This document shows positions 1-64,000 of a stretch of DNA of 64,000 bases, in pieces. Position 1 is the stretch's first letter; every line of letters begins with the position of its first letter. The stretch spans positions 1,379,819-1,443,818 of the forward strand of contig NZ_FO538765.1 of the NCBI RefSeq assembly GCF_000968135.1, in the 5' to 3' direction. The notes below the pieces were generated by a model, which searched no databases, was not told the DNA's origin, and worked only from the letters and a program-made list of their open reading frames with translations. Made by a program: the position numbers and the translations under genes. The DNA comes from Magnetospira sp. QH-2. GTDB taxonomy: Bacteria; Pseudomonadota; Alphaproteobacteria; Rhodospirillales; Magnetospiraceae.

Positions 1-107
1 ACGTCGGTGCCATTGCGCGCCTCGATCAGCACGTCCGACGCCGCCGCCACCGGCTTGCAGGCCAGCAGCACCATAACTCCCAGACAGAGCGGCAGTTTCC
101 GCAGCAT
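1..107 (-). CDS. N-terminus of a secreted protein (cut by window edge)
   Basis: Only the first 35 codons are inside the window. The start at 107 follows a good Shine-Dalgarno sequence (AAGGGAG). The N-terminus (MLRKLPLCLGVMVLLACKPV...) has a short basic stretch, a hydrophobic core and an AAA-type cleavage region, so it looks like a signal peptide. The Cys at residue 17 inside LLAC could be a lipobox, but the following residue is Lys. The mature part is missing and the function cannot be told. Confidence 0.6.
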   Translation of the reverse strand, partial: MLRKLPLCLGVMVLLACKPVAAASDVLIEARNGTD

Positions 108-256
108 GAGTTCTCCCTTGGGGGAGTGTAGCGGAAATTTGGGAGTTGGGGGAAGGGGTGGGGAGGGGGCATCCTCGAGCGGTGGAAACGAAGCGCCTAT
201 CCTTGGATGGGACAGGCCCCGAAAGGAGCCTTGAGTCCTTGATCAAGACGGATACT

Positions 257-646
257 TTAGAGGATCTGGTATCCCTTCAAGCTGAGGAAGAGCCCCAAGA
301 CCAGGATGAGCAACCCGTGCGCGGCGAGCAGAATGGGACGGCTTTCATAGAACCTTGCCCATCCGCCGACCCAGCGGGGGAACACCAACAAAAGGATACC
401 TTTGAGGATGCCTGCCCAGCCCAGCAGAGTCAGCAGCACCGTCCATTCCGTGGTCCATGTGGCCTGCCATTGTAGAATAAGCAGGCCAAACAACAGAGCC
501 AGCAAACCAGCCAGATAGGTCCAGATTCGGAAGTCGGCCAATTCGCCGACCATCTCCATATAGAACGCGCGATTGAACAGCAGTCCCATGGAAAGGACAA
601 CGAGCAGGGGACCGATGACTTGGGCGAGAAGGAAGGATGAAGACAT
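257..646 (-). CDS. Small four-helix integral membrane protein, function unknown
   Basis: This is a 129-residue, very hydrophobic protein with four predicted membrane segments, near residues 5-27, 40-60, 68-88 and 105-123. Short charged loops separate them. The start is well fixed by a near-perfect ribosome binding site (AAAAGGAGGTG) six bases upstream. No catalytic motif is visible. It is a single gene, with the cut secreted-protein gene downstream on the same strand and the IS1380 element upstream. I do not recognise the family. Confidence 0.7.
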   Translation of the reverse strand: MSSSFLLAQVIGPLLVVLSMGLLFNRAFYMEMVGELADFRIWTYLAGLLALLFGLLILQWQATWTTEWTVLLTLLGWAGILKGILLLVFPRWVGGWARFYESRPILLAAHGLLILVLGLFLSLKGYQIL

Positions 647-734
647 TCGGCACCTCCTTTTGCAAGTGGACCGATTTATCCCTCTATTCTACGCCCTGAG
701 TCATCGCTTGTGCAGCGGAAAGATAGAGATCTAG

Positions 735-2332
735 CCCGAATTATTCATGAGTCTCCCTGGCATCGCAACGGCCACGGGTCCTCGGCCGGGTTGACGGCCT
801 AATTTTGGTTTTGATTTTTCAGGCGTTTGGGGGTTGATCATCGGGGACTGAGGGGCGGCTCGCTGCCGCGGTTTTCACGGGCCCTGGGAGGCGACTTTCC
901 CGGCCATGGCGATCAGGGGTGTTTTGTATGGATATGCCGTCGGCAAGGCGACGGTTATGCGGGATTTGAGTTCCTCGATGCGTACGGCGATTTTGAGGAA
1001 AGACCGTCGCAGCGTCTCGAAGGTGGCGTTTTTCCAGATTGATTTCCGGGGCGCGGCGTTTCGCAGTTTAAGCAACAGCCAATAGGCTCCGGTATGGAGG
1101 AACAGTCGGAACTGGTTGGCCTCCCAGCGGTGACACGAGGTGCGGTCGGACTTGGTGTAGAGTTTGTGCTCCTTGATCATGTTCTCCATTTTGCCCCGCG
1201 CGCAGTAGACCTTTTCATAGAGGGTTTTGGCCCGGCCTGCCAGATTGGTGACGATGAAACGGATGTCGGAACCTTTTGCGGTGGCCTCGACCCGGGCGAT
1301 AACGGTTCGTTCCCGCTTCCAGCTCTTGGCCGCGTAGGCCGTTTGAAAGAACCGGCGTATCTTTTCCTTGCCTGATGTTGCCCGGCGCACGGCCACGTCC
1401 TCGCCCCAGGGTTGGCCGATTTCCTTGAGCCGCCCATTGGAGGACAGGCCGAAGATATAACCGCAGCCTCGGCTTTCCAGCCAGTCCATGACCTCGGGCG
1501 TGCCGTAATGGCCGTCCCCGCGCACGGTGATATGAACCCGGGGCCAGTTGTTCAGGATGCGGGTAACGACATGGCGCAAGACCGTCGCGGCCTCCGCCCC
1601 GAAGCCGCTTGCCGGGCCGCAACAGGGACAGGATCGGCTTTCCGGTGGCGGCGTCATAGATATGGATCGGCTGGAAGCAGTAATCATCGTAATGGCTGTT
1701 GAACAAGGCCAACTGTTGGCCGCCGTGAACCGCATCGCCGGTGTCGTCGATGTCGAGCGTGATGTGTTCGGGAACGCGGGCGAAGTTTCGCAAAACAGAT
1801 CGATCATCGACAAACCCATGCGGGCCAGTTGCCGCCAGGTCGGCGCGTTCTCCAACCGCGACAGGGTCGGCTGGCTCATCAAGTCCCGGCCCGTCTCCGA
1901 CAGCCGCCCGCAGGCCAGCTTGAAGGCCGGATCGACGCGCAGGGCGTCCAGATCGTCGCAATCCTCATAGCCGCAGGCAATGGCGAACATCCGCGCCCGG
2001 ATCATATCGTCGAAACCATGGATCACACTCCCCGGATCGCGGGTGTCGGGAAGATGCGAGGCCAAAAGATCGGCCAAACCGAGGTCACGTTCGATCTCGC
2101 GCAGAACCAGAACGCCGCCGTCGGATGACAAACGGCCGCCGTCGAAACGGGCGTGGATTTCCTTGCCGCCGACGGGTGACAAACCGGGCAGATATGGGCT
2201 AAATTCCTTCATGGCGACCGTAGGTGAAAATGGTGTCGTGGTTTTGGCTTGGACACCATAAACTCTACGATAATTCAACCATTTAAGCTACGTTCGCCAC
2301 CCTTTTCGGCCACGGATCGTGAATAATTCGGG
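735..2332 (-). mobile_element. IS1380-family insertion sequence with terminal repeats and CTAG target duplication
   Basis: The element is 1598 bp. The ends carry a perfect 13-bp inverted repeat, CCCGAATTATTCA at 735-747 and its complement at 2320-2332. A direct CTAG lies immediately outside each end (731-734 and 2333-2336), which reads as a 4-bp target duplication. Size, end sequence and transposase fit the IS1380 family. The element sits exactly at the terminal CTAG of a palindromic intergenic repeat, another copy of which is intact near 30.8 kb. Confidence 0.88.
875..2278 (-). pseudogene. IS1380-family transposase, probably inactivated by two compensating frameshifts
   Basis: The N-terminal part (RFDGGRLSSDGGVLVLREIE, ACGYEDCDDLDALR) and C-terminal part (VRGDGHYGTPEVMDWLE, YCARGKMENMIKEHK) are typical of IS1380 transposases. 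Between about 1790 and 1600 the long reading frame encodes unrelated Ser/Thr/Pro-rich sequence. The expected family core (HITLDIDDTGDAVHGGQQ, then LFNSHYDDYC and LLRPGK) lies in another frame on the same strand. This is explained by one missing base near 1789 (after DLFC) and one extra base near 1600-1612 (after LRPGKR). The first catalytic Asp (LDIDDT) is lost from the translated 467-residue product. Sequencing error at both sites, or programmed frameshifting, cannot be excluded. Confidence 0.75.
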
Positions 2333-2439
2333 CTAGATCACGTCGTGTTTGATCGGATTCGATCAAACATGAAAAACGTGATCGATTCCAATAAGGTCGC
2401 GCGTGTCTAGCGGGTCCGATTGGACCCGACACGCGCTAG
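2333..2439. repeat. Palindromic intergenic repeat, copy a (next to mscS)
   Basis: Three nested palindromes are visible. ATCACGT/ACGTGAT (2337-2343 with 2376-2382) encloses a 10-bp stem TGTTTGATCG/CGATCAAACA (2346-2369). Beyond it, GCGCGTGTC..GGGTCC pairs with GGACCC..GACACGCGC (2399-2436). The block ends in GCTAG, whose CTA is the complement of the TAG stop codon of mscS. The linker CCAATAAGGTCGCGCGTGT recurs in copy b. It could act as a transcription terminator for mscS. The IS1380 element has inserted into its CTAG end. Confidence 0.8.
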
Positions 2440-3284
2440 TCCGGCTGGACCATATGCACGACCCGCTGCGGGAACGGAATATCGATGCCCTCGGCGTCGA
2501 GCTTTTCCTTGAATGCCTTGGTCAGGTCGAACTTGACGCCCCAGTAGTCGCTGGACCGGACCCAGACCCGCACGGTGATATCTACCGAACTATCCCCCAG
2601 GTTGGAGACCACTACTTGGTGAGCGGGATCTTTCAAGGAGCGGGAATCGGCGGTGATGACGCTTTCGATGGCGGATATGGCCTGATCCATGTTGGCGCCA
2701 TAGCCAATGCCGACGAGAAAATCCACCCGGCGGGTGTTGTGGTAGCTGTAATTGGTCACCGAGCCGCCCCAGATTTGCCCGTTGGGCATAACGATATGGA
2801 CGTTGTCCGGGGTCGCCAGATCGGTGGTAAACAAATTCAGCGCCTTGACCGTTCCGGCATGGCCGCCGGCGTCGATGTAGTCGCCGACCTTGAACGGGCG
2901 GAAGATCAACAGCATGACGCCCGCCGCCACGTTGGACAGGGTCCCCTGCAACGCCAGGCCGATGGCTAGGCCGACCGCACCCAAGGCCGCGATGATCGAG
3001 GCGGTCTGTATGCCGAACTGACCGAGGACGGCGACGAGCGTGAACGTCAGCACCAGATACTTGACGATGCTGGAGAAGAAGCCGCGCAAGGTGCTGTCGA
3101 AACGCTCGAACTTGCTCAGGCCCTTGTTGACCGCGCCCCGGGCCCAACCGGAGACGATCCAGCCGATAATGAGAATGCCAATGGCGCCAATCACGTCGAG
3201 CCCGTAGGAAGTCACCATGGTGACAACTTCCTCGATCACGGCCTGGATGGTTTCCTGCATTTGTTCCATATCCATGTTATCCAT
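2436..3284 (-). CDS. mscS: MscS-family small-conductance mechanosensitive channel
   Basis: The product is an inner-membrane pressure-release channel of 282 residues, close to E. coli MscS in size. Three N-terminal membrane helices are visible. The third is the Gly/Ala-rich pore helix (AALGAVGLAIGLALQGTLSNVAAG) followed by the conserved FRPFKVGDYI start of the cytoplasmic beta domain. VMPNGQIWGGSVTNYS and the C-terminal IPFPQRVVHM are also family hallmarks. I chose the ATG at 3284 because it has AAGGAGAA upstream; an upstream ATG at 3311 lacks this. The TAG stop lies inside the palindromic repeat at 2333-2439. Confidence 0.93.
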   Translation of the reverse strand: MDNMDMEQMQETIQAVIEEVVTMVTSYGLDVIGAIGILIIGWIVSGWARGAVNKGLSKFERFDSTLRGFFSSIVKYLVLTFTLVAVLGQFGIQTASIIAALGAVGLAIGLALQGTLSNVAAGVMLLIFRPFKVGDYIDAGGHAGTVKALNLFTTDLATPDNVHIVMPNGQIWGGSVTNYSYHNTRRVDFLVGIGYGANMDQAISAIESVITADSRSLKDPAHQVVVSNLGDSSVDITVRVWVRSSDYWGVKFDLTKAFKEKLDAEGIDIPFPQRVVHMVQPD

Positions 3285-3371
3285 GGGGCATTCTCCTTGT
3301 TGGCATGACAATAGGCGCCGAAAGACAGGGTTGTAGCGGTCTTCAAGTCGTTTGGCTGGCGGAAAATAACG

Positions 3372-5615
3372 TTATTTTGTCGTCATCACCCAAACACCGT
3401 TCCATTCCCCTGCTGGGGGGGCTTCCTTGAGGTGTTCGCAGCGCTCAATATACATTTTGGAGCAGGCATCATTGGGATTGGCTTTCAGGGCCTCGTTGAA
3501 CTTGGTGATCGCCCGGTCCCATTCCGCGGCGCGGAAATGGTTGATGCCTTCTTGGAAGTGCCCCATCACATCCATCATGTTGGGGAACTCGTTGTCTTTG
3601 TAATAATCCAATACTTCAAAAACGGGCACCGGTTGGGTCTTGCCCTTGACCACCAACAAATCCACCTCGCGCATGCGGTAGGTGCCACGCAGGGCGGACC
3701 GGGTATTCTCGCTGATCAGGATATGGGCGCCGTACTGTTTGCAGGCGGCTTCCAGCCGCGAGGCCAGATTCACGCCGTCGCCAATGACCGTGTAGTCCAT
3801 GCGCTTGGGCGAGCCGATGTTGCCGGATACGACCACGTCCGTATTGATACCGACCCGCATGCCCACTTCCGGCTGTCCATGAGCCCGTCTGTTGGCATTC
3901 CAATCCCCCAACTGGGATTGCATGGCGATGCCGGTGCGCAGGGCACGGTCTTCGTCATCGTCATGGGGCAGCGGAATGCCGAACTCGGCCATGATGGCAT
4001 CGCCGATATACTTGTCGAGCATGCCACCTTCCTGAGAGACACATTCCACCATGATGGTGAAATACTCATTGAGCAGCGACACCGTGGCTTGCGGGCCCAG
4101 TTCCTCGGACAGGGTGGTGAAGCTCTTGATGTCGGTAAACAGCATGGTGGCCTTGGAATTCTGGCCACCCAACAGGTCTTCGCCGCTTTCCAATAGCTTG
4201 TCGGCGAGACCCGGGTCCATGTAGCGGGACATGGTGGATTTGACCCGCTTTTCGGCGGAAATGTCTTCGAGCATGATCAGCGTGCCCAGGGCCTTGTTCT
4301 CGCCGGTGACCAGGGGCAGGGCGGTGAAATTGGTCGAGACCTTCTGGCCGCGCCATTCCATTTCCGCGTCCATGGAGATATCGGTTTCCTGCGTCTCGCT
4401 GACCCGTTCGACCTTTTCCATGATCCAGCGGTTGGGGCCGGTGAAAATCTCCGGGCCCTTGAAGCCGATGATCTCCTCGGCCCGGTGCTTGAGAATACGC
4501 AGACCGGCGGCGTTACAGGTGACGATGCCGCCATTTTCGTCCAGGGTCAAAACACCGTTGGACATGGATTGCAGCATGCTCTCGTTATAGTTCTTGATGC
4601 TTTGCACATCATCAAAGAGCTTGGCGTTTTCCAAGGCGATGGCGACTTGAGAGTTAAAGGCCTTGAGCCTTTGTTCGTCTTCCTCGGTGAAGGGACCGCC
4701 GCGTTTGTTCAGCACCTGTGTCACACCAATGTTCTTGCCGCGCTTGTTCATCACCGGCACGCAGAGAATGGAGCGGGTGAAAAAGCCGGTTTTCTTGTCG
4801 AAGGCCGGGTTGAAGCGCAGGTCCGCATAGGCGTGCGGAATATTGACTGATTCCTGAGAAGTGAAGACCGCACCGGCAATGCCCAGGTGATTGGGCAGGC
4901 GGATTTCGCCCACATCGTCGCCCTGGGCCACGCGGGAAAACAGTTCGTTGGTCTTGTCGTCGTTGAGGAACAAGGTCGAGCGTTCGGCATTGAGCATGGA
5001 GGTCGCTTCGGACATGACCTTCTGCAACAGCACGTTCAAATCGATTTCGGCGGTCAGTTCGGCCACCACATCAAGAAATTCTCGCTCTTGTTCACGGGCC
5101 TTTTGGACCCGTTCGATCGTTTGGGCATTGCGCAGGGCGATGGCTACCTGCTGCATCATGGCTTCGAGGATTTCCTGGTCCAGCTTGCTGAACTTGCCTT
5201 TGCGTTTGTTGAGCACCTGAGCGACGCCGATGACGTGGCCTTTCACCGTGCGGATGGGCGCGGCCATGATGGAGCGGGTGACGAACCCGGTTTGTTCGTC
5301 GACCGCCGAATTAAACCGTTCGTCGGCCTGGGCATCATCGACCACCAGCGGCTGCTTCATGGTGAAGACACTGCCCGCGATGCCTGAGTTATTGAGGATG
5401 CGGATTTCCCGTCGCATGGACCCTTGGGCGACCCGGGCGATCAGCTCGCTGGTTTCTTCGTCATTGAGGAAAATGGTGCCGCGTTCGGCTTCCAGGTGCA
5501 AGGTGGTCACATCGACCAATTGCTCCAATACCTCGTCGAGAGTTTCCACCACGGAAACCCGCCGCAGGATATCCTCCAGGGCCTTCGCTTTTCGCGTATC
5601 TTTGCTAACTGGCAC
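3372..5615 (-). CDS. GAF-GAF-PAS class III adenylate/guanylate cyclase
   Basis: A soluble nucleotide cyclase of 747 residues. Two GAF domains (about 15-170 and 190-345) share internal repeats such as TGFVTRSIMAAPI and TGFFTRSILCVPV. A PAS domain follows (about 350-460), then the catalytic domain (about 485-650). The two metal-binding Asp residues are visible, D495 in LFTDIKSFT and D539 in KYIGDAIMAEFG. The tail (about 670-730) resembles a TPR pair. It probably makes cAMP from ATP in response to a ligand or redox signal sensed by the GAF domains; the substrate cannot be decided by eye. It lies 29 bases downstream of the coiled-coil gene and is probably co-transcribed with it. A protein with a cyclic-nucleotide-binding domain is at 36.1-37.9 kb. 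Confidence 0.92.
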   Translation of the reverse strand: MPVSKDTRKAKALEDILRRVSVVETLDEVLEQLVDVTTLHLEAERGTIFLNDEETSELIARVAQGSMRREIRILNNSGIAGSVFTMKQPLVVDDAQADERFNSAVDEQTGFVTRSIMAAPIRTVKGHVIGVAQVLNKRKGKFSKLDQEILEAMMQQVAIALRNAQTIERVQKAREQEREFLDVVAELTAEIDLNVLLQKVMSEATSMLNAERSTLFLNDDKTNELFSRVAQGDDVGEIRLPNHLGIAGAVFTSQESVNIPHAYADLRFNPAFDKKTGFFTRSILCVPVMNKRGKNIGVTQVLNKRGGPFTEEDEQRLKAFNSQVAIALENAKLFDDVQSIKNYNESMLQSMSNGVLTLDENGGIVTCNAAGLRILKHRAEEIIGFKGPEIFTGPNRWIMEKVERVSETQETDISMDAEMEWRGQKVSTNFTALPLVTGENKALGTLIMLEDISAEKRVKSTMSRYMDPGLADKLLESGEDLLGGQNSKATMLFTDIKSFTTLSEELGPQATVSLLNEYFTIMVECVSQEGGMLDKYIGDAIMAEFGIPLPHDDDEDRALRTGIAMQSQLGDWNANRRAHGQPEVGMRVGINTDVVVSGNIGSPKRMDYTVIGDGVNLASRLEAACKQYGAHILISENTRSALRGTYRMREVDLLVVKGKTQPVPVFEVLDYYKDNEFPNMMDVMGHFQEGINHFRAAEWDRAITKFNEALKANPNDACSKMYIERCEHLKEAPPAGEWNGVWVMTTK

Positions 5616-5644
5616 CGTTCAACCCTTCCCTCAATGATCCGGCC

Positions 5645-6559
5645 TTACGCATCCGCTGTGCCGCGTTCGGCTGTGACGGCATCCAGTCGGTCCCTCAGGA
5701 CGCCAATGGTTTCCTTTAGATGCCGCTGTTCATCTTGTGCGATCCGCGCGTCCGATTGCAACTTTTCATGCTGACGATTTTTCTGTTCTTCCAATTCATC
5801 GCGCAGAAAAGAGGCCATATCCTTAAGCTGTTGGATCTCCCCTTGGGCGGCAGCGGTGATTTCCCGACCGATCTGCGTCTTTTCGTCTTCCAACTGCTCC
5901 ATCTGGTCGCGCAGAGCCTGGATAGTTTCGTTGAGTCGACCAATCTCGCCCTGGGCCTCTGCGTGGGCGGCGGCGACGGCTCGATCCTTGTCGGCGGATT
6001 CCTCTTCCAATTGATCGCGCAGGGCGGCCACGAGTTGATTGAGCATGGAGATCTCGTTGGCGCTCAATTCGCGGGTAGACTGGACCGCCTTGTCGCATTC
6101 CTCGGCCATGTTCTGGATACGATGGCGTAAGGCCGCCACGGTATCGCGCAGTTGGGTGATTTCGCCTCGAGACTCGGTAATCGCGACCTCAACGGCCTTT
6201 TCCCGTGATGTATCGGCTTTCTCAAGCAGGACTCGCAACTCGGCGATGGTTTCCCGGTGGCGCTCATTTTCCGACTGCAAATTCGTCGCCACGGCCCGGA
6301 CCGCCGATTCTTTATCCAAGTCGGCGGATTCGAGGCGTTCCCGCAATGATGAGATCGAATCCTTGAGGGTCGTCGTTTCCTTATTGAATTCCGACGTGGC
6401 GTTCTCGAGGGCCTCTTGGGTATGAAGATTGGCCAAATCCAACTCGTCGCGCATGACGGCAATGGTCTCGCGAAGATAGCGATTCTCATCGGCCACGGAC
6501 CCGCCAGCATTGGCGGTCGCGCGTTTGGTGGATTTCTTTTTCGGTGTTTCGTCCGTCAT
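5645..6559 (-). CDS. Coiled-coil protein of eight exact 36-residue repeats
   Basis: The 304-residue protein has no membrane segment. After a basic, low-complexity N-terminus (1-22) it is almost wholly alpha-helical and charged. A motif of the form [VSEAF][LM]R[DEVH]x[LIM] recurs at residues 35, 71, 107, 143, 179, 215, 251 and 287, exactly 36 residues apart, usually preceded by ETI or DTV. Thirty-six is not a heptad multiple but fits two hendecads plus two heptads. It is the first gene of a probable two-gene unit with the cyclase, so a scaffold or partner role is possible but inferred. It has GGGGAA upstream of its ATG and is divergent from clpS. Confidence 0.75.
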   Translation of the reverse strand: MTDETPKKKSTKRATANAGGSVADENRYLRETIAVMRDELDLANLHTQEALENATSEFNKETTTLKDSISSLRERLESADLDKESAVRAVATNLQSENERHRETIAELRVLLEKADTSREKAVEVAITESRGEITQLRDTVAALRHRIQNMAEECDKAVQSTRELSANEISMLNQLVAALRDQLEEESADKDRAVAAAHAEAQGEIGRLNETIQALRDQMEQLEDEKTQIGREITAAAQGEIQQLKDMASFLRDELEEQKNRQHEKLQSDARIAQDEQRHLKETIGVLRDRLDAVTAERGTADA

Positions 6560-6729
6560 CGTTCCCCGTGCCGGTCGCTTTTGGCTCCCTCAAGCTGCTG
6601 ACATGATACCCTAATTTTTACCAAGACGCATGAAAACGGGAAGCCAAAAATATCGAGGGGGGCTTTTCCGTCGGCCAAAGCCCCATATATTATGAAGACA
6701 GACCCGAACTTAAGGCGATAATCCAGATT

Positions 6730-7065
6730 ATGAGCGATCACGACCATAACGACGATGATGACCAACAGGGGGGAGATCCCGGCCTGGCGGTCAAGGCTCG
6801 CCCCAAGACCAAAAAGCCATCCATGTACAAGGTGTTGATGCTCAACGATGATTACACGCCGATGGAGTTCGTCGTGCATGTGCTGGAGCGCTTCTTCAAC
6901 AAAAATCAGGATGAAGCGACTCGAATCATGCTCCATGTGCACCAGCGGGGCGTTGGGATCTGTGGCGTCTTCACCTATGAAGTGGCCGAAGCCAAGGCCA
7001 CCCAGGTAATGGATCTGGCCCGCGAACATCAGCACCCGCTCCAATGCACCATTGAAAAGGACTGA
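6730..7065 (+). CDS. clpS: ClpS adaptor of the ClpAP protease
   Basis: ClpS delivers N-degron substrates to ClpA. The 111-residue protein has an acidic, disordered N-terminus (residues 1-20, rich in Asp and His) and the conserved core: [20 protein letters not shown] with the NDD/TPMEFV substrate pocket, then [15 protein letters not shown] and [11 protein letters not shown], which contact ClpA. The gene ends 7 bases before clpA, the usual operon arrangement in proteobacteria. Confidence 0.96.
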
Positions 7066-7072
7066 CAGGCCC

Positions 7073-9382
7073 ATGCTTTCCCGCAACCTGGAACAGACTC
7101 TCCATCGCGCCCTGGCCCTGGCCGGCGAACGGCTGCACGAACTGGTGACCCTGGAACACTTGCTGTTGGCGCTGGTCGACGACCCGGACGCCACGGCGGT
7201 GATGCGGGCCTGCGGTGTCGATCCTGAGAATCTGCGGAGCGATCTGACCACCTTTATCGATGAAGAGCTGGAAAGCCTGATTACCGGTGTGGCCGGAGAG
7301 GACGCCAAGCCCACCGCCGGTTTCCAACGGGTCGTGCAGCGCGCAGCCATCCATGTGCAATCCTCCGGGCGCGAGGAAGTCACCGGGGCCAATGTGTTGG
7401 TCGCCTTGTTCTCCGAACGCGAATCCCATGCGGTCTATTTCCTGCAATTGCATGAAATGTCCCGTTTTGACGCCGTCCAATATATTTCTCACGGTATCGC
7501 CAAGGTCCCCGGAGCCGCTGAACCCCGCCCAGTGCGCGGCGCCGACGAAGGGGAAGAGGGTGAAGAAGAGGCCGTGCGGCAGGGCAAGGAGGCGCTGGAT
7601 GCCTATTGCGTCAACCTCAACGAAAAGGCCGACGCGGGTAAGATCGATCCGCTGATCGGGCGCGAGGCGGAAATCGAGCGCACCATTCAAATTCTCTGTC
7701 GCCGCTCCAAGAATAACCCGCTTTATGTGGGCGATCCCGGTGTCGGCAAGACCGCCATCGCCGAAGGGTTGGCACGACGCATTACCGAGAAGAAAGTGCC
7801 CGACGTGCTGAACGACGCGATTATATTCGCCTTGGATATGGGATCGCTATTGGCCGGAACCCGCTACCGTGGCGACTTCGAAGAACGCCTGAAGGCGGTG
7901 ATGAAGGAACTGGAAGAAACCGAGGGCGCCATCTTGTTCATCGATGAAATCCATACGGTGATCGGCGCCGGAGCGACGTCGGGCGGCTCCATGGATGCCT
8001 CTAACATTCTCAAACCGTCGTTGGCGGCGGGGACCCTGCGCTGCATCGGGTCGACCACCTACAAGGAATTCCGCAATCACTTCGAAAAGGACCGGGCGCT
8101 GGTTCGCCGTTTCCAGAAGATCGACGTCAACGAGCCGTCGGTGGAAGACACCATTAAAATCCTGCGCGGCCTGAAGCCCTATTACGAAGAGCATCACAAG
8201 GTCCGATATACCGCCGAGTCCCTGCGCACGGCGGTGGAGCTCTCGACCAAGTATATCAGTGACCGTAAGCTGCCCGACAAGGCCATCGACGTGATTGATG
8301 AAGTCGGAGCCTCGCGCATGCTGCTGCCGGAGAGCAAGCGGCGGAAAACGGTGACGGTCCGCGACGTGGAAGAAATCGTCGCCAAGATCGCCCGCATACC
8401 GCCGAAGAGTGTCTCGCGCGATGATACCAAGGCCCTGAAGACCCTGGAACGGGACCTCAAGACCATGGTGTTCGGCCAGGACAAGGCCATCAGCGCCCTG
8501 GGATCGGCCATCAAGCTGGCCCGGGCCGGGCTACGCGAGCCGGAGAAGCCCATCGGCAGCTATTTGTTCAGCGGTCCCACCGGTGTCGGCAAGACCGAGG
8601 TGGCCCGCCAACTGTCCAAGACTCTGGGCATCGAATTGGTGCGCTTCGATATGTCGGAATACATGGAGCGCCATACGGTCTCGCGGCTGATCGGCGCGCC
8701 GCCGGGCTACGTGGGCTTCGACCAGGGCGGCCTGCTCACCGATGCGGTGGATCAGCACCCCCATGTGGTGCTGCTGCTCGACGAGATCGAGAAAGCCCAT
8801 CCGGATCTGTTCAATATCCTGTTGCAGGTCATGGACCATGGCAAACTGACAGACCACAACGGCAAATCGGTGGATTTCCGCAATGTCATCTTGATCATGA
8901 CCACCAATGCCGGAGCCGCCGATCTGGCCAAACCGGCCATGGGCTTTGGTCGCGAGGACCGGGTGGGCGAGGATCAAGAAGCCATCGAGAAGATGTTCAC
9001 CCCGGAATTTCGCAACCGGCTGGATGCCATTATTCCATTCGCCGCCCTGTCGCCCGAGGTGGTGGCCAAGGTGGTGGACAAGTTCATCATGGAACTGGAA
9101 GCCCAGTTGGATGACCGCAATGTGCTGATCGATCTGACCGAAGAGGCGCGGAATTGGCTGGCCAAGAAGGGCTTCGACCCGCTCTATGGGGCCCGCCCCC
9201 TGTCGCGGATCATTCAGGAGCATGTCAAGAAGCCGCTGGCCGAGGAGCTGTTGTTCGGCAAGCTGGCCAAGGGCGGCACGGTGGTGGTGTCGGTGGAGGG
9301 CAACAAGCTGGCTTTCAGCTACCCCGATTCACCGCAGCCCCCGGCCACCCGCGAGGACAAGGTCCCCGCGCTGGTCGAATAG
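7073..9382 (+). CDS. clpA: ClpA ATPase subunit of the ClpAP protease
   Basis: An AAA+ unfoldase of 769 residues that feeds substrates into ClpP. The N-terminal Clp repeats (MLSRNLEQTLHRAL.., about 1-145) bind ClpS. The first AAA module has GDPGVGKTA (about 220) and ILFIDEIHT. The second has GPTGVGKTE (about 501) and VVLLLDEIEKAH. The start at 7073 gives the family N-terminus; an upstream in-frame ATG inside clpS is unlikely. A bidirectional-looking terminator follows at 9415-9443. No clpP is in the window. Confidence 0.97.
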   Translation: MLSRNLEQTLHRALALAGERLHELVTLEHLLLALVDDPDATAVMRACGVDPENLRSDLTTFIDEELESLITGVAGEDAKPTAGFQRVVQRAAIHVQSSGREEVTGANVLVALFSERESHAVYFLQLHEMSRFDAVQYISHGIAKVPGAAEPRPVRGADEGEEGEEEAVRQGKEALDAYCVNLNEKADAGKIDPLIGREAEIERTIQILCRRSKNNPLYVGDPGVGKTAIAEGLARRITEKKVPDVLNDAIIFALDMGSLLAGTRYRGDFEERLKAVMKELEETEGAILFIDEIHTVIGAGATSGGSMDASNILKPSLAAGTLRCIGSTTYKEFRNHFEKDRALVRRFQKIDVNEPSVEDTIKILRGLKPYYEEHHKVRYTAESLRTAVELSTKYISDRKLPDKAIDVIDEVGASRMLLPESKRRKTVTVRDVEEIVAKIARIPPKSVSRDDTKALKTLERDLKTMVFGQDKAISALGSAIKLARAGLREPEKPIGSYLFSGPTGVGKTEVARQLSKTLGIELVRFDMSEYMERHTVSRLIGAPPGYVGFDQGGLLTDAVDQHPHVVLLLDEIEKAHPDLFNILLQVMDHGKLTDHNGKSVDFRNVILIMTTNAGAADLAKPAMGFGREDRVGEDQEAIEKMFTPEFRNRLDAIIPFAALSPEVVAKVVDKFIMELEAQLDDRNVLIDLTEEARNWLAKKGFDPLYGARPLSRIIQEHVKKPLAEELLFGKLAKGGTVVVSVEGNKLAFSYPDSPQPPATREDKVPALVE

Positions 9383-9414
9383 GGCCGCGTCTGTTTTTCA
9401 ATTCACTGACAAGA

Positions 9415-9443
9415 AAAGGGCCGGATAAATTGTCCGGCCCTTT
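9415..9443. terminator. Intrinsic terminator between clpA and the FadL-type gene
   Basis: An 11-bp perfect stem, AAAGGGCCGGA with TCCGGCCCTTT, has a 7-base loop. The A-run and T-run at its borders give a U-tract in both directions, so it can end both clpA (+) and the convergent porin gene (-). Confidence 0.85.
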
Positions 9444-9467
9444 GTTCGTCGTGATCAATTCAGAAGA

Positions 9468-10739
9468 TCAGAACTTGTAGGTGATACCCACCTGAGCACC
9501 CATCTGCCACATGCCGATGGAGGTTCCGCCGCCCAGGAAGCTGAAGCTATCGCCATTCCCGGTATCGGTAATCTCATTCTCAAGGGCATAGAAGAAGCTG
9601 CCGCCCAATTCCCAGTTATCGCCGAAGTTCATCGAGCTACCAACTGAAAGGTGATGCTCGACCACGGCTGGGAACATGGCATTCGCAAAGACCACGTCAT
9701 CGGGGATCGGTGTCGGCGAGTAATTGTAGCCCGCCCGAAGCTTCAGGCCCATGTCGAGGCGATGCTCGACGCCGACGGCAAAGACGGGGATGCTTTGCCA
9801 GCCAAAACCACCACGGACCGCCCCAATCGCGCCACCGGCGCCGCCACCAGCCGGTGCATCGGCCAGGGTCTCTTCAAGGCCGTATCCGAGCCATTTCAGG
9901 TCAACGGCAATGTCGGTTTTGGGAGAGTAATGGTGGACAACACCGGCCCCGAAAGTCATGGGTGTGTTGATGGAGCCCTTCAGCAGATCGTTATAGGTCT
10001 CGAAAGACTGGAACCAAACCGGCGTGGAGGCGGTCAATCCCAAAGTCCATTCCTTGTTGGCCTCGTACAGGCCACCGACACGGAAACCGTAGCCGAATGC
10101 CCGATCTACGGGATTTCCGGCCCAACCGGGCGTTTCCTGGAAGGCGCTGTTGGCGAAGTTGGTCATGAAATCCGAATAGCCCAGGATCAGGCTGACACCC
10201 AAGGTGTGCCGTTCCGTGGGTTTGTAGGTGACCGTAGGAGCCAGGTGAGCCAGACGATAGCGGACTTCGGAGTCGCCAGCCTGGAAGAGACCGCCACCGG
10301 CTGTATTGATCAGGCGCGGAGAATCATACTTGGTATGCATGCCGCCGCTGCCATACATGGATACGCCGACAGACCAGACACCATCGATCTTGGTATTGAA
10401 GCCCATGGACCCTTCGACGAAATCCTCAACCTGACTCCATTCCTTGGCGTCTTTATTGACAAAGCCACTGTTGGTCTTCGACAGGTCGCGATAGCGTTCC
10501 GGGTGGAACCAACCGGGTGAAAAGATAACCTGATCGGGGATGTTTCCCATCAGGGCCGGGTTGACACCGGCGCCGGTGGCGTCTTGGGGCATCGCGATGC
10601 CCGCACCACCCATGCCGCAGTTATTGACACCGACACAATGGCTCAGAAAGCCGTTGGTCGCCTGAGCGCTTTGGCCGGAAAGACCGACCGAGGCGGCGAT
10701 CAGGGCCGTGGTCGCAATAAGATGACGAAGTGCACGCAT
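9468..10739 (-). CDS. FadL/OmpP1-family outer-membrane transport protein
   Basis: A 423-residue outer-membrane beta-barrel with a cleavable signal peptide (cleavage near AQA, residue 27). After it comes the FadL-type N-terminus TNGFLSHCVGVNNCGMGGAGIAMPQDATGAGVNPALM, where an N-terminal plug is expected. The chain has regular amphipathic strands and ends in the outer-membrane signature VGITYKF with terminal Phe. Members take up long-chain fatty acids or other hydrophobic compounds; the substrate here is unknown. Start supported by AGGGGGAAC upstream. Two Cys residues in the N-terminal segment may form a disulfide. Confidence 0.9.
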   Translation of the reverse strand: MRALRHLIATTALIAASVGLSGQSAQATNGFLSHCVGVNNCGMGGAGIAMPQDATGAGVNPALMGNIPDQVIFSPGWFHPERYRDLSKTNSGFVNKDAKEWSQVEDFVEGSMGFNTKIDGVWSVGVSMYGSGGMHTKYDSPRLINTAGGGLFQAGDSEVRYRLAHLAPTVTYKPTERHTLGVSLILGYSDFMTNFANSAFQETPGWAGNPVDRAFGYGFRVGGLYEANKEWTLGLTASTPVWFQSFETYNDLLKGSINTPMTFGAGVVHHYSPKTDIAVDLKWLGYGLEETLADAPAGGGAGGAIGAVRGGFGWQSIPVFAVGVEHRLDMGLKLRAGYNYSPTPIPDDVVFANAMFPAVVEHHLSVGSSMNFGDNWELGGSFFYALENEITDTGNGDSFSFLGGGTSIGMWQMGAQVGITYKF

Positions 10740-11003
10740 TTCTCGTGTTCCCCCTGTTATCTGGGCTTGTTTGTTTCTCTCTGCTCATTGTTTAAGCTCG
10801 CTACCCCAATGAGGTGGAGCTAAATTGATATACATTCTATTTACACGATGGGTCTCATTTATGCAACAAATTACGAATATAAGGAATATCTAATAAGCAA
10901 AGCACAGAAGAATGAGGTTAAATGAAAAAAATGAGGAATCCCTAAGAGGTAAGGATTGTGAAGTAAAAGACAACAGACGAAGGGGGGGGAGATGCTGTGG
11001 CAT

Positions 11004-12212
11004 TTATGCCGCAGGGCGGTCTTCTTTTTCGGGAGGAGCTTCCGAGAAGACCTCCGCCATTGATTCCCGAGAGACCAAACCATGGAAGTCACCACTGTCG
11101 TTGAGGACCGGGACCGGGTAAGGCGATTCCAAGGTTGCCGGAAGGGCCTCTTGGATAACCATGTCTGCTTGGACACTGAGGGAATCCTCGACCATCTCGT
11201 GCAGCGCCGGGACCGGGGTCTGGCCGCAGGCATCTTCGAGCGCTTCTTGGGTCACGACGCCCTTGTACTCATCTTCATGGAAGACATAGCCATAATCTTC
11301 GGACCAGCCGCGCATCTGTTTGAGGGCTTCATCGATATTGGCTGTGGTCAGGCGGCAGGCCACCGGCTTCATCACCACATCGACACTGAGCACCCGCGCG
11401 CGGTTGACGTCGCGCACAAAGGCCTCCACGTAATCATCGGCCGGGTGCAACAGAATTTCTTCGGGACGTCCCACCTGCGACAGCATCCCGTCCTTGAGAA
11501 TGGCGATTTTGTCGCCCAGGCGTAACGCTTCGTCCAGATCATGGGTAATGAAGACGATGGTCTTATGCAGTTTCTCTTGCAGTTCGATCAGTTGATCTTG
11601 CATGCCCGAGCGGATCAACGGGTCCAAGGCGCTGAAGGCCTCATCCATAAGCAACACTTCGGGGTCGGTGCAAAGGGCCCGGGCCAAGCCGACCCGTTGC
11701 TGTTGGCCGCCGGAAAGCTGCGACGGGTATTGGTCTTCGTAGCCTTCCAGCCCCACCGTTTTCAACCATTCCCGAGCCTTGGTCAGGCGTTCGTCCTTGC
11801 CAACTCCCTGCACGGAAAGACCATAGGCGACATTTTCCACCACCGTTCGGTGGGGCAGCAGGCCGAAGCGTTGGAACACCATGGACATTTTGTGTCGCCG
11901 GAAATTCTCCAGTTGAGTCTGGCCCAGACTCATCACGTCGGTGCCATCCACCACAATGGCGCCTTCGGTGGGATCGATCAGCCGGTTGAAGTGCCGGATC
12001 AAGGTGGATTTGCCCGAGCCGGACAGCCCCATGATGACGAAGATCTCGCCCTTGGCGATTTCCAGGTTGATATCCTTCAGGCCCACCGTATGGCCGGTTT
12101 CGGCGAGAATATCGTCTTTGCTCTTGCCTTGACGAACCAGCGGCATGACGGATTTGGGATCGGTCCCAAAGACCTTGGAAAGGTTTTCGACGCGAATGAG
12201 GATCTCAGGCAC
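11004..12212 (-). CDS. proV: Betaine/choline-type ABC transporter ATP-binding protein (ProV/OpuAA family)
   Basis: The 402-residue ATPase has Walker A (MGLSGSGKST), signature (LSGGQQQR), Walker B (VLLMDEAFSALDP) and switch His (FITHD). A C-terminal pair of CBS-like domains (about 280-395) is typical of osmotically gated ProV/OpuAA. The VRQGKSKDDILAETG insertion before the Walker A strand is also a family mark. I chose a GTG start at 12212 because it follows GGAGGG and overlaps the permease stop by 8 bases. The long upstream extension of the frame lies inside the permease gene and is not family-like. It is the last gene of proX-proW-proV. Confidence 0.93.
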   Translation of the reverse strand: MPEILIRVENLSKVFGTDPKSVMPLVRQGKSKDDILAETGHTVGLKDINLEIAKGEIFVIMGLSGSGKSTLIRHFNRLIDPTEGAIVVDGTDVMSLGQTQLENFRRHKMSMVFQRFGLLPHRTVVENVAYGLSVQGVGKDERLTKAREWLKTVGLEGYEDQYPSQLSGGQQQRVGLARALCTDPEVLLMDEAFSALDPLIRSGMQDQLIELQEKLHKTIVFITHDLDEALRLGDKIAILKDGMLSQVGRPEEILLHPADDYVEAFVRDVNRARVLSVDVVMKPVACRLTTANIDEALKQMRGWSEDYGYVFHEDEYKGVVTQEALEDACGQTPVPALHEMVEDSLSVQADMVIQEALPATLESPYPVPVLNDSGDFHGLVSRESMAEVFSEAPPEKEDRPAA

Positions 12213-13104
12213 CGTGCATGCCCTCCAGGTGTTTTTGGGTCCGCTTGGCATAGGCCTGGGACACGCGGTCGAACATGATGGCGATGACCACGATGGCCAA
12301 GCCATTGAACAGGCCGAGGGTGAAATACTGATTGGTAATGGATTTGAGCACCGGTTGGCCCAATCCCTTGACGCCGATCATCGACGCGATCACCACCATG
12401 GCCAGCGCCATCATGATGGTCTGATTGATTCCGGCCATGATGGTCGGCAGGGCCAAGGGCAATTGGACCTGGAACAGCCTTTGCCGCTTGTTGGCGCCGA
12501 AGGCCGTTGCCGCTTCCAGCACTTCGCGGTCCACCAGCCGGATACCCAGGTTGGTCAATCGGATCACCGGCGGAATGGCATAGATGACCACGGCGATAAC
12601 TCCCGGGACCTTGCCGATGCCCAGCAGCATGACCACCGGGATCAGGTATACGAAGGCAGGCATGGTCTGCATGATATCGAGCACCGGCGTGACGACGGCC
12701 TGAGTGCGGTCGGAGCGGGCCATCATGATGCCCGTGGGGACGCCGATGGCAATGGACAGCAAGGTGGCCACGGTGATGATGGCCAAGGTCCGCATGGTGT
12801 TGTCCCACATGCCGAAATAGCCGATAAGCGCAAAGGCCGCGCAGACCCCAATGGTGAGTTTGATCGAGCGGCTGGCCAAATAGGTCAGGCCCACCAGGAC
12901 CGCCAGAACCACCGGCCAAGGCGTGGTGAGCAACAGCTTCTCAAAGCCGATCAGGAAGTGGAGCAGTGGATCGAAAAAGCCCTCGATGGCCTCGCCATAG
13001 CTGCGGGAGAAATCCCGATAAGCCCCATCCAGGGCCTTGCGGATAGCCACCAGGGAGGAACGCTCCATGGCGGGGAATTCCATTAACCAGTTCGATTCAG
13101 CCAT
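12205..13104 (-). CDS. proW: Betaine/choline-type ABC transporter permease (ProW family)
   Basis: A 299-residue inner-membrane permease with about six membrane helices and a 60-residue cytoplasmic N-terminus. The ABC-contact loop EAATAFGANKRQRLFQVQLPLALPTIMAGIN (EAA motif) is clear, as is IGVPTGIMMARSDR. Only one permease gene is present, so the transporter would use a homodimer. It overlaps proV and lies 73 bases after proX with a stable hairpin between, which would set the binding protein at higher expression. Confidence 0.93.
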   Translation of the reverse strand: MAESNWLMEFPAMERSSLVAIRKALDGAYRDFSRSYGEAIEGFFDPLLHFLIGFEKLLLTTPWPVVLAVLVGLTYLASRSIKLTIGVCAAFALIGYFGMWDNTMRTLAIITVATLLSIAIGVPTGIMMARSDRTQAVVTPVLDIMQTMPAFVYLIPVVMLLGIGKVPGVIAVVIYAIPPVIRLTNLGIRLVDREVLEAATAFGANKRQRLFQVQLPLALPTIMAGINQTIMMALAMVVIASMIGVKGLGQPVLKSITNQYFTLGLFNGLAIVVIAIMFDRVSQAYAKRTQKHLEGMHGA

Positions 13105-13136
13105 TGGTCCGCTCGATTGTCGTTAACAGAATGCCG

Positions 13137-13170
13137 CGCGCCTTTGGCCCGTTGCGGGACCAAAGGCGCG
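13137..13170 (-). promoter_or_regulatory. Stable hairpin between proX and proW
   Basis: CGCGCCTTTGG (13137-13147) pairs perfectly with CCAAAGGCGCG (13160-13170). There is no T-run after it on the minus strand, so it is more likely an mRNA-stabilising or partial-attenuation structure that favours the periplasmic binding protein than a full terminator. Confidence 0.6.
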
Positions 13171-13177
13171 GCGGGTC

Positions 13178-14179
13178 TTAAAGGTTGTCCAAGGCCTTTC
13201 TGATCTTGGCCGCCACGTCGGCGGGAACCCAGGCCTTCCAGGTGTCGGGATCGGACTTGAGGAAGTGCTCGGCGGCCACGTCGCCGTCGGCCTGTTCGTC
13301 CTCCATCCAGGCCAGCAAGGTATTCATCTTCACGTTGGTGAAGGCGCGTTTGCCCAGATAGGCGAAAGCCTCAGGAGACTTCGCCGCGAAACCGGTCACG
13401 GTCACGGTCACCACCGGCGAGGGCGGCCACATGGTTGTCTTGGGGTTTTCGCATTCGGCCTGGGCCAGGCAATCCTTGAAATAGGCCGGATCGTCTTTGG
13501 CTTCAAAATCGACCTTGACCATCGGGTACTTGCCGAGGATCGGGGTCGGGGCCCAGTAGTAACCGAACCAAGGCTCCTTGCGCTCATAGGCCTTGGCGAT
13601 AGATCCGGCGAGGCCGGCGGCAGAACCCGGATCGACGATCTCGAAACCCGCATCGGCCAGTTTCATGGCAACAAACAGGTTGCCATTGGTGATCTGGCAG
13701 CCCCAACCGGCGGGGCAGCTATAGAAGGCGGACTTGTTCGGGTCTTCCGGGTGCTTGAACAGCTTGGCGTTGGCTTTGATACCGGAAATGGTGGCCAAGG
13801 ACGGCTCCTTGTCGACCATGTATTGCGGCATCCAGAAGCCTTCTTCGCCGCCATCGGAGAGCGACGCGCCCGCAACCTTCAAACGGCCATCCGCGACACC
13901 GCGTTTGAGCTGCGAGGCAAAGGAATTGCTCCACAGTTCCGGCGCGATATCCGGTTCGCCTTTTTCGATCATCGAGGTGCCGGTGGGCATGGTGTCGCCC
14001 GGCACCAGTTCGGCATCACAGCCATAACCGTGCTGGAGGATGAACTTGTCCACATTGGCCATCAAGGCGGCCGATTTCCAGTTCATGTCGGCAATGGTGA
14101 CTTTGCCACAGGCGGCATCGGCCTGTGTGGCAGTGGCGACGGCGGCGATCACGGCGACCGCACCCAAAATATGTTTCAT
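13178..14179 (-). CDS. proX: Glycine betaine/proline/choline-type periplasmic binding protein (ProX/OpuAC family)
   Basis: The 333-residue protein has a signal peptide ending at ADA (residue 22). CGKVTIADMNWKSAALMANVDKFIL follows, the typical OpuAC start. Several Trp residues (WKSA, ELWSNSF, PWFGYYWAPTPIL) could form the aromatic cage for a quaternary amine. C55 and others could make a disulfide. It is the first gene of the transporter operon. The ligand is inferred only at family level (betaine, choline or carnitine-like). Confidence 0.92.
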   Translation of the reverse strand: MKHILGAVAVIAAVATATQADAACGKVTIADMNWKSAALMANVDKFILQHGYGCDAELVPGDTMPTGTSMIEKGEPDIAPELWSNSFASQLKRGVADGRLKVAGASLSDGGEEGFWMPQYMVDKEPSLATISGIKANAKLFKHPEDPNKSAFYSCPAGWGCQITNGNLFVAMKLADAGFEIVDPGSAAGLAGSIAKAYERKEPWFGYYWAPTPILGKYPMVKVDFEAKDDPAYFKDCLAQAECENPKTTMWPPSPVVTVTVTGFAAKSPEAFAYLGKRAFTNVKMNTLLAWMEDEQADGDVAAEHFLKSDPDTWKAWVPADVAAKIRKALDNL

Positions 14180-14528
14180 GAAATCCTCTTAGCTGCTGTC
14201 CATCAAGGGCTTGGGAAGAGAGGTGGTGATCCTGTGGGGAGCTTTGGCTGCCGACCTTTACCGAATGAATCGGCATGGTTCTTAAAATAAAATCCTTACA
14301 CCACTCAATTGCTGCAGAGTCTTGCACAGACATGCAGGGGAGTTCAACAGGTAATGGGGTGTCCAAGATCAGGCAAATATAATATATAGTGTCTACTTGT
14401 CAGGATACATTTTCTTCAAAGAAACGAAATGGTGCCAAGTTATTCTATCTGTGACCTGCGTGTATTCTGTTGGTATATCTTGGTCGTTGCCATGTATACA
14501 AGGTGTGAGGAGCCGGGTTTTGTATGAT
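14180..14528. other. Intergenic region upstream of proX
   Basis: 349 bases without a gene, more AT-rich than its surroundings (for example CAAATATAATATATAG near 14375). It should hold the proX promoter on the minus strand and the 3' end of the upstream CopD-like transcript. I found no clear terminator hairpin, repeat or conserved RNA. Confidence 0.5.
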
Positions 14529-15002
14529 CTAACCTAAAAACCGCCCCGACGCACCAATGGCCGAGGTCAGCAAACCCAGAATCAGGTTGATTCCCACCAG
14601 CCTGCGTATGACCGCCATGGCGGCTCCGGCCACCGGCCAATTCTCCGCCGCGACCGCGCGACGAAAGCGATTGAACGGTACGGTATAGATATAGGCGTAG
14701 ATACAGGCCATGAGCCCGCCCACCGCCGTCATGGTCCAAACCGCGTGGCTGGCATTGGCGAAACCATCGTAGTCCACCAAGATGATGGCCGTACCGGTGC
14801 CTAGCAAGGTTATCACGGCGACCCAGACCCAGATGAAAAAGCGCGGGAAGACCTGGTCGAGCAGCTTCAGCCGCACCGGTGGTTCCAAGGTGAGCACGGC
14901 GGGCCGCAGGGCCATATGGGCGAAAAACATGCCGCCGACCCAAATAATGGCCCCCAGAGCATGTAGTGCCGTGAGCAGCGCCGAAAAATGGCCGTATTCC
15001 AT
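14529..15002 (-). CDS. CopD-like four-helix membrane protein
   Basis: A 157-residue inner-membrane protein with four helices. The first helix HALGAIIWVGGMFFAHMALRP carries two His residues in the spacing seen in CopD-like proteins and related haem-binding membrane domains. The start at 15002 follows AAGGACC; the longer upstream frame overlaps the ParA-like gene. It lies 13 bases downstream of that gene and probably shares its transcript. A role in copper or haem is only a family-level guess. Confidence 0.7.
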   Translation of the reverse strand: MEYGHFSALLTALHALGAIIWVGGMFFAHMALRPAVLTLEPPVRLKLLDQVFPRFFIWVWVAVITLLGTGTAIILVDYDGFANASHAVWTMTAVGGLMACIYAYIYTVPFNRFRRAVAAENWPVAGAAMAVIRRLVGINLILGLLTSAIGASGRFLG

Positions 15003-15015
15003 GATCAGGTCCTTG

Positions 15016-15669
15016 TCAGGCGGCCTTCTCGGCCTTTTGCAGGCGTCGGCCAATATCGATGGTGAGGGCGAGAATTTCGTCGGAGGCCGTCTTGTTGCCG
15101 CCACGTTCGGCGACACCCAGGCCTTCCATCATGGTGGCGGCGAAGGCGGTCCGATTGCCCAGGCCGGTTGCCAACACGGGCAGGTTCTGCTCGGCCAGGT
15201 CGGCGCGGATTTTGGCCACCAGTTTGCCGCGCGGCGGCACCCGATTGAGCAAACAGATCATGTCGCGGCCTTCGCCGAGCGCCAGATCAATGGTTGGTTG
15301 GGTGGCCCACAGATCCATGGGGCTGGGCTGCAAAGGCACCAGCACCAGATCGGCGGCGCGAATGGCCGCCTTGGCCTCGGTCTCCGCATGGGGCGGGCTG
15401 TCGATGAGGACCAGATCATAGTCGGCGCGCAGGCGGTTCAACTCGTTGCCCAATCGCCAGCCCGAGACATCGGACAGTTGCAACAGGTTGGCATCGCCCA
15501 GGCGCTCTTGGCGCACGGCGAACCAGCCGCCCAGGCTACCCTGGGGGTCGATGTCCACCAACGCCACCCGATGTCCCTGGCGGGAAAAGGCAACGGCCAG
15601 TTGGGCGGTGATGGTGGTCTTTCCCGCGCCGCCTTTCTGTTGTGCAATGGTCAGGATCCGTGCGCTCAT
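15016..15669 (-). CDS. ParA/MinD-like ATPase (orphan)
   Basis: The 217-residue protein has a deviant Walker A motif, QQKGGAGKTT, with the signature Lys. Other motifs are switch I DIDPQGS and Walker B LVLIDSPPH. This places it in the ParA/MinD/Soj superfamily of dimerising, surface-binding ATPases that position DNA or protein complexes. No parB or parS-like gene is next to it. There is no obvious C-terminal amphipathic helix of MinD type. The second of two adjacent ATG codons has the better spacing from AAGGAG. The start region overlaps the TGA of the upstream TPR-glycosyltransferase gene, so the two are translationally coupled. Confidence 0.88.
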   Translation of the reverse strand: MSARILTIAQQKGGAGKTTITAQLAVAFSRQGHRVALVDIDPQGSLGGWFAVRQERLGDANLLQLSDVSGWRLGNELNRLRADYDLVLIDSPPHAETEAKAAIRAADLVLVPLQPSPMDLWATQPTIDLALGEGRDMICLLNRVPPRGKLVAKIRADLAEQNLPVLATGLGNRTAFAATMMEGLGVAERGGNKTASDEILALTIDIGRRLQKAEKAA

Positions 15670-16868
15670 CATCGGTCTCCTTGAGAGGAAAAAGTCTCAG
15701 TCAGGGCTGCCGCCACCCGGTTGAGAACCGGTGGCCAGCCTTCGCCCGGCATTTGGCGAAACAGTCGCAACGAGGGATACCAGGGTGTGTCGTCGCGGTC
15801 CATGCCCCAGCGCCAATCTGACATCACTGGCAACAAGACGAAGCAGGGCCGCCCCAGCGCTCCGGCCAAATGGGCAGCGGCCGTATCCACACTGATGATC
15901 AGGTCCAGCCGTTGCATGGCAGCGGCCGTCTCGGCGAAATCGGTGAGCTTGGGCGACAGGTCCTCCAGCGAGGAGGGGCAGTCGCCGAAATCCACCTGTA
16001 GGCTGACCCAATCCGCATCACCAAAGTCGGTCAAGGAGGTGAGGAGATCATCGGAAATAGATCGGTTGCGGTCATTGCCATGACTGGGATTGCCGCGCCA
16101 GACGAGACCGATCCGGGGGCGGTCCTGATCCGGGAGGGTCTCGGCCCAACGGGCGCGGGCCGCCTCGGAAGGCGAGAGATAGGGTTCGGTCATGCCGATC
16201 CCGGGCTCTTCCACGCCGAACAATAATGGCAAGCTCAACAGGGGGCCCTGGAAACCCGCCGGGGGCAGGGGCTCGCCCCAGGGAATCACCTGATCGACTC
16301 CCTCGGCGGTGGCCAGCAGGGGCGCCAGCTCCGGCGGACAGCCCAGCGCCAACCGGCCGACCCGTTCCCGCGCTTGCTTGGCGAATCGAATGAACTGGAT
16401 GGCGTCGCCCGCGCCTTGCTCCGTATAGAGCAGCAAGGTGCCATGGGGCGAGGGGGTGCCGTTCCAGCGAATCATGGCGGGAGGCTTGTGCTCGCGGTAT
16501 TCCTGGGTGCCAAAGCGCAGTTCGAAATTGAGCCAGCCCCGTTCCCAATGGCCCGCCCGGAGCAACGCCATTCCCAGAGACTTGCGGATTTCCGCGTTGC
16601 CCGGCTCCCGCTCGGCGGCCTGCTCAAAGGAGTCCAGGGCCTCGTCGAAGCGCCCCAGGTTTTGCAATACCAGTCCCAGGTTATAGCGCACCGGTCCCGA
16701 CTCGGGGACCTGTGCCACCGCCTGCTCACAAAGGGGCAGGGCGGCCTCGAAATTGCCATTGGTCACATGCCGTCCGGCGAGATTGATCAGCGCCTCGATA
16801 TTGTCCGGATCGGTGGCCAGTACCAGCTCCAGGGCAGCTATGTTCGTATTGTCATGCGAGTCGGTCAT
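15669..16868 (-). CDS. TPR protein with glycosyltransferase-9-like C-terminal domain
   Basis: The 399-residue protein starts with TPR units (about 8-135; GPVRYNLGLVLQNLGRFDEALDSFEQAAEREPGN is a consensus repeat). It continues with a domain resembling ADP-heptose/GT-B transferases (about 150-390), including LLLYTEQGAGDAIQFIRF, IGLVWRGNPSHGNDRNRS and DLIISVDTAAAHLAGALGRP, the nucleotide-sugar site. It may modify a protein or polysaccharide. The ATG at 16868 was chosen since the long upstream frame runs through the serC promoter region; its ribosome binding site is weak. The ParA-like start overlaps its stop codon. Confidence 0.8.
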   Translation of the reverse strand: MTDSHDNTNIAALELVLATDPDNIEALINLAGRHVTNGNFEAALPLCEQAVAQVPESGPVRYNLGLVLQNLGRFDEALDSFEQAAEREPGNAEIRKSLGMALLRAGHWERGWLNFELRFGTQEYREHKPPAMIRWNGTPSPHGTLLLYTEQGAGDAIQFIRFAKQARERVGRLALGCPPELAPLLATAEGVDQVIPWGEPLPPAGFQGPLLSLPLLFGVEEPGIGMTEPYLSPSEAARARWAETLPDQDRPRIGLVWRGNPSHGNDRNRSISDDLLTSLTDFGDADWVSLQVDFGDCPSSLEDLSPKLTDFAETAAAMQRLDLIISVDTAAAHLAGALGRPCFVLLPVMSDWRWGMDRDDTPWYPSLRLFRQMPGEGWPPVLNRVAAALTETFSSQGDR

Positions 16869-16914
16869 GGCGACAGCATGGCCGACATGGGGCCTGTGAA
16901 TCCACAATTTCTTG

Positions 16915-17004
16915 ACGACTTTATAACCCTGCCCTACAAGGCCGGTGGGCCGCGCCCTCCCAACGGGGCGAGACCCTTCTTTTTGTGGAAGGGAGATATT
17001 TCCA
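16915..17004 (+). promoter_or_regulatory. Candidate serC leader RNA
   Basis: Upstream of serC-serA two hairpins are visible: CGCCC/GGGCG (16953-16970) and CCCTTC/GAAGGG (16974-16993). The second covers part of the ribosome binding site GGAAGGGAG. An alphaproteobacterial serC RNA motif (Rfam serC) is known at this exact position. I cannot run a covariance search, so the assignment rests on position and the paired segments. Confidence 0.5.
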
Positions 17005-18171
17005 ATGAATACCGTCGCCAAGCCGGACCTGCGTCCGGACAATCCCAATTTTTCTTCTGGTCCCTGCTCGAAACGTCCCGGATGGACGATCGAAGCCCTG
17101 TCCGGCGCCCTGGTGGGCCGGTCGCACCGGGCCAAACCCGCCAAAGCGCGGATCAAGCAGGTCATCGACCAATCCAAAGCGATCCTCGGCGTCCCCGACG
17201 ACTATGTGCTGGGCATCGTTCCCGCCTCTGATACAGGGGCCGTGGAAATGGCGCTCTGGTCCATGCTTGGTGAGCGTGGGGTCGATATGCTGGTCTGGGA
17301 AAGCTTCGGCAAGGGCTGGGCGACCGATGTCACCAAGCAGCTTAAGCTCGACGACGTGCGGGTGATGGAAGCCGGTTACGGCGAATTGCCGGATCTGGGC
17401 GCGGTGGATTTCGCCCGCGACGTGGTGTTCACATGGAATGGCACCACCTCGGGGGTCAAGGTGCCCAACGGGGATTGGATTCCTTCTGACCGCGAGGGCC
17501 TGACCTTCTGCGACGCCACCTCGGCGGCCTTTGCCATGGACCTGCCCTGGGACAAGCTCGACGTGACCACCTACTCTTGGCAGAAGGTGCTGGGTGGCGA
17601 AGCACAGCACGGCATCCTGGTGCTGTCCCCGCGGGCCGTGGCCCGGCTGGAAAGCTACAGCCCCGATCGCCCGCTGCCAAAGATCTTCCGCATGACCAAG
17701 GGCGACAAGCTGATCGGCGGCATCTTCCAAGGCGCCACCATCAACACGGTCTCCATGATTGCCATCGAGGACGCCGTGGACGGCCTGACCTGGGCCGAAA
17801 GCGTCGGCGGATTGAAGGGGATGATTGGCCGTTCCACCGCCAACTTGAAGGTGATCGAGGATTTCGTCACCGCATCGGGCAATTTCGGTTTCCTGGCCAA
17901 GGACGCGGCGACCCGCTCCAACACCTCGGTCTGCCTGAACATCACCGCCCCCTGGTTCACCGCCCTGAGCGATGACGATCAGGCGGCGGCGGCCAAGAAG
18001 CTGGTTGGTTTGCTGGACGAAGAAGGTGCCGCCTACGATATCGGCGCTTACCGGGATGCTCCGGCGGGGCTGCGTATTTGGGCCGGAGGCACCATCGAAG
18101 CCGCCGATCTGGAAGCGCTCTGCCCATGGCTCGAATGGGGCCTGGCCGAAATTCAGAAAGACTTTTCATAA
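17005..18171 (+). CDS. serC: Phosphoserine aminotransferase
   Basis: A 388-residue PLP enzyme converting 3-phosphohydroxypyruvate and glutamate to phosphoserine, the second step of serine synthesis. [27 protein letters not shown] and [15 protein letters not shown], with the Schiff-base Lys at 194, mark the alphaproteobacterial/archaeal-type SerC subfamily. The start follows GGAAGGGAG. serA lies 121 bases downstream, separated by a degenerate palindromic repeat. The neighbour on the other side is divergent. Confidence 0.95.
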
Positions 18172-18185
18172 TTAACGCGACTCCC

Positions 18186-18270
18186 TTTCTTCGTCCTTCC
18201 ACAAGCTCTGGATGAAGAAAGGGGGGCCGCAATGACAACCTCATCCTGAACCTGTCGAAGGACCAAGGAT
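18186..18270. repeat. Degenerate REP-like palindrome between serC and serA
   Basis: CCTTCCACAAGCTCTGGATGA (18196 onward) and TCATCCTGAACCTGTCGAAGG (18241 onward) form an imperfect inverted repeat. It is of the same CTTCGACAAGCTCAGG-type core found inside the MITE-like repeats at 26.8, 36.0 and 55.6 kb, without their terminal repeats. Confidence 0.6.
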
Positions 18271-18292
18271 GGAGGCGAGGGAGAGATTTATC

Positions 18293-19864
18293 ATGGTTAA
18301 AGTCCTGATTTCCGACAAGATGGCCCCCGAAGCGGCGGAGATATTCCAAAGCCGCGGCATCGAGGTGGATGTCATCACCGGCATGACCCCTGACGAACTG
18401 AAGGCCTGCATCGGCCAGTACGATGGCCTGGCCATCCGTTCGGCCACCAAGGCCACCGCCGAGATCATCGAAGCCGCCGAGAACATGAAGGTCATTGGTC
18501 GCGCGGGTATCGGTACCGACAATATCGACAAGCCCGCCGCCACGGCAAAAGGCATCGTGGTGATGAACACCCCGTTCGGCAATTCCATCACCACCGCCGA
18601 ACATGCCATCGCCATGATGATGGCCAGCGCGCGTATGTTGCCGCAGGCCAATTCATCCACGCATGGCGGTCTGTGGGAGAAGTCCAAGTTCATGGGTGTC
18701 GAGCTGATGGGCAAGACCCTGGGCGTCATCGGTACCGGCAACATCGGTTCCGCCGTTTGCGAGCGGGCCATCGGTCTGAAGATGAAAGTGGTCGCCTATG
18801 ATCCGTTCTTGTCCGAGGAACGGGCCACCGAAATCGGCGTGGAAAAGGTGGATCTGGACGAATTGTTCGCCCGTGCCGACTTCATCACATTGCATACGCC
18901 GCTGACCGACGCCACCCGCGCCATCATCGACACCAAGGCCATGCTGAAGATGAAGAAGGGCGTGCGCATCATCAACTGTGCTCGCGGCGGGCTGGTGGTC
19001 GAAGCCGATCTGAAGCAGGCCATCGAGTCCGGCCATGTGGCGGGGGCGGCGCTGGATGTGTACGAGAACGAACCGGCCAAGGAAAACGCGTTGTTCGGTA
19101 TGGACCAAGTGGTCTGTACCCCGCATTTGGGCGCTTCCACCACCGAAGCGCAGGAAAAGGTCGCCCTGCAAGTGGCCGAGCAGATGGCCGACTATCTGCT
19201 GACCGGTGCGGTGACCAATGCCTTGAATATGCCGTCGGTCTCCGCCGAGGATGCGCCGAAGCTCAAGCCCTATATGCAACTGGCGGATCAGATGGGGTCC
19301 TTTGCCGGGCAGATTATTGAGTCCGCCCTGTTGAAGGTCAACATCGAGTATTCCGGTGCCGCCATCGATCTCAACACCAAACCCCTGACAGCGATCATCC
19401 TGCGCGGCATCTTGGCGCCGTTGATGGATGATTCGGTCAATATGGTAAATGCACCGGTGCTGGCCAAGGAGCGGGATATCGCCGTCAGCGAAACCCGCAA
19501 CGAAGGGGCTTGCGAGTATCACACCTTGATCCGCCTGGAAGTCACTACCGAAAAGCGCACGCGCAGTGTCTCGGGCACTCTGTTTGCCGGATCACCTCGG
19601 ATCATCGAGATGGAAGGGGTGCCGGTGGATGCGGAGCTGTCCGCCCATATGCTCTATATCCATAACGAGGATAAGCCGGGCTTCATCGGTTCCTTGGGCA
19701 CCCTGTTGGGCAACGAAGGCCTGAACATCGGCACGTTCCACCTGGGTCGCGATGATGCCGGGGCCCTGGCTCTGGTCGCCGTGGACCAGGAAGTGGGCGA
19801 GGATCTGGTGGAAAAGGTGGTGGCATTGCCCCATGTGACCAAAGGAAAAGCCTTGAAGTTCTAA
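18293..19864 (+). CDS. serA: D-3-phosphoglycerate dehydrogenase
   Basis: The first enzyme of serine synthesis, NAD-dependent, 523 residues. It is the long type with the extra ASB domain and C-terminal ACT domain. Visible are the NAD motif GVIGTGNIGS, catalytic NCARGG (Arg), YENEP (Glu) and CTPHLGAST (His). The ACT region is HNEDKPGFIGSLGTLLGNEGLNIGTFHLGR, where serine feedback is likely. The start MVKVLISDKM at 18293 has GGGAGAG upstream. A strong terminator follows at 19888. Confidence 0.96.
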   Translation: MVKVLISDKMAPEAAEIFQSRGIEVDVITGMTPDELKACIGQYDGLAIRSATKATAEIIEAAENMKVIGRAGIGTDNIDKPAATAKGIVVMNTPFGNSITTAEHAIAMMMASARMLPQANSSTHGGLWEKSKFMGVELMGKTLGVIGTGNIGSAVCERAIGLKMKVVAYDPFLSEERATEIGVEKVDLDELFARADFITLHTPLTDATRAIIDTKAMLKMKKGVRIINCARGGLVVEADLKQAIESGHVAGAALDVYENEPAKENALFGMDQVVCTPHLGASTTEAQEKVALQVAEQMADYLLTGAVTNALNMPSVSAEDAPKLKPYMQLADQMGSFAGQIIESALLKVNIEYSGAAIDLNTKPLTAIILRGILAPLMDDSVNMVNAPVLAKERDIAVSETRNEGACEYHTLIRLEVTTEKRTRSVSGTLFAGSPRIIEMEGVPVDAELSAHMLYIHNEDKPGFIGSLGTLLGNEGLNIGTFHLGRDDAGALALVAVDQEVGEDLVEKVVALPHVTKGKALKF

Positions 19865-19887
19865 AGGCTTATTGTCCCCCAAATGAG

Positions 19888-19918
19888 AAAGGCCGGACAG
19901 GGATCCGGCCTTTTTTTT
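19888..19918 (+). terminator. Intrinsic terminator of serC-serA
   Basis: A 10-bp stem, AAAGGCCGGA with TCCGGCCTTT, has a 6-base loop and runs into eight T residues on the plus strand. Confidence 0.92.
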
Positions 19919-20026
19919 GCGGTCGTGATGGCGGTCACAGATTTGTTAACCATTCAGCGCTACTCTAACCTTAGCGAAATAGCCGACAAAATCATGGCAC
20001 TGATTTCTTGAAGAGGGATGTGCGTT

Positions 20027-20158
20027 ATGACCAGCGGAATTATCGTTACTCAGGCAGCCCAGCAGAACCCGTTTTACGGCCATCTGCGTCCGACCCGTCA
20101 ACGGCGGTTGATGAAGATCCTCGTCGAGACCTGGTCGGCGCTTATAAGCAAATCCTAA
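20027..20158 (+). CDS. Possible 43-residue basic small protein
   Basis: The frame starts MTSGIIVTQAAQQ at 20027 behind AAGAGGGATG. It continues with a Pro/Arg-rich stretch (HLRPTRQRRLMK) and an amphipathic helix-like end, and stops at 20158. It lies between the serA terminator and a secreted-protein gene. Start signal and codon pattern make it plausible, but there is no family match I know. Confidence 0.4.
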   Translation: MTSGIIVTQAAQQNPFYGHLRPTRQRRLMKILVETWSALISKS

Positions 20159-20231
20159 TCTTGACTTCCTGGCAGTGGACGGCCACTTTCCGGCCAACCT
20201 TTTTGATCCGCTGAACGGGAAAGTTCTCTCC

Positions 20232-20633
20232 ATGAAAATCGTGATCGCTCTCATCTTGGCCGGGACCATGGCCGCCTTGCCGGTAGCCGCACAGCAACCC
20301 GGGACGTCCGAGTCCTTTCCTCCATTGAACCTCAATGCGGGCGGGCCGCAGGACTATACCGGCCCCATGGCGCCCATGGACCTGCCATTTCCCATGCCTT
20401 TCGAACCGGGGCAGGGCGCAGAGCGGCCATCCATCGATCCGGGATACCAAGACCCACCCTATGAGACAATGGCACCGCAGGATTTTCGGATCCAACCGTC
20501 GGCCAAGGATACCAACCCCTGGCTCGATCCGCGCTTTACCAAATGCATCTTGGACAATCTCGACCGGCCCAAGGTCGATGCGGCGGTGCAGGCCTTGTAC
20601 ATGGCCTGCCGAGGGCTTTCGGCCCGGCGCTAA
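20232..20633 (+). CDS. Small secreted Pro-rich protein, function unknown
   Basis: The 133-residue protein begins with a clear signal peptide (MKIVIALILAGTMAALPVAAQ, cleavage after VAA, about residue 20). The first half of the mature protein is rich in Pro and Gly (for example MAPMDLPFPMPFEPG). The C-terminal half has two Cys residues (KCILDNL and MACRGL) that could form a disulfide. I chose the ATG at 20232 because upstream in-frame sequence would bury the signal peptide. It is convergent with the MotB-like gene. I do not recognise a family. Confidence 0.6.
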   Translation: MKIVIALILAGTMAALPVAAQQPGTSESFPPLNLNAGGPQDYTGPMAPMDLPFPMPFEPGQGAERPSIDPGYQDPPYETMAPQDFRIQPSAKDTNPWLDPRFTKCILDNLDRPKVDAAVQALYMACRGLSARR

Positions 20634-20672
20634 CGCCTGTCGTGTTTGATCGAACCCGATCAAACGCGAAAG
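20634..20672. repeat. Palindromic intergenic repeat, copy d (short form)
   Basis: TGTTTGATCG-AACC-CGATCAAACG (20644-20667) is the same inner stem as in copies a and c. It lies right after the TAA of the secreted-protein gene, preceded by CGCCTGTC, and could terminate that gene and the convergent one. Confidence 0.7.
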
Positions 20673-20678
20673 GATACT

Positions 20679-21980
20679 TTAACGCTGGGTTAGCTTGAAT
20701 TCGATGCGGCGGTTGCGGCGCAGAGCCTCTTCGCCTTTACCCGCATCCAAGGCGTGCTGGTCGGCAAAGCCGGTCGCCGCCAGATGATTCGCGGGGATTC
20801 CTTCCGCGACCAAGAAACGCACAACCGAGATGGACCGGGCGGTGGACAGTTCCCAGTTGGAGGGATAGCGCCAGTTATTGATGGGCGTGCGGTCCGTGTG
20901 GCCATCCACGCGCAGGATCCAGTCCAGGTCGGAGGGAATCCGGTCGACCACGCTGCGCAGGGTGGTGGCCAAATCCTTCAGCTTGGCCTTGCCGCCCTCG
21001 CCCAGATCCGCGGAACCAGATCCGAATAACACTTCGGACTGCAAAACAAAGCGGTCACCGACAATGCGCACATCCTTCTCGTCGCCCAGAATGTCTCGCA
21101 GCCGTCCAAAGAATTCCGAGCGGTATCGAGCCAGTTCCTGTACTTTGGTGGCCAGGGCGGCGTTGAGACGCTTGCCCAGATCCATGATCTGTACATTCTG
21201 CTCGGTGTTCTTCTTTTCCGCCGCTTCCAAGGCTTCGTTCAAGGCGGCCATCTGGTCGCGGACGGCCTGAAGCTGCTGGTTGAGCAGGGCTGCCTGAGCG
21301 CGGGCGGTGGCCGAGAGTTCCTTTTCATCCGCAAGGGACGTATCTCTTGCCAGCAGCTTTTCTTCCAGCTCCTTTTTCAAGGCTACCAGAGCGGCCACCT
21401 GGTGATCCAATTGGGCTAGGCGGCTGTTCATGTCGGCCAGTTCCTGCAATTTCATCTGCAGGGTTTCGGTGCTGACGGTAATGGTCTTGTTGGCCTCGTC
21501 CAGTTCCGCCTTGGCCTTGGCCAGGGCGGCGGCATTGCGCAACATCTCCTTTTCCAGTTCGGAAAGCTTCTGGCGGTCCTTCTGAAGGCTGGTGAAGGCT
21601 TCGTCCATGTCTTGGTTGAGACGCGCATTCTCGGCTGTGAGACCGGCGTTGGCCACGTTGAGCAGGCGGACTTTCTCGGACAGGTCGTCACGGGATTTAA
21701 CCGAGGCCTGCAATTCCTCCGACATCACCGCCGCATTGAGCCGCAAATCGGCGTTGGCGCGGCGCTCCAAGGCCAACAGGTCGGTCAATTCGGTGAGCTC
21801 GGATTGGATTCGAAGCAGAGCTTCGTCGCGACCCGACAGGGCATGGCTGAGCACGAACTGGGCGAGCACGAAAATCATCAATAGAAAGATGATGACCATC
21901 AACAAGGTGGCCAGGGCATCGACGAATCCCGGCCAAATGTCGGTTGTTTGGCGGTTTCTGCGGCGGATGGCGCCGGGCAT
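20679..21980 (-). CDS. MotB/OmpA-like protein with one TM helix, coiled coil and OmpA domain
   Basis: The 433-residue protein has a short cytoplasmic N-terminus and one membrane helix (about 18-48). The helix carries a single acidic residue just before it (WPGFVDALATLLMVIIFLLM), as in the MotB/ExbD class, where this Asp carries ions. A long coiled coil (50-300) and a C-terminal OmpA-type peptidoglycan-binding domain (about 315-433) follow. In that domain VDGHTDRTP, NWELSTARSISVVRFL and RRNRRIEFKL are visible. It sits 9 bases after the MotA-like gene. Probably a peptidoglycan-anchored, ion-driven envelope complex; no flagellar gene is nearby. Confidence 0.85.
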   Translation of the reverse strand: MPGAIRRRNRQTTDIWPGFVDALATLLMVIIFLLMIFVLAQFVLSHALSGRDEALLRIQSELTELTDLLALERRANADLRLNAAVMSEELQASVKSRDDLSEKVRLLNVANAGLTAENARLNQDMDEAFTSLQKDRQKLSELEKEMLRNAAALAKAKAELDEANKTITVSTETLQMKLQELADMNSRLAQLDHQVAALVALKKELEEKLLARDTSLADEKELSATARAQAALLNQQLQAVRDQMAALNEALEAAEKKNTEQNVQIMDLGKRLNAALATKVQELARYRSEFFGRLRDILGDEKDVRIVGDRFVLQSEVLFGSGSADLGEGGKAKLKDLATTLRSVVDRIPSDLDWILRVDGHTDRTPINNWRYPSNWELSTARSISVVRFLVAEGIPANHLAATGFADQHALDAGKGEEALRRNRRIEFKLTQR

Positions 21981-21989
21981 CGGGGCGTC

Positions 21990-23141
21990 CTAGACCTGCG
22001 GATCCCCGCCCTGACCCAGGGCGGCGATGGTCCGTGCCAAGAGTTTGATCTCGCTACGCAATTGGCGCACGGTCTCATCTCGGCCGGTGGACATTTCTTC
22101 CATGATCCGGGCGGCGTAGACATCCAGGTTGCGCAGATGCCCGCGCGAAGTCTCGTCCAGGCCGCCCGAGCTGACCGAGGCATCGGCCAGCTTGTCGAGG
22201 ATGGGGCGCATTTCGATTTGGGTTTCGGAGAGCTTTTTCAGCAAATGCTGTTCCGTGCGCATTTGGTCGGTCAGAATGCTGACCCGATCCACCAAGCTAT
22301 TGATTCCGGCAAAGGTGTCTTGCCTGTTTTCCTCGCCCTTGGACAGGGTATGTTGCAAATTCTCCAGGCTTTCCGCCGTTTGTTCGAGCAGAGCCTGCAC
22401 ATAGGCCGGTACCGAATGATCGCCGCCGCCTTCGCCAAGTACGCCGCTCGACAACCGGGTTTGTCCGGACAGCCATTCTTCCAGATCATTATAAAAACGG
22501 TTCTGCGACTGCGAAGCCTGCAAATCCAGAAAGCCCAGCACCAACGATCCAGCGAGCCCGAACAGCGAAGAACTGAAGGCCGTGCCCATACCGCTGAGGG
22601 GGGCTTCCAGTCCCGCTTTCAATTCGCCGAACACGGCCCCCATGTTGCCCACGTCTTCGGGCAGGCTGCCAATGACATCGGCGATGGCACTGACCGTTTC
22701 CAGCAGCCCCCAAAAGGTGCCCAGCAGGCCGAGAAAGATCAGCAAGCCGATCATGTAGCGGGAGATATCCCGGGATTCATCCAGCCGCGAGGCAATACCG
22801 TCCAGCATGGTCTTGGTGGACAGGGTCGAAAGGCTCAGCGCATGGCCCCGCCGCTCTCCCATCATCGCCGCCATGGGGGCGAGCAGGGTCGGTTGGCGGG
22901 TATCGGAGAGGACGATGTCCTCGCGACGGAAATTCTCGATCCAGGTGACTTCGGGGTAAAGCATCAGCACTTGGCGGAAATTATAGATAATTCCCAAGAG
23001 CAAAACGCCAAGGATCAAGCCATTGAGCGGCGCGTTGGCCACGAAGGCGTCCTTGAGCGGCGGAAACAGCACAAAACAGCCGCCGCCGACCACCGCGAGA
23101 AACAGGAACATACGCGTCAGGAACCGTTGCGGCCGATTCAT
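21990..23141 (-). CDS. MotA/TolQ/ExbB-like proton-channel protein
   Basis: The 383-residue inner-membrane protein has two N-terminal helices (about 10-30 and 38-58) and a cytoplasmic domain. Two further helices follow: IGLLIFLGLLGTFWGLLETV, the MotA/ExbB signature, and LSGMGTAFSSSLFGLAGSLVLGFL. A C-terminal coiled-coil tail (about 250-375) is longer than in ExbB. It pairs with the adjacent MotB/OmpA-like gene and presumably forms the stator-type channel. GAPLSGMGTAFSSSLFG-type residues are conserved in this family. Confidence 0.85.
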   Translation of the reverse strand: MNRPQRFLTRMFLFLAVVGGGCFVLFPPLKDAFVANAPLNGLILGVLLLGIIYNFRQVLMLYPEVTWIENFRREDIVLSDTRQPTLLAPMAAMMGERRGHALSLSTLSTKTMLDGIASRLDESRDISRYMIGLLIFLGLLGTFWGLLETVSAIADVIGSLPEDVGNMGAVFGELKAGLEAPLSGMGTAFSSSLFGLAGSLVLGFLDLQASQSQNRFYNDLEEWLSGQTRLSSGVLGEGGGDHSVPAYVQALLEQTAESLENLQHTLSKGEENRQDTFAGINSLVDRVSILTDQMRTEQHLLKKLSETQIEMRPILDKLADASVSSGGLDETSRGHLRNLDVYAARIMEEMSTGRDETVRQLRSEIKLLARTIAALGQGGDPQV

Positions 23142-23173
23142 GGGGTCGGGGCTCCTTCGCCTATCCTATGGAA

Positions 23174-24382
23174 CTATCGGACCACCGGGAGGATATCCAC
23201 CCGGTTTACCGGTTCCTGATCGGTCTTATCACCGAGGGCGCGCACGTCTATGCGGTTGCTGGCGATGCCATTGTCCATCAGGAATGAGCGTACGGCCAGG
23301 GCCCGGGACAGGGAGACCCGCCGGGCGCGGCTGGCGGACAGGTCGCCACCGCCCGCATAAGCGCGGAGTTGCAGCCGCGAGGCGGGGGAATCGGTCAGGG
23401 TCTTGGCGGCGCTGGCCAGGGTGGTCCGGGCGTCGGCGGAGAGCCGGGTTTCCTCGCCCTTGAAAGTGACCATGGCCTTGGGTAACACGGCAGCCGCCTT
23501 GGCCATCGCGGCGGCAGGGGCCTCGGTCAGGGCAGCGACTTTCTGTTCGGCCTTTTCGGCCACCTCGGGCGCCGTGGGAACCTTGACCGCCTTGGGCGGT
23601 GCAGGGGGCGGGGTCAGACCCGGAGACTTGACGGGGGCCTTGGCGACCGGTGGCGCCGGGGGCGCGGGTGGGGCTTTGGGGGCCTGCGGGGGCGTCCCGG
23701 GTTTCGCGGCCACCACGGGCGCGGCCTTGACCGGTTCCGGCTTGGGCTGGGCTTTGGGCGGCGCGGGCGGCATGGGGGCCTTGGCCTTCACCGCTGGTGC
23801 GGCCGGCGGGGCTGGAGGCGCCGCGGGCGTTTTGACAATGGGAGTCGGGGCCGTGGTCGGCTGCTTGATCACCGGAGAGGCGACAGGCGTCTTGGCGGGC
23901 ATGGCCTTGGGGGCGGGCATGGCCTTGGGAGCTGGCATGGCCTTGGGAGCTGGCATGGCCTTGGGAGCTGGCATGGATTGTGGCGGCGCCACTTCCAACC
24001 GCGAGACCGGTTCGGCGTCACGGCTCGGGGTGACCGGTCCGGTTGTCGGCATGGTTCCGCTGCGGGGCATGCTGCGCGCCGCCATGGCCGATCCATTGGA
24101 TAGGTGCGGCGCTGGAAGATGCAGGGTGGAGCGGGGATAGCGGCTATTGGGCATCAACAGACCGTCACGACCATAGGACTGCGGACCGACCGAGGCGCCA
24201 TAGCCCGTCGATGAGGAGCCGCTCCCCAGGCCAATGGCGCTCAGATCCACCACCACATTGGGATTGTAGCCGCTTTGGGCATGGGCAGAGCCAGCCACGG
24301 CCAAGAGCGCCACCAGGGCAAAACCGCCCGAGGCGACCGAAGTCCCCGTTTCCTTCAACCAAGCCGATTTTTTGCGTGTCAT
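23174..24382 (-). CDS. Periplasmic OmpA-domain protein with long Pro/Ala linker
   Basis: A 402-residue protein with an N-terminal membrane/signal segment (about 18-36, ending AHAQ). A low-complexity Pro/Ala/Lys region (about 130-290) includes four to five tandem MPAPKA units. The C-terminal part (about 305-402) looks like an OmpA/MotB-type domain (RLQLRAYAGGGDLSASRARRVSLSRALAVRSFL, then RIDVRALGDKT) but lacks the usual HTD motif; YAGG replaces it. It lies 32 bases before the MotA-like gene in the same direction, so all three probably form one envelope complex. Confidence 0.78.
   Translation of the reverse strand: MTRKKSAWLKETGTSVASGGFALVALLAVAGSAHAQSGYNPNVVVDLSAIGLGSGSSSTGYGASVGPQSYGRDGLLMPNSRYPRSTLHLPAPHLSNGSAMAARSMPRSGTMPTTGPVTPSRDAEPVSRLEVAPPQSMPAPKAMPAPKAMPAPKAMPAPKAMPAKTPVASPVIKQPTTAPTPIVKTPAAPPAPPAAPAVKAKAPMPPAPPKAQPKPEPVKAAPVVAAKPGTPPQAPKAPPAPPAPPVAKAPVKSPGLTPPPAPPKAVKVPTAPEVAEKAEQKVAALTEAPAAAMAKAAAVLPKAMVTFKGEETRLSADARTTLASAAKTLTDSPASRLQLRAYAGGGDLSASRARRVSLSRALAVRSFLMDNGIASNRIDVRALGDKTDQEPVNRVDILPVVR
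23894..23974. repeat. 18-bp tandem repeat inside the Pro-rich gene
   Basis: About four and a half copies of an 18-bp unit (GGCATGGCCTTGGGAGCT on the plus strand) encode the MPAPKA repeats. Three copies are identical and one differs at a few bases, suggesting recent slippage. Confidence 0.85.
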
Positions 24383-24466
24383 TTGCCGCCCCGTTCGGAC
24401 ATGCCGCTGATATCTCGGCCACCATAGCCCAGAGGGTCAACGAATCTCAACAGGTTATCTTATAGT

Positions 24467-25270
24467 TTAGGCTTTGATCGCCCGTTGCAGCATACGGGTG
24501 AAGGGGCCATGCATGCGGTCATTGGCGGCGATCACCGAGCCTTGCTCGAACATCTTCTGTCCGCCCTTCATGTCCGATACGTACCCGCCCGCTTCACGAA
24601 CCAGCAAAATACCGGCGGCCATGTCCCAGGTTTGGATACCCTGTTCCCAATAACCGTCATAGCGTCCGGCGGCCACATAGGCCAGATCCAGGGCAGCGGA
24701 GCCCATGCGGCGAATGCCCGACGAGACTTCCATCACCGCTTCGGCGGTTTTGAGGAACGTATCGTGCCCCGGGCGCCCCTTGTAAGGAATACCGGTGGCG
24801 AACAGGGCCTGGCTCATATCGGTGCGGCCCGAGACCCGCAGACGGCGGTCATTGAGGTGCGCCCCTTCGCCTTTGACCGCCCAGAAGGTTTCGTCATAGA
24901 CCGGGTTATAAACCAATCCTTCGAGCAGTTCCCCATTGCGCTCGTGAGCGATGCAAATGGCGAAATGAGGAATACCGTGCAGGAAATTGGTGGTGCCGTC
25001 GATGGGATCGATGATCCAACGATCGCCACTATCGTCGCCCGCCACTTCGCCCTGTTCTTCCATCAGAAATCCCCAGCCGGGCCGAGCCTTGCTCAGTTCC
25101 TCGAACAGGATTTTTTCGGTCCGCAAGTCGGCGGCGGTGACGAAATCCGCCGGACCCTTCTTGGAAACCTGGAGGTTCTCCAACTCGCCAAAGTCACGGA
25201 TCAGCTTGCGGGAGGCCTTGGAGGCGGCAGCCATCATCACATTGATGACAGGATTGCGGACGGTACGCAT
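24467..25270 (-). CDS. suhB: Inositol monophosphatase family protein (SuhB-like)
   Basis: A 267-residue Mg-dependent phosphatase. The metal site motifs are MEEQGE (about 70), WIIDPIDGTTNFLHGIPHF (about 85) and TWDMAAGILLVREAGG (about 215), a full set. Substrates can be inositol-1-phosphate or related sugar phosphates, and in enterics SuhB also binds RNA polymerase complexes. It is 20 bases downstream of efp, so probably in one transcript. Confidence 0.92.
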   Translation of the reverse strand: MRTVRNPVINVMMAAASKASRKLIRDFGELENLQVSKKGPADFVTAADLRTEKILFEELSKARPGWGFLMEEQGEVAGDDSGDRWIIDPIDGTTNFLHGIPHFAICIAHERNGELLEGLVYNPVYDETFWAVKGEGAHLNDRRLRVSGRTDMSQALFATGIPYKGRPGHDTFLKTAEAVMEVSSGIRRMGSAALDLAYVAAGRYDGYWEQGIQTWDMAAGILLVREAGGYVSDMKGGQKMFEQGSVIAANDRMHGPFTRMLQRAIKA

Positions 25271-25290
25271 GGGAGTTCTTGTTCCTTAAA

Positions 25291-25860
25291 TCAGTCCTTG
25301 GCCCGTTCCACATAGGTGGAATCGACCGTGGCCACCACCACGCGGGTGCCGGTGGTGATATGCGGCGGCACCATGATGCGCACGCCGTTGTCGAGCACTG
25401 CGGGCTTATAGGAAGAAGACGCGGTCTGGCCCTTGATCACCGCATCGGCCTCGACCACTTCGCAGGTCACCTTTTCCGGCAATTGTACGCCGATGGGGCT
25501 GCTTTCATGGCTTTCGATGATCACCTGCATGCCTTCTTGCAGGTAAGCCACCATATCCTCGCCGATCATCTCTTCGGCCAGGGCAACTTGATCGTAGGTT
25601 TCGTTGTCCATGAAGGTATGCATATCGCCATCGGAAAACAGGAACTGGAAGTTCCGCTGTTCCAAGGTGGCGCGCTCAACGGTCTCGGATGAACGGAAAC
25701 GCTCGTTGAGTTTGGTTCCGTCACGAATGTCCTTCAGTTCGGCCTGGGTATAGGCCCCGCCTTTACCCGGCTGGGTATGGGAGATCTTCACACAGCGCCA
25801 AAGGCGCCCCTGATGCTCAATGACCATGCCCGGGCGGACGGCGTTCCCGTTGATCTTCAT
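25291..25860 (-). CDS. efp: Translation elongation factor EF-P
   Basis: EF-P relieves ribosome stalling at polyproline. The 189-residue protein has the three-domain layout. The modification-loop Lys is at position 33 (HTQPGKGGAY), as needed for beta-lysylation by EpmA. The C-terminal domain carries the EF-P signature KGQTASSSYKPAVLDNGVRIMVPPHI. It seems relevant that this genome region encodes very Pro-rich proteins (TolA, the OmpA-domain protein). Confidence 0.97.
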   Translation of the reverse strand: MKINGNAVRPGMVIEHQGRLWRCVKISHTQPGKGGAYTQAELKDIRDGTKLNERFRSSETVERATLEQRNFQFLFSDGDMHTFMDNETYDQVALAEEMIGEDMVAYLQEGMQVIIESHESSPIGVQLPEKVTCEVVEADAVIKGQTASSSYKPAVLDNGVRIMVPPHITTGTRVVVATVDSTYVERAKD

Positions 25861-26026
25861 AATAAGCTCACCTGTCGAGAATGGGTTTGGGGTCCGAAAC
25901 AGGCGCGGAACCTACCAGCTTGGGCGCGGTCATGCAATGGGGCTGGTCCCGCCCGGCGGCTATTGACCAAAGTCAAGGGTCTCACGCCTGGGTCTTGGCA
26001 TGCTTGCCATCAATTCCCAAGGGCAT

Positions 26027-26731
26027 ATGAGTGAGGTCGGTATGGATATCCGGACCGGAGGATGGGTGCTGGTTGGCGGCATGGTGATGGCCATGGCCGC
26101 CGTGGCCGTCGTGTTGCTTGGCGGACCTGTCTCCGACATGGGGCGTACAGACAGCCTGGAGCCGGTCGATCTGACCCTCAAGGGCCATGAGTTCCAGGTG
26201 CCTAAGGCCTATCTCTGGTACAAACCGCAATGGGATGGGGCGGTGGAAAATGCCGTGCTGATGGCGGCCGTCTGGGGCACCGACCAGGCGGGCCTGCGTC
26301 CGTTCAGCGAAGAAACCAAGGCCTTTTTCAAAGGCGGTATGGGATTACCCTACAAGGTCTCCTTCGACCTGTTTGCCATGGTTCCCGGGGAGCAACTGGA
26401 AGATCTCTATTTCAAGCCGGGGTATCAAGAAACCTGCCAATGGGAGCGCGAGGGCTTCAAGGTCTGCCCGCATCCAGAGACCCCCCATTTTTACGAGGTG
26501 CTGGTCAACTCAAACGGCGAGCGTCCCTTGGCGCTCACCTGCCGCAAACAGGCGGTGGACCGCTCGCCGTTCTGCACGGTTGATCTGCCCTATGCCCTGG
26601 GCCTCAAGCTAACGGTCGGGTTTCACGCCAAACGGCTGGCCGAGGTGGGCGATATCATTGATGCGGTCTTGGATCGGGTCTGTGGATTCCGACGATCAGG
26701 AACACCGCAAGTGGCGCAATGCCAATCCTAA
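26027..26731 (+). CDS. Membrane-anchored periplasmic protein, function unknown
   Basis: About 234 residues with a single N-terminal hydrophobic segment (GGWVLVGGMVMAMAAVAVVLLGG), so probably an anchored or exported protein. The rest is soluble with three to four Cys residues (ETCQWE, KVCPHP, LTCRKQ, PFCTVD). Their even spacing suggests periplasmic disulfides. Three in-frame ATGs (26000, 26027, 26042) are possible; I prefer 26027 (AAGGGC upstream) without certainty. A MITE-like repeat begins 7 bases after its stop. No family recognised. Confidence 0.6.
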   Translation: MSEVGMDIRTGGWVLVGGMVMAMAAVAVVLLGGPVSDMGRTDSLEPVDLTLKGHEFQVPKAYLWYKPQWDGAVENAVLMAAVWGTDQAGLRPFSEETKAFFKGGMGLPYKVSFDLFAMVPGEQLEDLYFKPGYQETCQWEREGFKVCPHPETPHFYEVLVNSNGERPLALTCRKQAVDRSPFCTVDLPYALGLKLTVGFHAKRLAEVGDIIDAVLDRVCGFRRSGTPQVAQCQS

Positions 26732-27017
26732 AGTCTATGGCAGGCTGCTAAAAAAGTGTTGTCCTACGGTCCGCCGCGCCCTTCGTCCCTCGACAAGCTC
26801 GGGATGAGGAAGCTCAGGGTGAGGCTAACATATTGAAATTCAAAGGCCCTCATGCTGGGCTTGTCGAAGCATGTGTCGGCACAGGCTCGAAATCGGACTT
26901 TTTCAGATGGCGGTAATCGAGCAGTCAGGGATTGCCTAAACAGTCAGCTGGTCTCCACACTCGGTCTTGATCAAGTATCCGGGTCAATTCCTGGACATGG
27001 AACAGAGGAGACCAGCT

Positions 27018-28049
27018 ATGGAGTATTTTGTTGGAATGGACGTATCGATGGCAAGCATTTCGATCTGTGAGATTGATGCAAAGGGAACCGTCATTCGCGA
27101 AGGCAAGGTGTCAAGCACACCCGAGGCGGTCGCCACTTGGCTCGAGGAAAGCGGGCGTGGCTTTGCGCGAATTGGGTTGGAAGCTGGCCCTCTGGCGCCT
27201 TGGCTGTACGCAGGACTGTCCAGTCGGGGCCTCCCTGTGATTTGTATCGAGACCCGGCAAATGAAGGCCTTTGCCAGCGCCAGCCCAGTCAAGACGGACC
27301 GTCGCGACGCCCGCTTGATCAGCCAGGCGATGCGGACCGGTTTGTACCGCGCGACCCACGTCAAGACCGCGCGCAGTCAGGAGCTCCGGATGGTGCTGAC
27401 CCATCGGGAGACCCTGGTTCATCAGGTCCGTCAGTTGTCCAATACGGTACGAGGAACATTGAAAGCTTTCGGCCTCAAGGTCGGTATGGCGCGCGGACGC
27501 CTTTTCGCGGCGCGGGTTCGGGAATTGACGGCTGATAACCCGCACCTCAGCGCAGCCGCCGAGCCGCTCTTGCTTGCGCGCCAAGCCTTGCTCGAACAAC
27601 TCGACAAGCTCGACCGGCAGGTTCATGCCGCTGCGCGCGATGATAGCGTTTGCCGGCGCCTGATGACCGTTCCCGGCGTCGGCCCAGTTACCGCCCTCGC
27701 TTTCAGGACAGGACTCGACGTGCCGGAACGGTTTCAAAAGTCGGTCATGGTCGGCGCCCACTTCGGGCTTGTCCCACGCAGATACGCCTCGGGAGAGCAG
27801 GACCGAAGCGGCCCCATCAGCAAGTGCGGAGATGCCATGGTTCGTTGGCTTTTGTTCGAGGCCGCCAATGCACTTCTCACTCGAACCCGCCGTTGGTCCT
27901 GGCTCAAACACTGGGGGCTCGCGGTCGCCAAAAGGCGCGGGATGAAACGCGCCAAGGTCGCCGTTGCCCGGCGTCTCGCCGTAATCATGCATCGCATGTG
28001 GATCGACGGCACGGACTTCCAGTACCGCAAGGAGGAGACCGCCATCTAA
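27018..28049 (+). CDS. IS110-family DEDD recombinase, copy 1
   Basis: A 343-residue site-specific recombinase. The N-terminal RuvC-like DEDD domain starts FVGMDVS (Asp 8), with IGLEAGP and KTDRRDARL. The C-terminal Transposase_20 domain includes VPGVGPVTALAFRTGLD, FGLVPRRYASGEQDRSGPISKCGDAMVRWLLFEAAN; the Ser in GPISKCGD is the expected catalytic serine. ATG at 27018 has GAGGAG 8 bases upstream. The protein is identical to that of copy 2, so the gene looks intact and recently mobile. Confidence 0.95.
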   Translation: MEYFVGMDVSMASISICEIDAKGTVIREGKVSSTPEAVATWLEESGRGFARIGLEAGPLAPWLYAGLSSRGLPVICIETRQMKAFASASPVKTDRRDARLISQAMRTGLYRATHVKTARSQELRMVLTHRETLVHQVRQLSNTVRGTLKAFGLKVGMARGRLFAARVRELTADNPHLSAAAEPLLLARQALLEQLDKLDRQVHAAARDDSVCRRLMTVPGVGPVTALAFRTGLDVPERFQKSVMVGAHFGLVPRRYASGEQDRSGPISKCGDAMVRWLLFEAANALLTRTRRWSWLKHWGLAVAKRRGMKRAKVAVARRLAVIMHRMWIDGTDFQYRKEETAI

Positions 28050-28104
28050 ACACAACGAAAACCGAGATCGCCTGAAGGGCGGCCAGGACGCGTGGCGACG
28101 CGCG

Positions 28105-28235
28105 GGGCTCGGATGACAGCGCGCAGGCTGCAGTGGCGTAAGACCACGCTTTTCAGATTGCTGCACCCGATCCCCCTTGATCCCCATCATGCGGCGACGA
28201 CGTCGACCGCGGACAGAAGCAAAGGGCGCCACATA
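28105..28235 (+). ncRNA. Predicted bridge (seek) RNA of IS110-type copy 1
   Basis: Two hairpins, each with unpaired guide-like arms, lie in the non-coding right end. Target hairpin: CAGC/GCTG outer stem (28117-28120, 28160-28163) and GTGG/CCAC inner stem. Between them lie CAGGCTGC (28124-28131) on the 5' arm and CTTTTCAG (28149-28156) on the 3' arm. These match the left half and the complement of the right half of the insertion site CAGGCTG-CT-GAAAA. Donor hairpin: CCCTT/AAGGG outer stem (28174-28178, 28222-28226). Its arms are CCCCATC (28182-28188) and ACAGAAG (28213-28219), matching the joined IS ends GCCAT-CT-TCTGT with one mismatch. Exact RNA ends are not known. Confidence 0.7.
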
Positions 28236-28305
28236 CCCCAGGTTCAAACCGACGGCTTGGAAATCAGCTTGACTCAAATGACTCGATTACAGAAGCAGCC
28301 TGTTA

Positions 28306-28376
28306 GATCACGACGGAATCGGATCCAATGAAGTCGTGCCTGTCCAACGGGACCGGTCGGACGGGACAGCGGCTAG
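28306..28376. repeat. Palindromic intergenic repeat, copy e (next to thiE)
   Basis: GATCCAATGAAGTCGTGCCTG followed by CTGTCC..GGGACC/GGTC..GGACAG stems, ending GCGGCTAG. It aligns with copy a over about 60 bases (CCAAT-AAGTCG-C-TGTC..GG-AC..GACA-GCTAG). Its CTA gives the TAG stop of thiE. It abuts MITE copy 1. Confidence 0.65.
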
Positions 28377-28996
28377 ACAAGCGCGTTGAAGGCTTTGATC
28401 GCCGCCGCTGGACCTTCAGGATGATCCCAAACGCCTGACGAAACGGCCAGAAAATCGGCCCCGGCTTCGATCAGCGGGCGGGCGTTGTCGGTGGTGATGC
28501 CGCCGATGGCGACGCAAGGCACGGTCATCAGTTCCATCCACCAGGTGATCAGGTCCGGTTCCGCGCGCGCCTTGGGATCTTTTGTTGTCGTCGGGTAAAA
28601 CGCGCCGAAGGCCACATAGTCGGCGCCGGCATCGGCGGCTTCCATGGCCAGATGGCGGGAATCGTGACAGGTCACCCCGACAATGGCCTTGTCGCCGACC
28701 TCGGTCCGGGCCTTTTTATAGGACCAATCATCCTGACCCACATGGACCCCGTCACAGCCGCATTCGGCGGCCAAATCCGGTCGGTCATTTAGAATGAAGG
28801 CCACATCGCGGGACTGGGTCAGGGGGCGCAGGATGTCACAGGCCCGACGGATTTCATCGTCGACCAAGTCTTTCAGCCGCAGTTGCAGACAGGCCACGTC
28901 GCCGGCGTCCAGGGTCTCGATCAGCAACGGCGCAAAGGCCTCCGGTTCGAGCCGGGGCGGCGTGATGAGATATAGACGGCAGGAAGAATCGGTCAT
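28373..28996 (-). CDS. thiE: Thiamine phosphate synthase
   Basis: A 207-residue TIM-barrel enzyme joining HMP-PP and thiazole phosphate. Motifs are CLQLRLKD (Q-x-R-x-K phosphate/pyrimidine site), [24 protein letters not shown], the ATP-like loop [11 protein letters not shown] and [28 protein letters not shown] chose the ATG at 28996 ([14 protein letters not shown]), the family N-terminus. It lies 10 bases after a small hypothetical gene. Its stop is within palindromic repeat copy e. The other thiamine gene in the window is thiD at 54.7 kb. Confidence 0.93.
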
Positions 28997-29006
28997 GATG
29001 GCCGGA

Positions 29007-29423
29007 TCATAGCGAAAAATCGGCGGCGGTACGAAACCATTCCCGGCAATCCCGTTCCGGATATCCCGCTTCGCCCAGATCCAAGGCATCGGGATAGGTC
29101 CCGATCAGGTGGGCCCCTTGTTTTTGCGCCATGTCACGGATTTTGCTCAGGACCTCCTCCGGGGCGTCGAGAGTGATCCATCGGGCGCCCCGCCTCAGCG
29201 CATTGAGCGCCATGCCGGGCTGATCGCCGCAGTGGAGCAGGGCGGCCGTTTCCAGACCCGAATACTCATGAGCAATCTGCTTTGTCATCGCGACGAAGAT
29301 CCCCGCCCCCAGGACCTCCGCCCCATAGGGGGGCGAGCAAAGCAACAGGCCGCGCTTGGCCGCGTTGGCTTGCGCCGACGCCAACCGACAATGCGCCAAG
29401 CAATGGACGATGACCGGAACCAT
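29007..29423 (-). CDS. Conserved-looking hypothetical protein upstream of thiE
   Basis: About 138 residues from an ATG at 29423, giving [29 protein letters not shown]. The sequence alternates short strands and helices ([38 protein letters not shown]), resembling half of an alpha/beta barrel or a Rossmann-like fold. The ribosome binding site is weak, and an in-frame start upstream at 29558 would overlap the divergent gene. It precedes thiE by 10 bases and probably shares its mRNA. I cannot name a function. Confidence 0.55.
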
Positions 29424-29464
29424 GGGGTAAGACTCTGCACCGTCGTGGCCAAGGAGATCAAGCC

Positions 29465-29839
29465 GTGGAATTTTTTGCCCAAGCCAAGGGAATCTGGACC
29501 GAGGAGGATTTGCGCTCTCGCCTGACCATCGGCAGCCTGGTGGAACATTGTGCCTCAATCACCGAAATTATCGATACGGGGGATGGTGTTTCGGGGGAAA
29601 TCTATTCGGTCTGGGGGCAATTCAAACTGGAGCGGAGTTTGGTGCGCGGCGGTGTCCGGTTCGCCATGCCCACCTGTCCCAACGCCATGGCCTGGACCGT
29701 GACCACCGGCTTCCCTCCCGATCCCGACGCGGCCTTGATCCATTGCACCATCAACCGTCCGGATCACGACCCGGATTTCATCGAGTCCTTGGAGGAATTT
29801 GTCGAGGATTGGCGGGTGGGTCTGGAAAAGGCGGCATAG
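29465..29839 (+). CDS. Small conserved-looking hypothetical protein (GTG start)
   Basis: A 124-residue soluble protein beginning at GTG 29465, 8 bases after AAGGAG. It is acidic at the C-terminus (DFIESLEEFVEDW) and has a central SGEIYSVWGQFKLERSLVRGGVRFAMPTCPNAMAWTVTTG segment of beta type. It is divergent from the thiE-linked gene and 37 bases before the beta-propeller gene. Family not recognised. Confidence 0.65.
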   Translation: MEFFAQAKGIWTEEDLRSRLTIGSLVEHCASITEIIDTGDGVSGEIYSVWGQFKLERSLVRGGVRFAMPTCPNAMAWTVTTGFPPDPDAALIHCTINRPDHDPDFIESLEEFVEDWRVGLEKAA

Positions 29840-29876
29840 GGTACCCATCTAGATTCCCGGTAACCGGGAGGCTCCG

Positions 29877-30734
29877 ATGCGGTACGTATTTCTCATGCTG
29901 GCGGCGCTATGGATGAGGCCGACCGAGGCGTCAGAATGGCGCTTCGAGTTTCTCCGGGCCAGCGACGCGGTCCTGGGCGACCCCCATGATCTGCATCTCT
30001 CGCCCGACGGGCGGTATCTCTACGTGTCGGATGTGGATAACGATCGGGTGGCGGTGCTCGATCCGGAAAGCCTCGAACTGGTTGGCTCTTTCGGCGCGGG
30101 GGAGCAATCGGGAACGCACGACATCGATTTGGATGAAGCCGGAAAGGCCTATGTGGCCGATACCAATTCCGGCCGCGTACTCATTTACGAGGTTAGCGGA
30201 AGCCAGGGGAAACTGGTCGGCGATCTCAGCGGGCGGCTGCGGGGCCCGGAAGGGGTGCTGGCCCATCCCAATGGACGGATCTATGCCGCCGGGGCCTGGT
30301 CGGGGAACGTCGTGGCCTATGAACGGGGCAAGGTCGTGGCGGAATTGACCGGTCTGTGGTCGCCCCATGATTTGGAGCTGGCGGCGGATGGCGATATTTG
30401 GCTGGCCGAGGCCGGTAGCGACCGGTTGCTGTTGTTGTCGCCGGAGCTGAAAATTCTGCGTGAACTGTCCGGTGCGCCTTATCATTTCAACGGCGTGCGC
30501 TATCTGGACCGGATGACCGACGGCACCCTCATCGCCGCCGACAAGGATAGCCACCGTGTCCTCGTGATCGGGGCCGACGGGGCGCTGCTCTCGGTCCTCG
30601 GCAGCGGCGAGGCGGGGCGGGGCCCGAATCAATTCACCACCCCCGAAGGGGTGGCGATCAAAGGAGACCGGGTTTGGTTGTCGGATTCCGGGAACGACCG
30701 GGTGGTGCTGTACCGGATCAGGCGCGACGGTTAG
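29877..30734 (+). CDS. Secreted NHL/SMP-30-like beta-propeller protein
   Basis: A 285-residue exported protein with a signal peptide (MRYVFLMLAALWMRPTEAS, cleavage about residue 19). About six blade repeats follow, with motifs such as DPHDLHLSPDGRYLYVSDVDNDRVAVLD, GTHDIDLDEAGKAYVADTNSGRVLIYE and SPHDLELAADGDIWLAEAGSDRLLLLS. These are NHL-type blades that usually bind ligands or proteins in the periplasm. The start has GGGAGG upstream. Its TAG stop is within palindromic repeat copy b. Confidence 0.82.
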   Translation: MRYVFLMLAALWMRPTEASEWRFEFLRASDAVLGDPHDLHLSPDGRYLYVSDVDNDRVAVLDPESLELVGSFGAGEQSGTHDIDLDEAGKAYVADTNSGRVLIYEVSGSQGKLVGDLSGRLRGPEGVLAHPNGRIYAAGAWSGNVVAYERGKVVAELTGLWSPHDLELAADGDIWLAEAGSDRLLLLSPELKILRELSGAPYHFNGVRYLDRMTDGTLIAADKDSHRVLVIGADGALLSVLGSGEAGRGPNQFTTPEGVAIKGDRVWLSDSGNDRVVLYRIRRDG

Positions 30735-30804
30735 CGCGTGTCGGGTCCGATCTGACCCGTTAAACACGCGCGACCTTATTGGAAGCGATCACGACGTGAT
30801 CTAG
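30732..30804. repeat. Palindromic intergenic repeat, copy b (next to the beta-propeller gene)
   Basis: This is the reverse complement of copy a without its inner stem. TTAGCGCGTGTCGGGTC pairs with GACCC..ACACGCGC, then GACCTTATTGGAAGC, then GATCACG-A-CGTGATC and TAGA. The TAG at its start is the stop codon of the beta-propeller gene. The distal CTAG is the position at which IS1380 sits in copy a. Confidence 0.82.
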
Positions 30805-30877
30805 ACCGCCTGCGAACCCAGCCCAGGCCCGCCAGTCCGGCGCCGAAAAGAGCCAGGGAGGCCGGTTCCGGAACCCG
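30776..30877 (-). pseudogene. Orphan PEP-CTERM tail
   Basis: In one minus-strand frame the sequence reads VPEPASLALFGAGLAGLGWV followed by RRR and a stop at 30776. That is a textbook PEP-CTERM sorting signal: VPEP motif, membrane helix, Arg cluster. It starts only about 10 codons after the gapA terminator, and no gene body precedes it. It therefore looks like the surviving 3' end of an exported-protein gene. Confidence 0.65.
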
Positions 30878-30885
30878 GATCCACG

Positions 30886-30913
30886 AAAAAAAGCGGGACC
30901 CGAGGGTCCCGCT
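30886..30913 (-). terminator. Intrinsic terminator of gapA
   Basis: On the minus strand AGCGGGACC-CTCG-GGTCCCGCT forms a perfect 9-bp stem followed by seven T residues. Confidence 0.95.
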
Positions 30914-30943
30914 CCTTAAATCGCGATGACGTGCGAGGCTGGC

Positions 30944-32251
<1,308 letters not shown>

Positions 32252-32530
32252 GTGGCCAAACCCGAGGAGCCCACCCCCTTGACTGTCGGCGATATGGATA
32301 CCACCACGCGGCTGGACCGGGCGCAGGAGCGTTTGGACAAGGCCCTGGCACGCCTGGACGCCGCCTTGCAAAAGGGCGGGGAGATCGCGGCCTCGACTCC
32401 GAGTCAGGAAGTGGCCGAGGAAATTTCCCGGCTCAATGAGGAAAACGCCAGACTGCGCGAAGCGACCCACTCGGTGTCGCGGCGCCTGGATTCGACCATT
32501 AGCCGCCTGAAGGCGGTCCTCGAAGGGTAG
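32252..32530 (+). CDS. Short coiled-coil protein upstream of zapA (DUF4164-like)
   Basis: About 92 residues. RLDRAQERLDKALARLDAAL and EISRLNEENARLREATHSVSRRLDSTISRLKAVLEG form two coiled-coil segments. This is the usual neighbour of zapA in alphaproteobacteria, a DUF4164-like protein of unknown function. The start is uncertain: GTG 32252 (closest after the predicted promoter) or ATG 32294. The gap to zapA is 9 bases. Confidence 0.75.
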   Translation: MAKPEEPTPLTVGDMDTTTRLDRAQERLDKALARLDAALQKGGEIAASTPSQEVAEEISRLNEENARLREATHSVSRRLDSTISRLKAVLEG

Positions 32531-32539
32531 GAGGCCCCC

Positions 32540-32875
32540 ATGGCTCAAGTGACCGTGGAGATCAACGGCCGCAGGTATCAAATCGCCTGCGATGACGGCC
32601 AGGAAGCCCATCTGACTCGATTGGCGGCCTATATCGACAAGCAGGTCGGCGAACTGGTTGGCACCGTCGGGCAGATCGGCGATGCCCGTTTGCTGGTCAT
32701 GGCCAGCTTGATGATTTCCGATGAACTGTCCGATGCCTACTCCGAACTGGAGATCTTGCGGGGGGGCACCGATGCCGTCACGGCACGTCGCAAAGCCGAT
32801 GACAAGATGGCCGAACGCATCGAGGCCCTGGCCCAGCGGGTGGAATCATTTGCCCTGAAGCTCGAGGAAGCTTAG
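32540..32875 (+). CDS. zapA: Cell division protein ZapA
   Basis: ZapA bundles FtsZ filaments at the division site. The 111-residue protein has the N-terminal globular part (VTVEINGRRYQIACDDGQEAHLTRLAAYIDKQV) and a C-terminal dimerising coiled coil (about 65-111). The start follows TAGGAGG. The order zapA - 6S RNA - 5-formyl-THF cyclo-ligase is conserved in many proteobacteria. Confidence 0.94.
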   Translation: MAQVTVEINGRRYQIACDDGQEAHLTRLAAYIDKQVGELVGTVGQIGDARLLVMASLMISDELSDAYSELEILRGGTDAVTARRKADDKMAERIEALAQRVESFALKLEEA

Positions 32876-32911
32876 TATCGAAGCAAGACGGGCGCTGCGC
32901 GGCGCGTCAGG

Positions 32912-33050
32912 TAGCAATTCCCTGGGGCCGTAAATATCTTCTAGGGAGCTGTCCCTGCCTAACCCCTGGGTTTGGTATATGGCGCCCACCTGCACCTGCA
33001 GGTCACAGAGGACTTCAAAGCCAACGGTCGAGGCGGCCCCGTCCCATTTT
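32912..33050 (+). ncRNA. ssrS: Probable 6S RNA
   Basis: The 209-base gap between zapA and fau is the classical 6S locus. A closing stem, GGGGCCG (32924-32930) with CGGCCCC (33034-33040), encloses a long imperfect rod. It contains TGGCGCCCACCTGC and CACAGAGGACTTC, as expected for an open-promoter mimic that binds sigma-70 RNA polymerase. A short T-run (33047-33050) follows the stem. Ends are approximate. A covariance search with the 6S model would decide. Confidence 0.7.
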
Positions 33051-33084
33051 CCTTTGCATCTCCCACCCTATGAAGTAAATCCCC

Positions 33085-33693
33085 ATGGCCAAAGACAATG
33101 CCTCCACCGGTTTGGAATTGGCGGCGGCCAAGGACCACCTGCGCGCCAAAGCACGGGATCGGCGTCGGGGTCTGGCGGCGGCGGATCCCCTGGCGAAAAA
33201 GAAGATTGCGCGCATCACCCTTGACCTGGAACCCGACCGAATTCTGGCCGGCTATTGGGCCATTGGCGACGAACTGGATCCCAGCGGTGTTCTAATCCAC
33301 CATATGTCCTTGGGGCACAGGACGGCCTTGCCGGCGGTCGTCGATCGGGACGCGCCCTTGGTGTTTCGGGAATGGATGCCGGGGACTCCGTTGGTGGGCG
33401 GCTTGTTCGGAACCCGCGAGCCCGATCACCAATCCGCGGTGATGCGTCCGACCGTATTGCTGGTGCCTCTTCTGGCTTTCGATAGGCGCGGTTATCGCCT
33501 TGGTTGGGGCGGCGGCTATTACGACCGCACCATCGAGATGCTGAAACAGGACGGGGACGTAAAGACCATCGGGATCGCCTATGCGGGGCAAGAGGTGGCC
33601 CAGGTTCCCCACGATGACCGGGATCAGCCTTTGGACTGGATCTTGACCCAAGAGGGGCTTATCCAGGGCACGACCGAAACGGGGGACTCATGA
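33085..33693 (+). CDS. fau: 5-formyltetrahydrofolate cyclo-ligase
   Basis: A 202-residue enzyme converting 5-formyl-THF to methenyl-THF with ATP. It shows KDHLRAKARDRRRGL at the N-terminus, LPAVVDRDAPLVFREW, and the signature LLVPLLAFDRRGYRLGWGGGYYDRTIE. The position just after the 6S RNA is typical, and the two are often co-transcribed. Its stop overlaps the ymdB start (ATGA). Confidence 0.95.
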   Translation: MAKDNASTGLELAAAKDHLRAKARDRRRGLAAADPLAKKKIARITLDLEPDRILAGYWAIGDELDPSGVLIHHMSLGHRTALPAVVDRDAPLVFREWMPGTPLVGGLFGTREPDHQSAVMRPTVLLVPLLAFDRRGYRLGWGGGYYDRTIEMLKQDGDVKTIGIAYAGQEVAQVPHDDRDQPLDWILTQEGLIQGTTETGDS

Positions 33694-34508
33694 GGCTATT
33701 GTATTGCGGAGATGTAGTGGGCAAGGCCGGACGGCGGGCGGTTGAAACCCATCTGCCGCCGTTGCGCGAGCGCCTGAAACTGGATTGTATCGTGGTCAAT
33801 GGCGAGAATGCCGCCCACGGATTTGGCATTACCAAGGGAATCTGCGAGTCGTTCTTCGACTTGGGGGTCGATGTGATTGTCACCGGCAATCATGTCTGGG
33901 ATCAGCGCGAGACCATCGGATATATCGGCAGCGAGTCGCGTCTTTTACGTCCTTTGAACGTCCAAGCGGGAACTCCGGGCATGGGCGCCATTCAGATCAC
34001 CACAGGCAGTGGTCGCAAGGTGTTGGTGATTCAGGTCATGGGGCGGCTGTTTATGAGCCCGGTCGATGACCCCTTTGCCGCTGTGGAGCGCGAGTTGACC
34101 AAATACCGGCTGGGCGCCAGCGTCGATGCGATCATTGTCGATGTCCATGCCGAGGCCACCAGCGAGAAAATGGGCATGGGCCAGCATCTGGACGGCCGGG
34201 TATCCTTGGTGGTTGGCAGTCATACCCATGTTCCATCCGCCGATGCCCAGGTGTTGCCAAAGGGCACGGCCTATCAGACCGATGCGGGCATGTGTGGCGA
34301 CTACGATTCCGTGATCGGCATGGTCAAGGAAGGGGCCATCGCCCGGTTCCTCAAGCATACCCCCAGTGGACGCCTGGAACCGGCGGGAGGAGAGGCAACC
34401 CTTTGCGCCATTTTTGCTGAAACCGACGACCGCACGGGTTTAGCCACGCGGGTCGAGCCGGTCCGCGTAGGGGGGCGGCTGATGCAATGGGTGCCGACTC
34501 TCGATTAG
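33690..34508 (+). CDS. ymdB: YmdB-family metallophosphoesterase
   Basis: The 272-residue dinuclear-metal phosphoesterase shows the full set of family motifs: CGDVVGKAGRRAVE, VVNGENAAHGFG, VTGNHVWDQRE, VDVHAEATSEKMG and VGSHTHVPSADAQVL. Bacterial homologues hydrolyse 2',3'-cyclic nucleotides and affect biofilm state. Translationally coupled to fau by a 4-base overlap. MITE copy 2 starts 7 bases after its stop. Confidence 0.94.
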   Translation: MRLLYCGDVVGKAGRRAVETHLPPLRERLKLDCIVVNGENAAHGFGITKGICESFFDLGVDVIVTGNHVWDQRETIGYIGSESRLLRPLNVQAGTPGMGAIQITTGSGRKVLVIQVMGRLFMSPVDDPFAAVERELTKYRLGASVDAIIVDVHAEATSEKMGMGQHLDGRVSLVVGSHTHVPSADAQVLPKGTAYQTDAGMCGDYDSVIGMVKEGAIARFLKHTPSGRLEPAGGEATLCAIFAETDDRTGLATRVEPVRVGGRLMQWVPTLD

Positions 34509-34584
34509 CGCGCCTAACAGGCTGCTTCTGTAATCGAGTCATTTGAGTCAAGCTGATTTCCAAGCCGTCGGTTTGAACCTGGGT

Positions 34585-34715
34585 TATGTGGCGCCCTTTG
34601 CTTCTGTCCGCGGTCGACGTCGTCGCCGCATGATGGGGATCAAGGGGGATCGGGTGCAGCAATCTGAAAAGCGTGGTCTTACGCCACTGCAGCCTGCGCG
34701 CTGTCATCCGAGCCC
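34585..34715 (-). ncRNA. Predicted bridge (seek) RNA of IS110-type copy 2
   Basis: Same RNA as in copy 1 on the minus strand. Target arms at 34689-34696 and 34664-34671; donor arms at 34632-34638 and 34601-34607. The single non-coding difference between copies, at 34584, falls outside the guide arms. Confidence 0.68.
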
Positions 34716-34770
34716 CGCGCGTCGCCACGCGTCCTGGCCGCCCTTCAGGCGATCTCGGTTTTCGTTGTGT

Positions 34771-35802
34771 TTAGATGGCGGTCTCCTCCTTGCGGTACTG
34801 GAAGTCCGTGCCGTCGATCCACATGCGATGCATGATTACGGCGAGACGCCGGGCAACGGCTACCTTGGCGCGTTTCATCCCGCGCCTTTTGGCGACCGCG
34901 AGCCCCCAGTGTTTGAGCCAGGACCAACGGCGGGTTCGAGTGAGAAGTGCATTGGCGGCCTCGAACAAAAGCCAACGAACCATGGCATCTCCGCACTTGC
35001 TGATGGGGCCGCTTCGGTCCTGCTCTCCCGAGGCGTATCTGCGTGGGACAAGCCCGAAGTGGGCGCCGACCATGACCGACTTTTGAAACCGTTCCGGCAC
35101 GTCGAGTCCTGTCCTGAAAGCGAGGGCGGTAACTGGGCCGACGCCGGGAACGGTCATCAGGCGCCGGCAAACGCTATCATCGCGCGCAGCGGCATGAACC
35201 TGCCGGTCGAGCTTGTCGAGTTGTTCGAGCAAGGCTTGGCGCGCAAGCAAGAGCGGCTCGGCGGCTGCGCTGAGGTGCGGGTTATCAGCCGTCAATTCCC
35301 GAACCCGCGCCGCGAAAAGGCGTCCGCGCGCCATACCGACCTTGAGGCCGAAAGCTTTCAATGTTCCTCGTACCGTATTGGACAACTGACGGACCTGATG
35401 AACCAGGGTCTCCCGATGGGTCAGCACCATCCGGAGCTCCTGACTGCGCGCGGTCTTGACGTGGGTCGCGCGGTACAAACCGGTCCGCATCGCCTGGCTG
35501 ATCAAGCGGGCGTCGCGACGGTCCGTCTTGACTGGGCTGGCGCTGGCAAAGGCCTTCATTTGCCGGGTCTCGATACAAATCACAGGGAGGCCCCGACTGG
35601 ACAGTCCTGCGTACAGCCAAGGCGCCAGAGGGCCAGCTTCCAACCCAATTCGCGCAAAGCCACGCCCGCTTTCCTCGAGCCAAGTGGCGACCGCCTCGGG
35701 TGTGCTTGACACCTTGCCTTCGCGAATGACGGTTCCCTTTGCATCAATCTCACAGATCGAAATGCTTGCCATCGATACGTCCATTCCAACAAAATACTCC
35801 AT
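34771..35802 (-). CDS. IS110-family DEDD recombinase, copy 2
   Basis: A 343-residue protein identical to that of copy 1; the one base difference in the gene (34861) is synonymous. Motifs as in copy 1: Asp in FVGMDVS, KTDRRDARL, and the Ser of GPISKCGD. Start at 35802 behind GAGGAG. A long antisense frame over this gene is a GC-skew shadow. Confidence 0.95.
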   Translation of the reverse strand: MEYFVGMDVSMASISICEIDAKGTVIREGKVSSTPEAVATWLEESGRGFARIGLEAGPLAPWLYAGLSSRGLPVICIETRQMKAFASASPVKTDRRDARLISQAMRTGLYRATHVKTARSQELRMVLTHRETLVHQVRQLSNTVRGTLKAFGLKVGMARGRLFAARVRELTADNPHLSAAAEPLLLARQALLEQLDKLDRQVHAAARDDSVCRRLMTVPGVGPVTALAFRTGLDVPERFQKSVMVGAHFGLVPRRYASGEQDRSGPISKCGDAMVRWLLFEAANALLTRTRRWSWLKHWGLAVAKRRGMKRAKVAVARRLAVIMHRMWIDGTDFQYRKEETAI

Positions 35803-36066
35803 AGCTGGTCTCCTCTGTTCCATGTCCAGGAATTGACCCGGATACTTGATCAAGACCGAGTGTGGAGACCAGCTGACTGTTTAGGCAATCCCTGACTGCT
35901 CGATTACCGCCATCTGAAAAAGCGTTGTCCTACGGCCCGCCTCGCCCTTTGACAAGCTCAGGGTGAGGCTAACATGTTGAAAATTCAAAGGCCCTCATGC
36001 TGAGCTTGTCGAAGCATGTGTCGCCACACGCTCGAAATCGGTTTTTTTCAGCAGCCTGCTAAGCCT

Positions 36067-37944
36067 TTAGGCCTTGCCCAGCGCTTCCAGAACAAAATGG
36101 GTCAGGGGGTCTTGCGTGGCCAGGCTGGCAACGCGTGATTCCAGCAGCGTGCGAGGGACGGCAAAGGCCTCCACGTCCGTCAGGGCTTGCAAGGTATCCC
36201 GATAGGACCGGCGTCCGGTGAGGATCTCGGCACCCACCAGGTTTTCCGGATTAACCGTTTCCACATAGCGATCCTTGGGATCCTTGCCATGGACGCGGAC
36301 CGCCAGGCCGTTGGTGATGAAGTAGGCCACATCACCCGATGAACCTTCGTCATAAATGGTCTGGCCCTGTTCAAAGGTGAAATACTCCAGTCCGTGATCT
36401 TGCAAGACCTCGGGGAGCACTTCCTTTTCGTCCGGCGGTGGCAGATCGTCCTTTAGGGTTTTGCCCGTGGCTTCGGCCAGAACCTGTTCCGGGTCTTTTT
36501 GTTCCGCAGCCTTTTGAACCACCAGGTTGCGCAGGGTATTGGCGGCGAGCTGACAGAGGTCTTCGTCCAGATCCACGCGGGCGGCTCGATCGGCCAGTTC
36601 CTCGATGGCGGCTTTGAGCGGCGGATTGAGCTTGGCGCCCGGGAGGGCCATGGCGAGCGACCCCATACCTTTCAGAGTCTTGGCCAAGCATTGTTCGATG
36701 ACCGGTTGGGCTTTTTCCCGCAACCCCGTGGACGCGACGGAGAGCAAAAATCCTACCTTGGAAAGGGGGATGGGGATGGTATCGGTGATTCGCTGCACCG
36801 CGCCGCCGGGGGTGCCTTGTCCCGAGGACTGGAACACTAACCGGCCCCGTTGCACCATGGCCTCGGCCATGCCCGATCCGCCTCGCAGGCCCAGCGGCAC
36901 GATCAGACCCCGCAGCAGGGTGATGAATGCATCATCCTGGCGATCCTCGTCCCGGGTCAGCCGCTTGATGCCGCCCAGTTCCCGGCGCATGCGTTCCAAA
37001 AGAACCTGGCGGCTGGCGGTTAGCCGATATTTGCCCAACGCGGTGTTGAGGCGTCCCACGTACTCAGGAGAGACCTTCGGCACTTCGTATTTGCCCCTGG
37101 ATAAATCGCTCAAGGTGCGCAGGGCGGAGGCAAGGTCTTCTTGGTGGCCGAGGATTTCCTTGGTGGCCTCGGCGCCATCCAGGATCTCGGCCAAAATTTC
37201 GTCGATGAAGGGGATGGCGGCCTTTTCAACATTGGGTCCGAGGAAGTCCAACATGACTTCGGCCTTGCCGCTCCAGCCCGCGGCCTGACCCAGGGAATGG
37301 GCGAGGGCGGTGCGAATGATGAAGTCGCGCTGACCGGTTTCCTTGCCGCCCTTGGCGGCCACGGCGGCAAAGCCCTTCTCGTTGAGCAGGGCTCCCAGCT
37401 TTTCCACTTCCGTTGGCTTCATCAGCCGCTCGCGCATTTCCTGAAGCCTGCGATCGAGGAAATCGCGGCATTCCATTTGCGGCTTGTCGGCGGCGCTGGC
37501 ATGCAGGGTAGAGACCCGCGACAGGGCCTGATTGACCAGGGTATCGTTCATCCGGATCAAAGTTTTGGCATGGCGCTCGATATGCAGGATCTCGACCATG
37601 GAAAGCACTTCGCGGTCCAGGTACCGGCGGAGCAGTTGGCCCATGGTGCGTCTTGCCGGGAAGCGGTAGAAGTCTTCCAGGTCCTTACACAGGGGTGCTG
37701 TTTCGATGGCCGAAACGGTAATCGGTTTTTCGCCGCGCCCCTCACATTTTTGCTGCCAGAGTTCTTTTTCGAAGCCCTTACCGCTTTCCTCAATGACCTT
37801 GACAGCGTCGTAATTGCGGCTGCCCAGGGCTTCCTCGGCCGCATTCATGGCCTGGCGCTCGGTTTTATAGACGTTGTTAGCCGTCCACCGCCCTTCGTTC
37901 TGGGTGTAGACGATGTAGCTATATTTCTTGCGACCTAAAACCAC
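36067..37944 (-). CDS. Large soluble protein with C-terminal cyclic-nucleotide-binding domain
   Basis: A 625-residue protein from a GTG start (AAGGA upstream). The first 500 residues are mostly helical, with no motif I can name. The last about 110 (YFTFEQGQTIYDEGSSGDVAYFITNGLAVRV..., VGAEILTGRRSYRDTLQALTDVEAFAVPR) form a CRP-type cyclic-nucleotide-binding fold. The phosphate-binding cassette is atypical: GAEILTGRRSYRDT replaces the usual GE-L..RAA, so nucleotide binding is doubtful. No DNA-binding domain follows. It lies 27 bases downstream of the chemoreceptor and probably shares its mRNA. Confidence 0.72.
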   Translation of the reverse strand: MVLGRKKYSYIVYTQNEGRWTANNVYKTERQAMNAAEEALGSRNYDAVKVIEESGKGFEKELWQQKCEGRGEKPITVSAIETAPLCKDLEDFYRFPARRTMGQLLRRYLDREVLSMVEILHIERHAKTLIRMNDTLVNQALSRVSTLHASAADKPQMECRDFLDRRLQEMRERLMKPTEVEKLGALLNEKGFAAVAAKGGKETGQRDFIIRTALAHSLGQAAGWSGKAEVMLDFLGPNVEKAAIPFIDEILAEILDGAEATKEILGHQEDLASALRTLSDLSRGKYEVPKVSPEYVGRLNTALGKYRLTASRQVLLERMRRELGGIKRLTRDEDRQDDAFITLLRGLIVPLGLRGGSGMAEAMVQRGRLVFQSSGQGTPGGAVQRITDTIPIPLSKVGFLLSVASTGLREKAQPVIEQCLAKTLKGMGSLAMALPGAKLNPPLKAAIEELADRAARVDLDEDLCQLAANTLRNLVVQKAAEQKDPEQVLAEATGKTLKDDLPPPDEKEVLPEVLQDHGLEYFTFEQGQTIYDEGSSGDVAYFITNGLAVRVHGKDPKDRYVETVNPENLVGAEILTGRRSYRDTLQALTDVEAFAVPRTLLESRVASLATQDPLTHFVLEALGKA

Positions 37945-37971
37945 GGTTCCTTGATCCCCTTTGCCGTGTAT

Positions 37972-40032
37972 TTAGCCCGACCTGACTTGTGCCAGGAAGT
38001 TGGAAACTTCGTGTCGGAGCTTCTCGGCCTGCTGCGACAATTGTGCGGCGCCTTCCGAAACATCGGCGGCGGCCCTGCCGGTGTCTTCGACAATATGCCG
38101 TACATCGCCAATGTTGGTCGAGACTTCTGTGGTTCGGTCCGACGCCTCGTCCACATTTCGGGCGATTTCCTGGGTTGCCACGCCTTGTTGTTCGACCGCG
38201 GCGGCAATATTGGTCGAAATCTCGGCAATATCCGCGATGACACGGGCAATGGTTTCGATGGCTTCCACCGATTCGCGGGTCGAGGCCTGGATGGCGCCGA
38301 CCTGTTCGGCGATATCCTCGGTGGCGTGAGCGGTTTGATTGGCCAGGTTCTTTACCTCCGAGGCGACCACGGCAAAGCCTTTGCCCGCGACTCCGGCCCG
38401 CGCGGCTTCGATGGTCGCGTTCAAGGCCAACAGATTGGTCTGTTCGGCGATGTCGGTGATCAGGCCAACCACTTCATCAATGCTCTGAGCCGATTGGGCC
38501 AGGCCATGAATCTTGTCGGTGGTAAGCCGGGCTTCCTCCACGGCACTATTGGCGATGGCCGCCGATTGGGCAACCTGACTGGAAATCTCCGTGATGGCCC
38601 CGGTCAGCTGATCGGCGGCGGCGGCCACGGTCTCGACGTTGCTGTCGGCGTCCTGGGCTGCGATGGTGGCCTGTTCCGTTTGTTGCAAGGCTGTCTCCGC
38701 CGCCTGGCGCATGGAGAGCGCCGAGTCGCGCATGTCTTGGGATGCCGCGGCGACCACTTCCACCACGCTACCGACGCTGGCTTCGAAGTCGTCGGCCACT
38801 TCCTTCATCATCTCGCGCTGTTCGGCCTCGGCGGCGGCCCGGGTGGTGGCCTGTTCTTCTTCCATATCCCGCACGCGCTGGGCATTTTGCTTGAATACCT
38901 CCACGGCCCCGGCCATGGCGCCGATTTCATCGGAACGACCGGAACCGGGAATAAGGATATGCAGTTTGCCTTCCGCCAGCCGCCCCATTGCAGCGGTCAT
39001 GCCGCGCAGGGGCGTGGTCAGCTCCCGACGTAGCATCAATATAATCAAAGAGAGCACGCTCAATGTGGCAACCAGATTGACCACCGACTGAACGGTCGTG
39101 GACTGGTTTTGGGTGTCATCCACATGGGCCAACTTCGCTTCGATGACCTCGGTATAGCCCTTTGACGCCTGATGGGCCGCGGCTTCTTGTTGCCGGGTAT
39201 CGGCAATGAGTGCGGCTTCTTCCTTTTCCTGTTCCAGCTTCAAAGCCTCCAGGAAGACCCGGCTTTCATCAATCAGGCGAATTAATTCTGAACGGGATAT
39301 GGCAACTTCCAACACGCCGCGCGGTTCTTTTCCGTCACCGTGACAGGCGTGGCATTCCTCTTCGTTGGGCAGCAGGAAATAGGAATAGAGAACGTCATGA
39401 CTCTGTCCCTGCTCATCCGTGACCTTTCCTTCTGCCACCACGTTGTTGCTGGCAGTGTGGAACGCGTTGGTCAGCGAAACCCTTCGTTGCCCCGGAATGC
39501 GCTCCGGGCGTTCCGTGGATCGCCGGTCGAATCCGTCCGATCCGGTGTAGATGTTGACAGCGTCGATGGTCTGATTGTCGCTGAAGGCTCGAATTCCGTC
39601 CGGGCGCCATAGATTGATGGCAAGGATTTCGCGATTGCTGACCAGGACCTCCATGATTTCCTCGGCCTCGGAGGCTTCTCCGGTCATCATGGCCGACCGG
39701 ATCATGGTGGCGGTCGAAGAAGCGATCCCCGCATGCTTGCCCGCGACAAAATGCTGTTCGCCATAGGTATCCAGCTGAACCGAGGCGGCGGCGGCCTGGT
39801 GAGTGGCGTCCAGGCGTTCCTTTTGTGCGGTGATGCTGCGTTCCACCAAGGTCTCTATGGCGCGATCCTTGGTGGCGATGATCTCTTTGACTTCCTTGCC
39901 CAGATCAGCGGTGTCTTGCCGTACTTCACCGGAGAGGGCATAGACCAGCGCCACGTTGACCAAGGCAATAATCGCAACGAGGCCCACCACGGCGGTGGTG
40001 ATCTTGGTGGTCAGAGATTTGATCTGAATCAT
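37972..40032 (-). CDS. Methyl-accepting chemotaxis protein with c-type haem motif in its sensor
   Basis: A 686-residue chemoreceptor. TM1 is about 10-33, a periplasmic sensor spans about 34-305, and TM2 is about 308-332, followed by HAMP ([22 protein letters not shown]) and the signalling domain. The hairpin tip is [27 protein letters not shown]. In the sensor, [10 protein letters not shown] (residues about 225-234) is a CxxCH haem-c attachment site. The context [21 protein letters not shown] is seen in haem-containing sensor domains. The receptor may sense redox state, oxygen or NO. The ORF has no ribosome binding site of note. It is divergent from yebC. Confidence 0.9.
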
Positions 40033-40236
40033 GCGGCTGCCGGTCGCTTTGGGGAATCAGGGACTTATGTTTGAAATAATGGACAAAAACCGGCCATCTG
40101 TCCATCCGGACCGACAATCCAGTGCGTTTGTTGTGCAATGGGTCTCTTTCCTGCCATATTGCGTTGTGAGCCGAACGGCGCTAACCCTGCGTCACCAATC
40201 CGCAGTCATTCCAAGTTTAAGAGGACCCAGCGACCC

Positions 40237-40989
40237 ATGGCCGGCCATTCCAAATTCAAGAACATCATGTACCGCAAAGGCGCTCAGGATAAAAAGCGCG
40301 CCCGCGAATTCGCCAAATTGTCGCGCGAGATCATGGTCGCTGCGAAGCTCGGTACGCCGGATCCGGACATGAACCCGCGCCTGCGCACGGCCATTGCCGC
40401 CGCGCGCTCCCAGTCCATGCCTAAAGATAACATCGAACGGGCCGTCAAAAAGGGTTCGGGGGATATGGATGGCGCCGATTACGTTGAGATGCGCTACGAA
40501 GGCTACGGCCCGGCTGGCGTTGCCGTGATCGTCGAGGCGCTGACCGACAACAAGAATCGCACCGCGTCGGACGTGCGGGCCATTTTCAACAAGCAAGGCG
40601 GGTCCTTGGGCGAAACCGGCAGCGTGTCGTTTAATTTCGAGCGTCGCGGGCTGATCACTTATGCTCTTGAAAAAGCCGACCACGAGGAGCTGTTCGAGGT
40701 GGCCTTGGAGGCCGGGGCATCGGATGTGGAAAGCAGTGAGGAATTGCACGAGGTTTCCTGCGAGCCTGACGAGCTTCATGTGGTGCTCGACGCCATGATG
40801 GCCAAGTTCGGCGATCCGTCCGGCTCCGGCCTGGACTGGAAGCCGCTGAACACCACCGAACTGGATGAGGACAAGGCGCGCAGCCTGCTCAAGCTGGTGG
40901 ATTCCCTGGAGGACAATGACGACGTGCAGAACGTCTTCACCAACATGGACGTGCCAGACGAGATCATGGAGAAATTGAGCGCCGAATAG
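40237..40989 (+). CDS. yebC: YebC/PmpR-family (TACO1-like) protein
   Basis: The 250-residue protein begins MAGHSKFKNIMYRKGAQDKKRAREF, the invariant family start, so 40237 is chosen over an upstream ATG at 40138. The central MRYEGYGPAGVAVIVEALTDNKNRTASDVR is also diagnostic. Members act as DNA-binding regulators or as translation factors for polyproline. It heads the yebC-ruvCAB group. Confidence 0.96.
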   Translation: MAGHSKFKNIMYRKGAQDKKRAREFAKLSREIMVAAKLGTPDPDMNPRLRTAIAAARSQSMPKDNIERAVKKGSGDMDGADYVEMRYEGYGPAGVAVIVEALTDNKNRTASDVRAIFNKQGGSLGETGSVSFNFERRGLITYALEKADHEELFEVALEAGASDVESSEELHEVSCEPDELHVVLDAMMAKFGDPSGSGLDWKPLNTTELDEDKARSLLKLVDSLEDNDDVQNVFTNMDVPDEIMEKLSAE

Positions 40990-41004
40990 CGGAAGGGCGG
41001 GGTG

Positions 41005-41505
41005 ATGCGGATACTCGGCCTGGATCCGGGACTGCGGCATACGGGCTGGGGGGTGGTCGACAAGACCGGCCACCGGCTTACTTTCGTCGCCGCCGGGTCG
41101 GTGGATACGGATGCCGCGCGCTCCCTGGCCGAGCGATTGGTACAACTGCACGATGGCATTGAGCGGGTGATCGCCGATTTCGGTCCCGACGAGGCGGCAG
41201 TGGAGGAAACCTTCGTCAATCGCAACCCGACCTCGACCTTGAAATTGGGGCAGGCCCGGGGGATCGCCTTGCTGGTTCCGGCCCAGGCCGGGCTGCCGGT
41301 CGCCGAATACACCCCCAATCAGGTCAAGAAGACAGTGGTCGGCAGTGGCCACGCGGCCAAGGAGCAGATTCAGATGATGGTACGGACCCTGTTGCCCGGC
41401 GCTCGGATCCCGGGGGCCGATGCGGCCGATGCCCTGGCGGTGGCCATCTGCCATGCTCACCAAAGGCCGGTGGCTTCGGTCTTGGCGGCGGGAGGCAGGC
41501 GATGA
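41005..41505 (+). CDS. ruvC: Holliday junction endodeoxyribonuclease RuvC
   Basis: A 166-residue resolvase of the RuvABC complex. It has the acidic residues of the RNase H-like site: Asp in [14 protein letters not shown], Glu in [10 protein letters not shown] and Asp in [17 protein letters not shown] 41005 and GTG 41002 are adjacent possible starts. Its stop overlaps ruvA (ATGA). Confidence 0.96.
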
Positions 41506-42137
41506 TCGCCAAGCTCAAAGGTCTGTTGGATTCCACCGGTGACGACTGGGCGATCATCGACGTCAACGGGGTGGGCTACATCCTGTTCTGTTCGGCGCGG
41601 ACCCTGGCCCGGCTGCCCGCCGCCGGGGGCGAGGTCAGCCTGTACGTGGAGACCCATGTGCGCGAGGACCATATCCACCTCTACGGATTCTCCAGCGCCG
41701 GGGAGCGGGAATGGTTCCGCTTGCTGCTCACCGTTCAGGGGGTGGGGACCAAGGTCGCCTTGGCCATTCTCGGTATTCTCGATGCCGACCAACTGCCGCA
41801 GGTCATTGCGGCGCAGGACAAGGCGGCGCTGACCCGGGCGCCCGGGGTGGGGCCGAAGGTGGCCTCGCGCCTGCTGTCGGAACTCAAGGACAAGGCCGGG
41901 GCCCTGGCTTTGGGCGCGGGCGCATCGCTTTCCGGTGCCAAGACCTCGGTGTCGCCGCCGGTCGGCAACCTTTCCGCCACGCATGAGGCGGCCTCGGCCT
42001 TGGTCAATTTGGGCTATGGTCGCACCGAGGCCCTGGGCGCCATCTCGCGAGCCGCGGCGGAACTGGGCGACAACGCCGACGTGGCGGGGCTGATTCGGGG
42101 CGGATTGGCCGCTCTGGCCAAGGACGGGGGCGCCTAA
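41502..42137 (+). CDS. ruvA: Holliday junction DNA helicase subunit RuvA
   Basis: A 211-residue junction-binding tetramer subunit. An OB-fold N-terminus ([26 protein letters not shown]) is followed by two helix-hairpin-helix motifs ([37 protein letters not shown]). A C-terminal domain III (about 160-211) that contacts RuvB completes it. Four-base overlap with ruvC and a 3-base gap to ruvB. Confidence 0.97.
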
Positions 42138-42140
42138 CCG

Positions 42141-43190
42141 ATGATGAGCGATGACCGTTTCGTGACCCCCAGGCCGACCGAAGAAGACCATGGCGAGGCC
42201 ACCTTGCGGCCTCAGACCCTGGACGATTTCACCGGCCAGAAACAGGCCTGCGAAAACCTGCGGGTCTTTGTTGAGGCGGCGCGGTCGCGGGGCGAGCCGT
42301 TGGATCATGTTTTGCTATACGGTCCGCCCGGACTGGGCAAGACGACCCTGGCGCAGATCGTCGCCCGCGAGATGGGGGTGGGCTTCCGCGCCACGTCGGG
42401 ACCGGTGATTGCCAAGCCCGGCGACCTGGCGGCGATCCTGACCAATCTGGAACCCAACGACGTTCTTTTTATCGACGAGATCCATCGCCTCAGTCCGGTG
42501 GTCGAAGAGATCCTCTATCCGGCCATGGAAGACTTTCAGCTTGATCTGATCATCGGCGAAGGCCCGGCCGCGCGCTCCATTCGTATCGATTTACAGCCTT
42601 TCACATTGGTTGGTGCAACAACTCGTTCCGGATTGATCACGAACCCGTTGCGGGACCGATTCGGTATCCCGCTGCGTTTGCAGTTTTATACCCCGGAAGA
42701 GCTGCGGGGCATTGTATCCCGGGGGGCCGGGGTGTTGGGCATGGACCTGACCGACGACGGGGCCGAGGAGATCGCCCGCCGGTCGCGGGGCACCCCGCGT
42801 ATCGCCGGTCGATTGTTGCGCCGGGTGCGCGACTTCGCCACCGTGGCCGGTCGCTCGCCGGTGGATCGGGTGGCCGCCGATGGCGCCCTGAAGCGCCTGG
42901 ATGTGGACGAGCGCGGCCTGGACGCCATGGACCGACGCTATCTGCGCTGCATCACCGACAATTACGGCGGCGGGCCGGTGGGGGTCGAGACCCTGGCGGC
43001 CGCCCTGTCGGAACAGCGTGATACCCTGGAAGAAGTCATCGAGCCCTATCTGATTCAACAAGGATTGCTGATGCGCACGCCGCGTGGCCGGGCCCTATCG
43101 GAATCCGCCTATCGTCACCTGGGGCTTTCCGTGCCCACCGGGCTGACCCAAATGGAAATGCTCATGGAGGCGGAAGACGAGGATGATTGA
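42141..43190 (+). CDS. ruvB: Holliday junction branch migration ATPase RuvB
   Basis: A 349-residue AAA+ motor. Walker A is [10 protein letters not shown], Walker B is LFIDEIHRL, sensor is [18 protein letters not shown]. The C-terminal winged helix ends [19 protein letters not shown]. The start may be either of two adjacent Met codons. Overlaps the ybgC start by 8 bases. Confidence 0.98.
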
Positions 43191-43629
43191 CCCTCCCTCC
43201 AGCGGCCAGTTGGACGGCCCGATGCATCGCTTTGCCGTTCGGGTCTATTTCGAAGACACCGATGCGGGCGGCATTGTCTATAACGCCAGCTACCTGCGAT
43301 TCGCCGAACGGGCCCGCACCGAGATGCTGCGCCTGTGCGGTTTCGATCATCAGCAAATGATCGGCGACCGAGGAATCGCCTTGGCGGTGCGCCACCTGGA
43401 AGTGGATTTTCGCCGTGCCGCCAAACTGGATGACAGCCTGAAGGTTGAAACCCATGTGACCCATGTGGGCGGCGCTTCCATGAAGCTGGATCAATTGATT
43501 GGCCGAGGCGACGAAGAGATTTGCCATCTCTTGGTCACATTGGTCTGTATAACTCTCGACAACGGGCACGCCACACGCATACCGGCGGACGTACGCGAGG
43601 CATTTAAAATTTACCTGGACAAGGAATAG
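43183..43629 (+). CDS. ybgC: YbgC-family acyl-CoA thioesterase of the Tol-Pal cluster
   Basis: A 148-residue hotdog-fold thioesterase. [26 protein letters not shown] contains the catalytic Asp of the 4HBT/YbgC type. Start at 43183 overlaps ruvB; Met 14 (43222) gives the more usual YbgC N-terminus [10 protein letters not shown] and is an alternative. It lies 9 bases upstream of tolQ. Confidence 0.94.
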
Positions 43630-43638
43630 GAACGGACG

Positions 43639-44367
43639 ATGGAAGGCAATGCCATGGAAATGGCCGCGATGGGGGCGGCCGCCGGATACGACTTCTCCAT
43701 GTGGGGCTTATTCGTGAAGGCCGATCTGGTGGTCAAAGGAGTGATGGTCCTGTTGGTGTTTGCCTCGGTCTGGTGCTGGGCAATCATTGTCGAAAAGATC
43801 TTGCGCCTGCGCCGTCTGAACAAGATGGCCGGACAGTTCGAGGACAAATTCTGGTCCGGCGGTTCCCTGGATGATCTGTATGATCGTGTCGGGTCGCAGC
43901 CGCAGGATCCCATGACCGCCGTGTTCGCTGCCGCCATGCGCGAATGGCGCCGCGCGGCGTCCAAGAACGGTGCCCGCGTCGGTGCCAGCCGCGAGAATCT
44001 GCAAGATCGTATCGACCGGGTGATGCAGGTGACGGTGACCCGCGAGACTGATCGCACGGAGAAATACATGACCTTTTTGGCCTCCACAGGATCCACGGCG
44101 CCGTTCATCGGGCTGTTCGGCACCGTCTGGGGGATTATGAACAGCTTTCAGGCCATCGCCATGACCCGCAACACCAGTTTGGCCGTGGTGGCGCCGGGTA
44201 TCGCCGAAGCGCTATTTGCCACCGCGCTGGGGCTTGTTGCCGCCATTCCGGCGGTGGTGGCCTACAACAAGCTGTCGCGGGAACTGGATCGCTATACCAG
44301 CCGCCTGGACAGCTTTGCCGGTGAGTTTTCCGCCATCTTGTCGCGGCAGATGGAAGAACGGGAGTAA
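43639..44367 (+). CDS. tolQ: TolQ, proton-channel subunit of the Tol-Pal system
   Basis: A 242-residue inner-membrane protein with three helices (about 30-52, 140-162, 178-198). Signature residues are FLASTGSTAPFIGLFGTVWGIMNSF and APGIAEALFATALGLVAAIPAVVAYN. With TolR it forms the proton-driven motor that drives TolA. First of tolQRAB-pal-cpoB. Confidence 0.97.
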   Translation: MEGNAMEMAAMGAAAGYDFSMWGLFVKADLVVKGVMVLLVFASVWCWAIIVEKILRLRRLNKMAGQFEDKFWSGGSLDDLYDRVGSQPQDPMTAVFAAAMREWRRAASKNGARVGASRENLQDRIDRVMQVTVTRETDRTEKYMTFLASTGSTAPFIGLFGTVWGIMNSFQAIAMTRNTSLAVVAPGIAEALFATALGLVAAIPAVVAYNKLSRELDRYTSRLDSFAGEFSAILSRQMEERE

Positions 44368-44372
44368 GGGCC

Positions 44373-44852
44373 ATGGCCGTTCGTCTCAGTGATCGCACCA
44401 ACCGTTTGGGCCGTACCGCCCGCCATCGCATGGTCAGTGACATCAATGTCACGCCCATGGTCGATGTGATGCTTGTGTTGCTCGTTGTGTTCATGGTCAC
44501 CGCGCCGTTGTTGACCGTGGGTGTCAAGGTCGACTTGCCCGAAGCCCAGGCCAAGGTGATTGAGGGCGACGACGAACCCCTGACCCTGACCGTCAAGGCC
44601 GACGGTTCCGTGTTTTTGCAAGAAGCGCCCATTGATCTGGCCAATCTGGCCCCGCGGCTGATCGCCATCACCGGCGCCAATCCGGATGCTCGGATTTTCG
44701 TGCGCGGCGATAAAACCATTCCCTATGGCCGGGTGATGGAGGTCATGGGCGCCATCAACGAGGCCGGATTCCGCCGTGCCGCGCTGGTCACCGATCTACC
44801 GCGCAAAAAGCAGCGGGCCAACAACGCCAAGACCGGCGGGGGAGCAGGCTGA
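44373..44852 (+). CDS. tolR: TolR, MotB/ExbD-type subunit of the Tol-Pal system
   Basis: A 159-residue single-pass protein. The membrane helix has the ion-carrying Asp in [24 protein letters not shown]. The periplasmic ExbD-like domain (about 50-140) follows. Four bases separate its stop from tolA. A start at Met 20 is possible. Confidence 0.96.
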
Positions 44853-44856
44853 CCCC

Positions 44857-45792
44857 ATGCGCGTCGGGTTTTTCGTCTCTGTGCTGTTTCATGCAGTCGT
44901 GATCGCCGTGGCCTGGGTCGGGTTGCCGGCCTTGCGCCCCGATCCTTTGGACGTGGACGAAGGCGTATTGGTGGACATCATGTCCTTGGAAGAATTCGAA
45001 GTATCCGAAGTCACGAACATTCCACCGCCCGAGCCCGAGCCTGAACCAGAGCCCAAACCTGAACCAAAACCTGAACCAAAACCCGAGCCAAAACCCGAGC
45101 CAAAACCCGAGCCGGAACCGGAACCCAAACCGGAACCCAAACCGGAACCAGTTCCCGAACCCGCGCCGGAACCCGAACCCGTGCCTGTTCCCGAACCGGA
45201 GCCCGTCCCGGCACCCGAACCAAAACCCGAGCCCGAACCGAAGCCAAAGCCTCAGGCACCCAAGGCTTTGATGAAGCATAAGCCGCGCCGCAAACCCAAA
45301 CCGCCGGACATGTTCGCGTCATTGGGGTCGGTGCTGAAGGATTTGGAGAAAAAGGAAGCCAAGGCCCCATCGAAACCCAAGGCAGACAAGCCAAAGGATG
45401 ACAAGGCCGACTTCCAAAAACAGATCTCAGAGGCTCTGAACATCAAGAGCAGCCGTCCGAGTCGCTTTGATGGGGCGGCGAAAATGACCCTGAGCGAAGT
45501 GGATATCGTGCGCTCGCAGATTGCCCAGTGCTGGAACGTGCCCGCCGGAGCGAAAAACGCCGAGAACTTGATCATCGAGATCGAGGTGAAGATGAATCCG
45601 GATGGCACCGTGCGCACGGCCGACGTTGTTGACCGGGCCCGCATGGGCACCGACGCTTTCTATCGCGCGGCGGCGGAAAGCGCGCTGCGGGCGAGCCTGA
45701 ATCCCCGCTGTCAGCCCTTCAAGCTGCCCACCGAGAAGTATGGTCATTGGAAAGACATGATTCTAAGCTTCAACCCCAAGGATATGCTGTAG
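44857..45792 (+). CDS. tolA: TolA, transperiplasmic energy-coupling protein
   Basis: The 311-residue protein has an N-terminal membrane helix ([24 protein letters not shown]). A long (EPKP)n-type Glu-Pro/Lys-Pro region (about 57-140; DNA 45025-45260) replaces the usual helical domain II. The C-terminal globular domain (about 225-311) follows, with [33 protein letters not shown]. The start at 44857 gives the family N-terminus. The Pro-rich stalk makes its translation likely EF-P dependent. Confidence 0.93.
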
Positions 45793-45821
45793 GCTCTTCG
45801 CCGAATCACCGGAGGACTTCC

Positions 45822-47144
45822 ATGCTCGTGCGTTCGCTCTTTCTGTTTGTGCTATTGGCGATGACCCTGGTACAGGCGTCTTCCGCCTTGGCGGAATTAC
45901 GCATCGACATCACCCGGGGCAAAGTGGAGCCCCTGCCGCTCGCGGTGACAGACTTTGTCGGCGACCGCAGCGAAGGCGACAGCTACGGCCAGCAGATCGC
46001 CGAGGTGATTGCCGCCGACCTGGAACGCTCCGGACTGTTTTCGCCCATCGACAAAAAAGCCTTCATCGATCCCCGTCCGTCCATGGAGACTCTGCCCAAC
46101 TTTGCCAATTGGCGGGTCCTTAACGCCCAGGCGCTCATTCAAGGCCGCGCCGTGATGATGGGGGATGGGCGCTTGCGGGTGGAATTCCGGCTGTGGGATG
46201 TGTTCGCCCAACAGCAGATGACCGGTCTGGCCTATTTCGCCGAGCCTTCCGCCTGGCGCCGCATCGCCCATATCATTTCCGATTCGATCTACAAGCGGAT
46301 CACCGGCGAGGACGGCTATTTCGATACCCGTATCGTCTATATCGCTCAGAGCGGCCCACCCACCAAGCTGGTGAAAAGGCTGGCGGTGATGGATCAGGAC
46401 GGGGCCAACCAGAGCTACCTGACCAATGGCGAGACGCTTGTCCTGACACCGCGTTATTCCCCGGATCAGCAGGAAATCACCTATCTGGCCTACTACAACG
46501 ATATTCCCAGGGTCTATATCTTCAATATCGATACCGGTCGCCAGGAAGTGCTCGGCGATTTCCCCAATATGACCTTCGCCCCGCGCTTTTCTCCCGATGG
46601 CAAGCGGGTCATCATGAGCATGGCCGATGGCGGCAATTCCGACGTCTATGTGATGGATTTGAGCACCCGTGCGGTGCGGCGACTCACGCGGCATTCGGCC
46701 ATTGATACCGCGCCGTCTTTCTCGCCCGATGCCAAGGCCATCACCTTCGAATCCGATCGGGGCGGCACCCAGCAGATCTATGTGATGGATTCCAATGGCG
46801 CCAATGTGCGCAGGATCAGCTTCGGCAAGGGCCGCTATGCCACGCCAGTCTGGTCGCCGCGCGGGGATCTGATCGCTTTCACCAAGATCCTCAAGGGGCG
46901 GTTCTATATTGGCATCATGCGGCCGGATGGCAGCGGCGAACGGTTGCTGGCCGAGGGCTATTTGGTGGAATCGCCGACCTGGGCCCCCAACGGCCGGGTC
47001 CTGATGTTCTACCGCGAGCAACCCGTCGATAACGGTGGCACCATTGCCAAGATCTTCTCCGTGGACCTGACTGGCCACAACGAACGGGAGATCATCACCC
47101 CCACCGGGGCGTCCGATCCCGCTTGGTCGCCCTTGATTCCATGA
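45822..47144 (+). CDS. tolB: TolB, periplasmic beta-propeller of the Tol-Pal system
   Basis: 440 residues. The signal peptide ([24 protein letters not shown]) is followed by the mature N-terminus ELRIDITRG that binds TolA. An alpha/beta domain comes next, then WD40-like blades with the [24 protein letters not shown] type of repeat. Start supported by GGAGGACTTCC. Upstream frame discarded. Confidence 0.97.
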
Positions 47145-47163
47145 GTTGCCGTGATATAGTCCG

Positions 47164-47177
47164 CACAACAAGTTGTG
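47164..47177. promoter_or_regulatory. Short palindrome in the pal leader region
   Basis: CACAAC-AA-GTTGTG is a perfect 6-bp inverted repeat in the 186-base tolB-pal gap. It may be an operator or an mRNA feature of pal; no regulator is indicated. Confidence 0.3.
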
Positions 47178-47330
47178 TGTGCTCGCGCCGGGGATGGCGT
47201 GGTTCGGCGGAGCCCGGACCAAGACTCCGGACGAAACATTTTAGGTTCGGATGACCGTACAGGGGGGATATTCCTTCAGTCAGGCGGTCGTATTGATGGG
47301 ACAATTTCACTCCGCAAGGGAGATATGGTT

Positions 47331-47858
47331 ATGCGTTTGAAGGTTCTTAGCGTCGTTTCGGCATTGATGCTGGTTGCCGCCTGTTCGTCCACTCCGGAAG
47401 AATCCGCCAAAATGGAAGGCACCGGTGGTCAGTCCGGGGCTGGCAATTCCGGCTCCACCATGGAAACCAAGCCCATGGGACCAATGATGGGCAGCGCCGA
47501 TGAATTCGTCGTTTCCGTTGGAGATACCGTGCGTTTCGGCTATGACCGCTACGACCTGGACGCTGCTGCTCAGACCACTTTGGAAGCCCAAGCCGCTTGG
47601 CTGAAGCGCTATCCGGGCGTGACCGTCACCATCGAAGGTCACTGCGATGAGCGGGGCACTCGCGAGTACAATATCGCCCTGGGCGATCGCCGCGCCAGCG
47701 CCGCCAAGGATTATCTGGTGGCCTTGGGTGTGAATGGCAATCGGGTCAAGACCGTGTCTTATGGTAAAGAGCGTCCGGTGGCGCTGGGCCATAATGAGCA
47801 AGCCTGGGGCCAGAATCGCCGCAGCGTGTCCGTGGTCACCGGCGGCGCCAACTCTTAA
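47331..47858 (+). CDS. pal: Pal, peptidoglycan-associated lipoprotein
   Basis: A 175-residue outer-membrane lipoprotein. The signal peptide MRLKVLSVVSALMLVAAC ends in a lipobox with Cys 18. The OmpA-like domain has VRFGYDRYDLD, VTIEGHCDERGTREYNIALGDRRA and GYGKE-like SYGKERP. ATG 47331 has ideal spacing to AAGGGAG; the ATG two codons earlier is too close. The 186-base gap after tolB suggests its own promoter. Confidence 0.97.
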   Translation: MRLKVLSVVSALMLVAACSSTPEESAKMEGTGGQSGAGNSGSTMETKPMGPMMGSADEFVVSVGDTVRFGYDRYDLDAAAQTTLEAQAAWLKRYPGVTVTIEGHCDERGTREYNIALGDRRASAAKDYLVALGVNGNRVKTVSYGKERPVALGHNEQAWGQNRRSVSVVTGGANS

Positions 47859-47885
47859 TACAGGGTCGGCGTATCGAGAAATTGG

Positions 47886-47923
47886 GCAACGCCCGTCTTC
47901 CGCATGCCGGGGGCGGGCGTTGC
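47886..47923 (+). terminator. Stem-loop after pal
   Basis: GCAACGCCCG pairs with CGGGCGTTGC around an 18-base loop. There is no T-run, so it may stabilise or partly terminate the tol-pal message rather than end it. Confidence 0.55.
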
Positions 47924-48008
47924 TGTATTGGGATCACTCGTCACGGGATTGCCCTATTTTGGGCCTAAGTCTGGAAGACGAACTCGAGACTCTATAAGGG
48001 GATGCGGC

Positions 48009-49103
48009 ATGGTCGGCATCAAGCTTGGCGGATTCGGATCGGTTGCGGCGGTCCTGGTATCTTTGATCGCGGTTACGCCCTCATGGGCGCAGGACGGACA
48101 GGCTCTGGCCGACCGTCTCGACCGGCTGGAACGGGATATCCAGGCCGTGACCCGCATGGTGGCCCGTGGTGGCACACCGACAGCCTCGGCGGATGGCGCT
48201 CCGGCGCCGACCTTGGAGGCCGGACCGGTCGCCGCCCGCCTTTCCGTGCGCGTTCAAGCGGTGGAACGGGATATGCAGGCCCTCACCGGCCGCGCCGAGG
48301 AAATCAATTTCCGCCTGGATCAATTGGATAAACGGTTGGAGAAGCTGGTCTCGGACATGGAATTCCGGCTGACCGCCCTTGAGCAGCGAGGGGGCGTGGC
48401 CGGTCAGGTCCCCAGGTCAGGCCACCCGTCGTTGCCCGCCCCCATGGCGGCCGGCGCGGAAAACATGGGAACCCTGACCCCCGCCGACCGTTTGCCGCCG
48501 CCCGTGGCATCGACGTCGCCCTCCTCCATGGGGGCCAAGCCGGGCACGCTGGGCACCATCGGCCAATCCGATCTGGCTTCGGTGCGCAACCAAGCCCGCA
48601 ACCCGCAACAACAATTGCCGCCCCCCACACAGCCGAGTCCGGCTGGGGGACAGGCCATCGATCCCGCCACGCCGTCTCCGGCGGAGACCGCCAAGATCAC
48701 GCTGCCAGAAGGCTCGGCGCGCGATCAATACAGCTATGCCTTTGGCTTGCTGCGCAAGACCGAGTACGCTCAAGCGGAAACCGCCCTGAAAGCCTTCATC
48801 GACAAATATGACGACAGTAGCGAACCGCTGGTCGGAAATGCCCGCTATTGGCTGGGCGAGACCTACTATGTGCGCAGCGATTTCGTGTCGGCGGCGAAGA
48901 CCTTTTTTGAGGGCTATAACAAACATCCCAAGGGCAACAAGGCCCCGGATACGTTGTTGAAGTTGGGCATGGCCCTGGCCAATCTGGGCAAACCGAAGGA
49001 AGCCTGTGGGACCTTTGGTAAACTCCTGGAAGATCACACCAAGGCCCCGGCTACCCTGCGCAAGCGGGCCCAGTCTGAAATGCGCCGTACCGGGTGCGAG
49101 TGA
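48009..49103 (+). CDS. cpoB: CpoB (YbgF), Tol-associated periplasmic TPR protein
   Basis: 364 residues. A signal peptide (cleavage about ALMGAQ/SWAQD, residue 28) is followed by an N-terminal coiled coil (DGQALADRLDRLERDIQAV..., about 30-130). A Pro-rich linker (about 140-230) and a C-terminal TPR domain (DQYSYAFGLLRKTEYAQAETALKAFI.., about 240-360) complete it. In E. coli CpoB links Tol to PBP1b. Start follows AAGGGGATG. Confidence 0.94.
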   Translation: MVGIKLGGFGSVAAVLVSLIAVTPSWAQDGQALADRLDRLERDIQAVTRMVARGGTPTASADGAPAPTLEAGPVAARLSVRVQAVERDMQALTGRAEEINFRLDQLDKRLEKLVSDMEFRLTALEQRGGVAGQVPRSGHPSLPAPMAAGAENMGTLTPADRLPPPVASTSPSSMGAKPGTLGTIGQSDLASVRNQARNPQQQLPPPTQPSPAGGQAIDPATPSPAETAKITLPEGSARDQYSYAFGLLRKTEYAQAETALKAFIDKYDDSSEPLVGNARYWLGETYYVRSDFVSAAKTFFEGYNKHPKGNKAPDTLLKLGMALANLGKPKEACGTFGKLLEDHTKAPATLRKRAQSEMRRTGCE

Positions 49104-50416
49104 CCTCCGGCGGAGCGATCACCGATTCTGAGTTCGCTCGGATGATGGCGGCCTTTGGGCCGTTTGAATCTCATCCCCGCCTGGCCGTGGCCGTTTCCGG
49201 TGGAGCTGATAGTCTCGCGCTTTGCCTGTTGGCGGACCGTTGGGCGCGGGACAAGGGGGGCCAGATCCTGGCCTTGACCGTCGATCATGGACTGCGGCCC
49301 GGATCCGATGCCGAAGCGCACCAGGTGGCCGCATGGTTGGCGGACCGGGCCATTGCCCATCGCATTCTGACCTGGCACGGCGCCAAGCCTGCCACCGGAC
49401 TCCAGGATGCAGCCCGCAACGCCCGCTACGACCTGTTGGGCGATGAATGCCGGTCTGAAGGCATTCTCCATCTGCTGGTGGCTCACCATCGGGATGATCA
49501 GGCGGAAACCATGGCCCTGCGACAGGATCAAGGCAGCGGGCCCGATGGTCTGGCGGGCATGACATCCCTGCGCGAAACGTCTTGGGGGCGGATTCTTCGT
49601 CCTTTGTTGGCGGAGCCCGCCGGGCGAATGCGCGAAACCTTGCGTGTCCAGGGGATGGACTGGATTGAGGACCCCTCCAACCGGGATCATCGCTTTGCCC
49701 GGGCCAGGATACGGCAGGCCCTGACCACCGAGGTCAAGGCAGCCCTGCTCCTAGAGCGGAAAGGCCAGGCCCAGACCCGTCTTCTTGCGGAGCGGCGGAC
49801 CGACGACCTTTTGGCGGCGTCCTGCCGACTGTACCCCGAAGGTTATGCCCGGTGCTCCCAGGCGGCTTGGCGTGAAACGGATGAGGGAATCAGAAGCCGT
49901 GCTCTGTCTCGGCTCATCATGACCATCGGTGGCTTGCCCTATCCGCCTTCGCCGCGGAAACTTGGGAACCTGTGGAAAAAGGGGGGCACCCTCGGCGGCT
50001 GCCGCCTGGTTTTCAAAGGATCAGAGTTATTCTCGCTGTTTCGGGAAGTGGGGCGGGGGAGTCCCGAAAGCCGGTTGGTCCGATCCGGTGAGATCGTCTG
50101 GGACCGACGGTTCCGGCTGCAAATGGCCGGGCAAATTCCCGATGAACATGAATGGTTGATTGCCCCCCTGGGACATGCCGGATGGTCCGCTTTGGAATCC
50201 GATCAAAGGCCTGTTGAAATCCCTCACAAGGCGGCGATAGCCTTGCCGTCTTTGTGGCGAAAAAATAGGCTTGTTCAGGTGCCGGTGCTCGGTTTTCACG
50301 ATTCCCAGTGGAGGGGCAAGGGGTTGCGGGTCGAATGGTGTCGATTCGAGCCATCAATGATCCTGTCTCGCGTAGGGTTTTTCCTTGCGTCGGAGGACAT
50401 TCGTACTATTTCTTAA
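49094..50416 (+). CDS. tilS: tRNA(Ile)-lysidine synthetase TilS
   Basis: A 440-residue PP-loop ATPase that converts the wobble C of tRNA-Ile(CAU) to lysidine. The PP-loop is [20 protein letters not shown]. Other family residues are [26 protein letters not shown] and the RPLL..R..L region. The start is one of two GTG codons (49094 or 49100); the second would overlap the cpoB stop by 3 bases. Order tol-pal-tilS-ftsH is usual. Confidence 0.95.
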
Positions 50417-50493
50417 GCCAAGAGTTTTCTGCGTCTGATGATCTGGGGAGTGTCAGGCGTACCAACGCTTTTAGCGAACCAAAGGATACGGAC

Positions 50494-52425
<1,932 letters not shown>

Positions 52426-52455
52426 TCGGCCCATGGCTCCAGGCTAAGAGATATA

Positions 52456-52488
52456 CGAAACCCCGTTCCGGCGGGGTTTCGTTTGTTA
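52456..52488 (+). terminator. Intrinsic terminator of ftsH
   Basis: CGAAACCCCG-TTCCGG-CGGGGTTTCG forms a perfect 10-bp stem followed by TTTGTT. It lies between ftsH and folP. Confidence 0.88.
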
Positions 52489-52503
52489 CAAGAGAGATCC
52501 CCA

Positions 52504-53325
52504 ATGATCCGCGAATTTGCAGGCTTTCAGCTCGACGAACCCGTCATCATGGGGATCGTCAATGTGACCCCCGACAGCTTTTCAGATGGCGGTGACCATC
52601 CCACGCCCGAGACGGCCATTGCCCACGGGCGCAGATTGCGCGCCGAAGGGGCCCATATCCTTGATATCGGCGGTGAATCCACCCGTCCCGGATCGGCACC
52701 GGTGCCCGAGGAAGAGGAGTTGCGGCGAGTCATTCCGGTGATCGAGGCGCTGATGGAAGACGGTGCGGTAATCTCCATCGACACCCGCCACGCCCGGGTG
52801 ATGGAAGAAGCGGTCAAGGCCGGGGCCGAGATCATCAACGATGTGACCGCCCTGACCGGCGATCCGGACTCCCTGGCCACGGCGGCGCGGCTGGAAGTGC
52901 CGGTGGTGCTGATGCACATGCAAGGCGAGCCGCAGACCATGCAGGCCCATCCCCATTACGACGACGTGGTGGCCGAGGTCGGGCGCTATCTGGCGGAGCG
53001 CGTGGCGGCTTGTCGATCCGTTGGCATTCTGCCGTCCAATATCTGTATCGATCCTGGCATTGGCTTTGGCAAGACAGTGGACCATAACTTGGCCCTGATC
53101 CGTCATCTGGAGCAGTTGCGGGTGGATGATTGCGCCTTGATGCTGGGGCTGTCGCGCAAGAGCTTCATCGGCGCCTTGAGCCGCAACGAGACCCCCAAGG
53201 ACCGTCTGCCTGGGTCTCTTGCCGGAGCCTTGGCCGGGCTGGACAACGGAGCCGAGATCCTGCGGGTCCATGATGTGGTGGAAACCCGTCAGGCCTTGGC
53301 CGTGTGGCATGCCCTGCACGGATGA
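52504..53325 (+). CDS. folP: Dihydropteroate synthase
   Basis: A 273-residue folate enzyme and the sulfonamide target. GIVNVTPDSFSDGG, DIGGESTRPG, VSIDTRHARVMEEA, and the C-terminal LGLSRKSFIG with H-D at RVHDVVETRQ are all present. The start at 52504 follows AGAGAGAT; it may be transcribed from ftsH read-through or an own promoter. Confidence 0.97.
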   Translation: MIREFAGFQLDEPVIMGIVNVTPDSFSDGGDHPTPETAIAHGRRLRAEGAHILDIGGESTRPGSAPVPEEEELRRVIPVIEALMEDGAVISIDTRHARVMEEAVKAGAEIINDVTALTGDPDSLATAARLEVPVVLMHMQGEPQTMQAHPHYDDVVAEVGRYLAERVAACRSVGILPSNICIDPGIGFGKTVDHNLALIRHLEQLRVDDCALMLGLSRKSFIGALSRNETPKDRLPGSLAGALAGLDNGAEILRVHDVVETRQALAVWHALHG

Positions 53326-53399
53326 ACGATTGTCGCTGGGCGCCGAATTTGCTACCTCTTGAAGATAAATTTTGATCGCCTATTCAAAGGGACGGCGCC

Positions 53400-54746
53400 A
53401 TGACACGTAAGCTTTTCGGGACCGACGGCATTCGCGGAACCGCCAACACATTCCCCATGACGGCGGAAATCGCCCTGAAAGTGGGCATGGCGGCGGGCGC
53501 TCAATTCCATCGCGGCAATTATCGCCACCGGGTGGTGATCGGCAAGGATACCCGTCTTTCCGGCTACATGATTGAACCGGCTCTGACCGCCGGGTTCGTC
53601 GCCATGGGCATGGACGCGGTTCTGGTTGGCCCCATGCCGACCCCGGCCATCGCAATGCTGACCCGTAGCCTGCGCGCCGACCTGGGGGTGATGATCTCGG
53701 CCTCTCACAATGCTTTTCAGGATAACGGCATCAAGCTGTTTGGTCCGGATGGCTATAAACTCTCTGACGAAGTGGAAGCGCAGATCGAAGCGCGGATCAA
53801 TGGTGATCCCAGCGAAGGCCTGACGGAAGCCGGGCGCCTGGGACGGGCCCGGCGGCTGGATGACGTGCCGGGGCGCTATACCGAACATGTCAAACGCACC
53901 TTTCCGCGCGGCATGACCCTCGAAGGACTCAAAGTGGTCATCGATTGCGCCAACGGGGCAGCTTACAAAGTAGCGCCGGAAGTGCTCTGGGAACTGGGCG
54001 CAGAAGTCATTCCCCTGGGGGTGAATCCGAACGGCACCAACATCAATGACGGCTGCGGCTCTACCGCCACCGAAGCCATGCGGGTGCAGGTCATCACCCA
54101 TGGCGCCGATATCGGTATCGCTTTGGATGGCGATGCCGACCGGGTGCTGATTGCCGATGAAAAAGGCACCTTGGTGGATGGCGACCAGATCATGGGTCTG
54201 ATCGCATCCCACTGGGCCACGGATGGCCTGTTGCACGGCGATGGTCTGGTGGCGACGGTGATGTCCAACCTGGGACTGGAGCGTTTTCTGGAAAGTCAGG
54301 GGCTCTCCCTGCACCGCACCCAAGTAGGTGATCGCTATGTGGTCGAGTACATGCGCGAACATGGCCTGAACGTGGGCGGTGAGCAGTCCGGCCATATTGT
54401 GCTTGGGGACCATGCCACCACCGGTGACGGCCTGCTGGCGGCGCTCCAGGTTCTGGCGGTGCTCAAGCAGAAGAATATGCCGGCCAGTACCGCCTGCCGC
54501 CTGTTCGATCCCTTGCCGCAGTTATTGCGCAACGTCCGGTTCGCTGGCGGCCAGCCGCTCGAAGAGGACACGGTCAAGGAGGCCATTGCCGAAGGCGAGG
54601 CCCGGCTCGACGGCAGCGGGCGTCTGCTGATCCGCAAGTCCGGCACCGAACCGCTGATTCGAGTCATGGCCGAGGGCGAGGACAACGGCCTGATCGACTC
54701 GGTGGTCAGCGATATTTGTACCGCCATCGAAGGTGTCGCGGCGTGA
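53400..54746 (+). CDS. glmM: Phosphoglucosamine mutase
   Basis: A 448-residue enzyme making glucosamine-1-phosphate for peptidoglycan and [19 protein letters not shown] is the family start. The active-site phosphoserine is Ser 102 in [17 protein letters not shown]. The metal loop is DGDADRVL and the sugar loop GGEQSGH. The phosphate-binding site is [13 protein letters not shown]. The thiD start overlaps its stop by 3 bases. Confidence 0.98.
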
Positions 54747-55543
54747 CTGGCCGGGTCCTCATTGTCGCCGGGTCCGATTCCGGCGGTGGCGCCGGGATCC
54801 AGGCTGACTTGAAAACGGTAACCTGTCTGGGAGGCTATGCCGCCACGGCGATTACCGCCCTAACGGCCCAAAATACCCTGGGTGTTACCGGAATCTTTGA
54901 TGTTCCCCCTGATTTCATTGCCCGGCAGATGATTGCCGTGCTTGATGATATCGGTGCCGACTGCATCAAAATCGGCATGTTGCATCGCCCGGAAGTCATC
55001 GAGACCGTGGTATCCGTTCTCGACAGCCATGCGCCGGATGCGCCCATTGTTGTGGATCCGGTGATGATTGCCAAAGGCGGCGCCTCCTTGTTGGAGGACT
55101 CGGCGGTCTCGTCCTTGAAGGCCATGTTGGTATCCCGAGCCACGGTGCTGACCCCGAACGTTCCCGAAGCCGAAGTGTTGACTGATTCTTCCATTGTCGA
55201 TGCCGACAGCGCCGAGCATGCCGGTAAGCTGCTCTGTGCCATGGGCGCCCAGGCAGTGCTGATGAAGGGCGGGCACATGACCGGGGAAACCGTGGTGGAT
55301 CGTCTGATCGAGCAGGGTGAAATGACCAGGACCTTCAGCGGCCCCCGGGTGGAAACCCGCCATACCCATGGCACGGGCTGCACCATGGCCTCGGCCATTG
55401 CCACCGGTCTGGCCCAGGGGCTATCGGTGGAGGATGCGGTGTCCCGTGCCCGCATCTATGTGCAACGGGCCATCGAGACCGCGCCGGGGCTGGGTCAGGG
55501 GCATGGTCCGCTCAATCACGGCTATACGGTCACCCCGGGTTAA
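54743..55543 (+). CDS. thiD: Hydroxymethylpyrimidine (phosphate) kinase ThiD
   Basis: A 266-residue ribokinase-fold enzyme making HMP-PP for thiamine. [41 protein letters not shown], and the anion-hole [20 protein letters not shown] are clear. GTG start overlaps glmM. The C-terminus ([14 protein letters not shown]) ends exactly where MITE copy 3 begins; the TAA stop belongs to its terminal repeat, so a few original residues may have been replaced. Confidence 0.94.
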
Positions 55544-55698
55544 CAGGCTGCTGAAAAAGTATTGTCCAACGGCCCGCCTCGCCCTTCGACAAGCTCAGGG
55601 TGCGGCTAACATGTTGAAAGTTCAAAGGCCCTCATGCTGAGCTTGTCGAAGCATGTGTCGCCACAGGCTCGAAATCGGACTTTCTCAGCAGCCTGTTA
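55541..55698 (+). repeat. MITE/REP-like repeat, copy 3 (uninterrupted, 158 bp)
   Basis: Terminal inverted repeats of 20 bp, with one mismatch, begin TAACAGGCTGCTGAAAAAGT (55541) and end at 55698. Inside, CTTCGACAAGCTCAG and CTGAGCTTGTCGAAG (15-bp inverted repeat) form a central cruciform. No open frame. Both flanking convergent genes, thiD and the MocR gene, use TAA stops that lie in its two ends. This copy shows the empty target site of the IS110-type elements. Confidence 0.92.
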
Positions 55699-57093
55699 GA
55701 CCACCGTCACCGGCTGTCTTTGCGGTCGCCGGAGCAGTCTGGACAGTTCGCGGAGTCCCCGATCAAAGTCCTGCGGTTGGGGCCGCGAGAGGGAGAGCCG
55801 TAGCGCCCGGGGCGTGGGACCCCGGCCAATATTGAATACGTCGGTAGGCGGCAGCAGCAAGTCCCGCTCCCGTGCTTCCCCTTGAAGAACGACAGGATCA
55901 AACCCTTCCGGCAACGGCAGCCAGGCATGGAGCGAGCCAGGAGGGACTTTCAGTGAGAATTCAGGGAGTGACTCCAATAGAAGTTTCCGGCGACGCTCAA
56001 ATTCTTCGCGCCGGGCTTGAATGAGTTTTTCCAGGCGACCATCCTCGATCCAGCACCGGGCCAATTCCGTTTCAAGGGGAGCGGCCATCCAACAGGTGGC
56101 GCTGATCGCGGTGATGATGCGCTCGCTCAAAGACTCCGGCATGACCATGTATCCAGTGCGAATACCGGCCGCCAGACATTTTGAAACGGACGTCAAAAAT
56201 ACCGAGCGATGGGGAATCAACTGACTGAGCGGGGGCGAGGGCACGGGGCGGTGGTAGCCGTAAAGATCATCCTCGACCAAGGTTAGGTCCAGGCGTTCGG
56301 CCACTTCGGCGATGGCAGCCCGACGTTCCTGGCCCATGGTGGCTGTGGTGGGGTTGTGCAAAGTCGGTTGCAGGCAGACCACCCGCGCGCCGCTGCCGCG
56401 GGCTGATTCCTCCAAGGACTCGGGGATCATTCCCTGGTCATCCAAGGCCACCGGCAGCAAGCGCAGCCCCAGGAGTTCGGCAAGGCTAGGGATGCCGGGG
56501 TAGGTCACTTCTTCGGTCAGGATCGCGTCTCCGGCTCGGCACAGGGCCATGAAGGCGACGGTCAAGCCATGTTGGGCGCCATGGGTGACGGCAATGCGGT
56601 CAGGCTCGGGCGTCCAGCCCAGCAATCCGATCAGACGGGCTCCTGCTTCGCGATGGACCCTGGCGCCCTGTCCGGGATTGAAGGCCAGAATCTCATTCAG
56701 GTCGCCGCTGTCGGCCATTTGCTTCAGGGTTGTCCTGATTTCCGTATCGCCGATGTGGTAGGGGCAATTGAGACTCAGATTGACCGCCTGTGGACTGACC
56801 GTCCCGACACCGCCGAAATGGACCGCCGCCGTGGCCAGAGTGGGGCTTTTGGGTGGTTTAACGAATGTGCCGCGGCCCACTTCGCCACTGACCAGGCCGC
56901 GTTTCTCCGCTTCCGCATAGGCGCGACTGACCGTGCCCACGGTAACGCCGAGGCGATAGGCCAGGTCTCGATGGGTGGGCAAGCGGCAGTCGGCGGGCAG
57001 GGTGCCGTCGGCGACCGCTTCGGCGATGGCGTCGGCGATGGCGCGATAGCGCGGGCCGATCCGGTGGGTAAGCGTTGGGGTCCATATTGTCAT
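55696..57093 (-). CDS. MocR/PdxR-type regulator (GntR HTH + aminotransferase-like domain)
   Basis: A 465-residue regulator. The GntR winged helix (about 10-78; LPTHRDLAYRLGVTVGTVSRAYAEAEKRGLVSGEVGRGTFV) precedes a fold-type I aminotransferase-like domain. Its PLP-binding Lys is in TSVSKCLAAGIRTGY, with NP motif HNPTTATM. These regulators bind PLP-amino-acid adducts and usually control a divergent gene. A 10-bp inverted repeat lies directly upstream. The stop codon lies in the terminal repeat of MITE copy 3. Confidence 0.93.
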   Translation of the reverse strand: MTIWTPTLTHRIGPRYRAIADAIAEAVADGTLPADCRLPTHRDLAYRLGVTVGTVSRAYAEAEKRGLVSGEVGRGTFVKPPKSPTLATAAVHFGGVGTVSPQAVNLSLNCPYHIGDTEIRTTLKQMADSGDLNEILAFNPGQGARVHREAGARLIGLLGWTPEPDRIAVTHGAQHGLTVAFMALCRAGDAILTEEVTYPGIPSLAELLGLRLLPVALDDQGMIPESLEESARGSGARVVCLQPTLHNPTTATMGQERRAAIAEVAERLDLTLVEDDLYGYHRPVPSPPLSQLIPHRSVFLTSVSKCLAAGIRTGYMVMPESLSERIITAISATCWMAAPLETELARCWIEDGRLEKLIQARREEFERRRKLLLESLPEFSLKVPPGSLHAWLPLPEGFDPVVLQGEARERDLLLPPTDVFNIGRGPTPRALRLSLSRPQPQDFDRGLRELSRLLRRPQRQPVTVV

Positions 57094-57106
57094 GGTGACA
57101 ATGTTA

Positions 57107-57133
57107 TCATTGACTCGTTGAGGGAGTCAATGA
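57107..57133. promoter_or_regulatory. Candidate MocR operator in the divergent promoter
   Basis: TCATTGACTC (57107-57116) and GAGTCAATGA (57124-57133) are a perfect 10-bp inverted repeat with a 7-base spacer, 14 bases before the MocR start. It fits the repeat operators of GntR/MocR regulators and would control the regulator itself and the divergent DUF1127 gene. Confidence 0.65.
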
Positions 57134-57178
57134 CACCCTTATTTTAGGATTATTGATGGAATTCGGGAGGCGATTGTC

Positions 57179-57439
57179 ATGGAAATGCAAAATTGTATGC
57201 ATGATGGGTTGAGGGAAAATGCCGTCTCCCTGGAAATGTCCTGGCGCGAATGGGGGCTCATGGGGGGGCAATTGTTGCGCCGTGAGTTTTCCCATTGGCG
57301 ATCCCAGGTCCGAATCTGGCGGCGTCGCAGGGCAGACCGTCGGCAGTTGCGGGCCCTCGGCCAACGGGACATGAAGGATATCGGCCTGGACCGTTGGCAG
57401 ATCGAAGTGGAAATTCGCAAGCCATTTTGGCGCCCATAA
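57179..57439 (+). CDS. DUF1127-domain small basic protein
   Basis: The 86-residue, Arg/Trp-rich protein ends in a typical DUF1127 stretch (RRADRRQLRALGQRDMKDIGLDRWQIEVEI). Such small proteins bind RNA or affect phosphate and carbon adaptation in alphaproteobacteria. It starts after GGGAGG at 57179. It is divergent from the MocR gene across the inverted repeat and so is the likely regulated target. Confidence 0.82.
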   Translation: MEMQNCMHDGLRENAVSLEMSWREWGLMGGQLLRREFSHWRSQVRIWRRRRADRRQLRALGQRDMKDIGLDRWQIEVEIRKPFWRP

Positions 57440-57506
57440 CGCGAGCACCGATTGATAACGACGCCGTTTCTTGCGTTGTCATGGGTCCGGTCTAACACGA
57501 GGCGAT

Positions 57507-58559
57507 CTAGGACTTTTCGCGATCCAGCAACTGTCTCTTCCGCTGCAAACCCCAGCGATATCCGGTAAGCGATCCATCGGCCGCCACTACCCGGTGACAT
57601 GGCACGGCCACGCCCAGCTTGTTGGCCGCACAGGCGCCCGCGACCGCTCGCACGGCCAGAGGCTGGCCCAATTGTGTCGCCAGTTGTCCGTAGGTGGTGG
57701 TCTGACCTTTGGGAATGGCGCGCAAGGCCTGCCAAACCCGCTGCTGGAATGCAGTGCCTTGAATATGCAGGGGAAGATCCAAATCGCTTCCAGGACGGTC
57801 AATGGCTGTGGCAATCTCCACCAAGGTTTCTCCAAGGTCGTCTGGATCGGCTTGCAGGACGGCCTGAGGAAAATGCTCCCTCAACCGCTGGATCAGCGCC
57901 CTGTCCGTATCCGCCAATTCGATGGCGCAGATTCCCCAATCCGTCACCCCCGCCAAAACTCGCCCGAGGAAGCAAGGGGCCGAGGCATGGCGGATGGTCA
58001 GCCCCCGTCCGCCCTGGCGATAGCGGGTCGGCGTCATGCCCAGGTGGTTGGTCAGGTTCTCATAGGCCCGGCTGCTTGACCCATATCCGGCGCCATGAAT
58101 GGCTTCGGTGACACTTTTCGCTTGGTCCAGTGCCAATCGGAACCGGTCGCGCCGTTGGGCCAGGGCATATTGCTTGGGCGTCACCCCCACGTATTTTTTG
58201 AACAATCGATGAAAATGCCAGGGGCTGAGGTCCGCTTGTTCGGCCAATTGGGCCAGGGACGGGGGTGTTTCGTCCCGGCTCAGACGGCGACAGGCGCGCA
58301 GCATGGATCGATGAAGCGATTGATCTGATGTCGGGCATTCTGAATCCGGATGGCAGCGGTTGCAGGCCCTGAAACCCGCCGCGCGGGCCAGTTCCGGATT
58401 GTCAAAGAAGCGCACGTTTTCACGCTTCGGACGCCGGGAGGGACAGCCTGGGCGACAGTAGATTCCGGTGCTGGTGACGGCATAAAGGAATAGGCCACGA
58501 GCCGAGATATTCCGGTCTCGCACGGCTATCCAGCGGTCCTCGTCGAATGCATCGGTCAT
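57507..58559 (-). CDS. ada: Ada, bifunctional DNA repair protein and transcription activator
   Basis: 350 residues. The N-terminal phosphotriester-methyl-accepting zinc domain has Cys 35, 39, 66 and 69 (YCRPGCPSR, FRACNRCHP). An AraC-type HTH follows (about 95-180; LSPWHFHRLFKKYVGVTPKQY). The C-terminal O6-methylguanine methyltransferase has Cys 321 in AVPCHRVVA, the same position as in E. coli Ada. Methylation of Cys 35 would turn it into an activator of its own gene. Confidence 0.96.
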   Translation of the reverse strand: MTDAFDEDRWIAVRDRNISARGLFLYAVTSTGIYCRPGCPSRRPKRENVRFFDNPELARAAGFRACNRCHPDSECPTSDQSLHRSMLRACRRLSRDETPPSLAQLAEQADLSPWHFHRLFKKYVGVTPKQYALAQRRDRFRLALDQAKSVTEAIHGAGYGSSSRAYENLTNHLGMTPTRYRQGGRGLTIRHASAPCFLGRVLAGVTDWGICAIELADTDRALIQRLREHFPQAVLQADPDDLGETLVEIATAIDRPGSDLDLPLHIQGTAFQQRVWQALRAIPKGQTTTYGQLATQLGQPLAVRAVAGACAANKLGVAVPCHRVVAADGSLTGYRWGLQRKRQLLDREKS

Positions 58560-58862
58560 GACGCTATGCTACCTGCCGCAAGTGCCGCAAGCGGGCCAGG
58601 ACGCGCCCATCCATGAGAGCCAGGCCCAATCCGATCAAATCCAATTCCCCACTGGGTAGCGCTCATTGTTTGTATGGCATTGGACCGGGGCGTCATGAAT
58701 CAATCCTTTGGTGGTTTGTTTCTCGACTCAAGTCTAAAAGCGCGATGGTGCCACCGCACTCCGGTTCTTGCGGTGCAATTCGTCCGATATTGATTCACCC
58801 GTATGGCCGCGAGGTGATAAACTGCCGCGTCAAACGGACCGGGGAAAAAAAACAAAAGCGTC
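58560..58862. other. Divergent intergenic region between ada and the histidine kinase
   Basis: 303 bases without a convincing gene. It holds the ada promoter region on the minus strand and the kinase promoter on the plus strand. A perfect hairpin CACCGCA/TGCGGTG lies at 58752-58775. No clear Ada box or -35/-10 pair stands out. Confidence 0.45.
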
Positions 58863-60677
58863 ATGCCGGAATTGCAGCTTACCAAAATTTCCGGGGCAAC
58901 CCTTAAAGCACGGACCATGGTCGTTTTCGTCATGGTGATTCTGATGCTGTGGAGCGTCTTTGCCTATCAGATCTTGCGCTCGCGCCAAGAGGTTCTTGAT
59001 CGTTCTCAAGACCAATCCGAAAACTTCGTTGCCGCCATTGCCGCTTACACCCGTACCGTTTTTTCTTCCATCGACGGCAATCTTGGGCATTTGGCCGGGC
59101 ATTTTCACGACGGAGATGGAGAAGGGCCTTTCGATCCGGATGTTGTTGAAATGCTCGGAAATATGGCCCGCCAGATGCCGGGTATCGGCTCTTTCGACGT
59201 GGTAGACAAGAATGGATTGCTTTTCCAGTCGGCCTATTTGGCATCCGACGGCTCCTATGTCTCGCAAACAAAGCAATGGGATTTGTCTGACCGTCCGTAT
59301 TTCAAAATTTTCAAAGACGGCTTTCGCAATCAACCCACCAATAGGGCGCTGTATGTGGGAGAGCCACTACAGCGAAAGGGCGATAATCAATGGTTCGTGC
59401 CCCTGTCTCGGATGCGCATGGCCCGCGGCGGGGGATTCGAAGGCGTCGTTGTGGCAACGCTGGATTTGAAAAATCTGTTCGGGTTTTCCAAATCCTTCAA
59501 TCTCAAAGAAGGGGAGGCCATTGCCCTTGCTCGAACAGATGGCGTGCTCTTGGGAAGGATCCCGGCTTCATGGGATTTGGTCGGTAAATCCTTTCGCCAT
59601 GGCCCGCTTTTTGAAAAGCATCTCCCGCGATCGCCCACAGGCTTCTTCCGGGCTCGGGTGGTTACCGATGGGAAAGACCGCTTGGTCGCCTACAAGGCCT
59701 TGGGCGATATTCCTGTTGTGGTGACCTTTGCCAAGGACCGAAACCTTGTCCTGGCGCCTTGGTACGAGGAAAGTATCACCCTTGTGGCCATCGGTATGGT
59801 GTTGACGCTGGTAATCACTTTTGCCGCGGCGGTGATTGTTCGCCAGGCGCGGAAACTGGAGGCCAATGAATGGACCTTACGTCAGCGGGTCATTGAACGA
59901 ACAAGCGAGTTGCAAACCGCCATGGATGACGCCCATGAGGCTTCAAAGGCAAAAAGCCAATTCTTGGCGCTGATGAGTCATGAATTGAGAACGCCATTGA
60001 ATTCGATTATCGGCTTTTCGGAAGCCATGACCGTGGGGGCGTTTGGAACCCTTTCCAACCGATACAAGGAATATGCGGGCGATATTCACCGGGCCGGATC
60101 CCATCTGCTGACCCTGATTGATGACATTCTGGATATCTCGCGCATTGAGGTCGGCAAGCTAAGCCTCTACGAGGAGTGGTGTCCGCTTGGCCTCTTGTTG
60201 GAAGATGTCCAGCGATTGATGGTCGGCCCAGCTCAAAAGAAGAACCTGATACTGCTAATTCATAATAAGCCGACCGCCCTGGAGATCCGGGCGGATGAGC
60301 GGAGATTGAAACAGATTTTGGTCAATCTCGTTGGCAATGCCATCAAGTTCACCCCGGAGGAAGGCCGAATTGAAGTGGATCTGGCACGTACCGAGAGCGG
60401 GAATCTTCGAATCGTGGTGGCCGATACTGGGGTGGGCATAGACCGGGATGACCAGGACCGAATTCTAGAACCCTTCATTCAGGTGGACGGGGTATCGGCA
60501 CGCACGCAACAGGGGGCTGGGTTGGGGCTGCCGTTAACCAAACGGCTGGTGGAGATGCATGGCGGTACGTTAGCCATCGAGAGTGTGGTTGGCGAAGGCA
60601 CCCGCGTGGTATTGACGTTCCCATTCGGCCGCCTGCGGGAGGCCAGGGCTCAAGCCGCCACGTCTCGAGACACTTGA
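58863..60677 (+). CDS. Membrane-bound sensor histidine kinase (Cache-type sensor)
   Basis: A 604-residue kinase. TM1 is about 18-40, a periplasmic double-Cache-like sensor spans about 45-298 (GIGSFDVVDKNGLLFQS, LSDRPYFKIFKDG), and TM2 is about 302-326. A short coiled coil precedes HisKA with phospho-acceptor His 373 in LALMSHELRTPLNSIIGFSE. The ATPase domain has NLVGNAIKFTPEEG (N box), VADTGVGID (G1) and GAGLGLPLTKRL (G2). No response-regulator gene is adjacent, so its partner is elsewhere. The ribosome binding site is weak. An amino-acid-related operon starts 55 bases downstream. Confidence 0.9.
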   Translation: MPELQLTKISGATLKARTMVVFVMVILMLWSVFAYQILRSRQEVLDRSQDQSENFVAAIAAYTRTVFSSIDGNLGHLAGHFHDGDGEGPFDPDVVEMLGNMARQMPGIGSFDVVDKNGLLFQSAYLASDGSYVSQTKQWDLSDRPYFKIFKDGFRNQPTNRALYVGEPLQRKGDNQWFVPLSRMRMARGGGFEGVVVATLDLKNLFGFSKSFNLKEGEAIALARTDGVLLGRIPASWDLVGKSFRHGPLFEKHLPRSPTGFFRARVVTDGKDRLVAYKALGDIPVVVTFAKDRNLVLAPWYEESITLVAIGMVLTLVITFAAAVIVRQARKLEANEWTLRQRVIERTSELQTAMDDAHEASKAKSQFLALMSHELRTPLNSIIGFSEAMTVGAFGTLSNRYKEYAGDIHRAGSHLLTLIDDILDISRIEVGKLSLYEEWCPLGLLLEDVQRLMVGPAQKKNLILLIHNKPTALEIRADERRLKQILVNLVGNAIKFTPEEGRIEVDLARTESGNLRIVVADTGVGIDRDDQDRILEPFIQVDGVSARTQQGAGLGLPLTKRLVEMHGGTLAIESVVGEGTRVVLTFPFGRLREARAQAATSRDT

Positions 60678-60732
60678 TTGCCATCAATGGCTTGTCAATA
60701 CTGGCCCCCCATTCCCATATGGAATCAGTTTT

Positions 60733-61692
60733 ATGACCATCGTTGCCAAGCAAGACCTGATCGCCGCCTCTCATATTGTCTATGAGCATATGAACCCGAC
60801 GCCGCAAATTCATTGGCCGTTGTTGTCGCAACGATGCGGTTGTGACGTCTGGGTTAAACACGAAAACCACACGCCCATCGGGGCGTTCAAGGTTCGGGGT
60901 GGACTGAATTACATGACCAAGCTTCGCGCCGGGCAGCCCTGTATCACCGGGGTGATCAGCGCCACGCGGGGCAATCATGGTCAAAGCCTGGCCTTGGCGG
61001 CGAGCAAGGTGGGATTGAAGGCGGTGGTGGTGGTCCCAAAAGGCAATAACCCGGAAAAGAACGCCGCCATGCGCGCCTTCGGGGCCGAATTGATCGAGCA
61101 TGGCGAGGACTTCCAGGAATCCTACGACCACGCCATCAATCTGGCCTTTACCGAGGGTCTGCATCCCATTCGGGCTTTCCATGCCGATCTGGTGGCAGGG
61201 GTGGGGACCTATGGCATGGAGCTTTTCGAGGCCGTACCCGAACTGGACGAAGTTTATGTGGCGGTCGGGCAGGGGTCGGGGATTTGCGGCCTGATGTCGG
61301 CACGCAAGGCCTTGGGGGCGAAGACTCGGATTGTCGGTGTGGTCTCGGAAGCAGCGGATTGCTACGCCCGGTCGTTCGAAGCCGGCGAAATGATTTCCAC
61401 GGACAGCGCCAATACCATTGCCGATGGCGTGGCCTGCCGTATCCCCGATGAAGCGGCATTGGAAAGCATCTTGGATGGCGTGGCGCGCATGGTTCGGGTC
61501 TCCGACGATGAGATCATGGCCGCCATGGCGCATTTGTTTACCGATACTCATAACCTGGCCGAAGGCGCGGGAGCCGCACCACTGGCGGCGTTGCTGAAGG
61601 AAAAAGACCAGATGACGGGGAAGAAGGTCGGGTTGATCCTGTCCGGCGGCAATGTGGACCGGATGCTGATGGCCAAAGTCTTGAACGGATAA
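60733..61692 (+). CDS. Threonine/serine dehydratase-like PLP enzyme
   Basis: A 319-residue fold-type II PLP protein. KHENHTPIGAFKVRGGLNYM carries the Schiff-base Lys. SATRGNHGQSLALAASKVGLKAVVVVP is the Asn-loop, and LSGGNVDRMLM is the Gly/phosphate end. GVACRIPDEAALE marks the threonine/serine dehydratase subfamily (IlvA/TdcB catalytic part). There is no C-terminal regulatory domain, so biosynthetic feedback is not expected. Probably deaminates Thr or Ser. First gene of a four-gene unit. Confidence 0.88.
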   Translation: MTIVAKQDLIAASHIVYEHMNPTPQIHWPLLSQRCGCDVWVKHENHTPIGAFKVRGGLNYMTKLRAGQPCITGVISATRGNHGQSLALAASKVGLKAVVVVPKGNNPEKNAAMRAFGAELIEHGEDFQESYDHAINLAFTEGLHPIRAFHADLVAGVGTYGMELFEAVPELDEVYVAVGQGSGICGLMSARKALGAKTRIVGVVSEAADCYARSFEAGEMISTDSANTIADGVACRIPDEAALESILDGVARMVRVSDDEIMAAMAHLFTDTHNLAEGAGAAPLAALLKEKDQMTGKKVGLILSGGNVDRMLMAKVLNG

Positions 61693-61695
61693 ACG

Positions 61696-62511
61696 ATGGC
61701 ATTGGAAATCCCACTCTACCAAGTCGATGCCTTTGTGACGGACAAGCCGTTTTCCGGCAATCCGGCTGCGGTCTGTCCCTTGCAGGATTGGATTGATGAC
61801 GATCTGCTCCAGGGGATCGCCCTGGAAAACAATCTTTCGGAAACCGCCTATGTGGTGCCTGAGGGCGGCGAGGGCCGTTACAGGCTGCGATGGTTTACGC
61901 CCGGGGCCGAGGTCGATCTATGCGGCCATGCGACACTAGCGACGGCACGGGTGGTCTTTTCGGTTCTAAATCCCGGTCTGGACCAGGTCCGTTTCGAGAC
62001 GAGAAGCGGCCCTTTGACCGTGACCCGCGGCGACGGAGACCAACTATCCATGGATTTTCCGGCCCTGCATGGCGAAACCTGCCCGCCGGACCCACTTCTA
62101 TCGGAAGCATTGGGGCGGGCGCCTGAACAGGTTTTGGGCGGGATGGATTGCATGGCCGTCTATTCGGACCCCGCGTTCGTGGCCACCTTAAACCCGGATA
62201 TGGCGCTTCTGCAAAAGCTGGATCGACGTGGCGTGATTGTTTCCGCGCCCAGCGATGGTCGTGATGGTGGTGGCGATTTCGTTTCACGGTTTTTTGCCCC
62301 TCGGGTCGGCGTGCCCGAGGATCCCGTGACCGGTTCGGCCCATTGCTTGTTGGCCCCGTACTGGGCGGCGCGATTGGGGAAGAATGAGCTCGACGCCCGA
62401 CAACTGTCCCCAAGAGGCGGAAGGGTGATTTGTCGGGTCAAGGGGCAGCGGGTTGAACTGATTGGACGGGTCCGGCCCTTTTTGACCGGCACCATCACAC
62501 TGGAAGGATGA
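61696..62511 (+). CDS. PhzF-family isomerase/epimerase-like protein
   Basis: A 271-residue protein with the diaminopimelate-epimerase fold. The family motifs are YQVDAFVTDKPFSGNPAAV, LSETAYVVP (catalytic Glu), DLCGHATLA and EDPVTGSAHCLLAPYW. Substrate unknown. Three bases after the dehydratase gene and one base before the AlaX gene, so tightly co-transcribed. Confidence 0.92.
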   Translation: MALEIPLYQVDAFVTDKPFSGNPAAVCPLQDWIDDDLLQGIALENNLSETAYVVPEGGEGRYRLRWFTPGAEVDLCGHATLATARVVFSVLNPGLDQVRFETRSGPLTVTRGDGDQLSMDFPALHGETCPPDPLLSEALGRAPEQVLGGMDCMAVYSDPAFVATLNPDMALLQKLDRRGVIVSAPSDGRDGGGDFVSRFFAPRVGVPEDPVTGSAHCLLAPYWAARLGKNELDARQLSPRGGRVICRVKGQRVELIGRVRPFLTGTITLEG

Positions 62512-62512
62512 C

Positions 62513-63220
62513 ATGACCGAGGAACTGTTTCGCGAGGACGCCTACCTCCAGGTCTGCGAGGCGCAAGTCACGGCGCACCAGGACAATGCCGTGATTATGG
62601 ACCGAACGGTTTTCTACCCCACTGGCGGTGGACAGCCTGGGGATCGTGGGTATTTGATGACGGCGGCGGGAGACCGGATCGAGATTGTTGACTGCCGCAA
62701 GGATCGGGAAAGCGGCACGCATTTGCATATTTGTTCGGAAGATACGGCCCTTCCCCCGGTCGGCGAGTCCGTCACTCTGCACTTGGATTGGGAGCGCCGA
62801 TACCGCCATATGCGCATGCATAGCGGCCTGCACCTGCTGTGCTCGTTGGTGGATGCACCGGTTACCGGCGGACAGGTCAGCGCCGAAAAAGGCCGCTTGG
62901 ATTTCGATCTGGACCACGTGCCCGATAAAGAGGCGCTGACAGCGGCTTTGAATGATTTGGTGACTGAGAATCATCCCATCGCGTCATCTTGGATCACCGA
63001 CGAAGAACTGGATGCCAATCCAGATCTGGTGCGGACCATGTCGGTACAGCCGCCACGCGGCGGCGGGCGGGTTCGTGTGATCCAGGTGACGGGCGTGGAC
63101 CTTCAGCCTTGCGGCGGCACTCACGTGAAATCCACCGGCGAGATCGGCGCCTTACGCATCGGTAAGATCGAGAAAAAAGGCCGACAAAACCGCCGGATCA
63201 ATATCCTGTTCGATGACTGA
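62513..63220 (+). CDS. AlaX-type alanyl-tRNA editing protein
   Basis: A 235-residue free-standing homologue of the AlaRS editing domain. The zinc-binding HxxxH lies in MRMHSGLHLLCSL and CxxxH in CGGTHVKSTGEIG. FYPTGGGQPGDRG is the family start. It removes Ser or Gly from mischarged tRNA-Ala. Its operon with a Ser/Thr dehydratase suggests a link to serine levels, which is inference. Confidence 0.92.
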   Translation: MTEELFREDAYLQVCEAQVTAHQDNAVIMDRTVFYPTGGGQPGDRGYLMTAAGDRIEIVDCRKDRESGTHLHICSEDTALPPVGESVTLHLDWERRYRHMRMHSGLHLLCSLVDAPVTGGQVSAEKGRLDFDLDHVPDKEALTAALNDLVTENHPIASSWITDEELDANPDLVRTMSVQPPRGGGRVRVIQVTGVDLQPCGGTHVKSTGEIGALRIGKIEKKGRQNRRINILFDD

Positions 63221-63683
63221 GCGGGTCATTGCACCAGCGGTGGATCAGGACGATCTGGGGCAGGTTCAAACGCTGTTTCGCGAATATCAGCAATGGCTGG
63301 ACGTGGACTTATGTTTTCAGGGGTTCGAAGCGGAATTGCGGGGTCTGCCTGGCAAATATGCCCCGCCCGCTGGGCTGATCCTGTTAGCCCGCGTCGATGC
63401 GCTGGTGGCCGGGTGTGTGGCCTTCTGGCCCTTGGATGATCAAACCTGCGAAATGAAACGCCTTTATGTGCGTCCGCCCTGGCGGGGCAAGGGCTTGGGG
63501 CGTGAAATGGCTGTTCGCATTGTTGACGCGGCGCGGGAGGCCGGATATGAGCGCATGGTGCTGGATACGCTGGAGCGACTGACCGAGGCGCGGATGCTCT
63601 ATCGTTCCCTCGGATTTCGGTCGGTTGAGGCCTATTATGACAACCCGCTGGATGGGGTCGTCTATATGGAGCGCAGGTTGTGA
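63213..63683 (+). CDS. GNAT-family N-acetyltransferase
   Basis: A 156-residue acetyltransferase. The acetyl-CoA loop is RPPWRGKGLGREMAVRIV, with LYVRPPWRGKGLG the V/I-x-x-x-x-R-x-x-G-x-G/A motif. The Tyr-containing YRSLGF is near the end. Overlaps the AlaX gene by 8 bases. The substrate is unknown. Confidence 0.9.
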   Translation: MTERVIAPAVDQDDLGQVQTLFREYQQWLDVDLCFQGFEAELRGLPGKYAPPAGLILLARVDALVAGCVAFWPLDDQTCEMKRLYVRPPWRGKGLGREMAVRIVDAAREAGYERMVLDTLERLTEARMLYRSLGFRSVEAYYDNPLDGVVYMERRL

Positions 63684-63687
63684 CCTG

Positions 63688-63790
63688 GATCACGTCGTGT
63701 TGAATCGGGTTCGATCAAACAAGAAAAACAATTGAATACAATTGGTTATCGCCTGTCCGTCAGGGGCGATAGAACCCGACAGGTGCTATG
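63688..63790. repeat. Palindromic intergenic repeat, copy c (right end of window)
   Basis: GATCACGTCGTGTT-GAATCGGGTTCGATCAAACAAGAAAAAC matches copy a closely. The remainder (CAATTG-AATA-CAATTG, CCTGTCCGTCAGGGG, GACAGGTGCTATGG) is diverged but keeps the GACA-GCTA end. That CTA is the TAG stop of the Rap1a-like gene on the minus strand. Confidence 0.72.
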
Positions 63791-64000
63791 GCGCCGCGCA
63801 GGGAAAGGACCGGGCATAAGCCATGATCATGCTTTTGATGAAAGGCAGATCCTGTGATCGGTAGCCGGTTTCCTCCATGTGCTCTTCATAGATCCGCTGC
63901 AGCATGTCCGAATTGGCATTTTCGGGCAGACAGATGCGGGGCTTGCCATTCTCCTTGGCCGCCATGATCTGGGCACCCCAGATCACACTCTCGTAGATGA
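63786..64000 (-). CDS. C-terminal part of a Rap1a/Tai-like secreted protein (cut by window edge)
   Basis: The frame runs from the window end (IYESVIWGAQIMAAKENGKPRICLPENANSDMLQRIYEEHMEE..) to a stop at 63786. The pattern of ICLPE, QRIYEEHM, and AYARSFPC near the end is that of the Rap1a/Tai family, whose conserved Cys pair forms a disulfide. Members are small exported proteins, some immunity proteins for type VI effectors; no effector is seen here. N-terminus outside the window. Confidence 0.65.
   Translation of the reverse strand, partial: IYESVIWGAQIMAAKENGKPRICLPENANSDMLQRIYEEHMEETGYRSQDLPFIKSMIMAYARSFPCAAP

Follow-up and report, generated by a model that had tools for sequence, protein, structure and literature searches.

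In Magnetospira sp. QH-2, a gene encoding a predicted helical rod, built on motifs that recur at an exact interval of 36 residues, lies immediately upstream of a gene for a class III adenylate cyclase, and computational analysis of related genomes finds this rod exclusively paired with one subfamily of such cyclases. The most likely use of the rod, to which we give about an even chance, is that of a multivalent scaffold docking cyclases at evenly spaced motifs that face the same side. Both genes are carried on the minus strand of the window, which is the whole stretch of 64,000 nucleotides that was analysed.

The rod gene (5645..6559, minus strand) encodes 304 amino acids, arranged as a leader (residues 1-24), eight motifs and seven linkers with a period of 36, and an 11-residue tail. 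The 17-residue motifs start at residues 25, 61, 97, 133, 169, 205, 241 and 277, all seven spacings being 36 without any indel. On the minus strand they correspond to motif 1 (6437..6487, residues 25-41, ENRYLRETIAVMRDELD, 33.5 bits), motif 2 (6329..6379, ETTTLKDSISSLRERLE, 25.0 bits), motif 3 (6221..6271, ENERHRETIAELRVLLE, 16.5 bits), motif 4 (6113..6163, EITQLRDTVAALRHRIQ, 32.9 bits), motif 5 (6005..6055, EISMLNQLVAALRDQLE, 22.2 bits), motif 6 (5897..5947, EIGRLNETIQALRDQME, 34.7 bits), motif 7 (5789..5839, EIQQLKDMASFLRDELE, 37.6 bits) and motif 8, a terminal half-unit (5681..5731, EQRHLKETIGVLRDRLD, 34.4 bits). These scores were obtained with a profile made from homologues only, the window's own repeats being left out; elsewhere in the protein no score exceeds -4.5 bits, and the top score in 300 shuffles was 13.0 bits. 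BLOSUM autocorrelation of the protein gives z=13.2 against shuffles at lag 36, with harmonics at lags 72, 108 and 144 (z=11.3, 10.4 and 8.4, respectively), while at lags 35 and 37 identity does not rise above background. Lag 36 is the top lag in all 43 rod ORFs among the 771 ORFs of at least 140 amino acids from 80 related loci, whereas the median best z of the non-rod ORFs is 2.4; those non-rod ORFs that score high at lag 36 are all located at the rod gene's place, a position consistent with other frames of that gene. A previous sequence-only reading had described eight exact 36-residue repeats without indels, with a core at residues 35, 71 and so on, which is the x-L-R part of the motifs starting at 25, 61 and so on. 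The repeats and their period are confirmed, but "exact" holds for the spacing and not for the sequence, because the repeats are just 14-42% identical in pairwise comparisons; no tandem repeat was found at the DNA level in the window's rod gene.

Homologues of the rod are present in Alpha-, Beta-, Gamma- and Deltaproteobacteria, Scalindua, Nitrospirota and Elusimicrobiota. They were found by search in 37 of 60 relatives, and a 38th (G024) was read from the DNA beside its cyclase. In every protein extracted from these relatives the strongest period is lag 36 or its double, and the 192 units placed in them give 154 neighbouring spacings, of which 153 are 36 and the remaining one is 72. An initial contig scan with the rod itself as query gave no match; the wider scan was seeded instead with the cyclase alignment, which does not presuppose the rod, and returned 80 named loci. 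A motif scan of 77 of these loci, in which the spacing was not imposed, gave 36 in 314 of 314 spacings, a set that overlaps in loci with the 154 spacings of the relatives and is not independent of it. Where 72 or 108 appears, a whole multiple of the unit length, the intervening motifs are too weak to score, and the sole irregular spacing found is 38, in a fused protein (L165) with a proline-containing linker. The absence of indels despite strongly diverged repeats supports the earlier suggestion that the spacing is under selection, and the test on homologues for irregular spacing did not refute it. The rod matches no Pfam or NCBIfam family above the curated cut-off, and against PDB sequences there is no convincing match (the best, to SAS-6, has E=0.014).

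The motif has the consensus EIxQLKxT[IV]xALRDELE and occurs once per 36 residues. The core positions of the unit are 2-5-9-12-16-19-23-27-30-34, which supports the 7+7+11+11 layout that had been proposed, with place 23 polar because it is mostly Lys; in the linker, the hendecad stretch is Ala-rich at its core positions 30 and 34. Conservation per position is 2.06 bits in the motif versus 1.19 bits in the linker, R13 is retained in 96% of units, and specific polar residues are conserved beyond the hydrophobic seam. As a rule, the arrays start and finish with a motif. The helical moment of the mean hydrophobicity profile peaks at 100 degrees per residue, that is 3.60 residues per turn; therefore 36 residues make ten turns and the motifs fall on one side, so that successive motifs would face the same way at about 5.4 nm from each other (0.15 nm per residue). 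For the window's rod, AlphaFold2 predicts one unbroken helix over residues 21-303 (283 residues, mean pLDDT 86), with a full length of about 42 nm; the model is a monomer, the oligomeric state being beyond its reach. There are 9 prolines among the 12613 residues of the 77 arrays, and the rod has a mean Kyte-Doolittle value of -0.82 and a net charge of about -2 per unit. An alpha-solenoid (TPR/PPR-like) is excluded by the continuous helix and the near absence of proline, and a membrane-binding amphipathic helix is unlikely in view of the hydrophobicity and the charge.

In tropomyosin, too, binding sites are evenly spaced along a continuous helix, and the rod with its motifs may be likened to it in architecture, with a different period. 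The signalling (S-) helix, a parallel coiled-coil element of cyclase and kinase signalling proteins (PMC1592074), differs in being a stretch of about 40 residues between domains with an ERT signature, whereas the rod is a separate tandem array; in a comparison of consensus sequences only, the rod unit does not match that signature (K/R at 6, variable at 7, T at 8; PMC1592074).

The rod gene is found immediately upstream of the cyclase gene, on the same strand, in all 77 testable loci of the 80; in the other three the contig edge lies no more than 336 bases ahead of the cyclase, and no rod is seen there. Rod and cyclase occur together in 38 of the 60 relatives, and the other 22 contain neither. 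In a phylum sample of 397 genomes the rod profile matches 19, all of them with the cyclase and none with the rod alone, and two cyclase-only genomes carry distant relatives (45% and 40% identity). In a class sample of 241 genomes, some of which are also in the phylum sample, the rod occurs in 20, the cyclase in 20 of these 20, and the rod alone in none. Three seeming exceptions in the class sample are due to assembly breaks: G652, whose cyclase, the only close one without a rod, is cut at a contig end; G572, where rod and cyclase are both at contig ends; and G570, where the contig with the rod bears the N-terminal part of the cyclase. Fisher p values for co-occurrence range from 7e-17 to 8e-33 and overstate the evidence, because shared ancestry is ignored. 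Beside the more distant GAF-GAF-PAS cyclases of these samples (36-49% identity) the rod profile matches nothing, so the rod goes with a single cyclase subfamily. A natural fusion in one genome (L165:2270-4936) consists of rod motifs followed by a complete cyclase; strict geometry is dispensable in this protein, because it has three motifs only, one spacing of 38 and prolines in the second linker. The pairing with a GAF-GAF-PAS cyclase noted in the earlier reading is thus supported, and the search for rods that lack it, run as a test of that claim, did not refute it in any of the three genome sets. Paralogous coils with 36-residue units of this kind are encoded at L046:7692-8591(-) and L047:7025-7960(+), where such a cyclase is absent from the neighbourhood; in these proteins the units follow an N-terminal domain, some 130 residues long, that has no Pfam match, and the host genomes (G016 and G037) also contain the rod-cyclase pair.

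The partner gene (3372..5615, minus strand) encodes a 747-residue protein with GAF-GAF-PAS-class III adenylate cyclase-TPR-like organisation according to Pfam. It is probably co-transcribed with the rod gene, as suggested by the common strand, by the gap of only 29 bases (5616..5644, minus strand) between the rod stop and the GTG start of the cyclase, where a purine-rich Shine-Dalgarno-like sequence, GAGGGAAGGG, is present, and by the lack of a terminator-like site on the minus strand between both genes. The catalytic domain (3633..4157, minus strand; PF00211, E=4.2e-27) contains residues D495, K535, D539, T609, N616 and R620, which are invariant in 32 of 32 homologues and which we take to fulfil the catalytic metal, base and transition-state roles, including the K/T pair of the adenine type. 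GAF2 (4626..5039, minus strand) has the complete NKFDE signature (N303, K304, F309, D313 and E314), with K replaced by R in 2 of 32 homologues, and GAF1 is without the final E. The structure model of the cyclase is of moderate confidence (mean pLDDT 76), and its best solved match, both by sequence (E=1.1e-58) and by fold, is the tandem GAF of CyaB2 (1ykd). The closest named cyclase in the 80 loci, from a Magnetospira MAG, is 78% identical, and no plasmid relatives were found. The protein resembles CyaB1 and CyaB2 from Anabaena in the order of its Pfam domains (tandem GAF, then PAS, then the class III domain) and in the NKFDE motif of GAF2, but it has a dedicated partner gene with 36-residue repeats; this comparison covers the cyclase proteins only. 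In Anabaena CyaB2 the GAF domains bind cAMP, which raises cyclase activity (PMC4411481), and by analogy a similar activation, by the cAMP that it makes and through GAF2, is predicted for the cyclase of the window.

No third gene conserved beside the pair across all loci was found. A CHASE2-adenylate cyclase gene is near the pair in 18 of 80 loci (L081-L160), mostly in convergent orientation (e.g. L142:11920-14172), and in some of these loci ABC transporter and HlyD-like genes follow at a greater distance. In the window, clpS-clpA (6730-9382, plus strand) is divergent from the rod gene, an arrangement common, among the relatives examined, to two same-family loci only. The cyclase is followed on its own strand, after 60 bases, by a gene for an mscS-like channel (2436-3311, minus strand), which does not flank the pair in any other relative examined. 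Further on, a 467-residue transposase-like ORF (875-2278, minus strand) shares part of its length with a long ORF in an alternative frame (1215-1961) and is possibly a frameshifted insertion sequence.

The number of motifs varies from 3 to about 14 across homologues, and close relatives differ, with 6, 7 and 8 within one clade. This variation disfavours the idea, also raised in the sequence-only reading, that the protein is a ruler of total length. In a cyclase tree built with a quick method, two Scalindua sequences are placed among Alphaproteobacteria (support 95) and Nitrospirota is paired with Elusimicrobiota (support 100). These placements suggest transfer between phyla, misbinning of MAGs being a possible alternative.

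Taken together, the data suggest a new scaffold on which a signalling enzyme is positioned at regular intervals; the literature searched contained no account of the pair, subscription journals being largely outside reach. The two genes would constitute a two-part signalling module, in which the first product would be a rigid, straight, soluble helical rod and the second an adenylate cyclase of the CyaB1/CyaB2 type, self-activated via GAF2. A cyclase protomer or dimer would dock at each motif, and the rod would hold several cyclases in a row, so that cAMP from one activates its neighbours. The count of assembled cyclases would then depend on the number of motifs, and the size of the docked partner would dictate the spacing. 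We infer in this way the physical binding of rod and cyclase, their clustering and their shared activation. A more ambitious version, a second-messenger array in which a length-tunable rod carries self-activating cyclases at 5.4 nm and cAMP is switched cooperatively and locally, is put forward only tentatively. As a counterpoint to docking, the motif could instead be conserved for packing between rods, and it is harder to imagine how docking would work with a rod attached to each cyclase, as in L165.

Packing is the basis of a different explanation, somewhat unlikely in our opinion, in which rods assemble by themselves into a cytoskeletal filament or sheet, staggered by multiples of 36 residues, and the cyclase is a passenger. 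Myosin rods pack side by side in this staggered way through 28-residue repeats. The 36-residue periodicity of the rod's charge pattern agrees with such an arrangement, and a free repeat number with a fixed spacing suits it. The long rods FilP and Scy from Actinobacteria also mix heptads and hendecads, the latter with an Ala-rich core as in the linker described here (PMC9858780); they differ from the window's rod, which has a conserved polar motif in each unit and is tied to a cyclase, and in which no DivIVA-like N-terminal domain was matched with Pfam or NCBIfam. However, some rods have only about 110 amino acids and three motifs (L086, L101 and L108), and packing alone leaves the exclusive link to the cyclase and the fusion unexplained.

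It is improbable that the rod serves the cyclase as a simple regulator or chaperone, a coiled-coil dimer in which the repeats are passive spacers, and the proposal that would then account for the frozen period, whole-unit duplication together with a continuous helix seam that punishes indels, seems equally doubtful. Duplication itself is supported, as the earlier reading proposed: one locus (L055) keeps 108-bp DNA repeats (5.2 copies, 83% match) from a recent event, which indicates that motif number changes by whole units, and unit identity is slightly higher within a protein (0.40) than between proteins (0.35). Part of the strictness of the spacing may thus be mutational, because duplication of a unit restores 36 by itself. 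Nevertheless, a seam would allow indels of 7, 11 and 18 residues, none of which appears in the 314 spacings, and the conservation extends to specific polar residues beyond the seam. Besides, the seven units of the window, in spite of their low identity, match those of L049 one-to-one and in order, so the repeat number has been stable in this family while the sequence diverged.

Tropomyosin spans actin subunits, and actin-like protofilaments repeat in the range of 5.4 nm. Binding of the rod to a further partner whose subunits repeat at about this distance (e.g. an actin-like filament), which would place the cyclase there, is very improbable: a variable number of motifs at constant intervals would fit a polymer track and 36 residues fall within that range, but no actin-like filament gene recurs in the neighbourhoods, and an exact fit to MreB-type repeats (5.1-5.2 nm) would take 34-35 residues.

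Its predicted straight course at 3.6 residues per turn makes the rod a natural tandem coiled coil usable for protein design, and the natural series of motif numbers is suited to asking whether clustering tunes a self-activating enzyme. The conservation over several phyla of a pair formed by a scaffold-like rod and one cyclase subfamily would bear on how bacteria confine cAMP signals.
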